From Burkholderia cepacia GG4 (GTDB taxonomy: Bacteria; Pseudomonadota; Gammaproteobacteria; Burkholderiales; Burkholderiaceae), in contig NC_018513.1 in assembly GCF_000292915.1 (NCBI RefSeq), positions 3,399,656 through 3,463,655 of the forward strand: 64,000 nt of DNA. Direction: 5' to 3'. Position 1 is the first letter of the stretch. Every line of letters begins with the position of its first letter. Positions 1-64,000 of the stretch are shown in pieces. The notes under the pieces are model-generated. The model was given only the letters and a program-made list of their open reading frames with translations, was not told where the DNA came from and did not search any database. A program made the position numbers and the translations under genes.

Positions 1-1513
<1,513 letters not shown>

Positions 1514-1643
1514 GGGGACACCGTCGTAAAGGGGCCTCGAGGGCCGTTGAACCATTTTTTTGTTGCCGTCGTTCCCGCTCCCGACGGGAGACGGCACGGC
1601 CGACAGTGGATGGGCAAGCTTCGCCCGGGCCACCGGAATTCGG

Positions 1644-1673
1644 AATATACGCGACGAATCAAAGGAATAGCAA
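1644..1673 (-). promoter_or_regulatory. Predicted sigma70-type promoter of gltB
   Basis: Read on the minus strand, TTGCTA (1673-1668) and TATATT (1649-1644) are separated by 18 bases. This predicts a start near 1637 and a gltB leader of about 124 nt. The 289-base gap between gltB and the upstream gene holds this element and the terminator at 1753-1780; nothing else was recognised. Confidence 0.45.
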
Positions 1674-1752
1674 CAAAAACCGCTTGATCGAACCCCAATT
1701 AAACGCATGCTCCGATCTGGTGCCGTTTTATTAGGGACGTATCGCTTTGGTG

Positions 1753-1780
1753 CAAAAAGAAGCGGCGCACGCAGCGCCGC
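1753..1780 (-). terminator. Intrinsic terminator of the RAYT-like gene
   Basis: On the minus strand a GCGGCG/CGCCGC stem with a 7-base loop is followed by TTCTTTTT. It lies 23 bases beyond the stop of the transposase-like gene, so it should insulate that gene from gltB. Confidence 0.7.
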
Positions 1781-1802
1781 CTCGTGATCCGCCTTTCCCG
1801 CG

Positions 1803-2516
1803 TTACTGCTGGATCGGCGGCGTGTTCTCACGCACCTTTCTGGGGCGTCCGCGGGGCAGCGGCGAGACGCGCCGGTTCGCGGTGCGCGCCGCCCACTCGC
1901 GGTAATGCTCGCCGCCGAGCACCCAGCCCTTCAGCGTCGCCTGCTGGAGCTGATCGGCCTGCCGCTCGTCGAGCGGCTGCTCGCAGAGCTCCTTGTACGC
2001 GCGCTGACGGTCGAACGGCGTGTTGCCGAGCGCCCAGTAGAGCGGATGGTCCGTGATCAGGCTGTCGACGGTGAGTCCGACGTGGTGCCGGTAGCTCGAC
2101 CAGCGGTATGCGTCGGCCGTCGCAGCCAGCTGCGCGCGCACCGGGCTCATCTCGACCACGCGGCTCGCGAGCAGGAAATAGCGCTCGCCTTCGATCACGG
2201 TCGCGCGATAGCGGCCTTCCCACAGGGTGCCGCGCCGCGAATAACGCCGGTTGAAATGCGCGACGTAGCGGCGGCCGACCGCCTGCATCGCCTTCGGCAG
2301 GCTCGCCTCGTCGCTCGGCGTCACGAGCAGCTGCACCTGACGCGGGAGCAGCACGTAGGCATGCACCGAAAGATGGTGATCGCGCGCGGCGGCCTTCAGG
2401 CAATCGATGAAGAGTTCGTAATCCTGGTCGTCGACGAACGCGGGTTGCTGATCCAGGCCGCGCAGTATCACGTGCTGCGGCTGGTCGGGAACGTAGAGTC
2501 GTGCTAACCGTGCCAT
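1803..2516 (-). CDS. RAYT/IS200-like (Y1_Tnp fold) protein with lost HUH histidines
   Basis: A 237-residue relative of REP-associated tyrosine transposases. The chosen start gives the family N-terminus MARLARLYVP; an upstream in-frame start at 2594 would add 26 unlikely residues. Family landmarks visible are QHVILRG near the start, HAYVLLPRQVQLLVTP in the middle, GRRYVAHFNRRY with a candidate catalytic Tyr, and GTLWEGRYRA. The middle motif normally reads NHVHLL and supplies the two metal-binding His. Both are Gln here (RQVQLL), so single-strand nuclease activity is probably lost. No terminal inverted repeats, target duplication or flanking REP-type hairpins were seen. It may be a domesticated DNA-binding protein or a decaying copy. 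Its terminator and intact frame argue that it is still expressed. Confidence 0.8.
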   Translation of the reverse strand: MARLARLYVPDQPQHVILRGLDQQPAFVDDQDYELFIDCLKAAARDHHLSVHAYVLLPRQVQLLVTPSDEASLPKAMQAVGRRYVAHFNRRYSRRGTLWEGRYRATVIEGERYFLLASRVVEMSPVRAQLAATADAYRWSSYRHHVGLTVDSLITDHPLYWALGNTPFDRQRAYKELCEQPLDERQADQLQQATLKGWVLGGEHYREWAARTANRRVSPLPRGRPRKVRENTPPIQQ

Positions 2517-2651
2517 GCTGAATGTCCGTTTGAACGCGTTAGGAAATACCCGGGGGTCCGAAATTACGCATCTGCGTAGAATGCCTGTCCCCACGGGGCG
2601 CGGAAGCGTACGGTCGTGCGAATCCTAGGGAGAAAGCTCTAACTTGCGAGC

Positions 2652-2681
2652 TTGTTTGGTTTTAAACGCAGTCGTCATAAT
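2652..2681 (+). promoter_or_regulatory. Predicted promoter of ompW
   Basis: TTGTTT (2652-2657) and CATAAT (2676-2681) are separated by 18 bases and lie 28 bases before the ompW start, which is followed upstream by a strong GGAGGAG ribosome binding site. Confidence 0.45.
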
Positions 2682-2709
2682 GAGCACGCCTTTGATCGGA
2701 GGAGACACA

Positions 2710-3441
2710 ATGAAACGAAAACTAGCCATTACGAGGGCCATAGCGCTCGCATTTGCATTTGCGGGCGGTACGGCACACGCACAATCCGCAGGTGATTTCT
2801 ACGTCAGCACCGGCTGGCTGCACTTTGCGCCGCAGGACAGCAGCGATCCGCTGTTCGTGTACGGCGTAGGCGGCACGCCCATCAACCAGTCGATTCCCAA
2901 CACGGGCGCCGGCATCAACGACGCCGACACGCTTGGGCTCGCCGCGGGCTACTTCGTCACCGACCACATCTCCACCGAGCTCGTCATGGGGATCCCGCCG
3001 AAGTTCGACATTACCGGCAAGGGTCAGTTCTCACAGTTCGGCGTACTCGGCCGTGCGTACCAATGGAGCCCCGCCGTATTGCTTCGCTACCACTTCAACG
3101 ACGCCAACGCGAAGTTCCGTCCGTATGTCGGTGTCGGCGCGACGTATACCTGGTTCACCGGCGCAAAGATCACCAACGGCAGCTTCGAGAACGGCGTGCT
3201 CGGCGGTCCGACCAGCGCGACGACCAGCAACCAGTGGGCGCCCGTGTTCAACGCCGGCTTCACGTACAACTTCACGAAACACTGGTTCGGGGGCCTGTCG
3301 ATCTCGTACATCCCGATCAGCGTGACCGCGACCTTCACGACGGCCCGCCGGACGCCGGTCGGCACCCTGACCGAAACGTCGAAAGCTAAGATCTCGCTCA
3401 ATCCGATCGTCACGTACCTGAACCTCGGCTACCGCTTCTAA
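2710..3441 (+). CDS. ompW: OmpW family outer membrane beta-barrel protein
   Basis: A 243-residue precursor. The start at 2710 is preceded by GGAGGAG at good spacing and gives a classical signal peptide ending in GGTAHA, with cleavage before QSAGDF. The mature part alternates polar and hydrophobic residues like an eight-strand barrel and ends in LNLGYRF, the C-terminal aromatic signature for outer membrane insertion by the Bam machinery. OmpW proteins form narrow hydrophobic channels for small molecules; the substrate here cannot be inferred. It is a single-gene unit with its own predicted promoter and terminator. An earlier in-frame start at 2644 would put 22 residues in front of the signal peptide and is rejected. 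Confidence 0.88.
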   Translation: MKRKLAITRAIALAFAFAGGTAHAQSAGDFYVSTGWLHFAPQDSSDPLFVYGVGGTPINQSIPNTGAGINDADTLGLAAGYFVTDHISTELVMGIPPKFDITGKGQFSQFGVLGRAYQWSPAVLLRYHFNDANAKFRPYVGVGATYTWFTGAKITNGSFENGVLGGPTSATTSNQWAPVFNAGFTYNFTKHWFGGLSISYIPISVTATFTTARRTPVGTLTETSKAKISLNPIVTYLNLGYRF

Positions 3442-3524
3442 GCGTAGTCGAATATTTGGGGAATGGTTAATCCTGCTGCAATTTGTAGCGGATTTTTCCT
3501 TGAGTAACGGGCGCGCGATGCAAA

Positions 3525-3561
3525 ACGCCCCGGTCGGAATCCCGCCGGGGCGTCGTTTTTT
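3525..3561 (+). terminator. Intrinsic terminator after ompW
   Basis: A perfect 9-bp stem ACGCCCCGG/CCGGGGCGT with an 11-base loop is followed by CGTTTTTT. It separates ompW from the convergent ugp operon. Confidence 0.85.
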
Positions 3562-3606
3562 CGCGTCAGGCACGTTTCCGCGCAGGGTATTTCCCGATGC
3601 GAGGCG

Positions 3607-4371
3607 TTACACGATGTCGTCGAGTGCCGTCGGGCCGATCAGATCGATGCGGTCCGTGCAGACTGCATCGACACCCCAGCGCACGAGCTCGCGCGCCCGG
3701 GCCAGGTCGTTGACCGTATAGACCAGGATGCGCAACCCGGCCGCCCTGATCGCGCGCACGAGCGGCTCGTCGAGTTCGTTGTGGTTCGCGTGCAACGATA
3801 CGCAGCCGAGCGCGCCGACGACCTGCGCGTGCCAGTCGTCCGGCACCGCTTCGTAAAGCATTCCGCGCGGTAGCGCGGGCGCCGCCTCGCGCGCCTGCTG
3901 CAGCGCGTCGAACGAGAACGACGACAGCAACGGCGGCACGGCGGCGCCGCGCCAGTACGCGGCCGCATCGGTCGCAACCCGCTGCCCCGTGTCGCGCTCG
4001 CGGCCCGGGCACGGCTTGATCTCCACGTTCGCCGCCAGTCCGTGTGCGATACACCGCGCCGCCGCCGCCTCGAACGTCGGCATGCGTTCGCCGGCGAAGC
4101 GCGCGTCGAACCACGCGCCCGCGTCGAGCGCGGCCAGCGCCGCATAGCGCATGCCCGCTGCCGGCCCGCTGCCGTTCGACGTACGGTCGACCGTGTCGTC
4201 GTGCAGCAGGAACGTCACGTCGTCGGCGGACAGCTTCGCGTCGAACTCGACCATCCGGTGACCGCGCCGCGCGCCCTCATCGAACGCGGCAAGCGTGTTC
4301 TCCGGCGCAAGCGTGCCGCCGCCGCGATGTGCGACGACGCGCGGATAGGGCCAGTCGGTACGGGAAGTCAT
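3607..4371 (-). CDS. ugpQ: Glycerophosphodiester phosphodiesterase (cytosolic)
   Basis: A 254-residue GDPD enzyme that hydrolyses glycerophosphodiesters to glycerol-3-phosphate plus an alcohol. The start MTSRTDWPYP is chosen because GCGAGG lies six bases upstream and the catalytic AHRGG comes at the usual place near the N-terminus; a start at 4419 would overlap ugpC. Further active-site segments are APENTLAAF, VEFDAKLSADD and LLHDDTVDRT, which supply the metal-binding acids and the second His, then NVEIKP. There is no signal peptide, matching a cytosolic enzyme acting on diesters taken up by UgpBAEC. It is the last gene of the operon, as in E. coli. Confidence 0.92.
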   Translation of the reverse strand: MTSRTDWPYPRVVAHRGGGTLAPENTLAAFDEGARRGHRMVEFDAKLSADDVTFLLHDDTVDRTSNGSGPAAGMRYAALAALDAGAWFDARFAGERMPTFEAAAARCIAHGLAANVEIKPCPGRERDTGQRVATDAAAYWRGAAVPPLLSSFSFDALQQAREAAPALPRGMLYEAVPDDWHAQVVGALGCVSLHANHNELDEPLVRAIRAAGLRILVYTVNDLARARELVRWGVDAVCTDRIDLIGPTALDDIV

Positions 4372-4408
4372 CGTGAGCCTCGCAGCGGGTTCAGCAGGTT
4401 CGTCAGGG

Positions 4409-5494
4409 TCAGCCGGCACGCTTGCCGGTCTCGGGATCGAAGAAATGCAGCCGGTGCGCAGGCAGCGCGGCGCCCAGCGCCGTGCCGCGCGCCGGGCGAT
4501 CCGCGTGCGGCAAGCGCACCGCGACGTCGTGGCTGCCCCAGCGGCCGTGCGCGAGATTATCCGCGCCGAGCAGCTCGCACGAATCGACCGGCAGCGTCGC
4601 CTGCGCGACGCCCGGCTGCGGCGTCATGTGCTCCGGCCGCACGCCCAGCACCCAGTCGCGCCCGGTGGCGATCGCGCTGCCGATGCCCGGCGCGCCGGCG
4701 ACCGGCAGCGCCGGGCCGCCACCTGCGACCGTGAACGTCGCGCCATCCTCCGACAGCCGGCCGTGCATCAGGTTCATCGCCGGCGAGCCGATGAAGCCGG
4801 CGACGAACACCGTTGCCGGCTTCTCGTACACGTCGACCGGCGCGCCGATCTGCTCCGCGTAGCCGCGGTTCATCACGATCACGCGCTGCGCGAGCGTCAT
4901 CGCCTCGATCTGGTCGTGCGTCACGTACACGCTCGTCGTCGCGAGCCGCGCATGCAGCCGCTGGATCTCGAGCCGCATCTGCACGCGCAGCTTCGCATCG
5001 AGGTTCGACAATGGCTCGTCGAACAGAAAGACGGACGGCTCGCGCACGATCGCGCGTCCCATTGCGACGCGTTGCCGCTGGCCGCCCGACAGTTCGCGCG
5101 GCCGCCGCGCGAGCAGCGGCTCGAGCTCGAGAATCTTCGCGGCCGCGGCCACCCGCGTGTCGATCGTCGCGCGCTCGATGCCGCGGATCTTCAGCCCGTA
5201 GCCCATGTTCTGCGCGACCGTCATGTGCGGATACAGCGCGTAGTTCTGGAACACCATCGCGATGTCGCGATCCTTCGGCTCCAGCGCGTTCACCACGCGG
5301 TCGCCGATCGCGATCTCGCCGTCCGTCACCGTCTCGAGCCCCGCGATCATCCGCAGCAACGTCGACTTGCCGCAGCCCGACGGGCCGACCAGCACGATGA
5401 ATTCGCCGTCGGCGATCTCCACGTCGATGCCGTGCAGCACATGCTGCTTGCCGTCGTAGGATTTCCTGACGCCCTTCAAGCTCAGCGCAGCCAT
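4409..5494 (-). CDS. ugpC: sn-glycerol-3-phosphate ABC transporter, ATPase
   Basis: A 361-residue nucleotide-binding subunit of the MalK type. Visible motifs in order are Walker [10 protein letters not shown], the Q-loop region [10 protein letters not shown], signature [14 protein letters not shown], Walker [17 protein letters not shown] and the H-loop [10 protein letters not shown]. The C-terminal third is the TOBE/OB regulatory domain, with GVRPEHM. The start [15 protein letters not shown] is the family start; 47 upstream in-frame residues are dismissed. It energises uptake through UgpA and UgpE and lies 32 bases downstream of ugpE. Confidence 0.94.
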
Positions 5495-5526
5495 ACTTGG
5501 TCCTTCTCCCGGTTGCCGTCCGTTGA

Positions 5527-6372
5527 CTATTTTTCGGAATCGACGAGGCCGCGCACGAACCAGCGCTGCATCGCCAGCACGACGACGAGCGGCGGGATCA
5601 TCGCCAGCAGCGTCGCCGCCATCACGTATTGCCATTCAGTCGCGGCGTCGCCGCTCGCGATCATCGTCTTGATGCCCACCACCGCCGTCGACAGCGACGC
5701 CTCCGTCGTGATCAGGATCGGCCACAGATACTGGTTCCAGCCGTAGATGAACGTGATCACGAACAGCGCCGCGATGCTCGTCTTCGACAGCGGCAGCACG
5801 ACGTCCCAGAAGAAGCGCAGCGGCCCCGCGCCGTCGATGCGCGCGGCGTCCATCAGCTCGTCAGGCAGCGTCATGAAGAACTGGCGGAACAGGAACGTCG
5901 CGGTCGCCGACGCGATCAGCGGCAGCGTGAGCCCCGCGTAGGTGTTCGTCAGGTGCAGCGTCGACACGACCTGCACGGTCGGGAAGATCCGCACCTCGAC
6001 CGGCAGCATCAGCGTGATGAAGATCAGCCAGAACGCCGTGTTGCGGAACGGGAAGCGGAAATAGACGATCGCGTAGGCGGACAGGATCGACACCGCGATC
6101 TTGCCGACCGCGATCCCGAGCGCCATCGCGAAGCTGTTGACGAGCAGCCGGCCGAACGGTGCCGTCGTGCCGCCGCTGCCGTGCCCCCAGATGTACGCGA
6201 TGTTCTCCAGCAGGTGCGTGCTCGGCACCAGCGACAGCGGGATCGTGAACACTTCCTGCGCGTTCATCGTCGCCGCGCAGAACGCGACGTACACGGGAAA
6301 CACGATCAGCACGACGCCCGCGATCAGCACCCCGTGGCAGAACAGGTCAAAGCCCTTGCGATTTTCGATCAT
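5527..6372 (-). CDS. ugpE: sn-glycerol-3-phosphate ABC transporter, permease UgpE
   Basis: A 281-residue inner membrane permease of the MalG family with about six transmembrane helices. The EAA loop that contacts the ATPase is visible as [13 protein letters not shown]. The ATG at 6372 overlaps the ugpA stop as ATGA, a translational coupling arrangement that also fixes the start. With UgpA it forms the channel that receives glycerol-3-phosphate or glycerophosphodiesters from UgpB. Confidence 0.93.
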
Positions 6373-7253
6373 GCGTATTGCACCCTGCGTTCGACGAAGC
6401 GGAACTGGATCACCGTGAGCCCGACGACGATGATCATCAGCACGACCGACTGCGCGCCCGAGCTGCCGATGTCGAGCCCCTGGAAGCCTTCCGTGAAGAT
6501 CTTGTAGATCAGCGTCTTCGTGCTTTGCGCGGGGCCGCCGGCAGTGGCCGCGTCGATCACCGGGAACGTGTCGAAGAACGCGTAGACGAGATTCACGACC
6601 AGCAGGAAGAAGCTCGTCGGCGACAGCAGCGGCAGCGCGATGTTGAAGAAGCGCCGCACGGGCCCGGCGCCGTCGATCGCCGCCGCCTCGATCAGCGAGC
6701 GCGGGATCGCCTGCAGGCCCGCATAGAAGAACAGGAAGTTGTAGCTCACCTGCTTCCACACCGACGCGAGCACGACCAGGAACATCGCCTGGCTGCCGTT
6801 CAGCGCGTGATTCCAGACGATGCCGCCCTTCGCGAGCGCGTAGGTCACCAGGCCGATGCTCGGGTTAAACAGGAAGGCCCACAGCACGGCCGCGATCGTC
6901 GGCGCGACCGCGTACGGCCAGATCAGCAGCGTGCGGTACGCGCGCGCGCCGCGGATCACGCGATCGGCGCACGCGGCGAGCAGCAGCGACACGACGAGCC
7001 CGCTGACGGTGACGAGCGAGCTAAACACCAGCGTCGTGCGAAACGAGTCGAGATACAGCGGGTCGGCGAACAGGCGCGTGAAGTTCGCGAAGCCGACGAA
7101 TTCGCTCGACGTGCCGAACGCATCCTGCATCTGCGTCGACTGCCACAGCGCGACGCCGGCCGGCCACAGGAAGAATACGGCGGTGATCGCGAGCTGCGGC
7201 GCGATCAGCAGGTACGGCAGCAGGCTCGCGCCAAAACGGGAACGGGATTGCAT
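6369..7253 (-). CDS. ugpA: sn-glycerol-3-phosphate ABC transporter, permease UgpA
   Basis: A permease of the MalF type, 294 residues from the Met chosen here ([10 protein letters not shown]), close to the length of E. coli UgpA. A further ATG seven codons upstream (7274) is possible, as neither start has a clear ribosome binding site. The EAA loop reads [12 protein letters not shown]. About six membrane helices are evident. The gene follows ugpB after a 97-base gap that holds a very stable hairpin (7292-7333), and its stop overlaps the ugpE start by four bases. Confidence 0.9.
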
Positions 7254-7291
7254 CGCGGGCATCCGGTCAGGCAAAACGGGAAGGAAGCCGC

Positions 7292-7333
7292 GCCGCCGGC
7301 CCGCGCGCGCGCATGCGCGACGGGGCCGGCGGC
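7292..7333 (-). promoter_or_regulatory. Stable intercistronic hairpin between ugpB and ugpA
   Basis: An 11-bp perfect stem GCCGCCGGCCC/GGGCCGGCGGC encloses a CGCGCATGCGCG-like loop, with no U-tract. In many ABC operons such structures protect the upstream binding-protein message from 3' exonucleases, raising its level over the permeases. That role is inference here. Confidence 0.6.
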
Positions 7334-7350
7334 ACGAACGCGATGCGGGC

Positions 7351-8682
7351 TCAACCGCCCGACTTCTCGAAGCGGCGCAGCAGTTCGTCGCCGCGCGACG
7401 CCGCCGAATCGAGCGCGTCCTTCGGCGACTTCTTCTGCGCCCAGACCTGCTCCAGCTCTTCGTCGACCACCGTGCGGATCTGCGGCATGTTGCCGAGGCG
7501 CAGCCCCTTCGTGTAAGGCAGCGGCGGCTTGTTCATCATCTGCTTGATCGCGGTTTCCGCGCTCGGGTTCTTCGCATAGAAGCCCTGCTGGCGCGTGAGG
7601 TCGTACGCGGCCGTCGTAACCGGCAGGTAGCCCGTTTCCTGGTGCCACTTCGCGGCGACCGGCGGCGAGGCCAGGAACGCGAGGAATTTCGCGACGCCCT
7701 TGTAGGTCGCCGGATCCTTGCCGGCCAGCACCCACAGGCTCGCGCCGCCGATGATCGCGTTCTGCGGCGCACCCTTCACGTTCGCGTCGTACGGCATCAT
7801 TCCGGTGCCGTAGCTGAACTTCGCGAACTTCTGCACGTTCGCGAGCGCGCCCGACGACGTCGTCATGATCCCGCAGTCGCCGCTGTAGAACTTCGCCGAC
7901 GCTTCATCCTTGCGGCCCGCGTACGTGAACGTGCCATCCTTTTGCATCTGCTGCAGGAACGCGATGTGCGCGATCTGCTGCGGCTTGTTGAACTCGAGCG
8001 CCGCGTCCGTGCCGTCGAAACCGTTGTTGCGGCTCGCGAACGGCAGGGCATGCCACGCGCTGTAGTTCTCGAGCTGGATCCAGCCCTGCCAGCCGGTCGT
8101 GAAGCCGCAGGCCATCCCGGACTTGCGCAGCTTCTCCGCGTCGGCCTGCACGTCGGCCCACGTCTTCGGCGGCTGGTTCGGATCGAGCCCGGCCTTCTTG
8201 AAGGCGTCCTTGTTGTAGTACAGCACCGGCGTCGAGCTGTTGAACGGCATCGACACGAGATGGCCCGTCTTCGCATCGCTGTAGTAGCTCGCGATGGTCG
8301 GCACGAATGCCTTTTCGTCGAGCGGCACGCCGGCCTGCTTGAACACGTCGGAGACGGGTACGACGGCCTTCTTCGCCTGCATCATCGTTGCAGTGCCGAC
8401 TTCATAGACCTGGAGGATCGCCGGCGCGTTGCCGCTGCGATAGGCGGCGATGCCCGCTGCGAGCGCCTGGTCGTAGGTGCCCTTGAAGACCGGCACGATC
8501 TTGTAGTCGCTCTGCGATGCATTGAACTGCGCGGCGATCTCGTTCACCCGTTCGCCGAGCGCCGACTCCATCGCATGCCAGAACTGGATTTCCGTCACGG
8601 CGAACGCCGCATGCTGCACACCGAACATCAGCGCGCCGCCGAGCGCGATCGAACGAACCACTGTCCCCGCAGGCTTCATCAT
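7351..8682 (-). CDS. ugpB: sn-glycerol-3-phosphate-binding periplasmic protein
   Basis: A precursor of about 443 residues, the family 1 extracellular solute-binding protein of the Ugp transporter. A purine-rich GGGAGAGAGG lies just before three consecutive ATG codons. The second of these is taken as the start for spacing, but 8685 or 8679 are equally plausible. A signal peptide ends near GVQHAAFA, with mature [16 protein letters not shown], the conserved ligand-domain start. The segment [19 protein letters not shown] is typical of UgpB. It is the first gene of ugpBAECQ. A PhoB-like half site lies upstream (8759-8775), fitting the known phosphate-starvation control of ugp. Confidence 0.93.
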
Positions 8683-8758
8683 CATCGACCTCTCTCCCAT
8701 GAAAACGTTACCAACAGCGTGTGCAACATTCCCATCGCCATTGAACCGGCGAAGTCTA

Positions 8759-8775
8759 GTGATCGTTTGTGACAG
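8759..8775 (-). promoter_or_regulatory. Possible Pho box upstream of ugpB
   Basis: On the minus strand a perfect CTGTCAC half site (8775-8769) is followed after three bases by CGATCAC (8765-8759), which matches the consensus half site at 5 of 7 positions. Canonical Pho boxes repeat every 11 bases, here 10, so this is tentative. It directly abuts the dgt stop codon. Confidence 0.3.
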
Positions 8776-9984
8776 TCAGTTGTCGCTGATGACGAACAGG
8801 CGCTGGTATTCCTTCAACGCGAAGCGGTCGGTCATGCCGGCGATGTAGTGCGCGACGAGGCGCGGCTGCTGCGCTTCGTCGTCCGACTGGTACGGCGGCG
8901 GCAGCAGGCGCGGATCGTCGATGAACGCGTCGAACAGCCCGGTGACCACGCGCTGCGCCTTGCTCGCCATGCGCATCACCTTGTAGTGGCGATACAGGTT
9001 CTTGAACAGGAAACGCTTGAGGGCGGCCGCCTGCGCGGCGACCGCTTCGCTGTGCGCCACGAGCGGCGGCGCCGCGCGCACGTCGTCGAGCGACGCGGGC
9101 GCGACGCGCACGAGATTGCGCGTGGTCTCGTCGATCAGGTCGACGATCAGCGTGTTGATGATGCGACGCACCGTCTCGTGCACGAGGCGGCGGCCTTCGA
9201 GATGCGGGAAATCGGCGAGCGCCGCTTCGTAGTGGCGCTGCCACAGCTCGACTTCGGCGAGCTGCTCGATCGTGATCAGGCCGGAGCGCAGGCCGTCGTC
9301 GACATCATGGTTGTTGTATGCGATTTCATCCGCGATGTTCGCGAGCTGCGCCTCCAGCGATGGCTGGCGGCCCTGCAGGAAGCGCTCGCCAAGCGCGCCG
9401 AGCTTGCGTGCGTTCTCGCGCGAGCAGTGCTTGAGGATGCCTTCGCGCGTCTCGAAGCACAGGTTGAGGCCGTTGAACGCGCCGTAGTGCTCCTCGAGCT
9501 CGTCGACGACGGCCAGGCTCTGCAGGTTGTGCTCGAAGCCGCCGTGTTCGCGCATGCACGCGTTCAGCGCGTCCTGTCCGGCATGGCCGAACGGCGTATG
9601 ACCAAGATCGTGCGCGAGCGAGATCGCTTCGACGAGATCCTCGTTGAGCCGCAGGTTGCGTGCGACCGAACGCGCGATCTGCGCGACTTCGAGGCTGTGC
9701 GTGAGGCGGGTTCGGAACAGGTCGCCTTCGTGATTGACGAAGACCTGCGTCTTGTATTCGAGCCGGCGGAACGCGGTCGAATGAACGATGCGGTCGCGGT
9801 CGCGCTGGAATTCGGTGCGCGCCGCCGGCGGCGTTTCCTGATGGCGGCGGCCGCGCGACTGCGACGCGTGGGCGGCATACGGAGCGAGATGAGCTTCCAG
9901 CGCCGCCAGCGTCGGCGGCTCGGCCAGCGTCGCGACGGATGCGCGGCCGGCTTTGGTCGGTTTGCTGCTGGATGTCTCGCTCAC
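8776..9984 (-). CDS. dgt: Deoxyguanosinetriphosphate triphosphohydrolase-like HD protein
   Basis: A 402-residue dNTP triphosphohydrolase that cleaves dNTP to deoxynucleoside and tripolyphosphate. HD-domain metal ligands appear as [10 protein letters not shown], then [11 protein letters not shown], and a later aspartate in [15 protein letters not shown]. The N-terminal region contains the RRHQE and [18 protein letters not shown] segments typical of the family. It is the last gene of a minus-strand series after aroK and aroB, 41 bases from aroB, an order common in Burkholderia relatives. It may serve dNTP pool control. The exact preferred nucleotide cannot be read from sequence. Confidence 0.92.
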
Positions 9985-10025
9985 GTCTCCTCCATGTCAG
10001 GGGCGCCGGGGCATCCGGGCCGCCG

Positions 10026-11105
10026 TTACCGGGTCGTCTGCGCCAGTGTTGCGAATACGGCTTCGTCGGGCGCCTGCGCGATCAGCGTATCGCCGAATCG
10101 CTTCAGCAGGATGAACTTGATCGCGCCGGCTTCGGCTTTCTTGTCGACGCGCATCAGGTCCATGTAGCGCGCGTCGCCGAGTGCCGGCCCGCGGACCGGC
10201 AGGTGCGCGGCGGCGATCACCGCATCCAGGCGCTGCCGCGACGCTTCGTCGAGGAGGCCGAGCCGCACCGACAGGTCGCCCGCCATCACCATCCCGCAGC
10301 CGACCGCTTCGCCGTGCAGCCATTCGCCGTAGCCGAGCCCGGCCTCGATCGCATGGCCGAACGTATGGCCGAAGTTCAGGATCGCGCGCAGCCCGCCTTC
10401 GCGTTCGTCGGCCGCGACCACGCTCGCCTTGATCTCGCACGAACGCTTCACTGCATGCGCGAGCACGGCCGGCTCGCGCCGGTTCAGCGCATCGACGTTC
10501 GCCTCGATCCAGTCGAAGAATTCCGCATCGGCGATCGCGCCCGTCTTGATGACCTCGGCGACGCCGGCCGCCAGCTCGCGATCGGGCAGCGTCGTCAGCG
10601 CGCCGATATCGGCGATCACCGCCTGCGGCTGGTAGAACGCGCCGATCATGTTCTTGCCGAGCGGGTGGTTGATGCCCGTCTTGCCGCCGACCGACGAATC
10701 GACCTGCGACAGCAGCGTCGTCGGCACCTGGATGAACGGCACGCCGCGCATGTAGCATGCGGCGGCGAAGCCGGTCATGTCACCGATCACGCCGCCGCCG
10801 AGTGCGACGAGCGTCGTCTTGCGATCCGCACGCTCGGTCAGCAGCCCGTCGAAGATCAGGTTCAGCGTTTCCCAGTTCTTGAATGCCTCGCCGTCCGGCA
10901 GCACGACCGTCGATACGCGCTTGCCGAGCGGCGCGAGCGCCGCGCGCAGCGCGTCGCCATAGAGCGGATCGACCGTCGTGTTCGTGACGATCGTGACGGA
11001 CGAACCGTTGATGTGAGGGGCGAACAGCTCGGTGCGGCCGATCAGGCCGGCACCAATGTGAATCGGATAGGCGCGGTCGCCCAGATCGACGTTGACGGTA
11101 ATCAT
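10026..11105 (-). CDS. aroB: 3-dehydroquinate synthase
   Basis: A 359-residue enzyme of the shikimate pathway that converts DAHP to 3-dehydroquinate using NAD and a divalent metal. The start [18 protein letters not shown] is fixed by an ATGA overlap with the aroK stop. Visible motifs are [19 protein letters not shown] (NAD/phosphate site), then [19 protein letters not shown] and [11 protein letters not shown], and the metal-binding region [12 protein letters not shown]. The length equals the family norm. An in-frame extension to 11372 lies within aroK and is not real. Confidence 0.96.
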
Positions 11106-11656
11106 GCTTGTAGCGGCTTGGCGGTGACGCCTGCCAGTTCGAGTTGCATCAGCACCATGTTGACGAGGCCGTTGACCGACGGACGACCGGTCTCGATGAT
11201 GAAGTCCGCGCATTCGCGGTACAGCGGGTCGCGCACTTCGTAGAGCGCTTCGAGACGCGCCTTCGGATCTTCGGTCTGCAACAGCGGGCGGTTCTTGTCC
11301 TTGCGGGTGCGCAGCCACAGATCGTGCGGATTGGCGCGCAGATAGATGACGATGCCGCTGCTTTTCAGGCAATCGCGATTTTCGGGCCGCAGCACCGCGC
11401 CGCCACCCGTCGCGAGCACGATGTTCTCGCGCTGCGTCAGATCGGCGATCACCTGCGATTCGCGGTCGCGAAATCCGGCCTCGCCCTCCATCTCGAAGAT
11501 CACCGGAATGCGCGCGCCCGTGCGGGCCTCGATTTCGTGGTCGGAGTCGAAGAACGTCCTGTCGAGCCGGCGCGCGACCGCACGGCCCACGGTGGTCTTA
11601 CCCGCTCCCATAAGGCCGACGAAAAATACGTTTGCATGTGGGTCCCGCGCTTGCAA
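11102..11656 (-). CDS. aroK: Shikimate kinase, TTG start
   Basis: A 184-residue kinase that phosphorylates shikimate with ATP. The P-loop is [12 protein letters not shown], the shikimate-binding [11 protein letters not shown] follows, then the GGG loop [10 protein letters not shown] and the lid with RPLL. There is no ATG at the expected position. A TTG codon preceded by AGAGGAAG at six-base spacing starts [14 protein letters not shown], read as Met, which matches the family length. Longer in-frame versions would overlap pilQ. It lies 40 bases after pilQ and overlaps aroB by four bases, the pil-aroKB linkage well known in proteobacteria. Confidence 0.93.
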
Positions 11657-11696
11657 CGGCTTCCTCTGCTTGAATCTTGCTGGTGTGTGGCGCAGC

Positions 11697-13328
11697 TTAC
11701 TGGCAAAGCGGCTGCCTTGTCGAGCCTGCGCCGCCGGCTTCCGGCCCTGTTTTTCCCGCATCCGCGTCGCCCGCGCCGGCCGTCTCGCACCGCGCGCCGA
11801 CGACCGTCGGCGTGATGAAGACGACCAGTTCGCTCCGCTGGTCGCGCCGCGCACGGTGCCGGAAAAGCGTGCCCAGAACCGGTATTTTGCCCAAGAGCGG
11901 CACCCGCGTCACATCGTCCCGGTTCAACTGCTCGTAAATCCCGCCAATCGCGACCGTTCCGCCGTCCTCGACCTCGACGCGGGTCTGCACATGCTTCGTA
12001 TGAATCGCCGGGCCGGCCGCGGTCGGCTCGCCGATGCTGTCTTTCCTCACGTCCAGGTCGAGCACGACGCGCCCGTCGGGCGTGATCTGCGGCTCGACCT
12101 CCAGCTTTAGCGTCGCGCGGCGGAACTGCACGCCGCTCACGCCGTTGCCCACCTTCGCCTGGTACGGCAGCTCCGAACCCTGTTCGACGATCGCCTTCAC
12201 GCGGTCGGCCGTCACCACGCGCGGGCTGGACACGATCTGGCCCCGCCCTTGCGCCTCGAGTGCGCTCAGTTCGACGTCGAGCACGCGGCTCAGCGGCGCG
12301 GCGAACAATGTGAAACCAGCCGTCGCCGCCTCGAAGCCGCCGAGCGGCCGCGCGGCCAGGTCGAGCGCGTTGCGCGTGTCCGTCGCGAACGCCGTGCCGT
12401 CGGCAGCGGGCGGCCGCCCCTGCGCGCGCAGCGCGATGCGTGCGCCGAGGTTGCGCGAGAAGCCCTGTTCGCCTTCGACGATGCGCGCTTCGATCCGGAC
12501 TTGCCGTGACGGCCGGTCGATCGCATCGATCAGGCCCGCAATCTGCGCGATGCGCGGCGCCAGATCGGTGACGAACAGCAGGTTCGTGCGCGGTTCGGCC
12601 GCAGCGGCACCCCGTTTCGACAACAGGCGCTGGCCGGTCGCCCCGGCCAGCAGCCGCTGCACGTCCTGCGCGCGCGGGTAATGCAGCGTGAAGGTCCGGC
12701 TCGCGAGCGGCTCCAGCTCGGCCGCGCGCGCATGCGTCTCAAAGCGCTCGCGCTCCCGCGCCGCCAGTTCGGCCGCCGGCGTGACCCAGATCACGTTGCC
12801 GCGCCGGGACATCGTGAGCCCGTGCGTGTCGAGCAACGTGTCGAACGCATCGCGCCAGCGGACATTGTTCAGACGTAACGTCACAGTGCCGCGCACCTGC
12901 TCGCCGACGATGATGTTGAGCCCCGTGAACCGCGCGAGCGCATCGAACGCGGCCGCGAGCCCCGCGCCTTGCAGGTTCAGCGAGATCCGCCGCGCGTCGT
13001 CGGCATCGCCGGGGTGCCGTGCGGCGGCGTCGCCCATGCGCGTCGGCGGCGGCAACGGGAACGGCGGCCCCTCCAGCACCGGCGCCGCGGCGGTTGTGCC
13101 TACCTGAAGCGCTGCGCGTGCGGCCTGATCGAACGGCGGCGGACCGGCCTCATCGTCCGCGCCATCGAACGTGCCCTGCGGCAACGGCGTGTCCCGGGCG
13201 TGCGCTTGCGTCGATGCGATCGGCCACGCGGCCGGCGGCAGAGGGGGCAGCGGCGGCAACGCCGCGTGCGCCGCGACCACGCTCGAGCCGACCCAGCCGG
13301 CGATCGCCCGCCATCCAGACCTCGTCAT
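11697..13328 (-). CDS. pilQ: PilQ-like secretin of type IV pilus or DNA uptake, short form
   Basis: A 543-residue secretin forming the outer membrane ring through which type IV pili pass. A hydrophobic N-terminal signal segment is followed by a Pro-rich stretch, then an STN domain around residues 115-180 ([20 protein letters not shown]), a secretin N repeat ([16 protein letters not shown]), and the C-terminal secretin domain with [17 protein letters not shown] and [11 protein letters not shown]. The N-terminal AMIN domains of typical PilQ are not visible, and the protein is well below the roughly 700 residues of Pseudomonas or Neisseria PilQ. Its start overlaps the preceding gene as ATGA. It is the last of four pil genes and is followed by aroK. 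Confidence 0.9.
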
Positions 13329-14194
13329 GGGCGACCTCCGTCAGCGATGACGAACCGGCGCGCGCCATCGGCCGTCGCAAGCGTCACCGCATCGGCATCG
13401 ACCCGCACCACCCGCGATGGTCCGAGCGCTTCGCCCGGCGCAACGGCTGCGAACACGCCGGCGCCGGCGTCGAACAGCGCGAGCCCCGCACGCGCGTCGC
13501 GAATCGTGCCGGCCAGACGCGGCGCCGGCTCATCGGCCACCGTTGACGAGCCCGCGCCGCCGAGCGGATCGTCGTCCGCCGCACCGGCAAGCACGGACGC
13601 CGCTCCATCCGGCACGCTGGCCGCCGACAGCGCGGGGAACACGTCGATCGACATGTCTACCCTCGACCCGCTCGATTTCCGCTCGACGTGCAACACCGAC
13701 GGCACCGCCAGCGCAGGGAAACTCGCCAGCCCGCCGACCATCTGCAGCAGCGCAGGAAAACCGCCTTCCGCGACGATGCGCACCGTGCGCCGACCATCCG
13801 GCGCCGGGTCGTCCGCGCGCCGCGGTTCGATCGACACGATCCGCAACCCGCTCGACGCAGCCAGATCGGCCAGCGCGAGCATCAGCGCGGGCCACGCCGG
13901 TGCACGCAGCGAGCCGTCGTCGAGCCTGCCAGCCGGGCGAGTGTCACGCCGCTGCGCGGTGGTCGCGAGTACCCGCTGGGCATCAGCGGCGCGCACCCGG
14001 GTGGCTGCCAGCAACGCGCGACTGTGCGCGAGCCCGCTCCAGTCGGCTGCATTGGCCAGATGAATGGCGCCCGCCATCACGGACGCGCATGCCAGCACGC
14101 AGCCCACGGCGTGTGCCGTGGCCGGCGACACGCGCCGCACGCGGCCGAGCCAATCGGCGCCGCCCGGCAAGGACCGCGGCAGGATCGCCGTCAT
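13325..14194 (-). CDS. PilO-PilP-like fusion, type IV pilus alignment complex
   Basis: A 289-residue protein at the place where pilO and pilP normally sit. Residues about 15-45 hold one membrane helix (HAVGCVLACASVMAGAIHL). Residues about 50-175 are a PilO/GspM-like coiled and ferredoxin-like region with SGLRIVSIEPRR. A linker rich in Ala and Ser follows, and residues about 225-289 resemble the PilP beta-domain (RLAGTIRDARAGLALFD, then VAPGEALG and VVRVDADAVTLA). The PilP lipobox is absent, as expected if the domain is tethered by PilO. The start at 14194 overlaps pilN by ATGA and the stop overlaps pilQ. The fusion reading is inference from order and domain style. Confidence 0.75.
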   Translation of the reverse strand: MTAILPRSLPGGADWLGRVRRVSPATAHAVGCVLACASVMAGAIHLANAADWSGLAHSRALLAATRVRAADAQRVLATTAQRRDTRPAGRLDDGSLRAPAWPALMLALADLAASSGLRIVSIEPRRADDPAPDGRRTVRIVAEGGFPALLQMVGGLASFPALAVPSVLHVERKSSGSRVDMSIDVFPALSAASVPDGAASVLAGAADDDPLGGAGSSTVADEPAPRLAGTIRDARAGLALFDAGAGVFAAVAPGEALGPSRVVRVDADAVTLATADGARRFVIADGGRP

Positions 14195-14826
14195 GCGCCG
14201 CCTCCGGTTGCCGTCTGTCGCGGCAGCGCATCGTGCCAGCGCACCTGCACGGAGAACCGGAACGGCACTGCCACGGTAGCTGCCGGCGCGGCCGAAGCCG
14301 GGGTCAGCGCACCGATATCGAATCGCCAGTCGCGCTGCTCGGCCGCGAGCCGGGCGAGCCACCGCGCGGCGGCCCGGTAACTCGTGGCCCGCGCGTCGAG
14401 CACGGCGCCTGACGATGTCGTGCGCAACGCGTCGAGCCGGATGGTGTCGTCGCGCACCCGTGCCAGCGTCGCAAGCAGTCCGACGACACGCCGGTAAGGC
14501 ACCGCAAGCAGGACCGCCTGTGCATCACGTTGCGCGCGGTCGGTGGCCGCGCCGGCCGCGCGCCTTGCCGCATCCACCTGCGGCTGCCATTGCCGCAGCC
14601 GCGCCTCTACGCTCGCGCGCTCGGCATCCACGCGCCATCGCCACCCCGCAGCCGCGCCCGTCCACAGGCCCGCCGCGAGTACGCCGAGCAGGATCGCTGC
14701 CCCGCACTGCGTGGCCCGGCGCCGGCGCAACGCGTGCGCCCGCCGCTCACGGTACGGCAGCAGATTGAAGCCACCGAGTGAGATACGGCCGGCGGCAGCC
14801 CGATCGGACCCAGGTTCGACCATCAT
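14191..14826 (-). CDS. pilN: PilN-like type IV pilus inner membrane protein
   Basis: A 211-residue protein with the PilN hallmark GGFNLLPYRERR near the N-terminus, the segment that binds PilM, followed by one membrane helix (AAILLGVLAAGLWTGAAAG) and a periplasmic coiled coil and ferredoxin-like domain. It overlaps the pilM stop by four bases, giving ATG at 14826, directly followed by a second ATG. It is very Arg- and Ala-rich like its neighbours. It would link cytoplasmic PilM with the PilO-PilP-like protein and PilQ. Confidence 0.88.
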   Translation of the reverse strand: MMVEPGSDRAAAGRISLGGFNLLPYRERRAHALRRRRATQCGAAILLGVLAAGLWTGAAAGWRWRVDAERASVEARLRQWQPQVDAARRAAGAATDRAQRDAQAVLLAVPYRRVVGLLATLARVRDDTIRLDALRTTSSGAVLDARATSYRAAARWLARLAAEQRDWRFDIGALTPASAAPAATVAVPFRFSVQVRWHDALPRQTATGGGA

Positions 14827-15746
14827 TCCCACACCCCGCGCAGCGCCAGCCCGACCGCGACGGCAAATGCCGGACCGCCCGGCGTGCCGGCAGCTTCGAC
14901 CGGCAGCCCGTCCCATCCGGCGCAGTCGAACGGCACCGCGGCCGCGCCCAGCGCGTCGCCGATATCGGCAACCGACATGCCGAAGCGGGCGATGCACCGC
15001 TCGTCACCGGCCACGAGCACACAGCGCACTGGCTCGGACACGCACTGGCGAAATGCGTCGGAAAACGCCGCCCGCACCTCGCCGGACACCGTGAGCACCG
15101 GCGCAGCGACCGGGCCGTCGACCCGCCACCCGTGCACGCCGGTGTCGCAGAACCAGAACGCGGCGTAAGGGCCGTGCGCGTCGAGTTCGAACTGCGCGGC
15201 ATAGCGCAAGGCGCGCAGCGCGGCGGCCGACTCACCGTCGACGGCCGTCAGGTCGACGCCGGCCTGCGCGGCCACGTCGATGCGCCGTTCGAGCAGCGCC
15301 TGCGGCGCCACGGCGACCGCGATCTCGCCCGCATGCGCGCCGCCGTCCTGGCGCCAGTCGAACGCGAGACTGTCCGGCGCCAGCCCCGAGATACGTTCGG
15401 CCGCCTGCCGGGCGGCATCGGCGACGTCATCGCGCCCGGCCAGATCGAGCGTCGCGGTCCGCATCTCGTCGTCGCGCAGCGCCATCACGCCGCGCGCATC
15501 GCAGCGCACACCCACCGCCGACAGCCGTGCCACGGCCGCCGCCAACGCGCGCGCGACCGCGGCCCAGCGTGCGTCCTCCGGCCCACCTGCCAATCCCACC
15601 GGCTCCCGCTCGAGCCCTTCGACCCGCACCTCCGCGCCCCGGCCGCGCCGGCTCAGCACCGCGACCCTCACCTCGTCCGCCGCGACGTCGATTCCCGTCG
15701 AACGGTGCCTGCCCGGCGCAAACCGCGCCCCCCATCGTCCTGCCAT
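14823..15746 (-). CDS. pilM: PilM-like actin-fold protein of the type IV pilus
   Basis: A 307-residue cytoplasmic protein of the PilM type, which binds nucleotide and the N-terminal peptide of PilN. GGGAGG a few bases before the ATG at 15746 sets the start. The phosphate-1-like segment STGIDVAADEVRVAVLSR lies near the N-terminus, and a second DTGVHGWRV strand occurs in the second half. Sequence conservation is modest, so the assignment leans on position at the head of the pil cluster. It is divergent from the PBP1A gene, leaving 227 bases between them. Confidence 0.8.
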   Translation of the reverse strand: MAGRWGARFAPGRHRSTGIDVAADEVRVAVLSRRGRGAEVRVEGLEREPVGLAGGPEDARWAAVARALAAAVARLSAVGVRCDARGVMALRDDEMRTATLDLAGRDDVADAARQAAERISGLAPDSLAFDWRQDGGAHAGEIAVAVAPQALLERRIDVAAQAGVDLTAVDGESAAALRALRYAAQFELDAHGPYAAFWFCDTGVHGWRVDGPVAAPVLTVSGEVRAAFSDAFRQCVSEPVRCVLVAGDERCIARFGMSVADIGDALGAAAVPFDCAGWDGLPVEAAGTPGGPAFAVAVGLALRGVWE

Positions 15747-15942
15747 CCCGGCCTCCCGCGATCGTCGCGGCCCACGCCGCGTTACCGAGACCTGATTCTG
15801 CAAAGCGGCGTGCGGGCCCGACAGTCAGCCGGACGGCCAGTCGCCGTGCCTGGCGGCCGCGCGGGCGGTATGCTGGCGGCATGGGCAACCCGCGGCGTTC
15901 CGGCGGGCGCCCCCCGCGTCAGGACCGGTCTTACCGGGCAGC

Positions 15943-15948
15943 TATAAT
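15943..15948 (+). promoter_or_regulatory. -10 box of the PBP1A gene promoter
   Basis: A perfect TATAAT lies 25 bases before the start codon; the -35 region is poor in this GC-rich stretch. It predicts a 5' leader of about 19 nt. Confidence 0.5.
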
Positions 15949-15973
15949 CGCGGGACTGTTTTCCGGTACGCCT

Positions 15974-18361
15974 ATGCAATCCACGTCTCCTACGTCCCCG
16001 CCTCCCGCCCCGGAGCCGAAAAAGCGGCCCTGGTGGCAGAAAGTCCTGCTCGGCCTCGTCGCGATGTGCGTGGCTCTCGTCGTGGCCGGCGGCCTCGTGC
16101 TCGGCTACGCGCTCGTCGTCGCATGGCCGAACATGCCGTCGCTCGACGCGCTGACCGACTATCGTCCGAAGGTACCGCTGCGCATCTACACGTCGGATCA
16201 CGTGCTGATCGGCGAATTCGGCGAAGAACGCCGCGACATCGTCCATTTCAAGGACGTCCCGGACTCGCTCAAGAAGGCAATCCTCGCGATCGAGGATGCC
16301 CGCTTCTACGATCACGGCGGCGTCGACCTCACCGGGATCGCCCGCGCCGGTTTCGTCGCGCTGACGAACGGCCATGCGTCGCAGGGCGCGAGCACGATCA
16401 CGATGCAGGTCGCGCGCAACTTCTTCCTGTCGAGCGAAAAGACCTACACGCGCAAGATCTACGAGATGCTGCTCGCGTACCGGATCGAGCGTGCGCTGAC
16501 GAAGGATCAGATTCTCGAGGTCTACATGAATCAGATCTATCTCGGCCAGCGCGCATACGGCTTCGCGAGCGCCGCGCGGGTCTATTTCGGCAAGGACCTG
16601 AAGGACATCACGCTCGCCGAGGCAGCGATGCTCGCCGGGCTGCCGAAGGCGCCGTCCGCATATAACCCGGTCGTCAATCCGAAGCGCGCGAAGGTGCGCC
16701 AGGAATACATCCTGGAGCGGATGCTGGAGCTGAACTTCATCACCCGCGAGCAGTACGACCAGGCCGTCGCGCAGCCGCTCGCCGTCAAGGGCGCAGGTCG
16801 CGAGTTCAGCGTGCACGCCGAGTACGTCGCGGAAATGGTCCGGCAGATGATGTATGCGCAGTACCGCGAGGAAACCTACACGCGCGGCTTCAACGTCGTC
16901 ACGACGATCGATTCGGCCGACCAGCAGGTTGCGTACACCGCGCTGCGCAAGGGCATCATGGATTACGAGCGCCGCCATGGCTATCGCGGGCCGGAAGGCT
17001 TCATCGAGCTGCCGGCCGGCGCCGACGACCGCGAGCAGGCAATCGACGACGCGCTGCTCGAGCATCCCGACAACGGCGAGCTGATCGCGGCGGTCGTCAC
17101 CACGGCAACGCCGCGCCAGATCACGGTCGCCTTCATCGACGGCAGCAGCGCGACGATCGACGGCGACAACCTGCGCTTCGCGTCCAGCGCGCTGTCGGCC
17201 AGCGCGCAGCCGAACCGCCGCATCCGTCCGGGCGCGATCGTCCGTGTCGTGAAGAACGACGCCGGCAAGTGGTCGATCACGCAGTTGCCGCAGGTCGAGG
17301 GCGCGTTCATCTCGATCGTCCCGCAGGACGGCGCGATCCGCGCGCTCGTCGGCGGCTTCGACTACAACAAGAACAAGTTCAACCACGTCACGCAGGCGTG
17401 GCGGCAACCAGGTTCGTCGTTCAAGCCGTTCATCTACTCGGCGTCGCTCGACAAGGGCCTCGGGCCGGCCACGGTGATCAACGACGGCCCGCTGTACTTC
17501 AGCGCCGCGGAAACCGGCGGCCAGCCGTGGGAGCCGAAGAACTATGGCGGCGGCTTCGAAGGTCCGATGTCGATGCGCACCGCGCTGCAGCGCTCGCGCA
17601 ACCTCGTGTCGATCCGGATCCTGAACCACATCGGCACGAAGTACGCGCAGCAGTACATCACGCGCTTCGGCTTCGACGCCGACCGCCATCCGGCCTACCT
17701 GCCGATGGCACTCGGCGCGGGCCAGGTCACGCCGCTGCAGATGGCCGGCGCGTACTCGGTATTTGCGAACGGCGGCTTCCGCGTGAATCCGTACCTGATC
17801 GCGGAAGTGACCGATCCGAACGGTGCGGTCGTCGTACGCGCGCAGCCGCTCATCGCCGAGCAGAACGCGCCGCGCGCGATCGACGCGCGCAATGCTTACG
17901 TGATGAACAGCCTGCTGCAGAGCGTCGCGCAGCGTGGCACGGGCGCGCGCACCAACGTGCTGAAGCGCACCGACCTCGCGGGCAAGACGGGCACGACGAA
18001 CGACTCGCACGACGCGTGGTTCGCCGGCTACCAGCACTCGCTCGCCGCGATCGCGTGGATCGGCTACGACAACCCGCGCAGCCTCGGTGATCGCGAAACG
18101 GGCGGCGGCCTGTCGCTGCCGGTCTGGGTCGAATACATGGGCGCGGCACTGAAGGGCGTGCCGGAGTTCAAGCCGACGATGCCGGACGACGTCCAGTCGC
18201 TCGGCAGCGAGCTGTACTTCACCGAGTTCACGCCGGGGCACGGCTTCGTGTCGACGGTCGGCGTGCCACAGGCGCCGGCGGTGCAGAGCGCCGACGAACC
18301 GGTGCCGCACGTCGACGAGCAGGAGAAGCAGGACATCATGAACCTGTTCCGCGGCCACTGA
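15974..18361 (+). CDS. mrcA: Penicillin-binding protein 1A, bifunctional
   Basis: A 795-residue class A PBP that polymerises and cross-links peptidoglycan. A short Pro-rich cytoplasmic tail is followed by one membrane helix around residues 25-50. The GT51 domain has the catalytic EDARFYDHGG (around residue 103), GASTITMQVARN and RKIYEMLLAYRIE. The transpeptidase domain has the SXXK box GSSFKPF (around residue 480), the SXN box SRN and the KTG box GKTGTTNDSHDAWF. An intervening OB-like region carries RIRPGAIVRV. The start MQSTSPTSPPP fits the promoter and the family; upstream in-frame codons would add over 100 low-complexity residues. Confidence 0.96.
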   Translation: MQSTSPTSPPPAPEPKKRPWWQKVLLGLVAMCVALVVAGGLVLGYALVVAWPNMPSLDALTDYRPKVPLRIYTSDHVLIGEFGEERRDIVHFKDVPDSLKKAILAIEDARFYDHGGVDLTGIARAGFVALTNGHASQGASTITMQVARNFFLSSEKTYTRKIYEMLLAYRIERALTKDQILEVYMNQIYLGQRAYGFASAARVYFGKDLKDITLAEAAMLAGLPKAPSAYNPVVNPKRAKVRQEYILERMLELNFITREQYDQAVAQPLAVKGAGREFSVHAEYVAEMVRQMMYAQYREETYTRGFNVVTTIDSADQQVAYTALRKGIMDYERRHGYRGPEGFIELPAGADDREQAIDDALLEHPDNGELIAAVVTTATPRQITVAFIDGSSATIDGDNLRFASSALSASAQPNRRIRPGAIVRVVKNDAGKWSITQLPQVEGAFISIVPQDGAIRALVGGFDYNKNKFNHVTQAWRQPGSSFKPFIYSASLDKGLGPATVINDGPLYFSAAETGGQPWEPKNYGGGFEGPMSMRTALQRSRNLVSIRILNHIGTKYAQQYITRFGFDADRHPAYLPMALGAGQVTPLQMAGAYSVFANGGFRVNPYLIAEVTDPNGAVVVRAQPLIAEQNAPRAIDARNAYVMNSLLQSVAQRGTGARTNVLKRTDLAGKTGTTNDSHDAWFAGYQHSLAAIAWIGYDNPRSLGDRETGGGLSLPVWVEYMGAALKGVPEFKPTMPDDVQSLGSELYFTEFTPGHGFVSTVGVPQAPAVQSADEPVPHVDEQEKQDIMNLFRGH

Positions 18362-18380
18362 CGCAAACGGCCGGAGCATG

Positions 18381-18410
18381 AAAAAAGCGCCCCGCGGGGC
18401 GCTTTTTCTT
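18381..18410. terminator. Bidirectional terminator between mrcA and cyaY
   Basis: The 18-base perfect palindrome AGCGCCCCGCGGGGCGCT is flanked by a run of As before it and Ts after it, so it can end both convergent genes. Confidence 0.9.
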
Positions 18411-18458
18411 TGGGCATTGATCCGACGTATCGGCGCCCGGCCGGGCGAGCGCCGGTCG

Positions 18459-18800
<342 letters not shown>

Positions 18801-18821
18801 TTAAATTGTTCAGGGACGATC

Positions 18822-19100
18822 ATGCGAGTCGTTTTCCGGATGAGCGCGATTGTAGCGGCTTTGGCAATTCTTGCCGGCTGCGGTCAACGCGGCCCGCTCT
18901 ATCTCCCCACCGTGCCGCCATTGCCGGCGAAGCCCATCCAGCAGGACGCGCCACCGTCGGACGTCAAGCCGACGGATGAAAATGCGTCGTCCGACAGCAT
19001 TCCGGATTCGTCCGGCACGCCGCTCACGCTGTCGCCCGAGCTGTCGAACGGCGCATCGAAGGCCGCCACGCCGGCATCAGGCCCGGCCGCCGTGCAGTAA
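18822..19100 (+). CDS. lptM: Small LptM/YifL-type lipoprotein
   Basis: A 92-residue lipoprotein precursor. The signal peptide ends in LAGC, and Cys20 is the lipidation site. The mature N-terminus CGQRGPLYLP is the conserved signature of the LptM family, which in enterobacteria helps oxidative maturation of LptD, the outer membrane LPS translocon. The rest is a low-complexity Pro/Ser tail. The pairing with cyaY is conserved in many proteobacteria, often together with lysA, which is not adjacent here. Function is transferred from the family. Confidence 0.85.
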   Translation: MRVVFRMSAIVAALAILAGCGQRGPLYLPTVPPLPAKPIQQDAPPSDVKPTDENASSDSIPDSSGTPLTLSPELSNGASKAATPASGPAAVQ

Positions 19101-19133
19101 TCACGCGCCACCGCTCGCGCGGTTTCGCGACAC

Positions 19134-19168
19134 AAGGCGATGACTTCCCGTCATCGCCTTTCGTTTTT
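19134..19168 (+). terminator. Intrinsic terminator after lptM
   Basis: An 11-bp perfect stem AAGGCGATGAC/GTCATCGCCTT with a TTCCC loop is followed by TCGTTTTT. It separates lptM from the convergent msrQ. Confidence 0.85.
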
Positions 19169-19182
19169 CCAGGCCCGCATCG

Positions 19183-19881
19183 TCACGCACGGACGCGCTG
19201 CCATCCCCATGCAAGCAGCCGCCAGCCGAGCAGCACCGCGACGATCGTCGCGTAGAGCTTCGGCTGCGCGAGATCGTGCTTGCCGGACCTCATCCACCAG
19301 AAATGCAGCACGCCGAACGGCGCGATCACATAGATCGCACGATGCAGCGTGGCCCAGTGACGGCCGAGCCGGCGCACCATCGCGCGCGGCGAGGTCGCAG
19401 CCAGCGGAATCAGCAGCACGAACGCGGCAAAGCCGACCGTAATGAAAGGACGCTTGCCGACGTCCTTCAGGATCGCGAGCACGTCGAACCACTTGTCGAA
19501 CCACAAATACGTCGTGAAATGCAGCATCGCGTAAAAAAACGCGAACAGGCCGATCATCCGGCGAAAGCGCAGCAACGCGGGCACGCCCGTCACGCGCCGA
19601 AGCGGCGTGATGGCGAGCGTGACGCACAGCATCACCAGCGTCCACAGACCCGTCGAACGCGTGATGAATTCGATCGGATTCGCGCCGAGCCGCTCGGTCA
19701 GCCCGAACAGCACGAGACGCGCGAGCGGATAAAGGCCGGCCGCGAACACCAGCACCTTCGCCGGCGCAAGCCAGCGCGGTGCGGCGGTGCGCACTGCGCC
19801 GGCCCGCGCAGCGCCCGCGGCCGTGCGCGGGCCGGCAGCACGCCCCGGCGTCAGCATCGAAGGAGGCAGGTTGTTTCTCAC
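19183..19881 (-). CDS. msrQ: MsrQ, haem-binding membrane subunit of methionine sulfoxide reductase
   Basis: A protein of 232 residues if the GTG at 19881 is used, eight bases after msrP, or 224 if the ATG at 19857 is used. Neither has a strong ribosome binding site. It has about six membrane helices of the ferric-reductase-like fold with candidate haem ligands in FFYAMLHFTTYLWF and HWATLHRAIYVIAPFGVLHFWW. MsrQ passes electrons from the quinone pool or flavin to periplasmic MsrP. The very Ala- and Arg-rich first 40 residues are cytoplasmic and unlike E. coli. Confidence 0.9.
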   Translation of the reverse strand: MRNNLPPSMLTPGRAAGPRTAAGAARAGAVRTAAPRWLAPAKVLVFAAGLYPLARLVLFGLTERLGANPIEFITRSTGLWTLVMLCVTLAITPLRRVTGVPALLRFRRMIGLFAFFYAMLHFTTYLWFDKWFDVLAILKDVGKRPFITVGFAAFVLLIPLAATSPRAMVRRLGRHWATLHRAIYVIAPFGVLHFWWMRSGKHDLAQPKLYATIVAVLLGWRLLAWGWQRVRA

Positions 19882-19889
19882 CGTCGCGC

Positions 19890-20885
19890 TCAGAAGTTCT
19901 TCTTCAGGTCCATGCCCTGATACATCGACGCGACGAGGTCGCCGTAGCCGTTGAACATCAGCGTCTTGCGCTTCGGCGTGAAGAAGCCGTCCTCGCCGAT
20001 CCGGCGCTCGGTCGCCTGGCTCCAGCGCGGGTGATCGACGTTCGGATTCACGTTCGAATAAAAGCCGTATTCGTTCGACGCATACGTGTTCCAGCTCGTC
20101 TTCGGCTGCTTGTCGACGAAGCGGATCTTCACGAGCGACTTCGCGCTCTTGAAGCCGTACTTCCACGGCACGACGATCCGCGCCGGCGCGCCGTTCTGGT
20201 TCGGCAGCACCTGGCCGTAGACGCCCATCGTCAACAGCGCCAGCGGATTCATCGCCTCGTCCATCCGCAGCCCTTCCGAGTACGGCCAGTCGAGCACCGG
20301 CGTCGACAGGCCCGGCATCTGCGACGGGTCGGCCAGCGTGACGAACTGCACGTATTTCGCGTTGCCGGTCGGCTGCACACGCTTGATCAGCTCGGACAGC
20401 GGCACGCCGATCCACGGGATCACCATCGACCATCCCTCGACACAGCGCAGCCGGTACACGCGCTCCTCGAGCGGCGCGAGCTTCAGCAGCTCGTCGAGAT
20501 CGAACACCTTCGGGTGCAGCACCTCGCCCTCGACGCTCACGCGCCACGGGCGCGGCCTCAGCGTGCTCGCGTTCTGCGCCGGGTCGCCCTTGTCAGTGCC
20601 GAATTCATAGAAGTTGTTGTAGGACGTGATGTCCTTGAACGGCGTCACCTTGTCGGCCGCGACGAACGTCGGATTGGTCTTCGCCGCGAGCTTCGCCGCC
20701 CGCGCGTCGGGCGACGCATATGCGGCGAACGCCGCCCCGCTGCCACCGAGCAACCCGCCTGCCGCCGCCAGACCAGCCGCCTGCAACACGCGCCGCCGGT
20801 TCTCGAACACCGCGCGGGGCGTAATCTCGCTCTGCGCAATGTCGCCGCCGGTCAGTACGGTGCGCAAAGGGTGTTTGATCCACAT
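19890..20885 (-). CDS. msrP: MsrP, periplasmic molybdopterin methionine sulfoxide reductase
   Basis: A 331-residue precursor. GGGAGGAGCAGCACG precedes the ATG. A Tat signal is visible ([11 protein letters not shown] followed by a hydrophobic stretch ending AAFA), as expected for a cofactor-loaded protein. The molybdenum-ligand Cys lies in [15 protein letters not shown], and further family motifs are [11 protein letters not shown] and [16 protein letters not shown]. MsrP repairs oxidised methionines in envelope proteins. It is co-directional with msrQ at eight bases and precedes it. A larger in-frame extension to 21536 is an artefact. Confidence 0.95.
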
Positions 20886-20981
20886 CGTGCTGCTCCTCCC
20901 GCGTGCGCGGCGCGCACGCATCATGAGCGTTCGACCCGGCCCATCATGCGCCGTTCGACGCCCGGACCGCCCACCCGTTAC

Positions 20982-21022
20982 AAAAGAAAACCGCCGGGCA
21001 CGCAGTGCGCCGGCGGTCTTTT
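20982..21022 (-). terminator. Intrinsic terminator after ccsB
   Basis: On the minus strand an ACCGCCGG-type stem with an inner GCAC/GTGC pairing is followed by TTTTCTTTTG. It closes the cytochrome c biogenesis operon before msrP. Confidence 0.75.
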
Positions 21023-21043
21023 GTCGGACCAGCGTCGGAAATC

Positions 21044-22234
21044 TTACAGCTTGCCGTAGCTGTGCAGCCCGGACAGGAACATGTTGACGCCGAGGAACGC
21101 GAACGTCGTCACGATCAGGCCAGTGAGCGCCCACCACGCGGCAACCGCGCCGCGCAGGCCCTTCATCAGGCGCATGTGCAGCCAGGCCGCGTAGTTGAGC
21201 CACACGATCAGCGCCCAGGTTTCCTTCGGGTCCCAGCTCCAGTAGCCGCCCCATGCTTCGGCGGCCCACAGTGCGCCAAGGATCGTCGCGATCGTGAAGA
21301 ACGCGAAACCGACCGCGATCGACTTGTACATCACGTCGTCGAGCACCTCGAGCGTCGGCAGGCGATCGGCCAGCACACCACGCTCCTTCATCAGGTACGC
21401 GACCGCCACCATCGCCGACAGCGCGAAGCTGCCGTAGCCGATGAAGTTCGCCGGCACGTGGATCTTCATCCACCAGCTCTGCAGCGCCGGCACGAGCGGC
21501 TGGATCTGCTGCGCGTCGCGCGCGACCGAGTACCACATCAGGAAACCGACGGCCGCGCTGATGACCAGCAGCACGAATGCGCCGAGCGCACGCGTGCCGT
21601 AATGCCCTTCGTAATACAGGTAGAGCAGCGCGGTGATCAGGCTGAACAGCACGAACACTTCATACAGGTTCGACACGGGGATATGCCCGACGTCGGCGCC
21701 GATCAGGTAGGACTCGTACCAGCGCACCATCAGCCCGGTGAAGCCCATCAGCACAGCGACCCACGTGAGCTTCTGACCGATCGCGGCGCCCGATTCCGAG
21801 CGCGCGAGCAAGCCGATCCAGTAGAAGATCGTCGCGAGCACGAACAGCGCGCTCATCCACAGGATCGCCGACTGGCTCGACAGGAAGTACTTGAGGAAGA
21901 ACGCCGAATCGGCGCGCGCCAGATCGCCCTGGTAGATCTGGATCGACAGCAGCGACAGCACGGCGATCGTCGCCATCAGCAGCCGCGCGGGCTTCCAGCG
22001 CCACCCGAGTACGACAAGCGCCGGCACGGTGCCGATCATCACTGCCTTGTCGTAGTAATTCATGTGCTCGTTGTAGTGCACGAACGCATAGCCCGCGCCG
22101 ACCACGAGTGCCAGGGCGAACAGCCAGTCGATGATCGACAGGCGCGCGAGGAACGGACGATCGTCGAACAACGGCGACGAAACCGGGGCCTGGGCCGGCC
22201 CCGAATGCGAAGAGGAAACTTGCGTGAGATCCAT
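21044..22234 (-). CDS. ccsB: System II cytochrome c biogenesis protein CcsB/CcsA (ResC-like)
   Basis: A 396-residue polytopic membrane protein that exports haem and presents it for attachment to apocytochromes. The WWD haem-handling motif is clear as [18 protein letters not shown], and candidate haem-ligand His occur in [12 protein letters not shown] and in the flanking helices. The start [12 protein letters not shown] is chosen because upstream residues overlap resB coding sequence; four bases separate the two genes. With ResB it forms the bipartite System II synthase common in Betaproteobacteria. Confidence 0.93.
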
Positions 22235-22238
22235 GATG

Positions 22239-24455
22239 TTACCGGGTGGAATTCTCGGAATCAGAACCGCCGCCGGCGGGCGGGCGGGCAGTCGATGCCG
22301 CACCAGCGGGTGCGGCGTCGCGGGGTGCGGCGCGCAAGGCGGCGCCGGCCGCGTCGCGCGTCTGCACGAATTCTTTCTCGAAATCGAAGGTCTTGCGGGC
22401 CGTGGACATCGCCATCACCACATCGACGCCCGAGCCGGCATCCTTGAGCCAGAACCAGAGGCGCCGCTCGCGCACGTAGAACATCGAGAAGATGCCGGCG
22501 ACCAACAGCAGGCTGCCAAGATACACCAGATTCTTGCCGGGTGCGCGCGTCAACTGAAATACCGAAGCTTGCACCTGCTTGAAGGAGTCAAGCTGCAAAT
22601 AGACCGGCGATCCATACAGGAAGCTGTCGGATAGCGCATTGATCGCGTTCTGCACGAAGCGGATCGTGTCGGTGCCCTGCTGGACGGCCGGCTCGCCGGC
22701 GCGCTCGCGCGCGATCTGCCAGACCTCCCACATCGAACCTTCGAGCATGCGCAGCAGCAGGCTGGCCGCCTTTTCCTGCTCGGCCTTCGGCACCGAACGG
22801 TCGATGAACGTGGCCACTGCCTGGAAGCCGCCGATCGGCTGGCCGTCGGCACCGCGGCCGACACTGTCGTCACTCGCAGCAAAGAGGGTCAGCACCTTGG
22901 CTGCACTGTCCTGCAGGCGGCCGCGCAGCGACGCTTCGGTAGTCGGCAACGAACGCTGCGCGAAGCGCGCGGCGGCTTCGGCACGCACGGCCGGATCCTC
23001 GAGCGCGGCGCGCAGGCGCATCCAATCGCCGATCGAATCCGCGCTGTCGGCCGGAATCCGCATATAGCGGAACGGATCGTTCGGGCTCGCGCGCACGCCG
23101 GCGAGGAACACGCGCGTGCCGCCCATGTCGACGGGCAGCATGTAGTTGTTGAATTCGCGCGCCTGGCCATCCTTGCCGCGAATCTTGTACTGCACCGACG
23201 GTCCGATGTTGTGGAGTTGCATCGGCTTCGATGTCTTCGCGCCCGAGCCGAGCCGCTCGTCGAACGCCTCCTTCAGCGACTCCGTCTTGGCGACGCCGCG
23301 CACGTCCGGCTTGCCGTTCGCGTCGGCCATGTTCTCGACGTTGATCGCGCGGAAGTCGGAGAACTCGATCGTGTCGCCGTCGTTGCCCGGCATCTGCAGC
23401 GGCGCGGTACTGCCGATCGTGCCCTTCACCGCGAAGGTCTTCGCGTTGTCGCCCGTCATCGGGTAGGCGGTCATCTGCATCTGCGAGCCGCCGTCCTGGA
23501 AGCTCGACTGGTAGATCGACACGCCCTTGTAGGTGAACGGCTTGTTGACCTCGACGCGCGCCGGGATCTTCTGGCCCGTCTCGCGATCGATCACGACGAT
23601 GTCGCTCGCGAACAGCTTCGGCATCCCCGTCGTGTAGTAGTCGACGATGAACTTGTTCAGCTGGATCGAAAACGGCAGGTCCTGGATCAGCGAGCCGCTC
23701 GGCTGGTTCAGGATCGCGGTCGACACGAACTGGCCTTCGGGCACCCACGCGTAGCCGCGGAACGTCGGGTTCGACGCGGACAGCCGGTGGTCGGGCGAGA
23801 TCTCGCTGATCGTCGCGCTCGTGTTGACGGGGCTCTTGCCGAACATCCACATCTGGAATTTGATCGGCAGGTTGCTGTCGAGCAGGCCGCCGATACAGAT
23901 CACGACGATCGCGAGGTGCGCGGAGATGTAGCCCCACTTCGTCAGCGCGCCGCGTTTCGCAGAGATCAGCGTCGCGCCGTCGGTTTCGCGCACGACGTGC
24001 TTGTAGCCGGCCTTGGTGACGAACGTGGCGAGCGTGGTCGCAACCGTCGCGCGCGTGCCGGACGTCGTGTACTCGGCCTTGTGGTGGAAGGCACGCAGGC
24101 TGCCTTCGCGGACCTTGTCCTTCCAGCTCTTCGCATCGGCGAGCATCTTCGGCGCGTTGCGGATCACGCACAGCGAGATCGACACGACGAGGAAGATCAG
24201 GATCAGCATGAACCACCACGCGCTGTACACGTTGTACAGGCCCAGCGAGCGGAAGATGTCCGCCCAGAACGGCCCGAACTGGTTCACGTAGTTCGGATAC
24301 GGGTCGTCCTGGGTCAGGACCGTGCCGATGATGCTCGCGATCGACAACACCACCAGCAGCGCGATCGCGAAGCGCATCGAGCTCAGCAGCTCGACCGCGC
24401 GCTTGGACGCTCCCGGACCCGACTTGGACTGCAACCCCGACGTGGTAACGCTCAT
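22239..24455 (-). CDS. resB: System II cytochrome c biogenesis protein ResB/Ccs1
   Basis: A 738-residue partner of CcsB. Membrane helices lie near residues 28-48 (FAIALLVVLSIASIIGTVL), 78-100, 175-200 (YISAHLAIVVICIGGLLD) and 670-690 (YLGSLLLVAGIFSMFYVRE), with a large periplasmic domain between the third and fourth. QDDPYPNYVNQFGPFW after the first helix is characteristic. It is first in the biogenesis pair and lies directly downstream of the cytochrome c4 gene, from which a strong terminator separates it. Confidence 0.93.
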   Translation of the reverse strand: MSVTTSGLQSKSGPGASKRAVELLSSMRFAIALLVVLSIASIIGTVLTQDDPYPNYVNQFGPFWADIFRSLGLYNVYSAWWFMLILIFLVVSISLCVIRNAPKMLADAKSWKDKVREGSLRAFHHKAEYTTSGTRATVATTLATFVTKAGYKHVVRETDGATLISAKRGALTKWGYISAHLAIVVICIGGLLDSNLPIKFQMWMFGKSPVNTSATISEISPDHRLSASNPTFRGYAWVPEGQFVSTAILNQPSGSLIQDLPFSIQLNKFIVDYYTTGMPKLFASDIVVIDRETGQKIPARVEVNKPFTYKGVSIYQSSFQDGGSQMQMTAYPMTGDNAKTFAVKGTIGSTAPLQMPGNDGDTIEFSDFRAINVENMADANGKPDVRGVAKTESLKEAFDERLGSGAKTSKPMQLHNIGPSVQYKIRGKDGQAREFNNYMLPVDMGGTRVFLAGVRASPNDPFRYMRIPADSADSIGDWMRLRAALEDPAVRAEAAARFAQRSLPTTEASLRGRLQDSAAKVLTLFAASDDSVGRGADGQPIGGFQAVATFIDRSVPKAEQEKAASLLLRMLEGSMWEVWQIARERAGEPAVQQGTDTIRFVQNAINALSDSFLYGSPVYLQLDSFKQVQASVFQLTRAPGKNLVYLGSLLLVAGIFSMFYVRERRLWFWLKDAGSGVDVVMAMSTARKTFDFEKEFVQTRDAAGAALRAAPRDAAPAGAASTARPPAGGGSDSENSTR

Positions 24456-24473
24456 TCAAACTCCGACTGACAA

Positions 24474-24518
24474 CAAAAAAGGGCAAGGCGCCCGCAAACA
24501 CGCGGCGCCCCACCCTTT
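24474..24518 (-). terminator. Intrinsic terminator after the cytochrome c gene
   Basis: On the minus strand GGGTGGGGCGCC pairs with GGCGCCTTGCCC around an 11-base loop and is followed by TTTTTT. It lies between cytochrome c4 and resB. Confidence 0.75.
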
Positions 24519-24577
24519 TCTTGTTCTGACTCCGGCCGCCCTTCGGGCGCCCGGTCATTCCATTCGCGACTGTCCGT

Positions 24578-25231
24578 TCAACGCAGGCCGGCGATGTAAT
24601 CTGCCACAGCCTTGATCTCGTTATCCGACAGACGCGAAGCGATCTGATGCATCGCCTCGTTGTTGTTGCGCGCGCCGGCACCCTGCTGGAACGCGGTCAA
24701 CTGGGCAACCGTGTAATCGGCCCATTGCCCCGACAGACGCGGGTACTGGACCGGCATCCCCTGCCCCGTTGGCCCGTGGCAGCTCGCGCAGGCGGGCACA
24801 CCCTTTTCCGCGAGGCCGCCGCGGTAGATCTTCTGGCCGATCGGCACGGTCGCCGCATCGCGTGCGGTGCCGAGCTTCGTGGCCTGCGATCCGTAATACG
24901 CGGCGACGTTGCGCATGTCGTCCGCACTCAACGCACTCGCGAACCCGACCATTATCGGGTTGGTCCGCGCCGGCCCCTTCGCGCCGGGCTGGGCCTTGAA
25001 GTCGTTCAACTGCTTGACCAGATATTCGGGATGCTGGCCGGCGAGCTTCGGGAAACTGCCCGACGCGCTGTTGCCGTCGGCACCGTGACACGACGCGCAG
25101 ACCTGCCCGGCAATCGCCTTGCCGCGGTCCAGATCCGGCTTTGCCGCATCCGCCGCGTTTGCCTCCGCTACGAAACCTACGAACCCTGCTGCAACCTGAA
25201 GCACCATCAGAGACTTGCACAGTCGATTCAT
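24578..25231 (-). CDS. Dihaem cytochrome c4-type protein
   Basis: A 217-residue precursor with a signal peptide ending near EANA and two haem-binding CASCH motifs, one in each of two similar domains (QVCASCHGADGNSAS and PACASCHGPTGQGMP), each with a later Met ligand region. Such c4 cytochromes carry electrons from the bc1 complex to terminal oxidases in the periplasm. The ATG at 25231 is preferred; a GTG two codons upstream (25237) is the alternative. Its placement before resB-ccsB, the machinery that matures it, is telling. Confidence 0.92.
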   Translation of the reverse strand: MNRLCKSLMVLQVAAGFVGFVAEANAADAAKPDLDRGKAIAGQVCASCHGADGNSASGSFPKLAGQHPEYLVKQLNDFKAQPGAKGPARTNPIMVGFASALSADDMRNVAAYYGSQATKLGTARDAATVPIGQKIYRGGLAEKGVPACASCHGPTGQGMPVQYPRLSGQWADYTVAQLTAFQQGAGARNNNEAMHQIASRLSDNEIKAVADYIAGLR

Positions 25232-25447
25232 TCGCACACCCTGTTTCGTCTTGTGGGAATTTGAGGTTCTGCAAAAAACGACGGCGACCAGTCTACCGCA
25301 GAAGCTGCATAAAAGCGCGAGGCAGGCGCCCGCAGCCCTTCGGTAAAACCGTCGTATTGTACAATATCGCGCTGAAAGCTCCCGCGCCTATCGGGGCTAC
25401 CCCGCCTCCACCAAGCGGCTCGCGCCGCCCGTCCCACCGGTTTCCCC

Positions 25448-26107
25448 ATGGCCTTTTTGCTCCATCAAGCCCGCTTCTACACGACCGTCAACCATCTGCG
25501 CGACCTGCCGCCGACGGTGCAACCGGAAATCGCATTCGCGGGCCGCTCGAATGCCGGCAAATCGACGGCGATCAACGTGCTGTGCAACCAGAAGCGGCTG
25601 GCCTTCGCGTCGAAGACGCCCGGCCGCACGCAGCACATCAACTACTTCTCCGTCGGCCCGGCCGCCGAGCCCGTCGCGAACCTCGTCGACCTGCCCGGCT
25701 ATGGCTATGCCGAAGTACCGGGGGCCGCGAAGGCCCACTGGGAGATGCTGCTGTCGTCCTACCTCGCGACGCGTTCGCAGCTGTGCGGCCTGATCCTGAT
25801 GATGGATTCGCGCCGCCCGCTGACCGACCTCGATCGCCGGATGATCGAGTGGTTCGCGCCGACCGGCAAGCCGATCCACACGCTGCTGACGAAGTGCGAC
25901 AAATTGACGCGGCAGGAGAGCATCAACGCGCTGCGGAACACGCAAAAGGGGCTCGACGCATATCGCGACCAGGGCGTGAAGGGCAAGCTGACCGTCCAGC
26001 TGTTCTCCGCGCTGAAGCGCACGGGGCTCGACGAGGCGCATGAACTGATCGAGAGCTGGCTGCGGCCGTCCGTCGCCGACGAAAAAAGCGAGCCTGTAGC
26101 ACAATGA
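25448..26107 (+). CDS. engB: Ribosome biogenesis GTP-binding protein YihA/YsxC
   Basis: A 219-residue essential GTPase for 50S subunit maturation. Motifs are G1 [12 protein letters not shown] (residue 33 on), G2 region [13 protein letters not shown]3 [12 protein letters not shown]4 LTKCDKLTR and G5 FSALKRTG. Length is normal. It is divergent from the cytochrome c4 gene. A -10-like TACAAT at 25360-25365, inside the palindrome ATTGTACAAT, lies 82 bases before the start. Confidence 0.96.
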
Positions 26108-26178
26108 TCGGGCAACGCGCGGCCGGGTTCGGCTGCGCGCACCTGACGGCGCCTGTAGATTCGATTCGGCCGGCCCAT

Positions 26179-26283
26179 AAAAAAACCCGCCGTTGAACGG
26201 CGGGTCAAACAGCCTAATCGAATAACGACAGGCACCCGCTCAGGGAGGAGAAGCGGGGAGCAGCACGCAACGCGTGCCGCTCG
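26179..26283 (-). ncRNA. Candidate structured sRNA with CUCCUCCC anti-SD loop
   Basis: The engB-hemB gap has no protein-coding content. Read on the minus strand it folds into a chain of hairpins: an 11-bp stem GAGCGGCACGC/GCGTGCTGCTC with a GTT loop (26282-26258), CCCGCT/AGCGGG with loop TCTCCTCCCTG (26257-26235), GCCT/AGGC (26233-26212), and a terminator CCCGCCG/CGGCGGG followed by TTTTTTT (26205-26179). A -10-like TATGAT at 26295-26290 predicts a start at about 26283, just before the first hairpin, giving an RNA of about 105 nt. The -35 is weak. A loop carrying CUCCUCCC can pair with Shine-Dalgarno sequences, a feature of known anti-SD sRNA families. No minus-strand gene otherwise explains the terminator. 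Confidence 0.65.
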
Positions 26284-26289
26284 ATCGCT

Positions 26290-26295
26290 ATCATA
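26290..26295 (-). promoter_or_regulatory. -10-like box for the candidate sRNA
   Basis: TATGAT on the minus strand, seven bases before the first hairpin of the candidate sRNA. At 17-base spacing the -35 region reads GGTCAT, a poor match. Confidence 0.35.
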
Positions 26296-26332
26296 TACCA
26301 ACGGTCTCGAAAATGACCGAAGGGTTCCGTAA

Positions 26333-27364
<1,032 letters not shown>

Positions 27365-27387
27365 GCAGCGCGCCGGCAGGCGTAAGG

Positions 27388-27425
27388 AAAAACGGCGGAA
27401 CACTTCGGTGTCCCGCCGTTTTTTT
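27388..27425. terminator. Bidirectional terminator between hemB and dsbD
   Basis: An ACGGCGG/CCGCCGT stem continued by ACAC/GTGT across an A-C mismatch, closed by a TTCG tetraloop, has As upstream and TTTTTTT downstream. It serves both convergent genes. Confidence 0.85.
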
Positions 27426-27483
27426 CACGTTCGCAGTCAGTCGATCGGCGTGGCTGCCGCCGATGCGCGCCGACGAATGCGCG

Positions 27484-29331
27484 TTACACGGTCGGTACTG
27501 CCGCGCGATCGAGGCTGCGCAGGAACGTCTCGGCCGCCTGATAGCCGACCACACGACCAATTTCATTGCCGTTGCGATCGAAGAAGATGATGCCCGGCGG
27601 CCCGAACAGGTTGAAGCGCTTGAGCAGCGCCTGGTCGTCCGGATTGTTGGCGGTGACGTCGGCACGCACGAGGTGGAGCTGCGCGAGCCGCGCCTGCACA
27701 CGCCCGTCGGTGAACGTCAGATGCTCCATCTCCTTGCAGCTCACGCACCAGTCGGCGTAGAAGTCGAGCATCACGGGCTGGCCTGACGTCTTCAGCAGCG
27801 TGTCCAGCTCGCGGCTGGAGCGCACCGACGCGAACGCGGGGCCCTGCTGCCCGGAAGCCGCACCGGCGGCCGGCGCATCGCCCGATGCAACCGTACGCGC
27901 CGCGAGCACGGCCAGCGGCTTCACGGGGTCGTTAGACCCTGCTGCGAGACCGACAAGCAGCGTCGCAGCCCAGATCGCGAGCGCCGCGCCGAGGCCACGG
28001 CCGAGGCGCCGCCAGATGGACACCGCGCCGACATGCGGCGTGAACAGGCCGAGCGCCGCAGCCGCGATCAGCAGCCACAACGCGGCGAGCACCATCTTCA
28101 GGCTGCCCGCGAGCACCGGCCACACGATCCACAGCGCAGCGGCGAGCAGCACGATGCCGAAGAACACCTTCACGCCATCCATCCATGCGCCTGCGCGCGG
28201 CAGCACCGTGCCGGCGCCGATGCCGACGACGAGCAGCGGCACGCCGAGCCCGAGGCCCATCGAGAACAGCGCGGCGCCACCGAGCAGCGCATTGCCGGTG
28301 TGTGCGATGAACGCGAGTACCGCAAACAGCGGCGCCGTCATGCAGGCGCCGACGACCAGCGCCGACAACGCGCCCATCGCGGCGACCGCAACGAAATGGC
28401 CGCCCCGGCGCGCGCTCGAAGCCTCGGCCGCGCCGTTCTGCCAGCGCTCCGGCAGTGCGATGTCCTTGCCTGCAATCAGCGACACGGCGAACGCGGTGAG
28501 CAACACGCCGAACGCGCCGAGCACCCACGGGTTCTGCAGCCAGGCGCCGAGGCTCTGGCCGACCAGCGCCGCGGCGATGCCGAGCACCGTATAGACGAGC
28601 GCCATGCCGACCACATAGGTGAGCGACAGTGCGAAGCCGCGCGCATGCGTTGCGCGGGTGCCCTGGCCGATGATGATCGCGGACACGATCGGGATCATCG
28701 GGTACGAACACGGCAACAGGCTCAGCACGACGCCCGCGACGAAATACAGCGCGACGATCGTGAAGAAGCCGTGCCCTTCGAGCAGCGACTGTGCGAAATC
28801 CGCGCTCGTGACCTTGTCGAACCAGCTGCCCGAAGCCGCCGCGCCATCGGCCGGCGAAGCCGCGCCGAGCGCCGCACCGTCGACCTTCACGACGTGCTCG
28901 GCCGGCGGGTAGCAGATCCCTTCGTCCGCGCAGCCTTGCGACGTCACCGTCAGTTCGAACGGCCCCGCCGCCTGCTTGACCGGCACGTGAACCACGACCT
29001 CGTCGCGATAGGTCTCGACTTCCTTCTGGAACGTCTGGTCGAACTTCACATGGCCGGCCGGGAACTGCGGGTCGCCGATCGTCGCCTGTCCGCTCTTCAC
29101 CGCGAACGCGAACCGCTCGCGGTACAGGTAATAGCCGTTGGCGACCTTGAAGCGGACGTCCACCTGCCCCGGCGACTCGCTCGCGCTGAACTTGAACGCC
29201 ACCGACGGATCGAGGAAATCGTCGGCCGCGCGCGCGACCGACACGCCGCCCAGCACGAACATGAGCGACAACAGGACTGCGAGGAACCGCAGCGCACGCA
29301 CGCGCACGGAAAGCGCCATACCGTTAAACAT
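27484..29331 (-). CDS. dsbD: Thiol:disulfide interchange protein DsbD
   Basis: A 615-residue membrane protein carrying electrons from cytoplasmic thioredoxin to periplasmic DsbC and cytochrome maturation. A signal peptide ends near SVARA. The periplasmic alpha domain has the Cys pair in CADEGICYPP. The eight-helix beta domain has Cys in LLPCSYPMIP and VGACMTAPL, and the C-terminal thioredoxin-like gamma domain has DWCVSCKEME. All six redox Cys are present. The ATG at 29331 overlaps the cutA end by eight bases; the ATG four codons later (29319) is equally possible. The linkage cutA-dsbD is widespread. Confidence 0.95.
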   Translation of the reverse strand: MFNGMALSVRVRALRFLAVLLSLMFVLGGVSVARAADDFLDPSVAFKFSASESPGQVDVRFKVANGYYLYRERFAFAVKSGQATIGDPQFPAGHVKFDQTFQKEVETYRDEVVVHVPVKQAAGPFELTVTSQGCADEGICYPPAEHVVKVDGAALGAASPADGAAASGSWFDKVTSADFAQSLLEGHGFFTIVALYFVAGVVLSLLPCSYPMIPIVSAIIIGQGTRATHARGFALSLTYVVGMALVYTVLGIAAALVGQSLGAWLQNPWVLGAFGVLLTAFAVSLIAGKDIALPERWQNGAAEASSARRGGHFVAVAAMGALSALVVGACMTAPLFAVLAFIAHTGNALLGGAALFSMGLGLGVPLLVVGIGAGTVLPRAGAWMDGVKVFFGIVLLAAALWIVWPVLAGSLKMVLAALWLLIAAAALGLFTPHVGAVSIWRRLGRGLGAALAIWAATLLVGLAAGSNDPVKPLAVLAARTVASGDAPAAGAASGQQGPAFASVRSSRELDTLLKTSGQPVMLDFYADWCVSCKEMEHLTFTDGRVQARLAQLHLVRADVTANNPDDQALLKRFNLFGPPGIIFFDRNGNEIGRVVGYQAAETFLRSLDRAAVPTV

Positions 29332-29650
29332 GAAATAGACGTTGAGTTTCGCTGGTCACCCACTGGCCGTACGCGGCCGAGGCCGTCGACTGCCACGAGA
29401 CGATTTCCGGCGTCTCGTACGGATGATGCGCGAGAATAAATCGCTCCAGTTCGAGCGAGCGCACCGGGCTCGTCTTGAACAGCAACTGGATCTCGTCGGC
29501 CGTTTCGACCTTGCCCTGCCAGTGATAGCGCGACTTGATCGCACCGAGCTCCGACACGCACGCGGCAAGCCGCGCGTCGAGCGCGCCGTTGGCGAGCACT
29601 GCAGCCGTCGCCGCATCCGGCACCGTCGTCAGCATCAACACCACCACCAT
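29324..29650 (-). CDS. cutA: Divalent cation tolerance protein CutA
   Basis: A 108-residue trimeric CutA1 protein of uncertain function, linked genetically in E. coli to copper tolerance. The start MVVVLMLTTVPD is preceded by CAGGAGAG at suitable spacing; a longer in-frame reading to 29800 has no family support. Conserved segments are LAACVSELGAIKSRYHWQGKV, E at the following strand, and the C-terminal HHPYETPEIVSW. The last codons overlap dsbD. Confidence 0.93.
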   Translation of the reverse strand: MVVVLMLTTVPDAATAAVLANGALDARLAACVSELGAIKSRYHWQGKVETADEIQLLFKTSPVRSLELERFILAHHPYETPEIVSWQSTASAAYGQWVTSETQRLFHV

Positions 29651-29792
29651 ACGCGCTCTCCTGACTGGTATACCGGCTTCCGCCGCCACGGAGCACCGAT
29701 TCCGGTGCCCGCGTCGACAATTCGTTATCGTAGCGCAGCCTGCACGACACTGCCGGCACCGGCCTGCGACAATCGATCGCAGCCGAGGCGCC

Positions 29793-29829
29793 AAAAACAA
29801 AAAGGGCCAAGCTATCGCTCGGCCCCTTT
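29793..29829 (-). terminator. Terminator after rplQ
   Basis: On the minus strand GGGGCCGAGC pairs with GCTTGGCCC (with GU pairs) around GATA and is followed by TTTTTGTTTTT. It ends the alpha operon. Confidence 0.85.
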
Positions 29830-29853
29830 CAGATACAGCTGCGTACCGGAAGC

Positions 29854-30249
29854 TTACTCGGCTTCTTGCACGTTTTCCGTTTCGTCGACTTCCGGACGAT
29901 CGAGCAGCTCGACCAGTGCCATCGGTGCGTTGTCGCCAACGCGGAAGCCGAACTTCAGCACGCGCAGGTAGCCGCCCGGACGGTTCGCGAAACGCGGACC
30001 GAGGACGTCGAACAGCTTCGCGACCGAGTCACGATCGCGCAGGCGGTTGAACGCCAGGCGACGGTTTGCCAGCGACGGCTTCTTGCCGAGCGTGATCAGC
30101 GGCTCGACGACTTTACGGAGTTCCTTCGCCTTCGGCAGCGTCGTCTTGATGACTTCGTGCTCGATCAGCGAGTTGGACATGTTACGGAGCATAGCCAGAC
30201 GGTGGCTGCTCGTGCGGTTCAGTTTCCGCAGACCATGACGATGGCGCAT
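29854..30249 (-). CDS. rplQ: 50S ribosomal protein L17
   Basis: A 131-residue L17, found at the exit-tunnel side of the large subunit. The N-terminal [19 protein letters not shown] and the later [11 protein letters not shown] segment are diagnostic. The last dozen residues are an acidic tail. It is the final gene of the alpha operon but is separated from rpoA by 147 bases that contain a very strong terminator-like hairpin (30321-30361), so its expression probably depends on read-through. Confidence 0.97.
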
Positions 30250-30320
30250 TTCAGTTTCCTTGATTCAAAGTTTTGATCCAGCTCTTCTATCGCACCTCGA
30301 GGGTGCACGGGCCGGTAGCG

Positions 30321-30361
30321 AAAAAAGCAAGATGCGGATTTTAAAGGAAAATCCGCATCTT
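30321..30361 (-). terminator. Terminator-like hairpin between rpoA and rplQ
   Basis: On the minus strand a perfect 14-bp stem AAGATGCGGATTTT/AAAATCCGCATCTT with a CCTTT loop is followed by GCTTTTTT. It has the form of an efficient intrinsic terminator yet stands inside the alpha operon. Confidence 0.8.
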
Positions 30362-30396
30362 TGCCAACTACAGCAACAGCCGGGCTACAAGCGGGC

Positions 30397-31374
30397 TTAC
30401 TTGTCGAGACCAGCCGGCGGCCAGTTCTCGAGCTTCATGCCCAGCGTGAGACCGCGCGAAGCGAGCACTTCCTTGATCTCGTTGAGCGACTTGCGACCGA
30501 GGTTCGGCGTCTTCAGCAGCTCGTTTTCCGTGCGCTGGATCAGGTCGCCGATGTAGTAGATGTTCTCGGCCTTCAGGCAGTTCGCCGAACGAACCGTCAG
30601 TTCGAGATCGTCCACCGGACGCAGCAGGATCGGATCGATCTGCGGTGCGCGCGACGGTGCCTCGGCAGCCGTTTCCGTGCCTTCCAGTGCCGCGAACACG
30701 GACAGCTGGTCGACCAGGATGCGGGCCGATTGACGGATCGCCTCTTCCGGGGTGATCACGCCGCTCGTTTCGATGTTCATCACGAGCTTGTCGAGGTCGG
30801 TACGCTGCTCGACACGTGCGCTTTCAACGGCGTAGCTCACGCGGCGAACCGGCGAGAACGATGCATCGAGGACGATGCGGCCGATGATCTTGGCCGTGTC
30901 TTCGCCGTAGCGACGGACGTTGCCGGGCACATAGCCGCGACCCTTTTCGATCTTGATCTGAACGTCGAGCTTGCCGCCCTTCGACAGGTGTGCGATCACG
31001 TGATTCGGGTTGATGACTTCGCAATCGTGAGCCAGCTCGATATCGCCGGCCGTGACGACGCCTTCGCCTTCCTTGCGCAGGGTCACCGTCACTTCGTCAC
31101 GGTTGTGCAGCTTGAACACCACACCCTTCAGGTTCAGCAGCAGGTTGACGACGTCCTCTTGCACGCCATCAAGCGTCGAGTACTCGTGCACCACGCCTGC
31201 GATCGTGACTTCGGTCGGCGCATAGCCTACCATCGACGACAACAGCACGCGGCGAAGCGCATTGCCCAAGGTATGGCCGTAACCGCGTTCGAACGGTTCC
31301 ATGACCACCCTCGCGTGGTTCTCGCCCAGCGATTCCACGGCGATGATCTTGGGTTTCAGCAAACTGGTTTGCAT
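30397..31374 (-). CDS. rpoA: RNA polymerase alpha subunit
   Basis: A 325-residue subunit. The N-terminal domain (about 1-230), which dimerises and binds beta and beta', shows [19 protein letters not shown]. The C-terminal domain (about 250-310), which contacts UP elements and activators, shows [20 protein letters not shown] with the conserved Arg equivalent to E. coli R265, and [17 protein letters not shown]. Length is close to E. coli (329). It follows rpsD by 124 bases, which contain inverted repeats discussed in the findings. Confidence 0.98.
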
Positions 31375-31498
31375 GGGCTTTCCTTTTCAATACCCTCGGC
31401 TCGTTACACCGATAAGGCTGACCGGTAACAACCAGAAAATAAACAGCCGAGGACCCTCCTTGCGCAACGCAATCGGGGTACCTCGGCCGTCAATCGGA

Positions 31499-32122
31499 TT
31501 AACGCGAATACAATTCGACGATCAGGCTTTCGTTGATGTCGCCTGCGATGTCAGCGCGTTCCGGCATTTGCTTGAACGTGCCTTCGAACTTCTTCGCATC
31601 GACTGCAACCCAGCTCGGCATGCCGCCTTGCTCGGCCAGCGACAGCGCTTCGACGATACGCGCCTGCTTCTTCGCCTTTTCGCGGATCGCGACGATGTCA
31701 CCAGCCTTCACTTGCTGCGACGGCACGTTCGCGACGACGCCGTTCACGGTGATCGACTTGTGGCTCACCAGCTGACGCGCTTCAGCGCGGGTCGAGCCGA
31801 AGCCCATGCGATACACGACGTTGTCGAGACGCGACTCGAGCAGTTGCAGCAGGTTTTCACCCGTGTTGCCCTTGCGGCGGTCGGCTTCAGCGAAGTAGCG
31901 GCGGAACTGACGCTCCAGCACGCCGTAGATGCGCTTGACCTTCTGCTTTTCGCGCAGCTGCGTACCATAGTCGGACGTACGTGCGCCCGAGGTACGGCCG
32001 TGCTGACCCGGCTTGCTGTCGAGCTTGCACTTGTCGGCGAGCGAGCGGCGCGCGCTCTTCAGGAACAGGTCGGTGCCTTCACGGCGGGACAGCTTGGCCT
32101 TAGGGCCGATATAACGTGCCAC
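31499..32122 (-). CDS. rpsD: 30S ribosomal protein S4, GTG start
   Basis: A 207-residue primary 16S rRNA-binding protein. The canonical N-terminus [15 protein letters not shown] follows a GTG codon with AAGGAA six bases upstream; an in-frame upstream start at 32140 would overlap the ribosome binding site. The S4 RNA-binding domain is visible around residues 95-160 ([20 protein letters not shown]). Only one Cys is present, so it is the zinc-free form. In E. coli S4 is the translational repressor of this operon. Confidence 0.97.
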
Positions 32123-32207
32123 TTTGCATTCCTTTATCAATCAGTCACGCGGATCGAAATCCGCGCTAGTTCGCGCCCTTTGGGGCGAACGGTGGGCTTA
32201 GTCAATC

Positions 32208-32245
32208 AAAAAAGCAACGCCCGTCGACGCTACGCGGCGACAGGC
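32208..32245 (-). terminator. Possible attenuator between rpsK and rpsD
   Basis: On the minus strand GCC-GTCG pairs with CGAC-GGC around an 11-base loop and is followed by GTTGCTTTTTTG. The 155-base gap also holds a perfect CGCGGAT-TTCG-ATCCGCG hairpin close to the rpsD start. Confidence 0.45.
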
Positions 32246-32277
32246 AAATGCGCCAGCACGAACGTGCCAGCACATTC

Positions 32278-32679
32278 TTAGATACGACGGCGCTTCGGCG
32301 GACGGCAGCCGTTGTGCGGAATCGGGGTGACGTCCGAAATCGCGGTGATCTTGATGCCGAGGCCATGCAGTGCGCGCACTGCCGACTCACGACCCGGGCC
32401 CGGGCCCTTGATCCGCACTTCCAGATTCTTCACGCCGTATTCCATCGCCACGCGACCGGCCGACTCAGCAGCAACCTGAGCAGCGAACGGCGTCGACTTG
32501 CGCGAGCCCTTGAAGCCCTGGCCGCCCGACGTCGCCCATGCCAGTGCATTGCCCTGGCGATCGGTGATCGTGATGATCGTGTTGTTGAACGACGCGTGAA
32601 CGTGAACCACGCCTTCAGCGACGTTCTTCTTAACCTTCTTGCGAACGCGTTGCGCCGCGGTGTTCGAAGCCTTAGCCAT
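32278..32679 (-). CDS. rpsK: 30S ribosomal protein S11
   Basis: A 133-residue platform protein contacting 16S rRNA near the mRNA exit. The conserved core [18 protein letters not shown] and the C-terminal [15 protein letters not shown] followed by [13 protein letters not shown] are intact. The N-terminal basic tail ([17 protein letters not shown]) is normal. It lies 28 bases after rpsM and 155 bases before rpsD. Confidence 0.98.
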
Positions 32680-32707
32680 TACGTTTTCCTGTAACTGTCA
32701 GTTCCGC

Positions 32708-33073
32708 TTACTTCTTCAGCGCTTGCGCTGCACGACGCGGACCCTTGCGGGTACGTGCGTTCGTACGCGTACGCTGACCGCGCATCGGCAGGCCCTTGCG
32801 ATGACGAACACCACGGTAGCAACCGAGGTCCATCAGGCGCTTGATGTTCATCGTCACTTCACGGCGCAGATCGCCTTCGACGATGAACTTGCCCACTTCT
32901 TCACGCAGCTTTTCGAGGTCTGCGTCGGTCAGGTCCTTGACCTTCTTCGAGAATTCCACGCCAGACGCCACGCAGATGCTGCGCGAGCGCGTGCGGCCGA
33001 TACCGAAGATTGCCGTCAGGCCGATCTCGGTATGCTGGTGATTCGGGATGTTAACCCCTGCGATACGAGCCAT
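32708..33073 (-). CDS. rpsM: 30S ribosomal protein S13
   Basis: A 121-residue head protein that bridges to the 50S subunit and approaches P-site t[22 protein letters not shown] and the helix-two-turn-helix region [11 protein letters not shown] are visible, as is the basic tail [18 protein letters not shown]. It follows rpmJ by 38 bases and opens the rpsM-rpsK-rpsD-rpoA-rplQ part of the cluster. Confidence 0.98.
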
Positions 33074-33111
33074 TGTTTTTCCTCAAACAAAAAGCGCAAA
33101 CAAACGCGCGG

Positions 33112-33228
33112 TCAGCCTTGGCGCTGCTTGTGGCGCGGATCCGAGCTGCAGATCACGCGAACGACGCCTTTGCGCTTGATGATCTTGCAATTGCGGCAAA
33201 TGCGCTTAACCGATGCCATCACTTTCAT
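33112..33228 (-). CDS. rpmJ: 50S ribosomal protein L36
   Basis: A 38-residue zinc-binding protein, too short for routine open-frame listing. Translation from ATG at 33228 gives [14 protein letters not shown] at the start, with zinc ligands Cys11, Cys14, Cys27 and His33, and ends in HKQRQG. It is therefore the zinc (C+) form of L36. It sits between infA and rpsM as in most bacteria. Confidence 0.97.
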
Positions 33229-33248
33229 GATAATACCCTTTTTTCAAA

Positions 33249-33467
33249 TCACTTCGCCCGGAACACGATCCGCGCACGAGACAGATCGTAAGGCGTCAAT
33301 TCAACCGTCACCTTGTCGCCCGGCAGGATGCGGATGTAGTGCATCCGCATCTTCCCGGAGATATGCCCCAACACGACATGGCCGTTTTCCAGCTTCACAC
33401 GGAAGGTCGCATTCGGGAGGTTTTCGATCACCTCACCCTGCATCTGGATTACATCGTCTTTGGCCAT
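33249..33467 (-). CDS. infA: Translation initiation factor IF-1
   Basis: A 72-residue S1/OB-fold protein that occupies the A site during initiation. The sequence [18 protein letters not shown], then [22 protein letters not shown] and [16 protein letters not shown], is textbook. It lies eight bases downstream of secY and 20 before rpmJ. Confidence 0.98.
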
Positions 33468-33475
33468 AGTCCTAA

Positions 33476-34825
33476 TTAACGCATTGGGATGTTGCCGCCC
33501 TTGAAGTTTGCCTTCTTGAGCAGTGACTCATACTGTTGCGACATAACGTACGACTGCACCTGCGCCATGAAGTCCATCGTGACGACGACAATGATCAGCA
33601 GCGACGTTCCACCAAAATAAAACGGCACGTTCCAGCGCAGCACCAGGAATTCCGGCAGCAGACACACGAAGACGATGTAGATCGCACCGGCCAGCGTCAG
33701 ACGCGTGAGGATGCGGTCGATATATCGTGCGGTCTGATCGCCCGGACGAATGCCCGGAACAAATGCACCGCTCTTCTTCAGGTTGTCCGCGGTTTCCCTG
33801 CTGTTGAACACCAGTGCGGTGTAGAAGAAGCAGAAAAACACGATTGCCAGCGTGTACAGCAGCACATAGACCGGCTGACCCGGCTTCAGCGCCTCCGCGA
33901 CGTTATGCAACGTGTTGGAGATCCAGCTCCCCGTCGGCTGACCCGTGCTGAACCAGCCGAGAATCGTGGCCGGGAACAGGATGATCGACGATGCGAAGAT
34001 CGGCGGAATCACGCCCGACATGTTCAGCTTCAGCGGCAAGTGCGACGACTGCCCACCGTAGATCTTGTTGCCGACCTGGCGCTTCGCGTAGTTCACGAGG
34101 ATCTTGCGCTGACCGCGTTCGATGAACACGACCAGGTAAGTCACCGCTGCAATCAGAACGACGATGATGATCGCCGAAATGATGCTCATCGAACCCGTAC
34201 GCACCAGCTCGAACAGCCCACCGACGGCATTCGGGAACCCTGCTGCGATCCCGCCGAAGATGATGATCGAGATGCCGTTGCCCAGACCACGCTCGGTGAT
34301 CTGCTCACCCAGCCACATCAGGAACATCGTGCCGGTAACCAGCGTCACGACCGTCGTCAGTCGGAACAGCATGCCGGGGTCGATCACGAGGCCCGGCTGG
34401 TTTTCCAGCGCAGCCGCGATACCGAACGCCTGGAAGGTCGCGAGCACCACGGTGAAATACCGCGTGTACTGCGTGATCTTCCGTTGCCCTGCCTGCCCTT
34501 CCTTCTTCAGCGCCTCGAGCTGCGGCGAGACGATCGCCAGCAACTGCATGATGATCGACGCCGAGATATACGGCATGATCCCCAGCGCAAAGATCGTGAA
34601 GCGGGAAAGCGCGCCACCCGAGAACATGTTGAACATGCCCAGGATGCCGCCCGCCTGACTCTGGAACAGCTTCGCCAGTTGATCCGGATCGATGCCCGGC
34701 ACGGGGATGTGCGCGCCGATGCGATAGACGATCAGCGCCAGGAGCAGGAACATCGCTCGCCGACGCAGATCGCCGAATTTCGCCGTGCTTCGACCGGGTT
34801 TTGCAAGACTCGGGCTGTTAGCCAA
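33476..34825 (-). CDS. secY: Preprotein translocase subunit SecY, TTG start
   Basis: A 449-residue channel subunit with ten membrane helices. It starts at TTG, with GGAGAAGG three bases upstream, giving [22 protein letters not shown] after the initiator. Recognisable parts are the plug and helix 2 region around [24 protein letters not shown] and the cytoplasmic loop [12 protein letters not shown] that contacts ribosome and SecA. No ATG gives the family N-terminus. It follows rplO by 42 bases. Confidence 0.97.
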
Positions 34826-34867
34826 GTACCTTCTCCGATGAATGCAAGTAACGACGCGCTACGCGTG

Positions 34868-35302
34868 TCACTCGGCGAACGAACCGCCAGCCGCTTCGAT
34901 CGCAGCGCGCGCACCCTTGGTGGCGCCGAGACCCTTCACGACGATCTTGCGCTTCAGTTCGCCCGTCGCGATGATCTTTGCGCTCCGCGTCAGCTCGCCG
35001 ACCAGGCCGGCTTGCTTCAGTGCGAGCAGATCGACTTCATCGACCGGCAGCTTCTCGAGGTCGCCCAGGCGCACTTCACCGACGAATTCCTTCGTCAGCG
35101 ACGTAAAGCCGCGCTTCGGCAGACGACGTTGCAGAGGCATCTGACCGCCTTCGAAGCCGACTTTGTGGAAGCCGCCCGAACGCGATTTCTGACCCTTGTG
35201 ACCACGGCCAGCCGTCTTGCCGAGGCCCGAACCGATGCCGCGGCCGACGCGACGCTTGGCGTGCTTGGCACCAGCGGCCGGCTTCAGGTTATTCAATTCC
35301 AT
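34868..35302 (-). CDS. rplO: 50S ribosomal protein L15
   Basis: A 144-residue protein of the 50S interior. The glycine- and arginine-rich N-terminus ([20 protein letters not shown]) and the following [18 protein letters not shown] are diagnostic. It sits between rpmD and secY in the spc operon. Confidence 0.98.
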
Positions 35303-35328
35303 ATCAACTCCTTGATCCGTAGGGCCGC

Positions 35329-35511
35329 TTACGCGATGACCTTAACGAGGTACGAGACCTTGTTGATCATGCCGCGGACCGCCGGCGTGTCCTGCAGCTC
35401 GCTAACCGAATTGAGTCGGCGCAGGCCCAGGCCACGCACGGTCGCGCGGTGCGATTCGCGGGTCCCGATCAGGCTCTTAACGAGCTGAACCTTGACAGTT
35501 TTTTCAGACAT
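35329..35511 (-). CDS. rpmD: 50S ribosomal protein L30
   Basis: A 60-residue protein beginning [17 protein letters not shown]; three upstream in-frame codons are not needed. [21 protein letters not shown] is the family core. It lies 15 bases after rpsE and 26 before rplO. Confidence 0.97.
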
Positions 35512-35526
35512 GGTGACCACCCGGGC

Positions 35527-36045
35527 TTAGCCCAAAATATCTTCGACGGACTTGCCGCGCTTCGCCGCGATGTCTGCCGGGGTCGACTGCTTGCGCAGAC
35601 CGTCCAGCGTGGCGCGAACGAGGTTGTACGGGTTCGTCGAACCGTGGCTCTTCGCCACGACGTTCTGAACGCCCATCACGTCGAACACTGCGCGCATCGG
35701 GCCGCCGGCGATCACGCCCGTACCTGCCTTCGCCGGAGCGAGGAGGACAGCGGATGCGCCATGCTTGCCGTGCACTTCGTGCTGCAGCGTGCCGTTCTTG
35801 AGCGGCACCTTGAACATGTTACGGCGAGCTTGTTCCATTGCCTTCTGGACAGCGACCGGCACTTCCTTCGCCTTGCCCTTGCCCATACCGATGCGGCCAT
35901 CACCGTCGCCAACCACGGTCAGTGCGGCGAAGCCGAGAATACGGCCACCCTTCACAACCTTGGTCACGCGATTGACCGAAATCATCTTTTCACGAAGGCC
36001 GTCGTCGCGCTCGTCAGCCTGAACTTTCGCTTGCATCTTTGCCAT
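35527..36045 (-). CDS. rpsE: 30S ribosomal protein S5
   Basis: A 172-residue accuracy-related protein at the mRNA entry. The dsRBD-like N-terminal domain has [20 protein letters not shown] and [18 protein letters not shown]; the C-terminal domain has [20 protein letters not shown]. In E. coli, changes in the loop near residues 20-28 give spectinomycin resistance; this loop looks wild type here. Confidence 0.98.
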
Positions 36046-36059
36046 GACGAATTCCTTCC

Positions 36060-36425
36060 TTAGAACTTGAGCCCAGCTTCGCGAGCTGCCTCAGCCAGCG
36101 CCTTGACGCGGCCATGGTAGCGGAAGCCCGAGCGGTCGAAGGCGACGGATTCGATGCCGGCAGCCTTTGCCTTCTCGGCAATACGCTTGCCGATCAGCGT
36201 CGCGGCATTAACGTTGCCGCCCTTGCCCGACTTGTCGGCCAGTTCAGCGCGCACTTCTGCTTCGAGCGTCGACGCGCTGGCGAGCACCTTGGTGCCGCAG
36301 GGCGAGAACACTTGAGCGTAGATGTGCGTGTTCGTGCGATGCACGGCGAGACGCGCGACCTGCAGCTCAGCGATCTTGATACGCGTCTGGCGAGCGCGGC
36401 GCAGGCGAGATTGAGTCTTATCCAT
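36060..36425 (-). CDS. rplR: 50S ribosomal protein L18
   Basis: A 121-residue 5S rRNA-binding protein. Basic N-terminus ([18 protein letters not shown]), [24 protein letters not shown] and the C-terminal [21 protein letters not shown] are intact. It lies between rplF and rpsE. Confidence 0.98.
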
Positions 36426-36437
36426 GATTGCGCACCC

Positions 36438-36968
36438 TTACTTCTTCTTCGTTTCTTTGAGGATCACAACCTCGTCGGAATAGCGCACGCCCTTGCCCTT
36501 GTAGGGCTCCGGCGGACGGTAACCGCGGACTTCCGCAGCCACTTGACCGACTTGTTGCTTGTTGATCCCCTTGATCACGATTTCGGTTTGCGTCGGGGTT
36601 TCAGCCTTGACGCCTTCCGGCATCTGGTGCACCACCGGGTGCGAGAAACCCAGCGACAGGTTCAGCTTGTCGCCTTGCGCTTGCGCACGATAACCGACGC
36701 CAACCAGCGTCAGCTTGCGCTCGAAACCCTTGGTCACGCCGTGCACGGCATTCGCGATAATCGCGCGCATCGTGCCCGACAGTGCGTTTGCTTCGCGGCT
36801 TTCGTCGACCGGCGACAGATTCAGCGTGCCGTCGTTGTTCGCCACGTTCACGAGCGGATTGATCGCTTGCGTGATGGTGCCCAGCGGGCCCTTGACGGTG
36901 ATCGCACCGTCGGCCAGCTTGACTTCCGCGCCTTGCAGCGCGATCGGGCTCTTACCTACTCGAGACAT
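36438..36968 (-). CDS. rplF: 50S ribosomal protein L6
   Basis: A 176-residue protein made of two similar domains near the factor-binding site. [18 protein letters not shown] opens the first, and the C-terminal [20 protein letters not shown] closes the second. Spacing to rpsH (18 bases) and rplR (12 bases) is operon-like. Confidence 0.98.
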
Positions 36969-36986
36969 GTTTCTCTCTCCTCGGCT

Positions 36987-37382
36987 TTAAGCGACGTAGC
37001 AGATGACTTCGCCGCCGACGCCGGTAGCGCGCGCCTTGCGGTCGGTCATCACGCCCTTCGGCGTCGACACGATTGCCACACCGAGGCCATTCATGACCTG
37101 CGGAATGTCGTTACGGCCGCGGTACACGCGCAGACCAGGCTTCGACACGCGCTCGAGGCGTTCGATAACCGGGCGACCTGCGTAGTACTTCAGCGCGATA
37201 TTCAGTTCGGACTTCGCACCTTCCGCCTTGACAGCGAAATCGTCGATATAACCTTCGTCCTTGAGGACTTGCGCGATTGCAACCTTGACCTTCGACGAGG
37301 GCATCGCAACCGATACCTTCTCGACCATCTGCGCGTTGCGGATGCGAGTCAGCATATCGGCGATAGGATCACTCATGCTCAT
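36987..37382 (-). CDS. rpsH: 30S ribosomal protein S8
   Basis: A 131-residue primary 16S-binding protein and, in E. coli, the repressor of the spc operon. [17 protein letters not shown] follows a short MS extension. AGGAG lies eight bases before the first ATG, so that start is kept although ATG at 37376 would also work. The C-terminal [20 protein letters not shown] contains the conserved RNA-contact region. Confidence 0.97.
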
Positions 37383-37396
37383 TTACGTTTCTCCTA

Positions 37397-37702
37397 TTAC
37401 CAGCTCGCCTTGGTCAGGCCAGGAATCTCGCCACGGAATGCGATTTCACGAATCTTGTTACGCGCGAGGCCGAATTTACGGAACGTGCCACGCGGACGGC
37501 CCGTGATCGCGCAGCGGTTACGCTGGCGGGTCGGGTTTGCGTTGCGGGGCAGTTGCTGCAGCTCCAGGCGTGCTTCGTAGCGCTCTTCTTCCGACTTGCT
37601 TTGGTCTTCGACGATCGCCTTCAGCGCTTCGCGCTTTGCTGCGAACTTCGCGACCAGGCGGGCGCGCTTCTTTTCACGTTCGATCAGTGCCAGTTTAGCC
37701 AC
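37397..37702 (-). CDS. rpsN: 30S ribosomal protein S14
   Basis: A 101-residue long-form, zinc-independent S14 with a single Cys; the short zinc form would have a CXXC pair. [20 protein letters not shown] and [20 protein letters not shown] are characteristic. It lies eight bases after rplE. Confidence 0.98.
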
Positions 37703-37709
37703 GGTAACC

Positions 37710-38249
37710 TCAGTTTCTGAACGGGAACTTGAAGCTGGCGAGCAGAGCCTTTGCTTCGTCGTCGGTCTTCGCAGTCGTCGTGATGCTGATGTTCAGCCCA
37801 CGCAGTGCGTCGATCTTGTCGTAGTCGATTTCGGGGAAAATGATCTGCTCTTTCACACCGATGTTGTAGTTGCCACGGCCATCGAAAGCACGACCCGACA
37901 CGCCGCGGAAATCTCGCACGCGGGGCAGGGCAACCGTCACGAAACGGTCGAGGAATTCGTACATCGCCTGGCCACGCAGCGTCACCATCGCGCCGATCGG
38001 GTAACCCTGGCGGATCTTGAAGCCTGCGATTGCCTTGCGAGCCTTCGTGACGACCGGCTTCTGGCCGGCGATCTTCGTGAGGTCGCCAACGGCGTTCTCG
38101 ATGATCTTCTTGTCAGCGATCGCTTCGCCAAGACCCATGTTCAGCGTGATCTTGGTGATGCGCGGCACTTCCATGACCGACTTGTAACCGAACTTCTCGA
38201 TCAGGCCGGGCACAACCTTTTCTTTGTAAAACTCTTGAAAACGAGCCAT
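37710..38249 (-). CDS. rplE: 50S ribosomal protein L5
   Basis: A 179-residue 5S rRNA-binding protein contacting P-site t[38 protein letters not shown] and the C-terminal [19 protein letters not shown] are visible. It is 16 bases after rplX. Confidence 0.98.
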
Positions 38250-38265
38250 TTTTTACTCCGCTGCG

Positions 38266-38574
38266 TCAGGCGCTCAGTACGGCACCGGTCGTCTTCAGGA
38301 AGCGAACCTTCTTGCCTTCCTCGACCTTGATGCCAACACGCGACGCCTTGCCATTCGCGTCGACCAGTGCGACGTTCGAAATATGCAGGGGCATCGTCTT
38401 CGCTTCCACGCCGCCCGTCGTACCCTTCATCGGGTTCGGCTTCACATGCTTCTTGACGAGGTTGATACCTTCAACCGTCACATGTTCAGCACCGACAGCC
38501 AGCACGACGCCGCGCTTGCCCTTGTCTTTGCCAGTGACGACGATGACTTCGTCACCCTTGCGAATCTTGTTCAT
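38266..38574 (-). CDS. rplX: 50S ribosomal protein L24
   Basis: A 102-residue assembly initiator protein with an N-terminal KOW motif ([17 protein letters not shown]). The stretch [20 protein letters not shown] binds 23S rRNA. It lies nine bases after rplN. Confidence 0.98.
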
Positions 38575-38583
38575 CGCGACTCC

Positions 38584-38952
38584 TTACAGCACTTCCGGCG
38601 CCAGCGAAACGATCTTCATGAATCGTTCGCTACGCAGCTCACGCGTCACCGGCCCGAAGATGCGGGTGCCGATCGGCTCAAGCTTGTTATTCAAAAGCAC
38701 AGCGGCGTTGCCGTCGAACTTGATCAGCGAGCCGTCTTGACGGCGAACACCCTTGGCGGTGCGGACCACCACGGCGTTGTAAATTTCGCCTTTCTTCACG
38801 CGCCCGCGCGGCGTTGCCTCTTTGACGGTCACCTTGATGATGTCGCCAATGCCGGCATAACGACGCTTCGAGCCGCCGAGCACCTTGATGCACATGACTT
38901 CACGTGCACCCGTGTTGTCGGCTACTTCGAGCCGAGATTCGGTCTGGATCAT
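38584..38952 (-). CDS. rplN: 50S ribosomal protein L14, first gene of the spc operon
   Basis: A 122-residue protein at the subunit interface. [20 protein letters not shown] is the family N-terminus. An in-frame extension to 39150 adds 66 residues from the leader and is rejected. It begins a transcription unit with its own promoter in the 309-base gap after rpsQ, as in E. coli where the spc promoter lies at this spot. Confidence 0.97.
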
Positions 38953-39160
38953 GGTTTGTCTTTCCCAACTTAATCCGGATGCACCACCATGATGCATTCG
39001 GTCAGTCTTGGTCCCGTCAGCCAATCGGCTGCTTGGGTTGGAACAGCAGCGACGGCAAACGAAACCCGCCATCGCAATTCGGTGAATCTTTCGGACAGGC
39101 AGGCGCCAGTCCGCTTCCCCCACCAACTTCGCCCGCGACGGGGCTCCCATAAAGAGGGAA

Positions 39161-39189
39161 GACCAGGATTATAACAAATAATCCTGGTC
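39161..39189. promoter_or_regulatory. 12-bp perfect inverted repeat overlapping the spc promoter
   Basis: GACCAGGATTAT and ATAATCCTGGTC are separated by AACAA. The repeat spans the -10 and spacer of the predicted rplN promoter (about -29 to +1), so it resembles a dimeric repressor operator rather than a transcribed hairpin. Confidence 0.6.
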
Positions 39190-39195
39190 ACGCAA
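39168..39195 (-). promoter_or_regulatory. Predicted spc operon promoter
   Basis: On the minus strand TTGCGT (39195-39190), a 16-base spacer and a perfect TATAAT (39173-39168) predict a start near 39161 and a leader of about 208 nt before rplN. Upstream, between here and rpsQ, a hairpin GCACTTC/GAAGTGC with a TCCTC loop is seen without a clear U-tract. The 309-base gap 38953-39261 holds nothing else recognised. Confidence 0.65.
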
Positions 39196-39261
39196 GCAAA
39201 AACTTTGCGATTTCAAGCACTTCGAGGAGAAGTGCCTGTTACTGCCTACTGCGCTGCCCGC

Positions 39262-39534
39262 TTAGATGACGCGAGCTGCTTCGACGAGGCGCGACACCGT
39301 CCAGGCCTTCGTCTTCGAAACAGGACGGGTTTCCTGGATTTCGACGAGATCGCCTTCGTTGCAGGTGTTCGCTTCATCATGCGCGTGGTACTTCTTCGAG
39401 CGCACGACATACTTGCCGTAGATCGGGTGCTTGACGCGGTGCTCGATCAGCACGGTGACGGTCTTGTCCATCTTGTTGCTGACGACCCGACCGACCAGCG
39501 TCCGCTTCAGCGAGGTTTTCACGCTATCGTTCAT
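39262..39534 (-). CDS. rpsQ: 30S ribosomal protein S17
   Basis: A 90-residue OB-fold 16S-binding protein. [19 protein letters not shown] and [19 protein letters not shown] are diagnostic. The start overlaps the rpmC stop as ATGA. It is the last gene of the S10 part of the cluster. Confidence 0.98.
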
Positions 39535-39725
39535 TTCTGGTTCGCCTTCTGAGTCATGACGGTCCGCACACGTGCGATGTCGCGACGAACCTTCTTCAGC
39601 TGGCTCGTGTTCGTGAGTTGCTGGGTCGCGAGTTGCATGCGCAGGCCGAATTGCGCCTTCAGCAGGTCCGCCAGCTCCTTGTTGAGCGCGGCCTGGTCTT
39701 TCTGGAGAAGTTCGGAAGCCTTCAT
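39531..39725 (-). CDS. rpmC: 50S ribosomal protein L29
   Basis: A 64-residue two-helix protein at the tunnel exit, a docking place for SRP and trigger factor. [20 protein letters not shown] and the C-terminal [15 protein letters not shown] are typical. It overlaps rpsQ by four bases. Confidence 0.98.
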
Positions 39726-39734
39726 ATTTTCTCC

Positions 39735-40151
39735 TTAGGCGCCGAGCTGGCGCACGATGAACGCCGTCTTCAGCGGCAGCTTGGCTGCAGCCAGACGGAA
39801 CGCTTCGCGTGCCAGTTCTTCGGTTACGCCGTCCATTTCATAGAGCATCTTGCCCGGCTGGATCTCGGCGACGTAGTACTCCGGGTTACCCTTACCGTTA
39901 CCCATACGCACTTCTGCCGGCTTTTGCGAAATCGGCTTGTCCGGGAAGATCCGGATCCAGATGCGGCCGCCACGCTTGATGTGACGCGTCATTGCACGAC
40001 GCGCCGCTTCAATCTGGCGTGCGGTCAAACGACCGCGACCGATAGCCTTCAGGCCGAAGTCACCGAACGACACTGCGTTGCCGCGCGTCGCCTTGCCGGT
40101 GTTACGACCCTTCTGCTCTTTACGATACTTTCTGCGTTTCGGTTGCAGCAT
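39735..40151 (-). CDS. rplP: 50S ribosomal protein L16
   Basis: A 138-residue protein close to the A-site t[42 protein letters not shown] and the C-terminal [15 protein letters not shown] are complete. Only two bases separate it from rpsC. Confidence 0.98.
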
Positions 40152-40153
40152 CG

Positions 40154-40954
40154 TTATTCTCCAGTCTTGCCGTCTTCGGGCTTGCCGGCGCCACGGCGCG
40201 GTGCGCCACGGCGAGCACCCGGAGCGCCGCCTTCGCCGTCACGGCGCGGACGACGGTCGCCCGGACGCGCATTGCGACGCGGACGCTTGTCTTCGGCTAC
40301 TTCTTCCACCACCGGTGCGTCGTTGCGGCCGAGCGTATCGCCCTTGTAGACCCACACCTTGACGCCGATGATCCCGTAAGTCGTCTTCGCTTCCGAAGTC
40401 GCGTAGTCGATATCAGCACGCAGCGTGTGAAGGGGCACGCGACCTTCGCGATACCACTCCGTACGAGCGATTTCGATACCGTTCAGACGGCCTGCGCTCA
40501 TGATCTTGATGCCTTGAGCACCCAGACGCATCGCGTTCTGCATCGCACGCTTCATCGCGCGACGGAACATGATCCGGCGCTCGAGCTGTTGCGTGATCGA
40601 GTCAGCGATCAGCTGCGCATCGGTTTCCGGCTTGCGGATTTCTTCGATGTTGACGTGAACCGGCACGCCCATGCGGCGTTGCAGTTCCGTCTTCAGCTGT
40701 TCGATATCCTCGCCCTTCTTGCCGATGACCACACCCGGACGCGAGCTGTAAATCGTGATGCGCGCGTTCTTCGCCGGACGCTCGATGACGACCCGACCGA
40801 CCGAAGCGTTCTTCAGCTTCTTCTTCAGGTATTCACGAACACCGATGTCTTCCTGCAGCATCGCCGCGAAATTGTTGTTGTTCGCGTACCAACGCGAAGC
40901 CCAATTGCGGCTGACAGCCAGGCGGAAGCCAGTCGGATGAATTTTCTGTCCCAT
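40154..40954 (-). CDS. rpsC: 30S ribosomal protein S3 with basic C-terminal tail
   Basis: A 266-residue protein of the mRNA entry tunnel with helicase-related residues. [20 protein letters not shown] leads to a KH domain with [13 protein letters not shown]. The core ends near [11 protein letters not shown]. The following roughly 55 residues are rich in Arg, Gly and Pro, and the protein is longer than E. coli S3 (233). The tail is typical of Burkholderia relatives as far as I recall. It follows rplV by 11 bases. Confidence 0.97.
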
Positions 40955-40965
40955 CGTATGGCTCC

Positions 40966-41295
40966 TTAATTCCCGACCGTCACAGTGATGTGACAGGATT
41001 GCTTCTCGATGCGGTTACCGCGGCCCTTGGCGCGCGCGGTGAAACGCTTGAGCGATGCAGCCTTGTCGACGTAGATGCTCTTGATCTTGAGCTCGTCGAT
41101 ATCAGCGCCTTCGTTGTGCTCCGCATTCGCGATTGCCGACAGCACAACCTTCTTCACGATGCCAGCCGCCTTCTTCGGCGAGAACGTCAGAACGTTCAGC
41201 GCCTTGTCGACCGGCAAACCGCGGATCTGGTCAGCCACAAGGCGCGTTTTTTGCGCCGAGATGCGGGCACCGCGATGAATTGCTTTCACTTCCAT
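40966..41295 (-). CDS. rplV: 50S ribosomal protein L22
   Basis: A 109-residue protein whose beta-hairpin lines the exit tunnel. [26 protein letters not shown] and the hairpin region [19 protein letters not shown] are intact with no insertions like those that give macrolide resistance. It lies 12 bases after rpsS. Confidence 0.98.
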
Positions 41296-41307
41296 CTTGA
41301 TTGCCCC

Positions 41308-41583
41308 TTATTTCTTGGCCTTCTTGTCGGCCGCGTGACCCTTGAACGTACGGGTCAGTGCGAACTCGCCAAGCTTGTGGCCGACCATGTTTTCCGAGAT
41401 GTACACCGGAACGTGTTGACGGCCGTTGTGAACAGCGATCGTCAGGCCGATGAAATCCGGCAGAATCGTCGAGCGACGCGACCAGGTCTTGATCGGTTTT
41501 TTGTCGCGCGAAGCTGCAGCCGCCTCAACCTTCTTCAGCAAATGGGCGTCGCAGAACGGACCTTTTTTAACAGAACGTGCCAT
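41308..41583 (-). CDS. rpsS: 30S ribosomal protein S19
   Basis: A 91-residue head protein paired with S13. [20 protein letters not shown] and [20 protein letters not shown] are characteristic. It lies 10 bases after rplB. Confidence 0.98.
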
Positions 41584-41593
41584 TGCCTACTCC

Positions 41594-42421
41594 TTAACGC
41601 TTGTGACGGCGCTGGACGATCATCGTCGTCGTGCGCTTGTTGCTGCGGGTGCGGTAACCCTTAGCCGGCGTACCCCACGGGCTCACCGGGTCACGACCTG
41701 CAGCCGTCTTGCCCTCACCACCACCGTGCGGGTGATCAACCGGGTTCATCGCAACGCCACGCACCGTCGGGCGGATACCGCGCCAGCGGTTCGCACCAGC
41801 CTTACCGATTTGGCGCAGGCTATGCTCTTCGTTGCCGACTTCACCGATCGTTGCACGGCACTCGATGTGCACGCGGCGGATTTCGCCCGAACGCAGACGA
41901 ACCTGCGCGTAGACGCCTTCGCGTGCCAGCAGCATGGCCGACGTGCCAGCCGAACGCGCCATTTGCGCGCCCTTGCCCGGCAGCATCTCGATGCAGTGGA
42001 TCGTCGTACCGACCGGAATGTTGCGGATCGGCAGCGTGTTGCCTGCACGGATCGGCGCTTCCGAACCCGACATCAGCTGTTGGCCGACCGTCAGACCCTT
42101 CGGGGCGATGATGTAGCGACGTTCGCCGTCTGCGTAGAGCACCAGCGCGATGTTCGCGCTACGGTTCGGGTCGTACTCGAGACGCTCGACCTTTGCCGGG
42201 ATGCCGTCCTTCGTGCGACGGAAATCGACGATACGGTAGTGTTGCTTGTGACCACCACCCTTGTGACGCGTGGTGATACGACCGTTGTTGTTACGGCCGG
42301 CGGTCGAGCTCTGCGAGTCGAGCAGTGCCGCGAACGGCTTGCCCTGGTGCAGGTTCTTGTTGACCACCTTGACCATCGCGCGGCGACCCGGCGATGTCGG
42401 CTTAACTTTAACGATTGCCAT
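41594..42421 (-). CDS. rplB: 50S ribosomal protein L2
   Basis: A 275-residue protein essential for subunit association and the peptidyltransferase environment. [20 protein letters not shown], then [19 protein letters not shown] (read AGRNNNG here), and [15 protein letters not shown] with the conserved functional His are present. Two bases separate it from rplW. Confidence 0.98.
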
Positions 42422-42423
42422 GA

Positions 42424-42738
42424 TTACTTGGCCTCCGCTTCAAAGTTGATTTCCTGGCCGGGCTTCAGGCAAACGTACGCCTTCTTCACGTCCTTACGGC
42501 GGCCCATCGAACGGCCGAAGCGCTTTTGCTTGCCCTTCTGAACCAGCACGTTGACCGAATCAACTTCAACCTTGAACAGCAGCTCGACAGCCGCCTTCAC
42601 TTCCTGCTTCGTGGCATCCGGTGCGACTTCGAACACGACTTGCTCGTTCTTGTCGGCAACCAGCGTCGCCTTTTCCGAGATCACCGGTGCGAGCAGGACC
42701 TGCATCAAACGATGATCGTTCTTGCGAATCTCGCTCAT
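42424..42738 (-). CDS. rplW: 50S ribosomal protein L23
   Basis: A 104-residue exit-site protein that docks trigger factor and [23 protein letters not shown] and the loop [20 protein letters not shown] are typical. Its start overlaps the rplD stop as ATGA. Confidence 0.98.
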
Positions 42739-43355
42739 GACAGCAACTCCTCGATCTGGGCGACCGCAGCCTTCGTGACCAGCACTTTCTTGAAGTAGAT
42801 CAGCGACAGCGGGTCAGCGTAGCGCGGCTCGACAATCGCCACGTGCGGCAGGTTGCGCGAAGCCAGGTACAGGTTCTCGTCGACCGTGTCCGTGATGATC
42901 AGAACGGAGTCGAGACCCATGGTCTTGAATTTGTCAGCCAGCAGCTTGGTCTTCGGCGCTTCGAGGATGATGTCCTCGACGACCGACAGACGGCCTTCGC
43001 GGGCCAGCTGCGAGAAGATCGAGCAGAGACCTGCGCGATGCATCTTCTTGTTGACCTTGTGCGAGAAGTTCTCTTCCGGCGAGTTCGGGAAGATGCGACC
43101 ACCGCCACGCCACAACGGGCTCGACGACATACCAGCACGAGCGCGGCCCGTACCCTTCTGACGCCACGGCTTCTTGGTGGTGTGCTTGACTTGCTCACGG
43201 TCCTTCTGTGCGCGGTTACCCTGGCGAGCATTCGCCTGGTAAGCGACGACGACCTGGTGGATCAGCGCTTCGTTGTAGTCACGACCGAACACGACGTCCG
43301 ACGCGTTGACCACTGCACCTTCCTGACCATTTTCATTCAGGAGCTTGAGTTCCAT
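42735..43355 (-). CDS. rplD: 50S ribosomal protein L4
   Basis: A 206-residue tunnel protein; in E. coli it also represses the S10 operon. The tunnel extension [20 protein letters not shown] is intact. The gene overlaps rplC by one base (TAATG). The segment [20 protein letters not shown] lies in the C-terminal half. Confidence 0.98.
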
Positions 43356-44005
43356 TATTTCGCCCCCTTGGTCTTGACGGCCGGCGTCACGAAAACCTTG
43401 CCGCCCTTCGCGCCCGGAATCGCGCCCTTGACGAGCAGCAGCTTGCGCTCTGCGTCGATACGAGCGATTTCGAGGTTCTGCACCGTCACCGTAACGTCAC
43501 CGAGGTGACCCGTCATGCGCTTACCCGGGAAAACACGACCCGGATCCTGCGCCATACCGATCGAGCCCGGCACGTTGTGCGAGCGCGAGTTACCGTGCGT
43601 GGCACGGCCGGAGGAGAAGTTGTAACGCTTGATCGTACCGGCGTAGCCCTTACCGATCGACACGCCTTGCACGTCGACCTTCTGGCCTACTTCGAAAAGA
43701 TCAGCACCGACCACGGCGCCATTCGACAGCTCAGCTGCCTTGGCCGCGTCAATGCGGAATTCCTTGAGGATTTCACCGGCTTCGACACCGGCTTTGGCGA
43801 GATGACCTGCCAGCGGCTTCGTCACGCGCGATGCGCGGCGGGAGCCGAATGCAACCTGCACGGCCGTGTAGCCGTCGGTTTCAACAGTCTTGATCTGCGT
43901 CACGCGGTTGTCCGACACGTCCAGCACGGTGACGGGAATCGAATCCCCTTCAGCCGTGAAGATACGGGTCATGCCAACCTTGCGACCTACGAGTCCAAGG
44001 CTCAT
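43355..44005 (-). CDS. rplC: 50S ribosomal protein L3
   Basis: A 216-residue protein reaching the peptidyltransferase centre. [20 protein letters not shown] is the family start. GGAG lies close to three possible ATG codons (44017, 44008, 44005), and the last is chosen by family length. [20 protein letters not shown] and [12 protein letters not shown] mark the core. It has its own predicted promoter and a hairpin CCCGAC/GTCGGG directly before the ribosome binding site. Confidence 0.96.
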
Positions 44006-44104
44006 CATTTTCTCCATTCCCGACTGCGATTGGTCGGGGCTGATTTACAAAATGCCGGGCACGCAAGGCCCAACTTTTTTACGCGAATACGCGAAAAGCC
44101 AAGC

Positions 44105-44133
44105 AGTATAGCCCGACTTCTCGATTTCCGCAA
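44105..44133 (-). promoter_or_regulatory. Predicted promoter upstream of rplC
   Basis: On the minus strand TTGCGG (44133-44128), a 17-base spacer and TATACT (44110-44105) lie in the 178-base gap between rpsJ and rplC. This predicts a leader of about 93 nt. Confidence 0.6.
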
Positions 44134-44183
44134 GCAATACAAAGACTTAGCGCCGCCCGACAAGCCGGTTGGCGCTGAAAGCC

Positions 44184-44495
44184 TTACTGCAGCTTGATTT
44201 CCACGTCGACGCCAGCCGGCAGATCGAGCTTCATCAGCGCGTCAACCGTCTTGTCGGTCGGATCGACGATGTCCATCAGGCGCTGGTGGGTGCGGATTTC
44301 GAGCTGATCACGCGACGTCTTGTTGACGTGCGGCGAACGCAGGATGTCAAAACGCTGAATGCGCGTCGGCAGCGGCACCGGGCCACGGACGATTGCGCCA
44401 GTCCGCTTCGCGGTATCGACGATCTCGGCAGCCGATTGATCGATCAGACGATAGTCGAATGCCTTCAGACGAATGCGGATTTTCTGTTGCTGCAT
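44184..44495 (-). CDS. rpsJ: 30S ribosomal protein S10 / NusE
   Basis: A 103-residue protein with a second role as NusE in transcription antitermination. [20 protein letters not shown] and [20 protein letters not shown] are diagnostic. Upstream in-frame codons to 44558 are rejected. The 286-base gap to tuf contains the tuf terminator and a -10-like TAGAAT at 44623-44618 with a poor -35. The gap to rplC is unusually long, with a promoter of its own. Confidence 0.97.
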
Positions 44496-44677
44496 GACGA
44501 TTCCTTGAAAAGAGCGAGGCGATGTTGCATCGCCGGACACTAAAAGAACGCGAAACATGTTGCCTGCGGGGAGCGAGGCGACAGGTTCCGAACGGCACTT
44601 CCACTGCTAAGCCCGCGATTCTACACGAAAATTCGGAGCGGTGGTGTGCGTTTGTCGATGTGCGCGATGGCACGCCA

Positions 44678-44720
44678 CAAAAACAAAACCGGGTGCCAGC
44701 ACAAGCTGGACACCCGGTTT
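44678..44720 (-). terminator. Terminator after tuf
   Basis: On the minus strand AACCGGGTG-CCAGC pairs with GCTGG-CACCCGGTT (one T/C mismatch) around TTGT, followed by TTGTTTTTG. It separates the str operon from rpsJ. Confidence 0.85.
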
Positions 44721-44781
44721 CGACGGTACAACTGCCTACCGTGGAATCGCGGACCCACGAGGGATCCGCGGATCGTCGATA

Positions 44782-45975
44782 TTACTCGATGATCTTGGCG
44801 ACGACGCCGGCGCCGACGGTACGGCCGCCTTCGCGGATTGCGAAGCGCAGACCTTCTTCCATCGCGATCGGAGCGATCAGCTTCACCGTGATCGACACGT
44901 TGTCGCCCGGCATCACCATTTCCTTGTCCTTCGGCAGCTCGATCGAGCCCGTCACGTCCGTCGTACGGAAGTAGAACTGCGGACGGTAGTTGTTGAAGAA
45001 CGGCGTGTGACGGCCGCCTTCGTCCTTGCTCAGCACGTACACTTCAGCCGTGAAGTGCGTGTGCGGCGTGATCGAACCCGGCTTCGCCAGAACCTGGCCA
45101 CGCTCCACGTCTTCACGCTTCGTGCCGCGCAGCAGGATACCAACGTTGTCGCCTGCCTGACCTTGGTCCAGCAGCTTGCGGAACATTTCAACGCCCGTGC
45201 AGGTCGTCTTCACCGTCGGCTTGATACCGACGATTTCGATTTCTTCGCCGACCTTCACGATGCCGCGCTCGACACGACCCGTCACAACCGTACCACGGCC
45301 CGAGATCGAGAACACGTCTTCCACCGGCATCAGGAACGCGCCGTCAACTGCACGCTCCGGCGTCGGGATGTACGTGTCCAGTGCGTCTGCCAGGCTCATG
45401 ATCGCCACTTCGCCCCAGCTCGCCCGTGTCGCCCTTCCAGCGCCAGCTTCGCCGAACCCTTCACGATCGGCGTGTCGTCGCCCGGGAAGTCGTACTTCGA
45501 CAGGAGTTCGCGAACTTCCCATCTCGACCAGCTCGAGCAGTTCAGCGTCGTCCACCATGTCGCACTTGTTCAGGAACACGATGATGTACGGAACGCCAAC
45601 CTGACGGGCCAGCAGGATGTGCTCGCGCGTTTGCGGCATCGGGCCGTCTGCTGCCGAGCAAACCAGGATCGCGCCGTCCATCTGCGCTGCGCCCGTGATC
45701 ATGTTCTTCACATAGTCAGCGTGGCCCGGGCAGTCGACGTGTGCGTAGTGGCGGTTAGCCGTTTCGTACTCGACGTGTGCCGTGTTGATCGTGATGCCGC
45801 GCGCCTTTTCTTCCGGTGCCGCGTCGATCTGGTCGTATGCCTTCGCTTCGCCGCCGAACTTCTTCGTCAGCACCGTCGTAATCGCTGCCGTCAGCGTCGT
45901 CTTGCCGTGGTCAACGTGACCAATCGTACCAACGTTGACGTGCGGCTTGGTCCGCTCGAATTTACCTTTTGCCAT
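44782..45975 (-). CDS. tuf: Elongation factor Tu, with three compensating +1 changes
   Basis: EF-Tu delivers aminoacyl-tRNA to the ribosome. G1 [15 protein letters not shown]3 [13 protein letters not shown] and G4 NKCDMVDD are intact, as are domains 2 and 3 from [13 protein letters not shown] on. Residues 153-187, which should read much like [19 protein letters not shown] and onward, instead read [15 protein letters not shown] and onward. On the coding strand three G-runs are one base too long (at 45518-45520, 45432-45434 and 45413-45416 in window coordinates). Removing one base from each restores the normal 396-residue protein. The reading frame is thus open at 397 codons but the product as written would be defective. 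Sequencing error is the likeliest cause; a second tuf copy starts at the right edge. Confidence 0.93.
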
Positions 45976-46014
45976 GATTCTCTTCTTTCAAAAATAATCG
46001 ATTGTGATAACGAA

Positions 46015-48117
<2,103 letters not shown>

Positions 48118-48240
48118 TTTGATCCTCTACTGGGATGACGCGATGCAGCGCTGCTGCATCACGCTTCAACACAAACGGGCGAGGCGCCTGAAAAGCGCAC
48201 CCGCCCGGAATTTATTTCCGCAAACAGCCCAGCCAGGCGC

Positions 48241-48711
48241 TTAGAAACGGAAATGCGAGAACGCGCGGTTGGCTTCTGCCATGCGGTGAACTTCGTCGCG
48301 CTTCTTCATCGCGCCGCCACGGCCTTCGGCCGCTTCGGAGAGTTCACCTGCCAGGCGCAGAGCCATCGACTTCTCGCTGCGCTTCTTCGCAGCCTCACGC
48401 AGCCAGCGCATCGCCAATGCCATACGACGCGACGGGCGCACTTCGACCGGAACTTGATAGTTGGCACCACCAACGCGACGGCTCTTCACTTCGACCACCG
48501 GCTTCACGTTGTTGAGCGCAACCGTGAACACTTCCAGCGGGTCCTTGCCACCCTTGGTCTGGATCTGTTCGAATGCGCCATAAACGATGCGCTCTGCGAC
48601 CGACTTCTTGCCGGACAGCATCAGCATGTTCATGAACTTGGCAACATCAACGTTACCGAACTTCGGATCCGGCAACACTTCCCGCTTGGGGACTTCGCGA
48701 CGACGCGGCAT
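48241..48711 (-). CDS. rpsG: 30S ribosomal protein S7
   Basis: A 156-residue head assembly protein at the tRNA exit site; in E. coli it represses the str operon by binding between rpsL and rps[20 protein letters not shown] and [20 protein letters not shown] are typical. The 172-base gap upstream carries a perfect GGAGCTGG-AA-CCAGCTCC hairpin (48736-48753), close to the start. Confidence 0.98.
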
Positions 48712-48735
48712 GATTCTTCCTTTACTTGTTCAGTT

Positions 48736-48753
48736 GGAGCTGGTTCCAGCTCC
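48736..48753 (-). promoter_or_regulatory. Perfect hairpin in the rpsL-rpsG intercistronic region
   Basis: An 8-bp perfect stem with AA loop lies 24 bases before the rpsG start codon. This is the region where S7 binds its own message in E. coli. Use of the same site here is inference. Confidence 0.4.
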
Positions 48754-48883
48754 GCGGCCACCAACAAACCCGATCACATCTTCACGACTAACCAGCTTGG
48801 CCGGGTGACCACTTACTCGACAGCACCGGCAATCCGGCACTCCCGCCTTGACCGCCCTGCGGCGATCCCTGATCAAAAACTGC

Positions 48884-49264
48884 TTACTTGGCAGCCTTTG
48901 CACGCTTCGCGCCGTACTTCGAGCGCGCTTGCTTACGGTCCTTGACGCCCTGGGTATCCAGCGAGCCGCGAACCATGTGGTAACGCACACCCGGCAAGTC
49001 CTTCACACGGCCGCCGCGGATCAGCACAACCGAGTGTTCCTGCAGGTTGTGGCCTTCACCGCCGATGTACGAAATCACTTCGAAGCCGTTCGTCAGACGA
49101 ACCTTGGCGACCTTACGGAGTGCCGAGTTCGGCTTCTTCGGCGTCGTCGTGTACACACGGGTGCACACGCCGCGACGCTGGGGGCAGTCCTGCAGGGCCG
49201 GGCTCTTGCTCTTCGTCGTTTCCGACTGACGGCCTTTGCGAACCAGTTGGTTGATGGTTGGCAT
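48884..49264 (-). CDS. rpsL: 30S ribosomal protein S12
   Basis: A 126-residue decoding-site protein. [39 protein letters not shown] and [17 protein letters not shown] are present. The two Lys whose substitution gives streptomycin resistance in other bacteria (in PKKPNS and GGRVKDL) are unchanged. It is the first gene of the str operon. Confidence 0.98.
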
Positions 49265-49402
49265 TGTTTATTCCTGAAATTGAACAAAATCTGCACATCG
49301 ATTTCGGGCAAAGCGAGAATCGGCGCACAGTTGACTTCCGAACCGGCGAATCGGGTGCGAGCTTTCGAACGCAACACGGCCCACCGAATACCGGAACCCA
49401 GC

Positions 49403-49432
49403 ATGATATTCCGGAAATACCAACTAAGTCAA
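49403..49432 (-). promoter_or_regulatory. Predicted str operon promoter
   Basis: On the minus strand TTGACT (49432-49427), an 18-base spacer and TATCAT (49408-49403) predict a start near 49396 and a 132-nt leader before rpsL. No terminator is evident between recQ and this promoter. Confidence 0.65.
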
Positions 49433-49491
49433 CGGCTTGCGTGATTTGCCAGTCGACCGCGTGGTTTACAGGAAGGGTCGGAACGCCTGTG

Positions 49492-51339
49492 TCAGGCCGA
49501 TTCGACGACGTCGATGATCTCGTCGCCGAAGCGTTCGAGCTTGCGTACGCCCATGCCGGGGATGTGGCGCAGGTCGTCGATCGACTCCGGCGCGTTGCGC
49601 GCGATTTCCGCGAGCGTCGCGTCGTGGAAGATCACGTAGGCCGGCACGCCGTCGGTCTTGGCGGTTTCCGCGCGCCACGCGCGCAGCGCGTCCCACCGCG
49701 CGCGCTCGCGCGTACCCATGCCGGCCGTCGGGTCGACGCGCGTGCCGCTGCGGCTCGACGACTGGCGCGTGCGCTGCGGCTTCACGTAGCGGCGCAGCGT
49801 GACCTTCTCCTCGTTTTTCAGCACGGGCTTCGCGGCCTCGGTCAGCACCAGCGCGCCGAAGCCGCCATGATCGACGGCCAGATAGCCGTACGCGACGAGC
49901 TGCCGGAAAATCGCGCGCCATTCGGGCTCGGACAGCGATGCGCCGATCCCGAACGTCGTGAGCTGGTCGTGGCCGCGCTGCAACACCTTCTCCGTGCGCC
50001 CGCCGCGCAGGATCTCGATCAGGTGGCTCGAGCCGAAATTGAAGCCGCTCGCGCGCTGCGCGCGGAACACGCAAGACAGCGCCATCTGCGCCTCGCGCGT
50101 GGCATCCCACGATGCGGGCGGCTCGAGGCACGTGTCGCAGTTGCCGCACGGCCGGCTCTCTTCGCCGAAGTAGTTCAGCAGCCGCACGCGGCGGCACGAG
50201 ATCGTCTCGCACAGCCCGAGCAGCGCATCGAGCTTCGACGTCTGCACGCGCTTGTGCGCGTCGTCCGCATCGGACTCGTCGATCATCTTGCGCTGCTGGA
50301 CGACGTCGCCGAGACCGTACGCCATCCATGCGTTCGCGGGCATCCCGTCGCGGCCCGCGCGACCCGTTTCCTGGTAGTAGCCTTCGACGCTCTTCGGCAG
50401 ATCCAGGTGCGCGACGAAACGCACGTCGGGTTTGTCGATCCCCATGCCGAACGCGATCGTCGCGCACATCACGACGCCCTCTTCGCGCTGGAACATTTCC
50501 TGGTGCTTCTGCCGCACCTCGAACTCCATCCCGGCGTGATACGGCAGCGCGCGCACGCCCTGCGCCTTCAGCCACTCGGCCGTTTCCTCGACCTTGCGGC
50601 GCGACAGGCAATAGACGACGCCCGCGTCCGTCGTGCCGTCGGCATTCGTGTGTTCGGCACGGATGAAGTCGAGCAACTGCGAGCGCGCGTTGTCTTTCTC
50701 GACGATCCGGTAGCGGATGTTCGGGCGGTCGAAGCTCGACACGAACACGCGCGCGTCGTCGAGCGCGAGACGATGGATGATCTCGTCGCGCGTGATCGCG
50801 TCGGCCGTGGCCGTCAGCGCAACGCGCGGCACCGCCGGAAACCGCTCGTGCAGCACCGACAGCTGGATGTATTCCGGACGGAAATCGTGCCCCCATTGCG
50901 ACACGCAGTGCGCTTCGTCGATCGCGAACAGGCCGATCTTCGCGCGCTCGAGCAGGTCGAGGAAGCGCCCCGTCATCAGCCGTTCCGGCGCGACGTACAG
51001 CAGGTCGATTTCGCCTTCGCGCAGCGCGCGCTCGGTGGCCGCGGCCTCGGCACCCGACAGCGTCGAGTTCAGGTAGGCCGCACGGACGCCGACTTCGCGC
51101 AGCGCGGCGACCTGGTCCTGCATCAGCGCGATCAGCGGCGACACCACGATGCCTGCGCCCTGCCCGGCCTCGCGGCGCAGCAGCGCCGGAATCTGGTAGC
51201 ACAGCGACTTGCCGCCGCCGGTCGGCATCAGCACGAGGCAATCGCCGCCGCCGGCGACGTGTTCGACGATCTCGCCCTGCTGGCCGCGAAATGCGGAATA
51301 ACCAAAGACTTCGTCGAGGATTTCGAGGGCGCGGGACAT
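49492..51339 (-). CDS. recQ: ATP-dependent DNA helicase RecQ
   Basis: A 615-residue 3'-5' helicase for recombination and fork repair. Walker A is [15 protein letters not shown], motif II is [18 protein letters not shown], and motif VI lies around [10 protein letters not shown]. The zinc site of the RQC region has Cys in [16 protein letters not shown] and CGNCDTC. The C-terminal HRDC domain ends with [20 protein letters not shown]. Its position between rpoC and rpsL places a repair gene inside the expression supercluster. Confidence 0.96.
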
Positions 51340-51502
51340 GAATGAGAACGAGGGCGGCAGAACGATGACCGCAATTTTAACAACCCGCTCGCACAGCGCG
51401 CGGCGAATCGTGCAACGCTAGCCAAGCGGACAGGGTTCGTGCGCGCGCATGACGGGCCTGCGCAACCGTGCGGCAAGCCCGTCATGCACGCGAACGACGG
51501 AT

Positions 51503-51533
51503 AAAAAAAACCGCCCGGCGGACCGGGCGGTTT
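51503..51533 (-). terminator. Terminator after rpoC
   Basis: On the minus strand AACCGCCCGG pairs with CCGGGCGGTT around a four-base loop, followed by TTTTTT. It lies 39 bases beyond the rpoC stop. The remainder of the 232-base gap to recQ shows nothing distinctive. Confidence 0.92.
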
Positions 51534-51571
51534 CGATGACAGCGAGGTGAGGCGGCTCGCGCCGCCCGCAC

Positions 51572-54500
51572 TTACTCGGCCGTCGGGTGTTGCTGCGGCT
51601 CTTCTGCCGGCGCGCTCGGCGTGCCGAAGTCGAATGCCTCTTCCGCTGCGATCTGGTCGAAACGCTCGCGATCCGACGATTCCTTCGCCTTGCGCGCCTT
51701 GTGGAACGCGAGACCCGTACCGGCCGGAATCAGACGGCCGACGATCACGTTTTCCTTCAGGCCACGCAGATCGTCGCGCTTGCCCATGATCGCCGCTTCG
51801 GTCAGCACGCGGGTCGTTTCCTGGAACGATGCCGCGGAGATGAACGAGTCGGTCGACAGCGATGCCTTCGTGATACCGAGCAGCACGTTGTCGTACGAAG
51901 CCGGACGCTTGTCCTCGGCGATCATGCGATCGTTCTCGTCCAGCATGTCGGAACGCTCGACCTGTTCGCCCGGGATGAAGCGCGTATCACCGTTGTCGGT
52001 GATCTGCACACGACGCAGCATCTGGCGAACGATCACCTCGATGTGCTTGTCGTTGATCTTCACGCCCTGCAGACGATACACGTCCTGCACTTCGTCGACG
52101 ATGTAGCGCGACAGCGCCTCGATACCCTGCAGACGCAGGATGTCGTGCGGATCGGCCGGACCGTCCACGATCATTTCGCCCTTGTTGACGACCTGTGCAT
52201 CGTGAACCAGAACCTGCTTTTCCTTCGCGATCAGGAACTCGTGCTGATTGCCTTCGAGGTCCGTGATGACGAGACGCTGCTTGCCCTTCGTGTCCTTACC
52301 GAACGACGTCGTACCGGTGACTTCCGCGAGAATGCCGGCATCCTTCGGCGAACGCGCTTCGAACAGTTCCGCCACCCGCGGCAGACCGCCGGTAATGTCA
52401 CGCGTCTTCTGCGCTTCGGTCGGGATACGTGCGAGCACTTCACCCACCTGCACCTGCTGGCCGTCCTTCACGGTGATCAGTGCGCCGACCTGGAAGCCGA
52501 TCTGCACTGCGTGTTCCGTGCCCGGGATCTTCACTTCGTCGCCGTTCGCGTCGAGCAGTTTCACCTGCGGACGCACGCTCTTCGAAGCTTGCGAACCACG
52601 ACGCTTCACGTCGATCACGACCAGCGTCGACAGGCCGGTCACGTCGTCGATCTGCTTCGCGACGGTCACACCTTCCTCGACGTTCTCGAACTTCACCGTA
52701 CCACCGTACTCGGTGATGATCGGACGCGTCATCGGATCCCACGTCGCCAGCTGCGTGCCGGCCTTGATCGTCGCGCCGTCGAGCTGCAGCAGCGTCGCGC
52801 CGTACGGCACTTTGTGACGCTCGCGCTCGCGACCGAAATCGTCGGTGATCAGCGCTTCGCCCGAACGCGAGATGACGATCTGCTCGCCCTTCGCGTTGGT
52901 GACGTAACGCATCGTCGCCGTGAAACGCACGATACCGTTGCTCTTCGCTTCGACCGACGACGCCACTGCCGCACGCGATGCCGCACCACCGATGTGGAAC
53001 GTACGCATCGTCAGCTGCGTGCCCGGTTCACCGATCGACTGTGCCGCGATCACGCCGACTGCTTCACCGACGTTCACGAGCGAGCCGCGGCCGAGGTCAC
53101 GGCCGTAGCAGGCTGCGCACAGGCCGTAGCGCGTTTCGCAGGTCAGCGGCGTGCGCACGCGCACTTCGTCGATGCCGAGGCGTTCGATTTCCTCGACCGC
53201 CGTTTCGTCGAGCAGCATGCCCGATTCGTACACCGTTTCCTGCGTTTCCGGGTTCACGACGTCCGCGACCGCGACGCGGCCGAGGATACGGTCGCGCAGC
53301 GCTTCGACGACTTCACCGCCTTCGACCAGCGCCTTCATCGCGACGCCGTTCGACGTACCGCAATCGTCTTCCACCACCACCAGATCCTGCGTGACGTCGA
53401 CGAGACGACGCGTCAGGTAACCCGAGTTCGCGGTCTTCAGTGCCGTATCAGCCAGACCCTTACGTGCACCGTGGGTCGAGATGAAGTACTGCAACACGTT
53501 CAGGCCTTCGCGGAAGTTCGCGGTAATCGGCGTCTCGATAATCGAGCCGTCCGGCTTCGCCATCAGGCCTCGCATACCGGCCAGCTGACGAATCTGAACC
53601 GCCGAACCCCGGGCGCCCGAGTCGGCCATCATGTAGATCGAGTTGAACGACTCCTGGCGCGTCTCGTTGCCGTCGCGGTCCGTCACCGGTTCCGTCGACA
53701 ACTGCTCCATCATCGCCTTGCCGACCGCTTCCGACGTTGCCGACCAGATGTCGACCACGTTGTTGTAGCGTTCCTGCGCGGTGACGAGACCCGACATGTA
53801 CTGGCGGTCGTACTCCTTCACCTTCTTCGCGGCGTCGCCGACGATCGTTTCCTTCTGCGGCGGCACGAGCATGTCGTCCACGCAGATCGAAATACCGGCG
53901 CGCGTCGCGAGACGGAAACCCGACTGCATCAGCTGGTCGGCAAACACCACCGTCGCGCGCAGACCGCACTTGCGGAACGCCGTGTTGATCAGGCGCGAGA
54001 TTTCCTTCTTCTTCAGCGGCTTGTTCAGCACCGAGAACGGCAGGCCGTGCGGCAGGATCTCCGACAGGATCGCGCGGCCGACGGTCGTCGCGTACAACGA
54101 GATCTTCGGCACGAACTGCGGCGCGCCTTCCGACGTGTCCTCGTTGCGGACCATTTCGGTGATTCGCACGTTGACGCGCGATGCGAGCTCGACTTCCTTG
54201 TTCTCGTACGCGCGGATCGCTTCCGACACGCCGGTGAACGACAGGCCTTCGCCCTTGCCGTTGATCGCTTCGCGGGTCGCGTAGTACAGACCCAGCACGA
54301 TATCCTGCGACGGCACGATCGACGGATCGCCGTTGGCCGGGAACAGCACGTTGTTCGACGCCAGCATCAGCGTACGCGCTTCCATCTGCGCTTCGAGCGA
54401 CAGCGGCACGTGAACGGCCATCTGGTCACCGTCGAAGTCGGCGTTGAACGCCGCGCAGACGAGCGGGTGCAGCTGAATTGCCTTGCCTTCGATCAGCACG

Positions 54501-55816
54501 GGCTCGAACGCCTGGATACCGAGACGGTGCAGCGTCGGCGCACGGTTCAGCATCACCGGGTGCTCGCGGATCACCTCTTCGAGGATGTCCCACACCACCG
54601 GCGTCTGGTTCTCGACTTCCTTCTTCGCAGCCTTGATGGTCGTCGCGACGCCCATCACTTCCAGCTTGTTGAAGATGAACGGCTTGAACAGCTCGAGCGC
54701 CATCAGCTTCGGCAGACCGCACTGGTGCAGCTTCAGCGTCGGGCCGACCACGATGACCGAACGGCCCGAGTAGTCGACGCGCTTGCCCAGCAGGTTCTGA
54801 CGGAAACGACCGCCCTTACCCTTGATCATGTCGGCGAGCGACTTCAGCGGACGCTTGTTCGCGCCCGTCATCGCCTTGCCGCGACGACCGTTGTCGAGCA
54901 GCGAGTCGACGGCTTCCTGCAGCATCCGCTTTTCGTTGCGGACGATGATTTCAGGTGCCTTCAGCTCGAGCAGACGCTTCAACCGGTTGTTACGGTTGAT
55001 CACGCGGCGATACAGGTCGTTCAGGTCCGACGTCGCGAAACGGCCGCCGTCCAGCGGCACGAGCGGACGCAGTTCCGGCGGCAGCACCGGCAGCACTTCG
55101 AGGATCATCCACTCGGGCTTGATGCCCGAGCGCTGGAATGCCTCGAGGACCTTCAGGCGCTTCGCGTACTTCTTGATCTTCGCTTCCGAGCCGGTGTTCT
55201 TCAGCTCGGTGCGCAGCGTCTCGACCTGCTCGTCGATGTTGATCGCGCGCAGCAGTTCACGCACGCCTTCCGCGCCCATCTCGGCACGGAATTCGTCGCC
55301 GTATTCCTCGACCTTGTTGTAGTAATCCTCTTCGGTCATGATCTGCCGCGCCTTCAGCGGCGTCATGCCCGGTTCGATCACCACGTACGCTTCGAAGTAC
55401 AGCACGCGTTCGATGTCGCGCAGCGTCATGTCGAGCACCATGCCCAGACGCGACGGCAGCGACTTCAGGAACCAGATGTGCGCAACCGGCGAGGCGAGCT
55501 CGATGTGGCCCATGCGCTCGCGACGCACCTTCGCCAACGTGACTTCGACGCCGCACTTCTCGCAGATCACGCCGCGATGCTTCAGGCGCTTGTACTTGCC
55601 GCACAGGCACTCGTAGTCCTTGATCGGCCCGAAGATCTTCGCGCAGAAGAGACCATCGCGTTCCGGCTTGAACGTACGGTAGTTGATGGTCTCCGGCTTC
55701 TTCACTTCACCGAACGACCACGAACGGATCTTGTCCGGCGAGGCCAGACCGATCTTGATCGCGTCGAAAACTTCTTCCTGTTGGACTTGCTTGAATAGAT
55801 CGAGCAGAGCTTTCAT
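51572..55816 (-). CDS. rpoC: RNA polymerase beta' subunit
   Basis: A 1414-residue subunit. The N-terminal zinc site is [20 protein letters not shown], the catalytic magnesium loop is [12 protein letters not shown], and the second zinc site has Cys in CGTSNG and [13 protein letters not shown]. The trigger-loop region [18 protein letters not shown] is intact. The C-terminus ends with an acidic tail. Length fits betaproteobacterial RpoC. It is 21 bases after rpoB and ends with a strong terminator. Confidence 0.98.
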
Positions 55817-55837
55817 TGCCTTCTCTCCGTAGTCCGA

Positions 55838-59944
<4,107 letters not shown>

Positions 59945-60157
59945 ACGATCTCCGAATCACGGCGGGTGCTATCGAGGCGGAATACCTGGACGTTTCAAAC
60001 CCGAGTGTTCACCGACTGAGACCCGATGGCCGTCCAACGGCTTGAACGAGCCGAGAAGCTTGGTGGTTGGCCGCTACCAACCGCTGGCTGACGGCAGCGG
60101 ATGCCTGTGTTGCCCGCTACCCGACCAAACTTGCCTTCTGCAGTCGCTTCAGAAGAC

Positions 60158-60207
60158 AAAGAGAACCGCCAATCGTGACCAATCACTACGATCAGGCGGT
60201 TTTCTTT
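60158..60207 (-). promoter_or_regulatory. Long hairpin between rplL and rpoB, possible RNase III site
   Basis: On the minus strand AAAGAAAACCGCC pairs with GGCGGTTCTCTTT (one mismatch) and continues as ATCGT/ACGAT to an 11-base loop, a duplex of about 20 bp. In E. coli RNase III cleaves a hairpin in the same intercistronic region. No U-tract follows. Confidence 0.55.
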
Positions 60208-60270
60208 GGCTTCTGGGGCCAATTATTCGGGCTCCCGAATGAGTGCCAGAATAACGTCCCCACAAAGCAC

Positions 60271-60303
60271 AAAAAGGCCGGCGGTGAAAATACCGCCAGC
60301 CTT
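60271..60303 (-). terminator. Attenuator-like terminator after rplL
   Basis: On the minus strand AAGGC-GGCGGT pairs with ACCGCC-GCCTT (one mismatch) around ATTTTC, followed by TTTGTG. Partial termination here would lower rpoBC relative to rplJL, as known in E. coli. Confidence 0.7.
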
Positions 60304-60321
60304 CGCACAGCGCGCCGAAAC

Positions 60322-60696
60322 TTACTTGACTTCGACCTTCGCGCCTGCGTCTTCCAGCTTCTTCTTGGCTTCTTCAGCAGCAGCCTTGTCGACGCCTTCC
60401 TTGACAGCCTTCGGTGCGCCGTCAACGACGTCCTTCGCTTCCTTCAGGCCCAGGCCCGTCAGTTCGCGAACTGCCTTGATGACTGCAACCTTGTTGCTGC
60501 CTGCTTCAGTCAGAACGACCGTGAATTCGGTCTTCTCTTCTGCAGCAGCAGCAGCGCCGCCGCCTGCCGGGCCAGCGACTGCCACTGCAGCTGCCGACAC
60601 GCCAAACTTCTCTTCGAACGCCTTGACCAGTTCGTTCAGTTCCAGAACGGTCATCCCTTCGACTGCTGCCAGGATGTCTTCTTTTGCGATTGCCAT
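60322..60696 (-). CDS. rplL: 50S ribosomal protein L7/L12
   Basis: A 124-residue stalk protein that recruits translation factors. The N-terminal dimerisation helices ([20 protein letters not shown]), an Ala/Gly hinge ([17 protein letters not shown]) and the C-terminal factor-binding domain ([25 protein letters not shown]) are all present. It lies 63 bases after rplJ. Confidence 0.98.
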
Positions 60697-60759
60697 TTGA
60701 AATACTCCTAAATTGAATTCGGATACAGCCAGCGATCAGTAACGCTGATGCACGTTCGC

Positions 60760-61257
60760 TTACGCAGCTTCCGCTTGCTTCTTCTCGGCGAGCGCGGCCA
60801 GGGCACGCGCAAAGCCCGAAACAGGCGATTGCATAACGAACAGCAGCTTCGAGAGCAGTTCTTCGCGGCTCGGGATGCTTGCCAGCGCTTGCACGCCAGC
60901 CTTGTCCATCACCTTGCCATCGAACGAACCAGCCTTGATGACCAACTTGTCATTGCCCTTGCTGAAGTCGTGAACGACCTTCGCAGCAGCAATTGCATCT
61001 TCCGAGATGCCGTAGATCAGCGGACCAGTCATCTGCTCTGCCAGCGGAGCAAAAGGCGTACCTTCAACAGCGCGACGCGCCAGCGTGTTCTTCAACACGC
61101 GCAGGTAAACCTGTTGCTCACGCGCTTTCGCGCGCAGCTTGGTCAGATCGCCAACCGCAATTCCACGATACTCAGCCAGCACAACGGTCTGGGCCTTCGC
61201 GACTTGCGCGGCAACCTCAGCGACGACGGCTTGCTTGTCTTCTCTATTAAGCGGCAC
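60760..61257 (-). CDS. rplJ: 50S ribosomal protein L10, GTG start
   Basis: A 165-residue stalk base protein carrying L7/L12 dimers. [20 protein letters not shown] follows a GTG with GGAGG six bases upstream; a start at 61311 would add 18 unlikely residues. The C-terminal helix that binds L7/L12 ends in [14 protein letters not shown]. In E. coli the L10-L12 complex represses its own leader, and a 308-base leader is present here too. Confidence 0.96.
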
Positions 61258-61565
61258 GGTTAGCCTCCAGAAACGATACGTTCGGCGCGGCCGGCATGGC
61301 CGAAACCTCACGTACCTCGTTCAACAACGGCGTCCGACCTCGTTAGGAGTATTTCCACCTCACGCCGTGAATCGCTTCACGACCTGCGGCTTCACCACTG
61401 CAAAACTTTTTCGGGTTCGCCATCTGCGTTGGCTTGAATTAAGGGATCGCCTGCCTGCTGCGTCCCACCAACGGTCTTTGATAACCGGTTGCCCGCGCTA
61501 CTGCACGAACAACCGCCCAAAGCCCATGTAGGCCGCTTCGCGAACGAAGCGGCCCGAATACTTGC
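61258..61565 (-). promoter_or_regulatory. rplA-rplJ intergenic region, candidate L10 leader
   Basis: This gap of 308 bases has no coding content. It holds a perfect 10-bp inverted repeat GGCCGCTTCG/CGAAGCGGCC with a TTCG-type loop (61531-61554) just after rplA, without a U-tract, and further GC-rich complementarity nearer rplJ. By analogy with other proteobacteria it should contain the rplJL promoter and the L10-L12 binding leader; neither was pinned to bases. Confidence 0.45.
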
Positions 61566-62264
61566 TTACTGTGCTGCCAGCGTAGCCTGGTCGACACGCA
61601 CGCCGACGCCCATCGTGCTCGACAGTGCGATCTTGCGCAGGTAGATGCCCTTGCTCGTTGCCGGCTTCGCCTTCTGCAGCGCTTCGATCAGCGCCGACAG
61701 GTTCGAACGCAGTGCGGTCGATTCGAACGATGCACGGCCGATGGTCGCGTGGATGATACCGGCCTTGTCGACACGGAATTGCACCTGACCAGCCTTCGCG
61801 TTCTTGACGGCGGTTGCGACGTCCGGCGTGACCGTGCCGACCTTCGGGTTCGGCATCAGGCCGCGCGGGCCGAGGATCTGGCCGAGCGTACCGACGATAC
61901 GCATCGTGTCCGGCGAAGCGATCACGATGTCGAAGTCCATCTGGCCAGCCTTGATCTGCTCAGCCAGGTCTTCCATACCGACGATTTCCGCGCCTGCTGC
62001 ACGAGCCTGCTCGGCCTTCTCGCCTTGCGCGAACACGGCAACGCGAACCGACTTGCCCGTACCTGCCGGCAGAACGACCGAACCACGAACGACCTGGTCC
62101 GACTTCTTCGCATCGATGCCGAGCTGAACTGCGACGTCGATCGACTCGTTGAACTTCGCGCTCGCGCATTCCTTCACGAGTGCCAGTGCGTCTTCGATCG
62201 CGTACAGCTTCTGACGGTCGACCTTGGCGGCAAATGCCTGACGGCGCTTGGAGATCTTAGCCAT
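61566..62264 (-). CDS. rplA: 50S ribosomal protein L1
   Basis: A 232-residue stalk protein that guides tRNA exit and in E. coli represses the rplKA unit. [20 protein letters not shown], the core [20 protein letters not shown] and the segment [16 protein letters not shown] are diagnostic. It starts immediately after the rplK stop. Confidence 0.98.
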
Positions 62265-62696
62265 TTACACGCCCTCCACAGTGATGCCCATCGAGCGTGC
62301 GCTACCAGCGATGGTGCGAACGGCTGCGTCCAGATCAGCTGCCGTAAGGTCCGGCATCTTGGTCTTCGCGATTTCTTCGGCTTGAGCGCGCGTGATCGAA
62401 CCGACCTTGTCGGTGTGCGGCTTGCTCGAGCCCTTGTCCACCTTCGCCGCCTTCTTGATCAGGACGGTCGCCGGCGGCGTCTTCATCACGAACGTGAAGC
62501 TCTTGTCAGCGAATGCCGTGATGACCACCGGCACCGGCAGACCCGGCTCCATGCCTTGAGTCTGCGCGTTGAACGCCTTGCAGAACTCCATGATGTTCAG
62601 GCCGCGCTGGCCCAGTGCCGGACCGACCGGCGGCGACGGGTTGGCTTTACCTGCAGGGATCTGCAGCTTGATAAAGCCGATAATCTTCTTTGCCAT
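62265..62696 (-). CDS. rplK: 50S ribosomal protein L11
   Basis: A 143-residue protein of the GTPase centre, needed for stringent response signalling through Rel[21 protein letters not shown] with the conserved Pro-rich loop, and [13 protein letters not shown] at the end, are intact. It lies 141 bases after nusG; that gap carries a stable hairpin at 62805-62828 and a GAACGCC/GGCGTTC hairpin at 62712-62730 near the ribosome binding site. Confidence 0.98.
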
Positions 62697-62804
62697 TTGT
62701 GAACCTCATTGGAACGCCGGAGGGGCGTTCGGTGAGTAATAACGCGCGTTCGCCGCTGGCTACTGACGCTCCTCAACGGCCATGACGCGGACCGTAAGCG
62801 CGAA

Positions 62805-62828
62805 GGCGGGCAGCCGAGGCTGCCCGCC
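62805..62828 (-). promoter_or_regulatory. Perfect GC-rich hairpin between nusG and rplK
   Basis: GGCGGGCAGC pairs perfectly with GCTGCCCGCC around CTCG, ten bases beyond the nusG stop. No U-tract follows, so it is more likely a processing or stability element than a terminator. Confidence 0.5.
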
Positions 62829-62837
62829 GAATCGGGA

Positions 62838-63395
62838 TCAAACTTTTTCGACCTGGCCGAACTCGAGTTCGACAGGGGTGGAGCGGCCAAAGATGGTGAC
62901 CGACACACGCACGCGCGATTTCTCGTAGTTGACTTCTTCGACCGTGCCATTGAAGTCCGTGAACGGGCCTTCCTTGACACGCACCATCTCGCCAACTTCG
63001 AACAGGGTCTTCGGGCGCGGCTTCTCAACGCCTTCCTGCATCTGCGACATGATCTTTTCGACTTCCTTCGGGGAAATCGGGGTCGGGCGGTTACGCGCAC
63101 CGCCGACGAAACCCGTGACCTTCGCCGTGTTCTTCACGAGGTGCCACGTTTCGTCCGTCATTTCCATCTCAACCAGCACGTAGCCGGGGAAGAAACGACG
63201 CTCGGTTACAGCCTTGTGGCCGCCCTTGACTTCGACCACTTCTTCGGTCGGGACCAGGATCTGACCGAATTTATCCTGCATGCCAGCACGTTCGATGCGC
63301 TCCTGAAGCGCACGTTGCACGCTCTTCTCCATACCGGAGTAGGCGTGCACGACGTACCAACGCTTTCCGCTCGGGGATGCCGGAGTATCGCTCAT
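62838..63395 (-). CDS. nusG: Transcription termination/antitermination factor NusG
   Basis: A 185-residue factor that couples RNA polymerase with Rho or the ribosome. The NGN domain (about 10-115) shows [20 protein letters not shown] and [10 protein letters not shown]. The C-terminal KOW domain shows [20 protein letters not shown]. One base separates it from secE. Confidence 0.98.
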
Positions 63396-63396
63396 A

Positions 63397-63777
63397 TCAT
63401 TTCCAACCCAGAATCGCCGAGAAAATCACCCATTCGATCGATTTGTCACTCAACCAGAGGAAAATCGCCATCACGAGCACGAAACCGAACACGACGAGTG
63501 TGGTTTGCGTCGCTTCCTTGCGGGTGGGCCAAACGACCTTGCGGACTTCCTTGTACGAATCCTTGGCAAACGCGATGAGGCTCTTGCCAGGTGCGGACAT
63601 CAGCCCGACGGCCACGCCAGCGATGATACCTACCGCCAAAGCGGCACCGCGGACATACCACTGCTGGTTGGCCAGCCAGAAGAAGCCCACGAATCCGGCC
63701 AAGACCAGCAATACGCCCAGGGCCAGCATCAGCTTATCGCCGGAGGTATTTACAGTTTCGACGGATGGATTCGCCAT
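63397..63777 (-). CDS. secE: Preprotein translocase subunit SecE
   Basis: A 126-residue protein of the three-helix type, as in E. coli. The first two helices lie near residues 14-30 and 40-60. The conserved amphipathic segment and third helix read [22 protein letters not shown] followed by [18 protein letters not shown]. It stabilises SecY. It is the first protein gene after tRNA-Trp. Confidence 0.96.
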
Positions 63778-63819
63778 AACACCTTAAAACAAATGCCACG
63801 TAGGACACGTGGCGATTTT

Positions 63820-63895
63820 TGGCAGGGGCAGAGGGAATCGAACCCCCAACCTTCGGTTTTGGAGACCGACGCTCTGCCAGTTGAGCTATACCCCT
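63820..63895 (-). tRNA. trpT: tRNA-Trp (anticodon CCA)
   Basis: A 76-nt tRNA read on the minus strand. The 7-bp acceptor stem AGGGGTA/TGCCCCT (with a T-G pair), the D arm beginning GCTCAACTGGCAGAGC, the anticodon loop with CCA flanked by T and A, and the T arm GGGGGTTCGATTCCC are all intact. The discriminator is G and the CCA end is encoded. The position between tuf and secE is the usual one in proteobacteria. Confidence 0.97.
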
Positions 63896-63954
63896 AAACC
63901 ATGCTGGGGCCGGCTGTTGCCAGCCCCAAAACTGTCGATCAACGAATAACTGGC

Positions 63955-64000
63955 TTACTCGATGATCTTGGCGACGACGCCGGCGCCGACGGTACGGCCA
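63955..64000 (-). CDS. tuf: Elongation factor Tu, second copy, 3' end only
   Basis: Only the stop codon and the last 14 codons are inside the window. These 46 bases equal the 3' end of the first tuf gene (from 44782) base for base, while the downstream flanks differ completely. Two tuf genes, one in the str operon and one before tRNA-Trp-secE, are usual in Beta- and Gammaproteobacteria. A hairpin at 63904-63929 lies between it and the tRNA. Confidence 0.9.
   Translation of the reverse strand, partial: GRTVGAGVVAKIIE

Follow-up and report, generated by a model that had tools for sequence, protein, structure and literature searches.

Which RNA, if any, is made from the minus strand of the gap between engB and hemB in Burkholderia cepacia GG4, what might it do and where does it come from? 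The gap (26108–26365) lies in a stretch of 64,000 nucleotides of contig NC_018513.1, referred to here as the window. An earlier sequence-only reading of the window had described a candidate small RNA (sRNA) with its own -10 element and terminator and with a loop complementary to the Shine-Dalgarno (SD) sequence, of a kind known from several Hfq-linked sRNA families. The observation is confirmed in nearly every detail, and the interpretation is supported. The RNA itself had been catalogued before; what our analysis probably adds is that it belongs to a broader sRNA lineage linked to engB, whose ancestral promoter was perhaps of the sigma-E type. With a probability of roughly 0.7, the locus is best explained as the Burkholderia copy of RF02837, a trans-acting, probably Hfq-associated sRNA that would block ribosome-binding sites (RBSs) and appears to represent the betaproteobacterial branch of an sRNA of the polA/engB locus. 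Within this explanation, our own results comprise the family match, the conservation, the structure, the locus and the statistics of the promoter motifs; the transcript, its length and its co-purification with Hfq are taken from published papers, and we infer the targets, the repression, the descent and the promoter switch.

The RNA and its parts

The features of the locus are collected in Table 1. The minus-strand TATGAT, the three hairpins and the seven-U terminator described by the sequence-only reading are all seen in the sequence, the fold and the terminator scan of the window, which includes the minus-strand site. Folding of the 105-nt RNA (26283–26179) gives four stems with -58.5 kcal/mol, and the first of them has the 11 bp and the position at the predicted 5′ end that had been proposed. 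The 5′ end in the window is placed from the transcript length and the position of the -10 element. In hairpin 2, the loop UCCUCCCU (26242–26249) is unpaired with a probability of 1.0, although the first C of the SD complement CUCCUCCC is mostly paired in the fold. The window RNA thus carries the unpaired, conserved SD complement that characterizes anti-SD sRNAs, together with a U-rich 3′ end after an intrinsic terminator, as in Hfq-associated trans-acting sRNAs. It overlaps neither neighbor, again as had been noted, since 26107 is the last position of engB and 26366 the first of hemB. The sole long minus-strand open reading frame over the sRNA (180 codons, 25759–26301) runs antisense through both engB and the sRNA.

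Table 1. Features of the engB–hemB region (positions in the window).
Feature	Position	Strand	Basis
anti-hemB/ncS04-type sRNA, about 105 nt	26179..26283	-	RF02837 match, J2315 ncS04 length, fold
Hairpin 1 (5′ hairpin), 11 bp	26258..26282	-	fold; outside Rfam model
Hairpin 2, displays anti-SD loop	26235..26257	-	fold; covariation alignment
CUCCUCCC, anti-SD sequence	26243..26250	-	sequence, fold
Hairpin 3	26212..26233	-	fold
Intrinsic terminator: 10-bp stem (26184–26206) and seven U (26179–26185)	26179..26206	-	sequence, terminator scan, fold
-10 element TATGAT within TTGGTATATGATAGCG	26290..26295	-	sequence; 6 nt before 26283
GTCATT (GAACTT in relatives), proposed remnant of a sigma-E-like -35	26312..26317	-	inferred, upstream-region comparison
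engB (ysxC/yihA), convergent neighbor, most widely common landmark	25448..26107	+	ORF; tblastn neighbor tables, including against E. coli YihA
hemB, divergent upstream neighbor	26366..27364	+	ORF; neighbor tables

The names engB and hemB come from the sequence-only reading and from sequence similarity. At the end of hemB (27351–27425, plus strand), a sub-threshold match to Xoo2 (23.8 bits, cut-off 45) is probably just the hemB terminator.

Identity with anti-hemB

The Rfam search that had been suggested identifies the RNA. RF02837 "anti-hemB" matches 26177–26259 over the full model (1–81) with 85.6 bits (cut-off 49.5, E = 3.7e-20), and apart from it just one tRNA exceeds an Rfam cut-off in the 64-kb window. 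The source genome contains three RF02837 matches, of which the one in the window alone exceeds the cut-off. The window RNA also lies where the family is located, between engB and hemB and convergent to engB. In sequence, structure, place and 105-nt length it agrees with RF02837 (also Burkholderia RNA 7 or ncS04), and no difference was found, the Rfam model itself being without the 5′ hairpin. The window RNA is therefore anti-hemB. Membership of the RF02278 toxic sRNA family was rejected (16.3 bits, cut-off 50), and at E up to 10 the window region is matched neither by the models of ErsA (RF01719) and sX13 (RF02232), both with a cut-off of 50 bits, nor by that of Spot 42.

In B. cenocepacia J2315, the transcript ncS04, labeled anti-hemB, is reported with a length of 105 nt and a 3′ end from RACE and dRNA-seq; it lies between BCAL0264 and BCAL0265 with the gene orientation of the window, appears in a Northern-blot legend and is cited as co-purifying with Hfq, and its expression did not change significantly across the seven tabulated qPCR conditions (PMC5688073; PMC4603805). 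The Hfq link of the sequence-only reading has a counterpart in the cited co-purification, and an independently transcribed sRNA is supported by these published data and by the conservation seen in our loci. From raw sequence alone, the blind reading had thus arrived at an RNA already in the catalogue, and its estimate of about 105 nt equals the published length. Anti-hemB is also listed in B. pseudomallei (PMC3521395). A review gives hemB as a predicted target of the Hfq-copurified RNA Bc7 (PMC6321483). Bc7 is likely to be ncS04. The name anti-hemB describes the location of the RNA.

Conservation of the loop and the stems

No part of the RNA is more conserved than the anti-SD loop. Its sequence CCUCCCUGA is nearly invariant: 57/60 Burkholderiaceae loci and 40/40 loci of the order have it. 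CCTCCCTGA gives the same counts (57/60 and 40/40) and is found in 12/20 and 11/20 loci of the two upper bands of class Gammaproteobacteria and in 1/20 of the weakest. These samples are not random: the 60 family loci comprise the 30 best RF02837 matches (own genome included) and 30 picked for diversity, with L002 and L003 removed as weak secondary matches; the 40 order loci were hand-picked from 150 listed places, roughly one per family; and the gamma bands, 20 loci each, cover 40–59 bits (some genomes skipped), 39–44 bits (next in order) and 27–32 bits (few skipped).

The support for the stems comes from alignment A1, which holds 33 of the 60 Burkholderiaceae sequences after the omission of 12 divergent members, 9 duplicates and 6 more (L015, L017, L051, L052, L055 and L057), and whose pair counts therefore favor close relatives. 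In these chosen sequences, 93.1% of the cells are paired in the four-stem structure, and the covariation score is 0.129, compared to 0.072 ± 0.006 in shuffles (0/500 as high) and 0.015–0.044 when the structure is slid. Stems that vary without compensatory change, which the sequence-only reading had named as a refutation, were thus not seen in this set. In hairpin 1, 7/11 pairs show compensatory changes and 83.5% of the cells are paired, with two middle pairs broken in many rows (18/33 and 15/33). Hairpin 3 is paired in 97.0% of the cells and shows compensatory change in 2/8 pairs. In hairpin 2, 6/7 pairs never vary, and A1 therefore offers no covariation evidence for it; in the combined alignment A2, in which hairpin 3 is misaligned, one of its pairs changes from C–G to U–A in 2/32 sequences. 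The run CTCCCCGCTTCTCCTCCCTG is invariant in all 33 sequences, and the divergent Burkholderiaceae members outside this alignment differ directly before the loop.

Distribution and neighboring genes

RF02837 exceeds its cut-off in 241/299 genomes of Burkholderiaceae (277/299 at E up to 0.001) and in 190/300 of Burkholderiales (232/300 at E up to 0.001). For class Gammaproteobacteria the numbers fall to 14/274 above the cut-off, two of the 14 being Burkholderiales, and 124/274 at E up to 0.001. At the level of the phylum, 23/150 genomes match at E up to 0.001, and the three above the cut-off (G000, G346 and G313) all belong to one order, Burkholderiales. Searches over more than 40 genomes used stricter filters, by which weak matches are lost. 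Because the control genomes of E. coli, Caulobacter and Deinobacterium also give RF02837 matches below the cut-off, sub-threshold matches alone prove nothing.

A scan of named genomes for the exact pattern returned at least 120 stretches. Among the 80 matching stretches listed are members of Comamonadaceae, Rhodocyclaceae, Oxalobacteraceae, Gallionellaceae, Methylovorus, Nitrosospira, Vogesella, Pandoraea and Cupriavidus, along with some gammaproteobacterial metagenome-assembled genomes (MAGs) and one Sericytochromatia MAG. Among the matches listed, 64/81 have engB, hemB or polA within 1.5 kb (convergent engB in 45, hemB in 56), and in 80/81 four consecutive T occur within 90 nt, which is not a strict test. 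The Sericytochromatia match (L274), the one without a T run, probably arose by chance. In Nitrosospira briensis (L314), the space between engB and hemB holds two copies of the anti-SD hairpin (742–762 and 865–885), separated by about 120 nt.

The neighbors form a consistent pattern. Read in the orientation of the sRNA, engB lies downstream and convergent in 57/60 Burkholderiaceae loci, and hemB lies upstream and divergent in 57/60. At the order loci, engB is convergent in 29/40 (one overlapping), upstream on the same strand in 6 and not found in 5; hemB is upstream in 30/40. The gammaproteobacterial loci were found by a whole-genome RF02837 search blind to neighbors, and engB and/or polA flank 15/20 of those with 40–59 bits, 19/20 of those with 39–44 bits and 8/20 of those with 27–32 bits. 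Of these 42 loci, 18 combine a same-strand polA upstream with a convergent engB downstream (overlapping in one case); another 4 have both genes around a flipped sRNA, 12 have engB only and 8 have polA only. The order of the 18 is that of E. coli, where polA is followed by spf (Spot 42) and yihA. Altogether polA adjoins the sRNA in 30/60 gamma loci; the window RNA shares with this sRNA locus the convergent engB and has hemB upstream in place of polA.

Some loci deviate. The sRNA is inverted relative to engB at L158, L164, L174 and L182 and at L080, L086, L092, L094, L103 and L108, and several engB-inverted loci still have the sigma-E-like motif described below upstream. One Burkholderiales genome has six RF02837 matches (L093, G526:C10:705000-723800; e.g., 2445–2528, 15994–16076 and 16178–16257); two of them are about 100 nt apart, and neither engB nor hemB was found in that stretch. 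Arrays of two to four related sRNAs are seen in Gammaproteobacteria (L133, G759:C33, 2149–2887; L134, G850:C3; L120; L121), and those of L120 and L121 lie about 1.5 kb from tmRNA, with no engB or polA found.

The sX13 paper posed the question of whether the polA locus of other bacteria encodes sRNAs too, and it pointed out the common polA locus of sX13, Spot 42 and alpha-r7 (PMC3771888). Our results suggest a positive answer for many lineages of Gammaproteobacteria; they also suggest that a related RNA persists in many betaproteobacteria, where its neighbors are often hemB and engB. The likely relatives of anti-hemB would thus be spread over both groups, with engB as a frequent neighbor, at the Spot 42 site and near the places of ErsA and sX13.

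Promoter types

Many of the relatives are preceded by the motif GGAACTT-N13-18-TCNNA, defined after looking at the sequences, which we take to be of the sigma-E/AlgU type. With one mismatch allowed in GGAACTT, it is present upstream of 25/39 order loci, compared to 0.2% of control windows (L091 was dropped from this count because its upstream sequence is missing), and it precedes 22/40 upper-band class loci, compared to 0.4% of control windows. It is thus found at 47/79 relatives outside Burkholderiaceae, and 6/20 loci of the weakest gamma band have it as well. In the pattern-drawn set of named genomes, it occurs in 29/81 among the matches listed, and in genera presumably of Comamonadaceae, in 0/25 loci among the matches listed. 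Within Burkholderiaceae, 8/60 loci fit it, and in the window it is degenerate, with GTCATT and TGATA at the corresponding positions. A different motif, TGGTATATSAT (one mismatch allowed), is present upstream of 49/60 Burkholderiaceae loci and 0/39 testable loci of other Burkholderiales. Both motifs occur together at nine Paraburkholderia and Pandoraea loci among the matches listed. A change of promoter type within Burkholderiaceae seems the simple reading of these upstream sequences, and it would fit the flat expression of ncS04. Because many members outside Burkholderiaceae have a sigma-E/AlgU-like promoter, envelope-stress control may be ancestral, and the Burkholderia promoter would have changed from it to the TGGTATATGAT type.

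Proposed mechanism and candidate targets

In the proposed mechanism, a promoter of its own would drive the sRNA toward engB, and transcription would end at the intrinsic terminator with a U tail. The stable 5′ hairpin may protect the end of the RNA, the U tail would bind Hfq and hairpin 2 would keep UCCUCCCU open. The loop could then pair in trans with GGGAGG-type RBSs of several mRNAs and block initiation. Hfq-assisted pairing of a C-rich loop with RBSs is the likeliest mechanism, judged by conservation and by analogy with sX13 and S17: RBS pairing by C-rich loops has a precedent in sX13 (PMC3771888), and repression by Bordetella S17 via pairing near the RBS has been reported in a preprint.

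Candidate target sites were counted in the genome. AGGGAGGAG-N3-10-ATG is not enriched (2 matches, 2 control matches), and GGGAGGA-N4-9-ATG is in modest excess (25 vs. 14 control matches). At 12 of these 25 sites, the ATG opens a frame of at least 150 codons. A Pfam scan of nine proteins behind GGGAGGA sites assigned a family above the cut-off to eight of them, including an ExbD/TolR protein, a molybdopterin oxidoreductase encoded in the window, a PF10118 hydrolase and malate synthase. These proteins are leads, not targets. The PF10118 metal-dependent hydrolase has a 13-nt complement to the loop directly before its start, kept in 20 of the 30 closest genus copies (own genome included), but the candidate is weak because the surrounding leader is also conserved. 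In the window, GGGAGGAGCAGCACGATG (20883–20900, minus strand) stands before the molybdopterin oxidoreductase (PF00174) as a possible target site.

Alternative explanations

That the gap holds a mere terminator with chance hairpins and no functional RNA is hardly conceivable. GC-rich hairpins do account for much of the signal, and chance alone would produce terminator-like sites here fairly often (2 nested found, 1.6 expected); the published ncS04 transcript contradicts this account all the same, as do the compensatory changes of hairpin 1 and the invariant unpaired loop, and the U run serves the minus strand only. A regulator acting in cis on hemB, whether by overlapping the hemB leader or by colliding with hemB transcription, would agree with the divergent hemB upstream of 57/60 Burkholderiaceae and 30/40 order loci and with the review in which hemB is a predicted target of Bc7 (PMC6321483). 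The fetched flanks of the gamma loci contain hemB in 1/60, a locus of the weakest band at neither engB nor polA, with hemB 1080 nt away; the invariant part of the RNA is the loop, complementary to SD sequences in general; and no GGAGG stands directly before the presumed hemB ATG. Since gammaproteobacterial members lack hemB nearby, hemB-specific cis-antisense action was rejected as the conserved function, and as an account of the window RNA it is improbable.

A further alternative concerns descent: the locus may attract sRNAs with C-rich loops, so that anti-hemB, ErsA, sX13 and Spot 42 would be of separate origin. Direct Rfam cross-matches between the classical members are indeed absent, and C-rich loops recur in unrelated sRNAs, as illustrated by the RF02278 RNA of the same genome, which reaches 32 bits with RF02837. 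For Spot 42 the objection is fully valid. For the others, convergence is opposed by a near-identical hairpin, CCCGCUU-CCUCCCUGAGCGGG, at both engB–hemB and polA–engB loci, by the common promoter motif and by model matches in both directions between beta and gamma members, and we regard it as rather unlikely. We favor instead, by a narrow measure over even odds, a reading in which anti-hemB, ErsA and sX13 all descend from a single ancient sRNA gene that was near engB before the beta/gamma split and has kept this place since. The ancestor would have had a sigma-E-type promoter and C-rich loops, with the CCUCCCUGA loop most conserved in the beta branch; hemB would have replaced polA upstream in betaproteobacteria; and in Burkholderia a promoter of the TGGTATATGAT type would have turned an envelope-stress sRNA into a constitutive one. 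Our confidence in this reading was lowered slightly because the named set is poorer in the motif than the chosen loci and because model R1, described below, misses ErsA. If the reading is true, a "Burkholderia" RNA would acquire relatives that have been studied and, with them, a likely mechanism and envelope stress as a possible inducer of the ancestral form.

Comparison with ErsA, sX13, Spot 42 and other C-rich sRNAs

The loci of true ErsA, sX13 and Spot 42 are not matched by RF02837, and the kinship of anti-hemB with ErsA and sX13 runs through intermediates, not through direct Rfam cross-matches. The array L133 (G759) is matched by anti-hemB with up to 41.8 bits, by sX13 with up to 48.3 and by ErsA with up to 37.1, partly on the same copies and always below the cut-offs of the families. 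The ErsA model matches 8 genomes, in 5 of which (G759, G653, G732, G744 and G644) the place coincides with that of RF02837; in G678 the RF02837 match is elsewhere, and G750, which holds true ErsA, has none. The sX13 model matches 10 genomes, coinciding with RF02837 in G759 and G671 and lying elsewhere in G604, G610, G653, G661 and G711. Within the source genome, the CU-rich RF02278 "toxic small RNA" (L003, G000:C1:239559-239616) scores 76.5 bits.

Two further models were applied. With the beta-trained model R1, the true sX13 loci score only weakly (17.4 and 12.0 bits), as does Spot 42 (11.9 bits), all at the right place; R1 misses the ErsA locus and has no match in 22 control loci. R2 was trained on 34 gammaproteobacterial loci, themselves found with RF02837, and is thus not independent of it; hairpin 2 is missing as pairs from its automatic structure. 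Six gamma loci away from engB/polA were omitted from alignment A3. In the 64-kb window, the sole R2 match at E up to 10 is 26177–26258 (43.3 bits, E = 1.1e-7). R2 scores the ErsA locus with 28.1 bits, two sX13 loci with 27.3 and 29.3 and Spot 42 with 14.2. The 22 control loci (66 kb), whose selection was not aimed at sRNA content, give no R2 match; in harder controls, the RF02278 sRNA and two tmRNA regions reach 15.7–16.6 bits. Given the roughly 16 bits attained by another C-rich sRNA and by tmRNA regions, the 14.2 bits of Spot 42 are no evidence, and Spot 42 was rejected as a sequence relative, its scores being at background with R1 and R2. Kinship of anti-hemB with ErsA and sX13 is likely, whereas with Spot 42 only the position is common. 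No paper linking anti-hemB to ErsA, sX13 or Spot 42 was found in the open-access literature; PMC5688073 mentions Spot 42 only for nutrient stress.

The RF02278 betaproteobacterial toxic sRNA (ncS27 group) and Bordetella S17 have CU-rich anti-RBS segments like the window RNA, but their family and loci are different. Spot 42 (RF00021) has the same order of upstream gene, sRNA and convergent engB/yihA, but its upstream gene is polA rather than hemB and its sequence–structure match does not exceed background. At the retrieved ErsA locus and two sX13 loci, polA lies upstream and engB was not seen. sX13 (RF02232, Xanthomonadaceae) is downstream of polA and has three C-rich loops, with G-rich sites near start codons; the two sX13 loci examined have no sigma-E-like motif, and Hfq-independent action has been reported (PMC3771888). 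ErsA (RF01719, Pseudomonas), described as driven by sigma-22 (AlgU) (PMC5819304), lacks anything corresponding to the anti-hemB loop hairpin at the 5′ end of its model, but with polA upstream (L137) and C-rich loops it is like the anti-hemB relatives, and the sigma-E-like motif at its locus (here TGAACTT-N17-TCATA) is common to many of those outside Burkholderiaceae.
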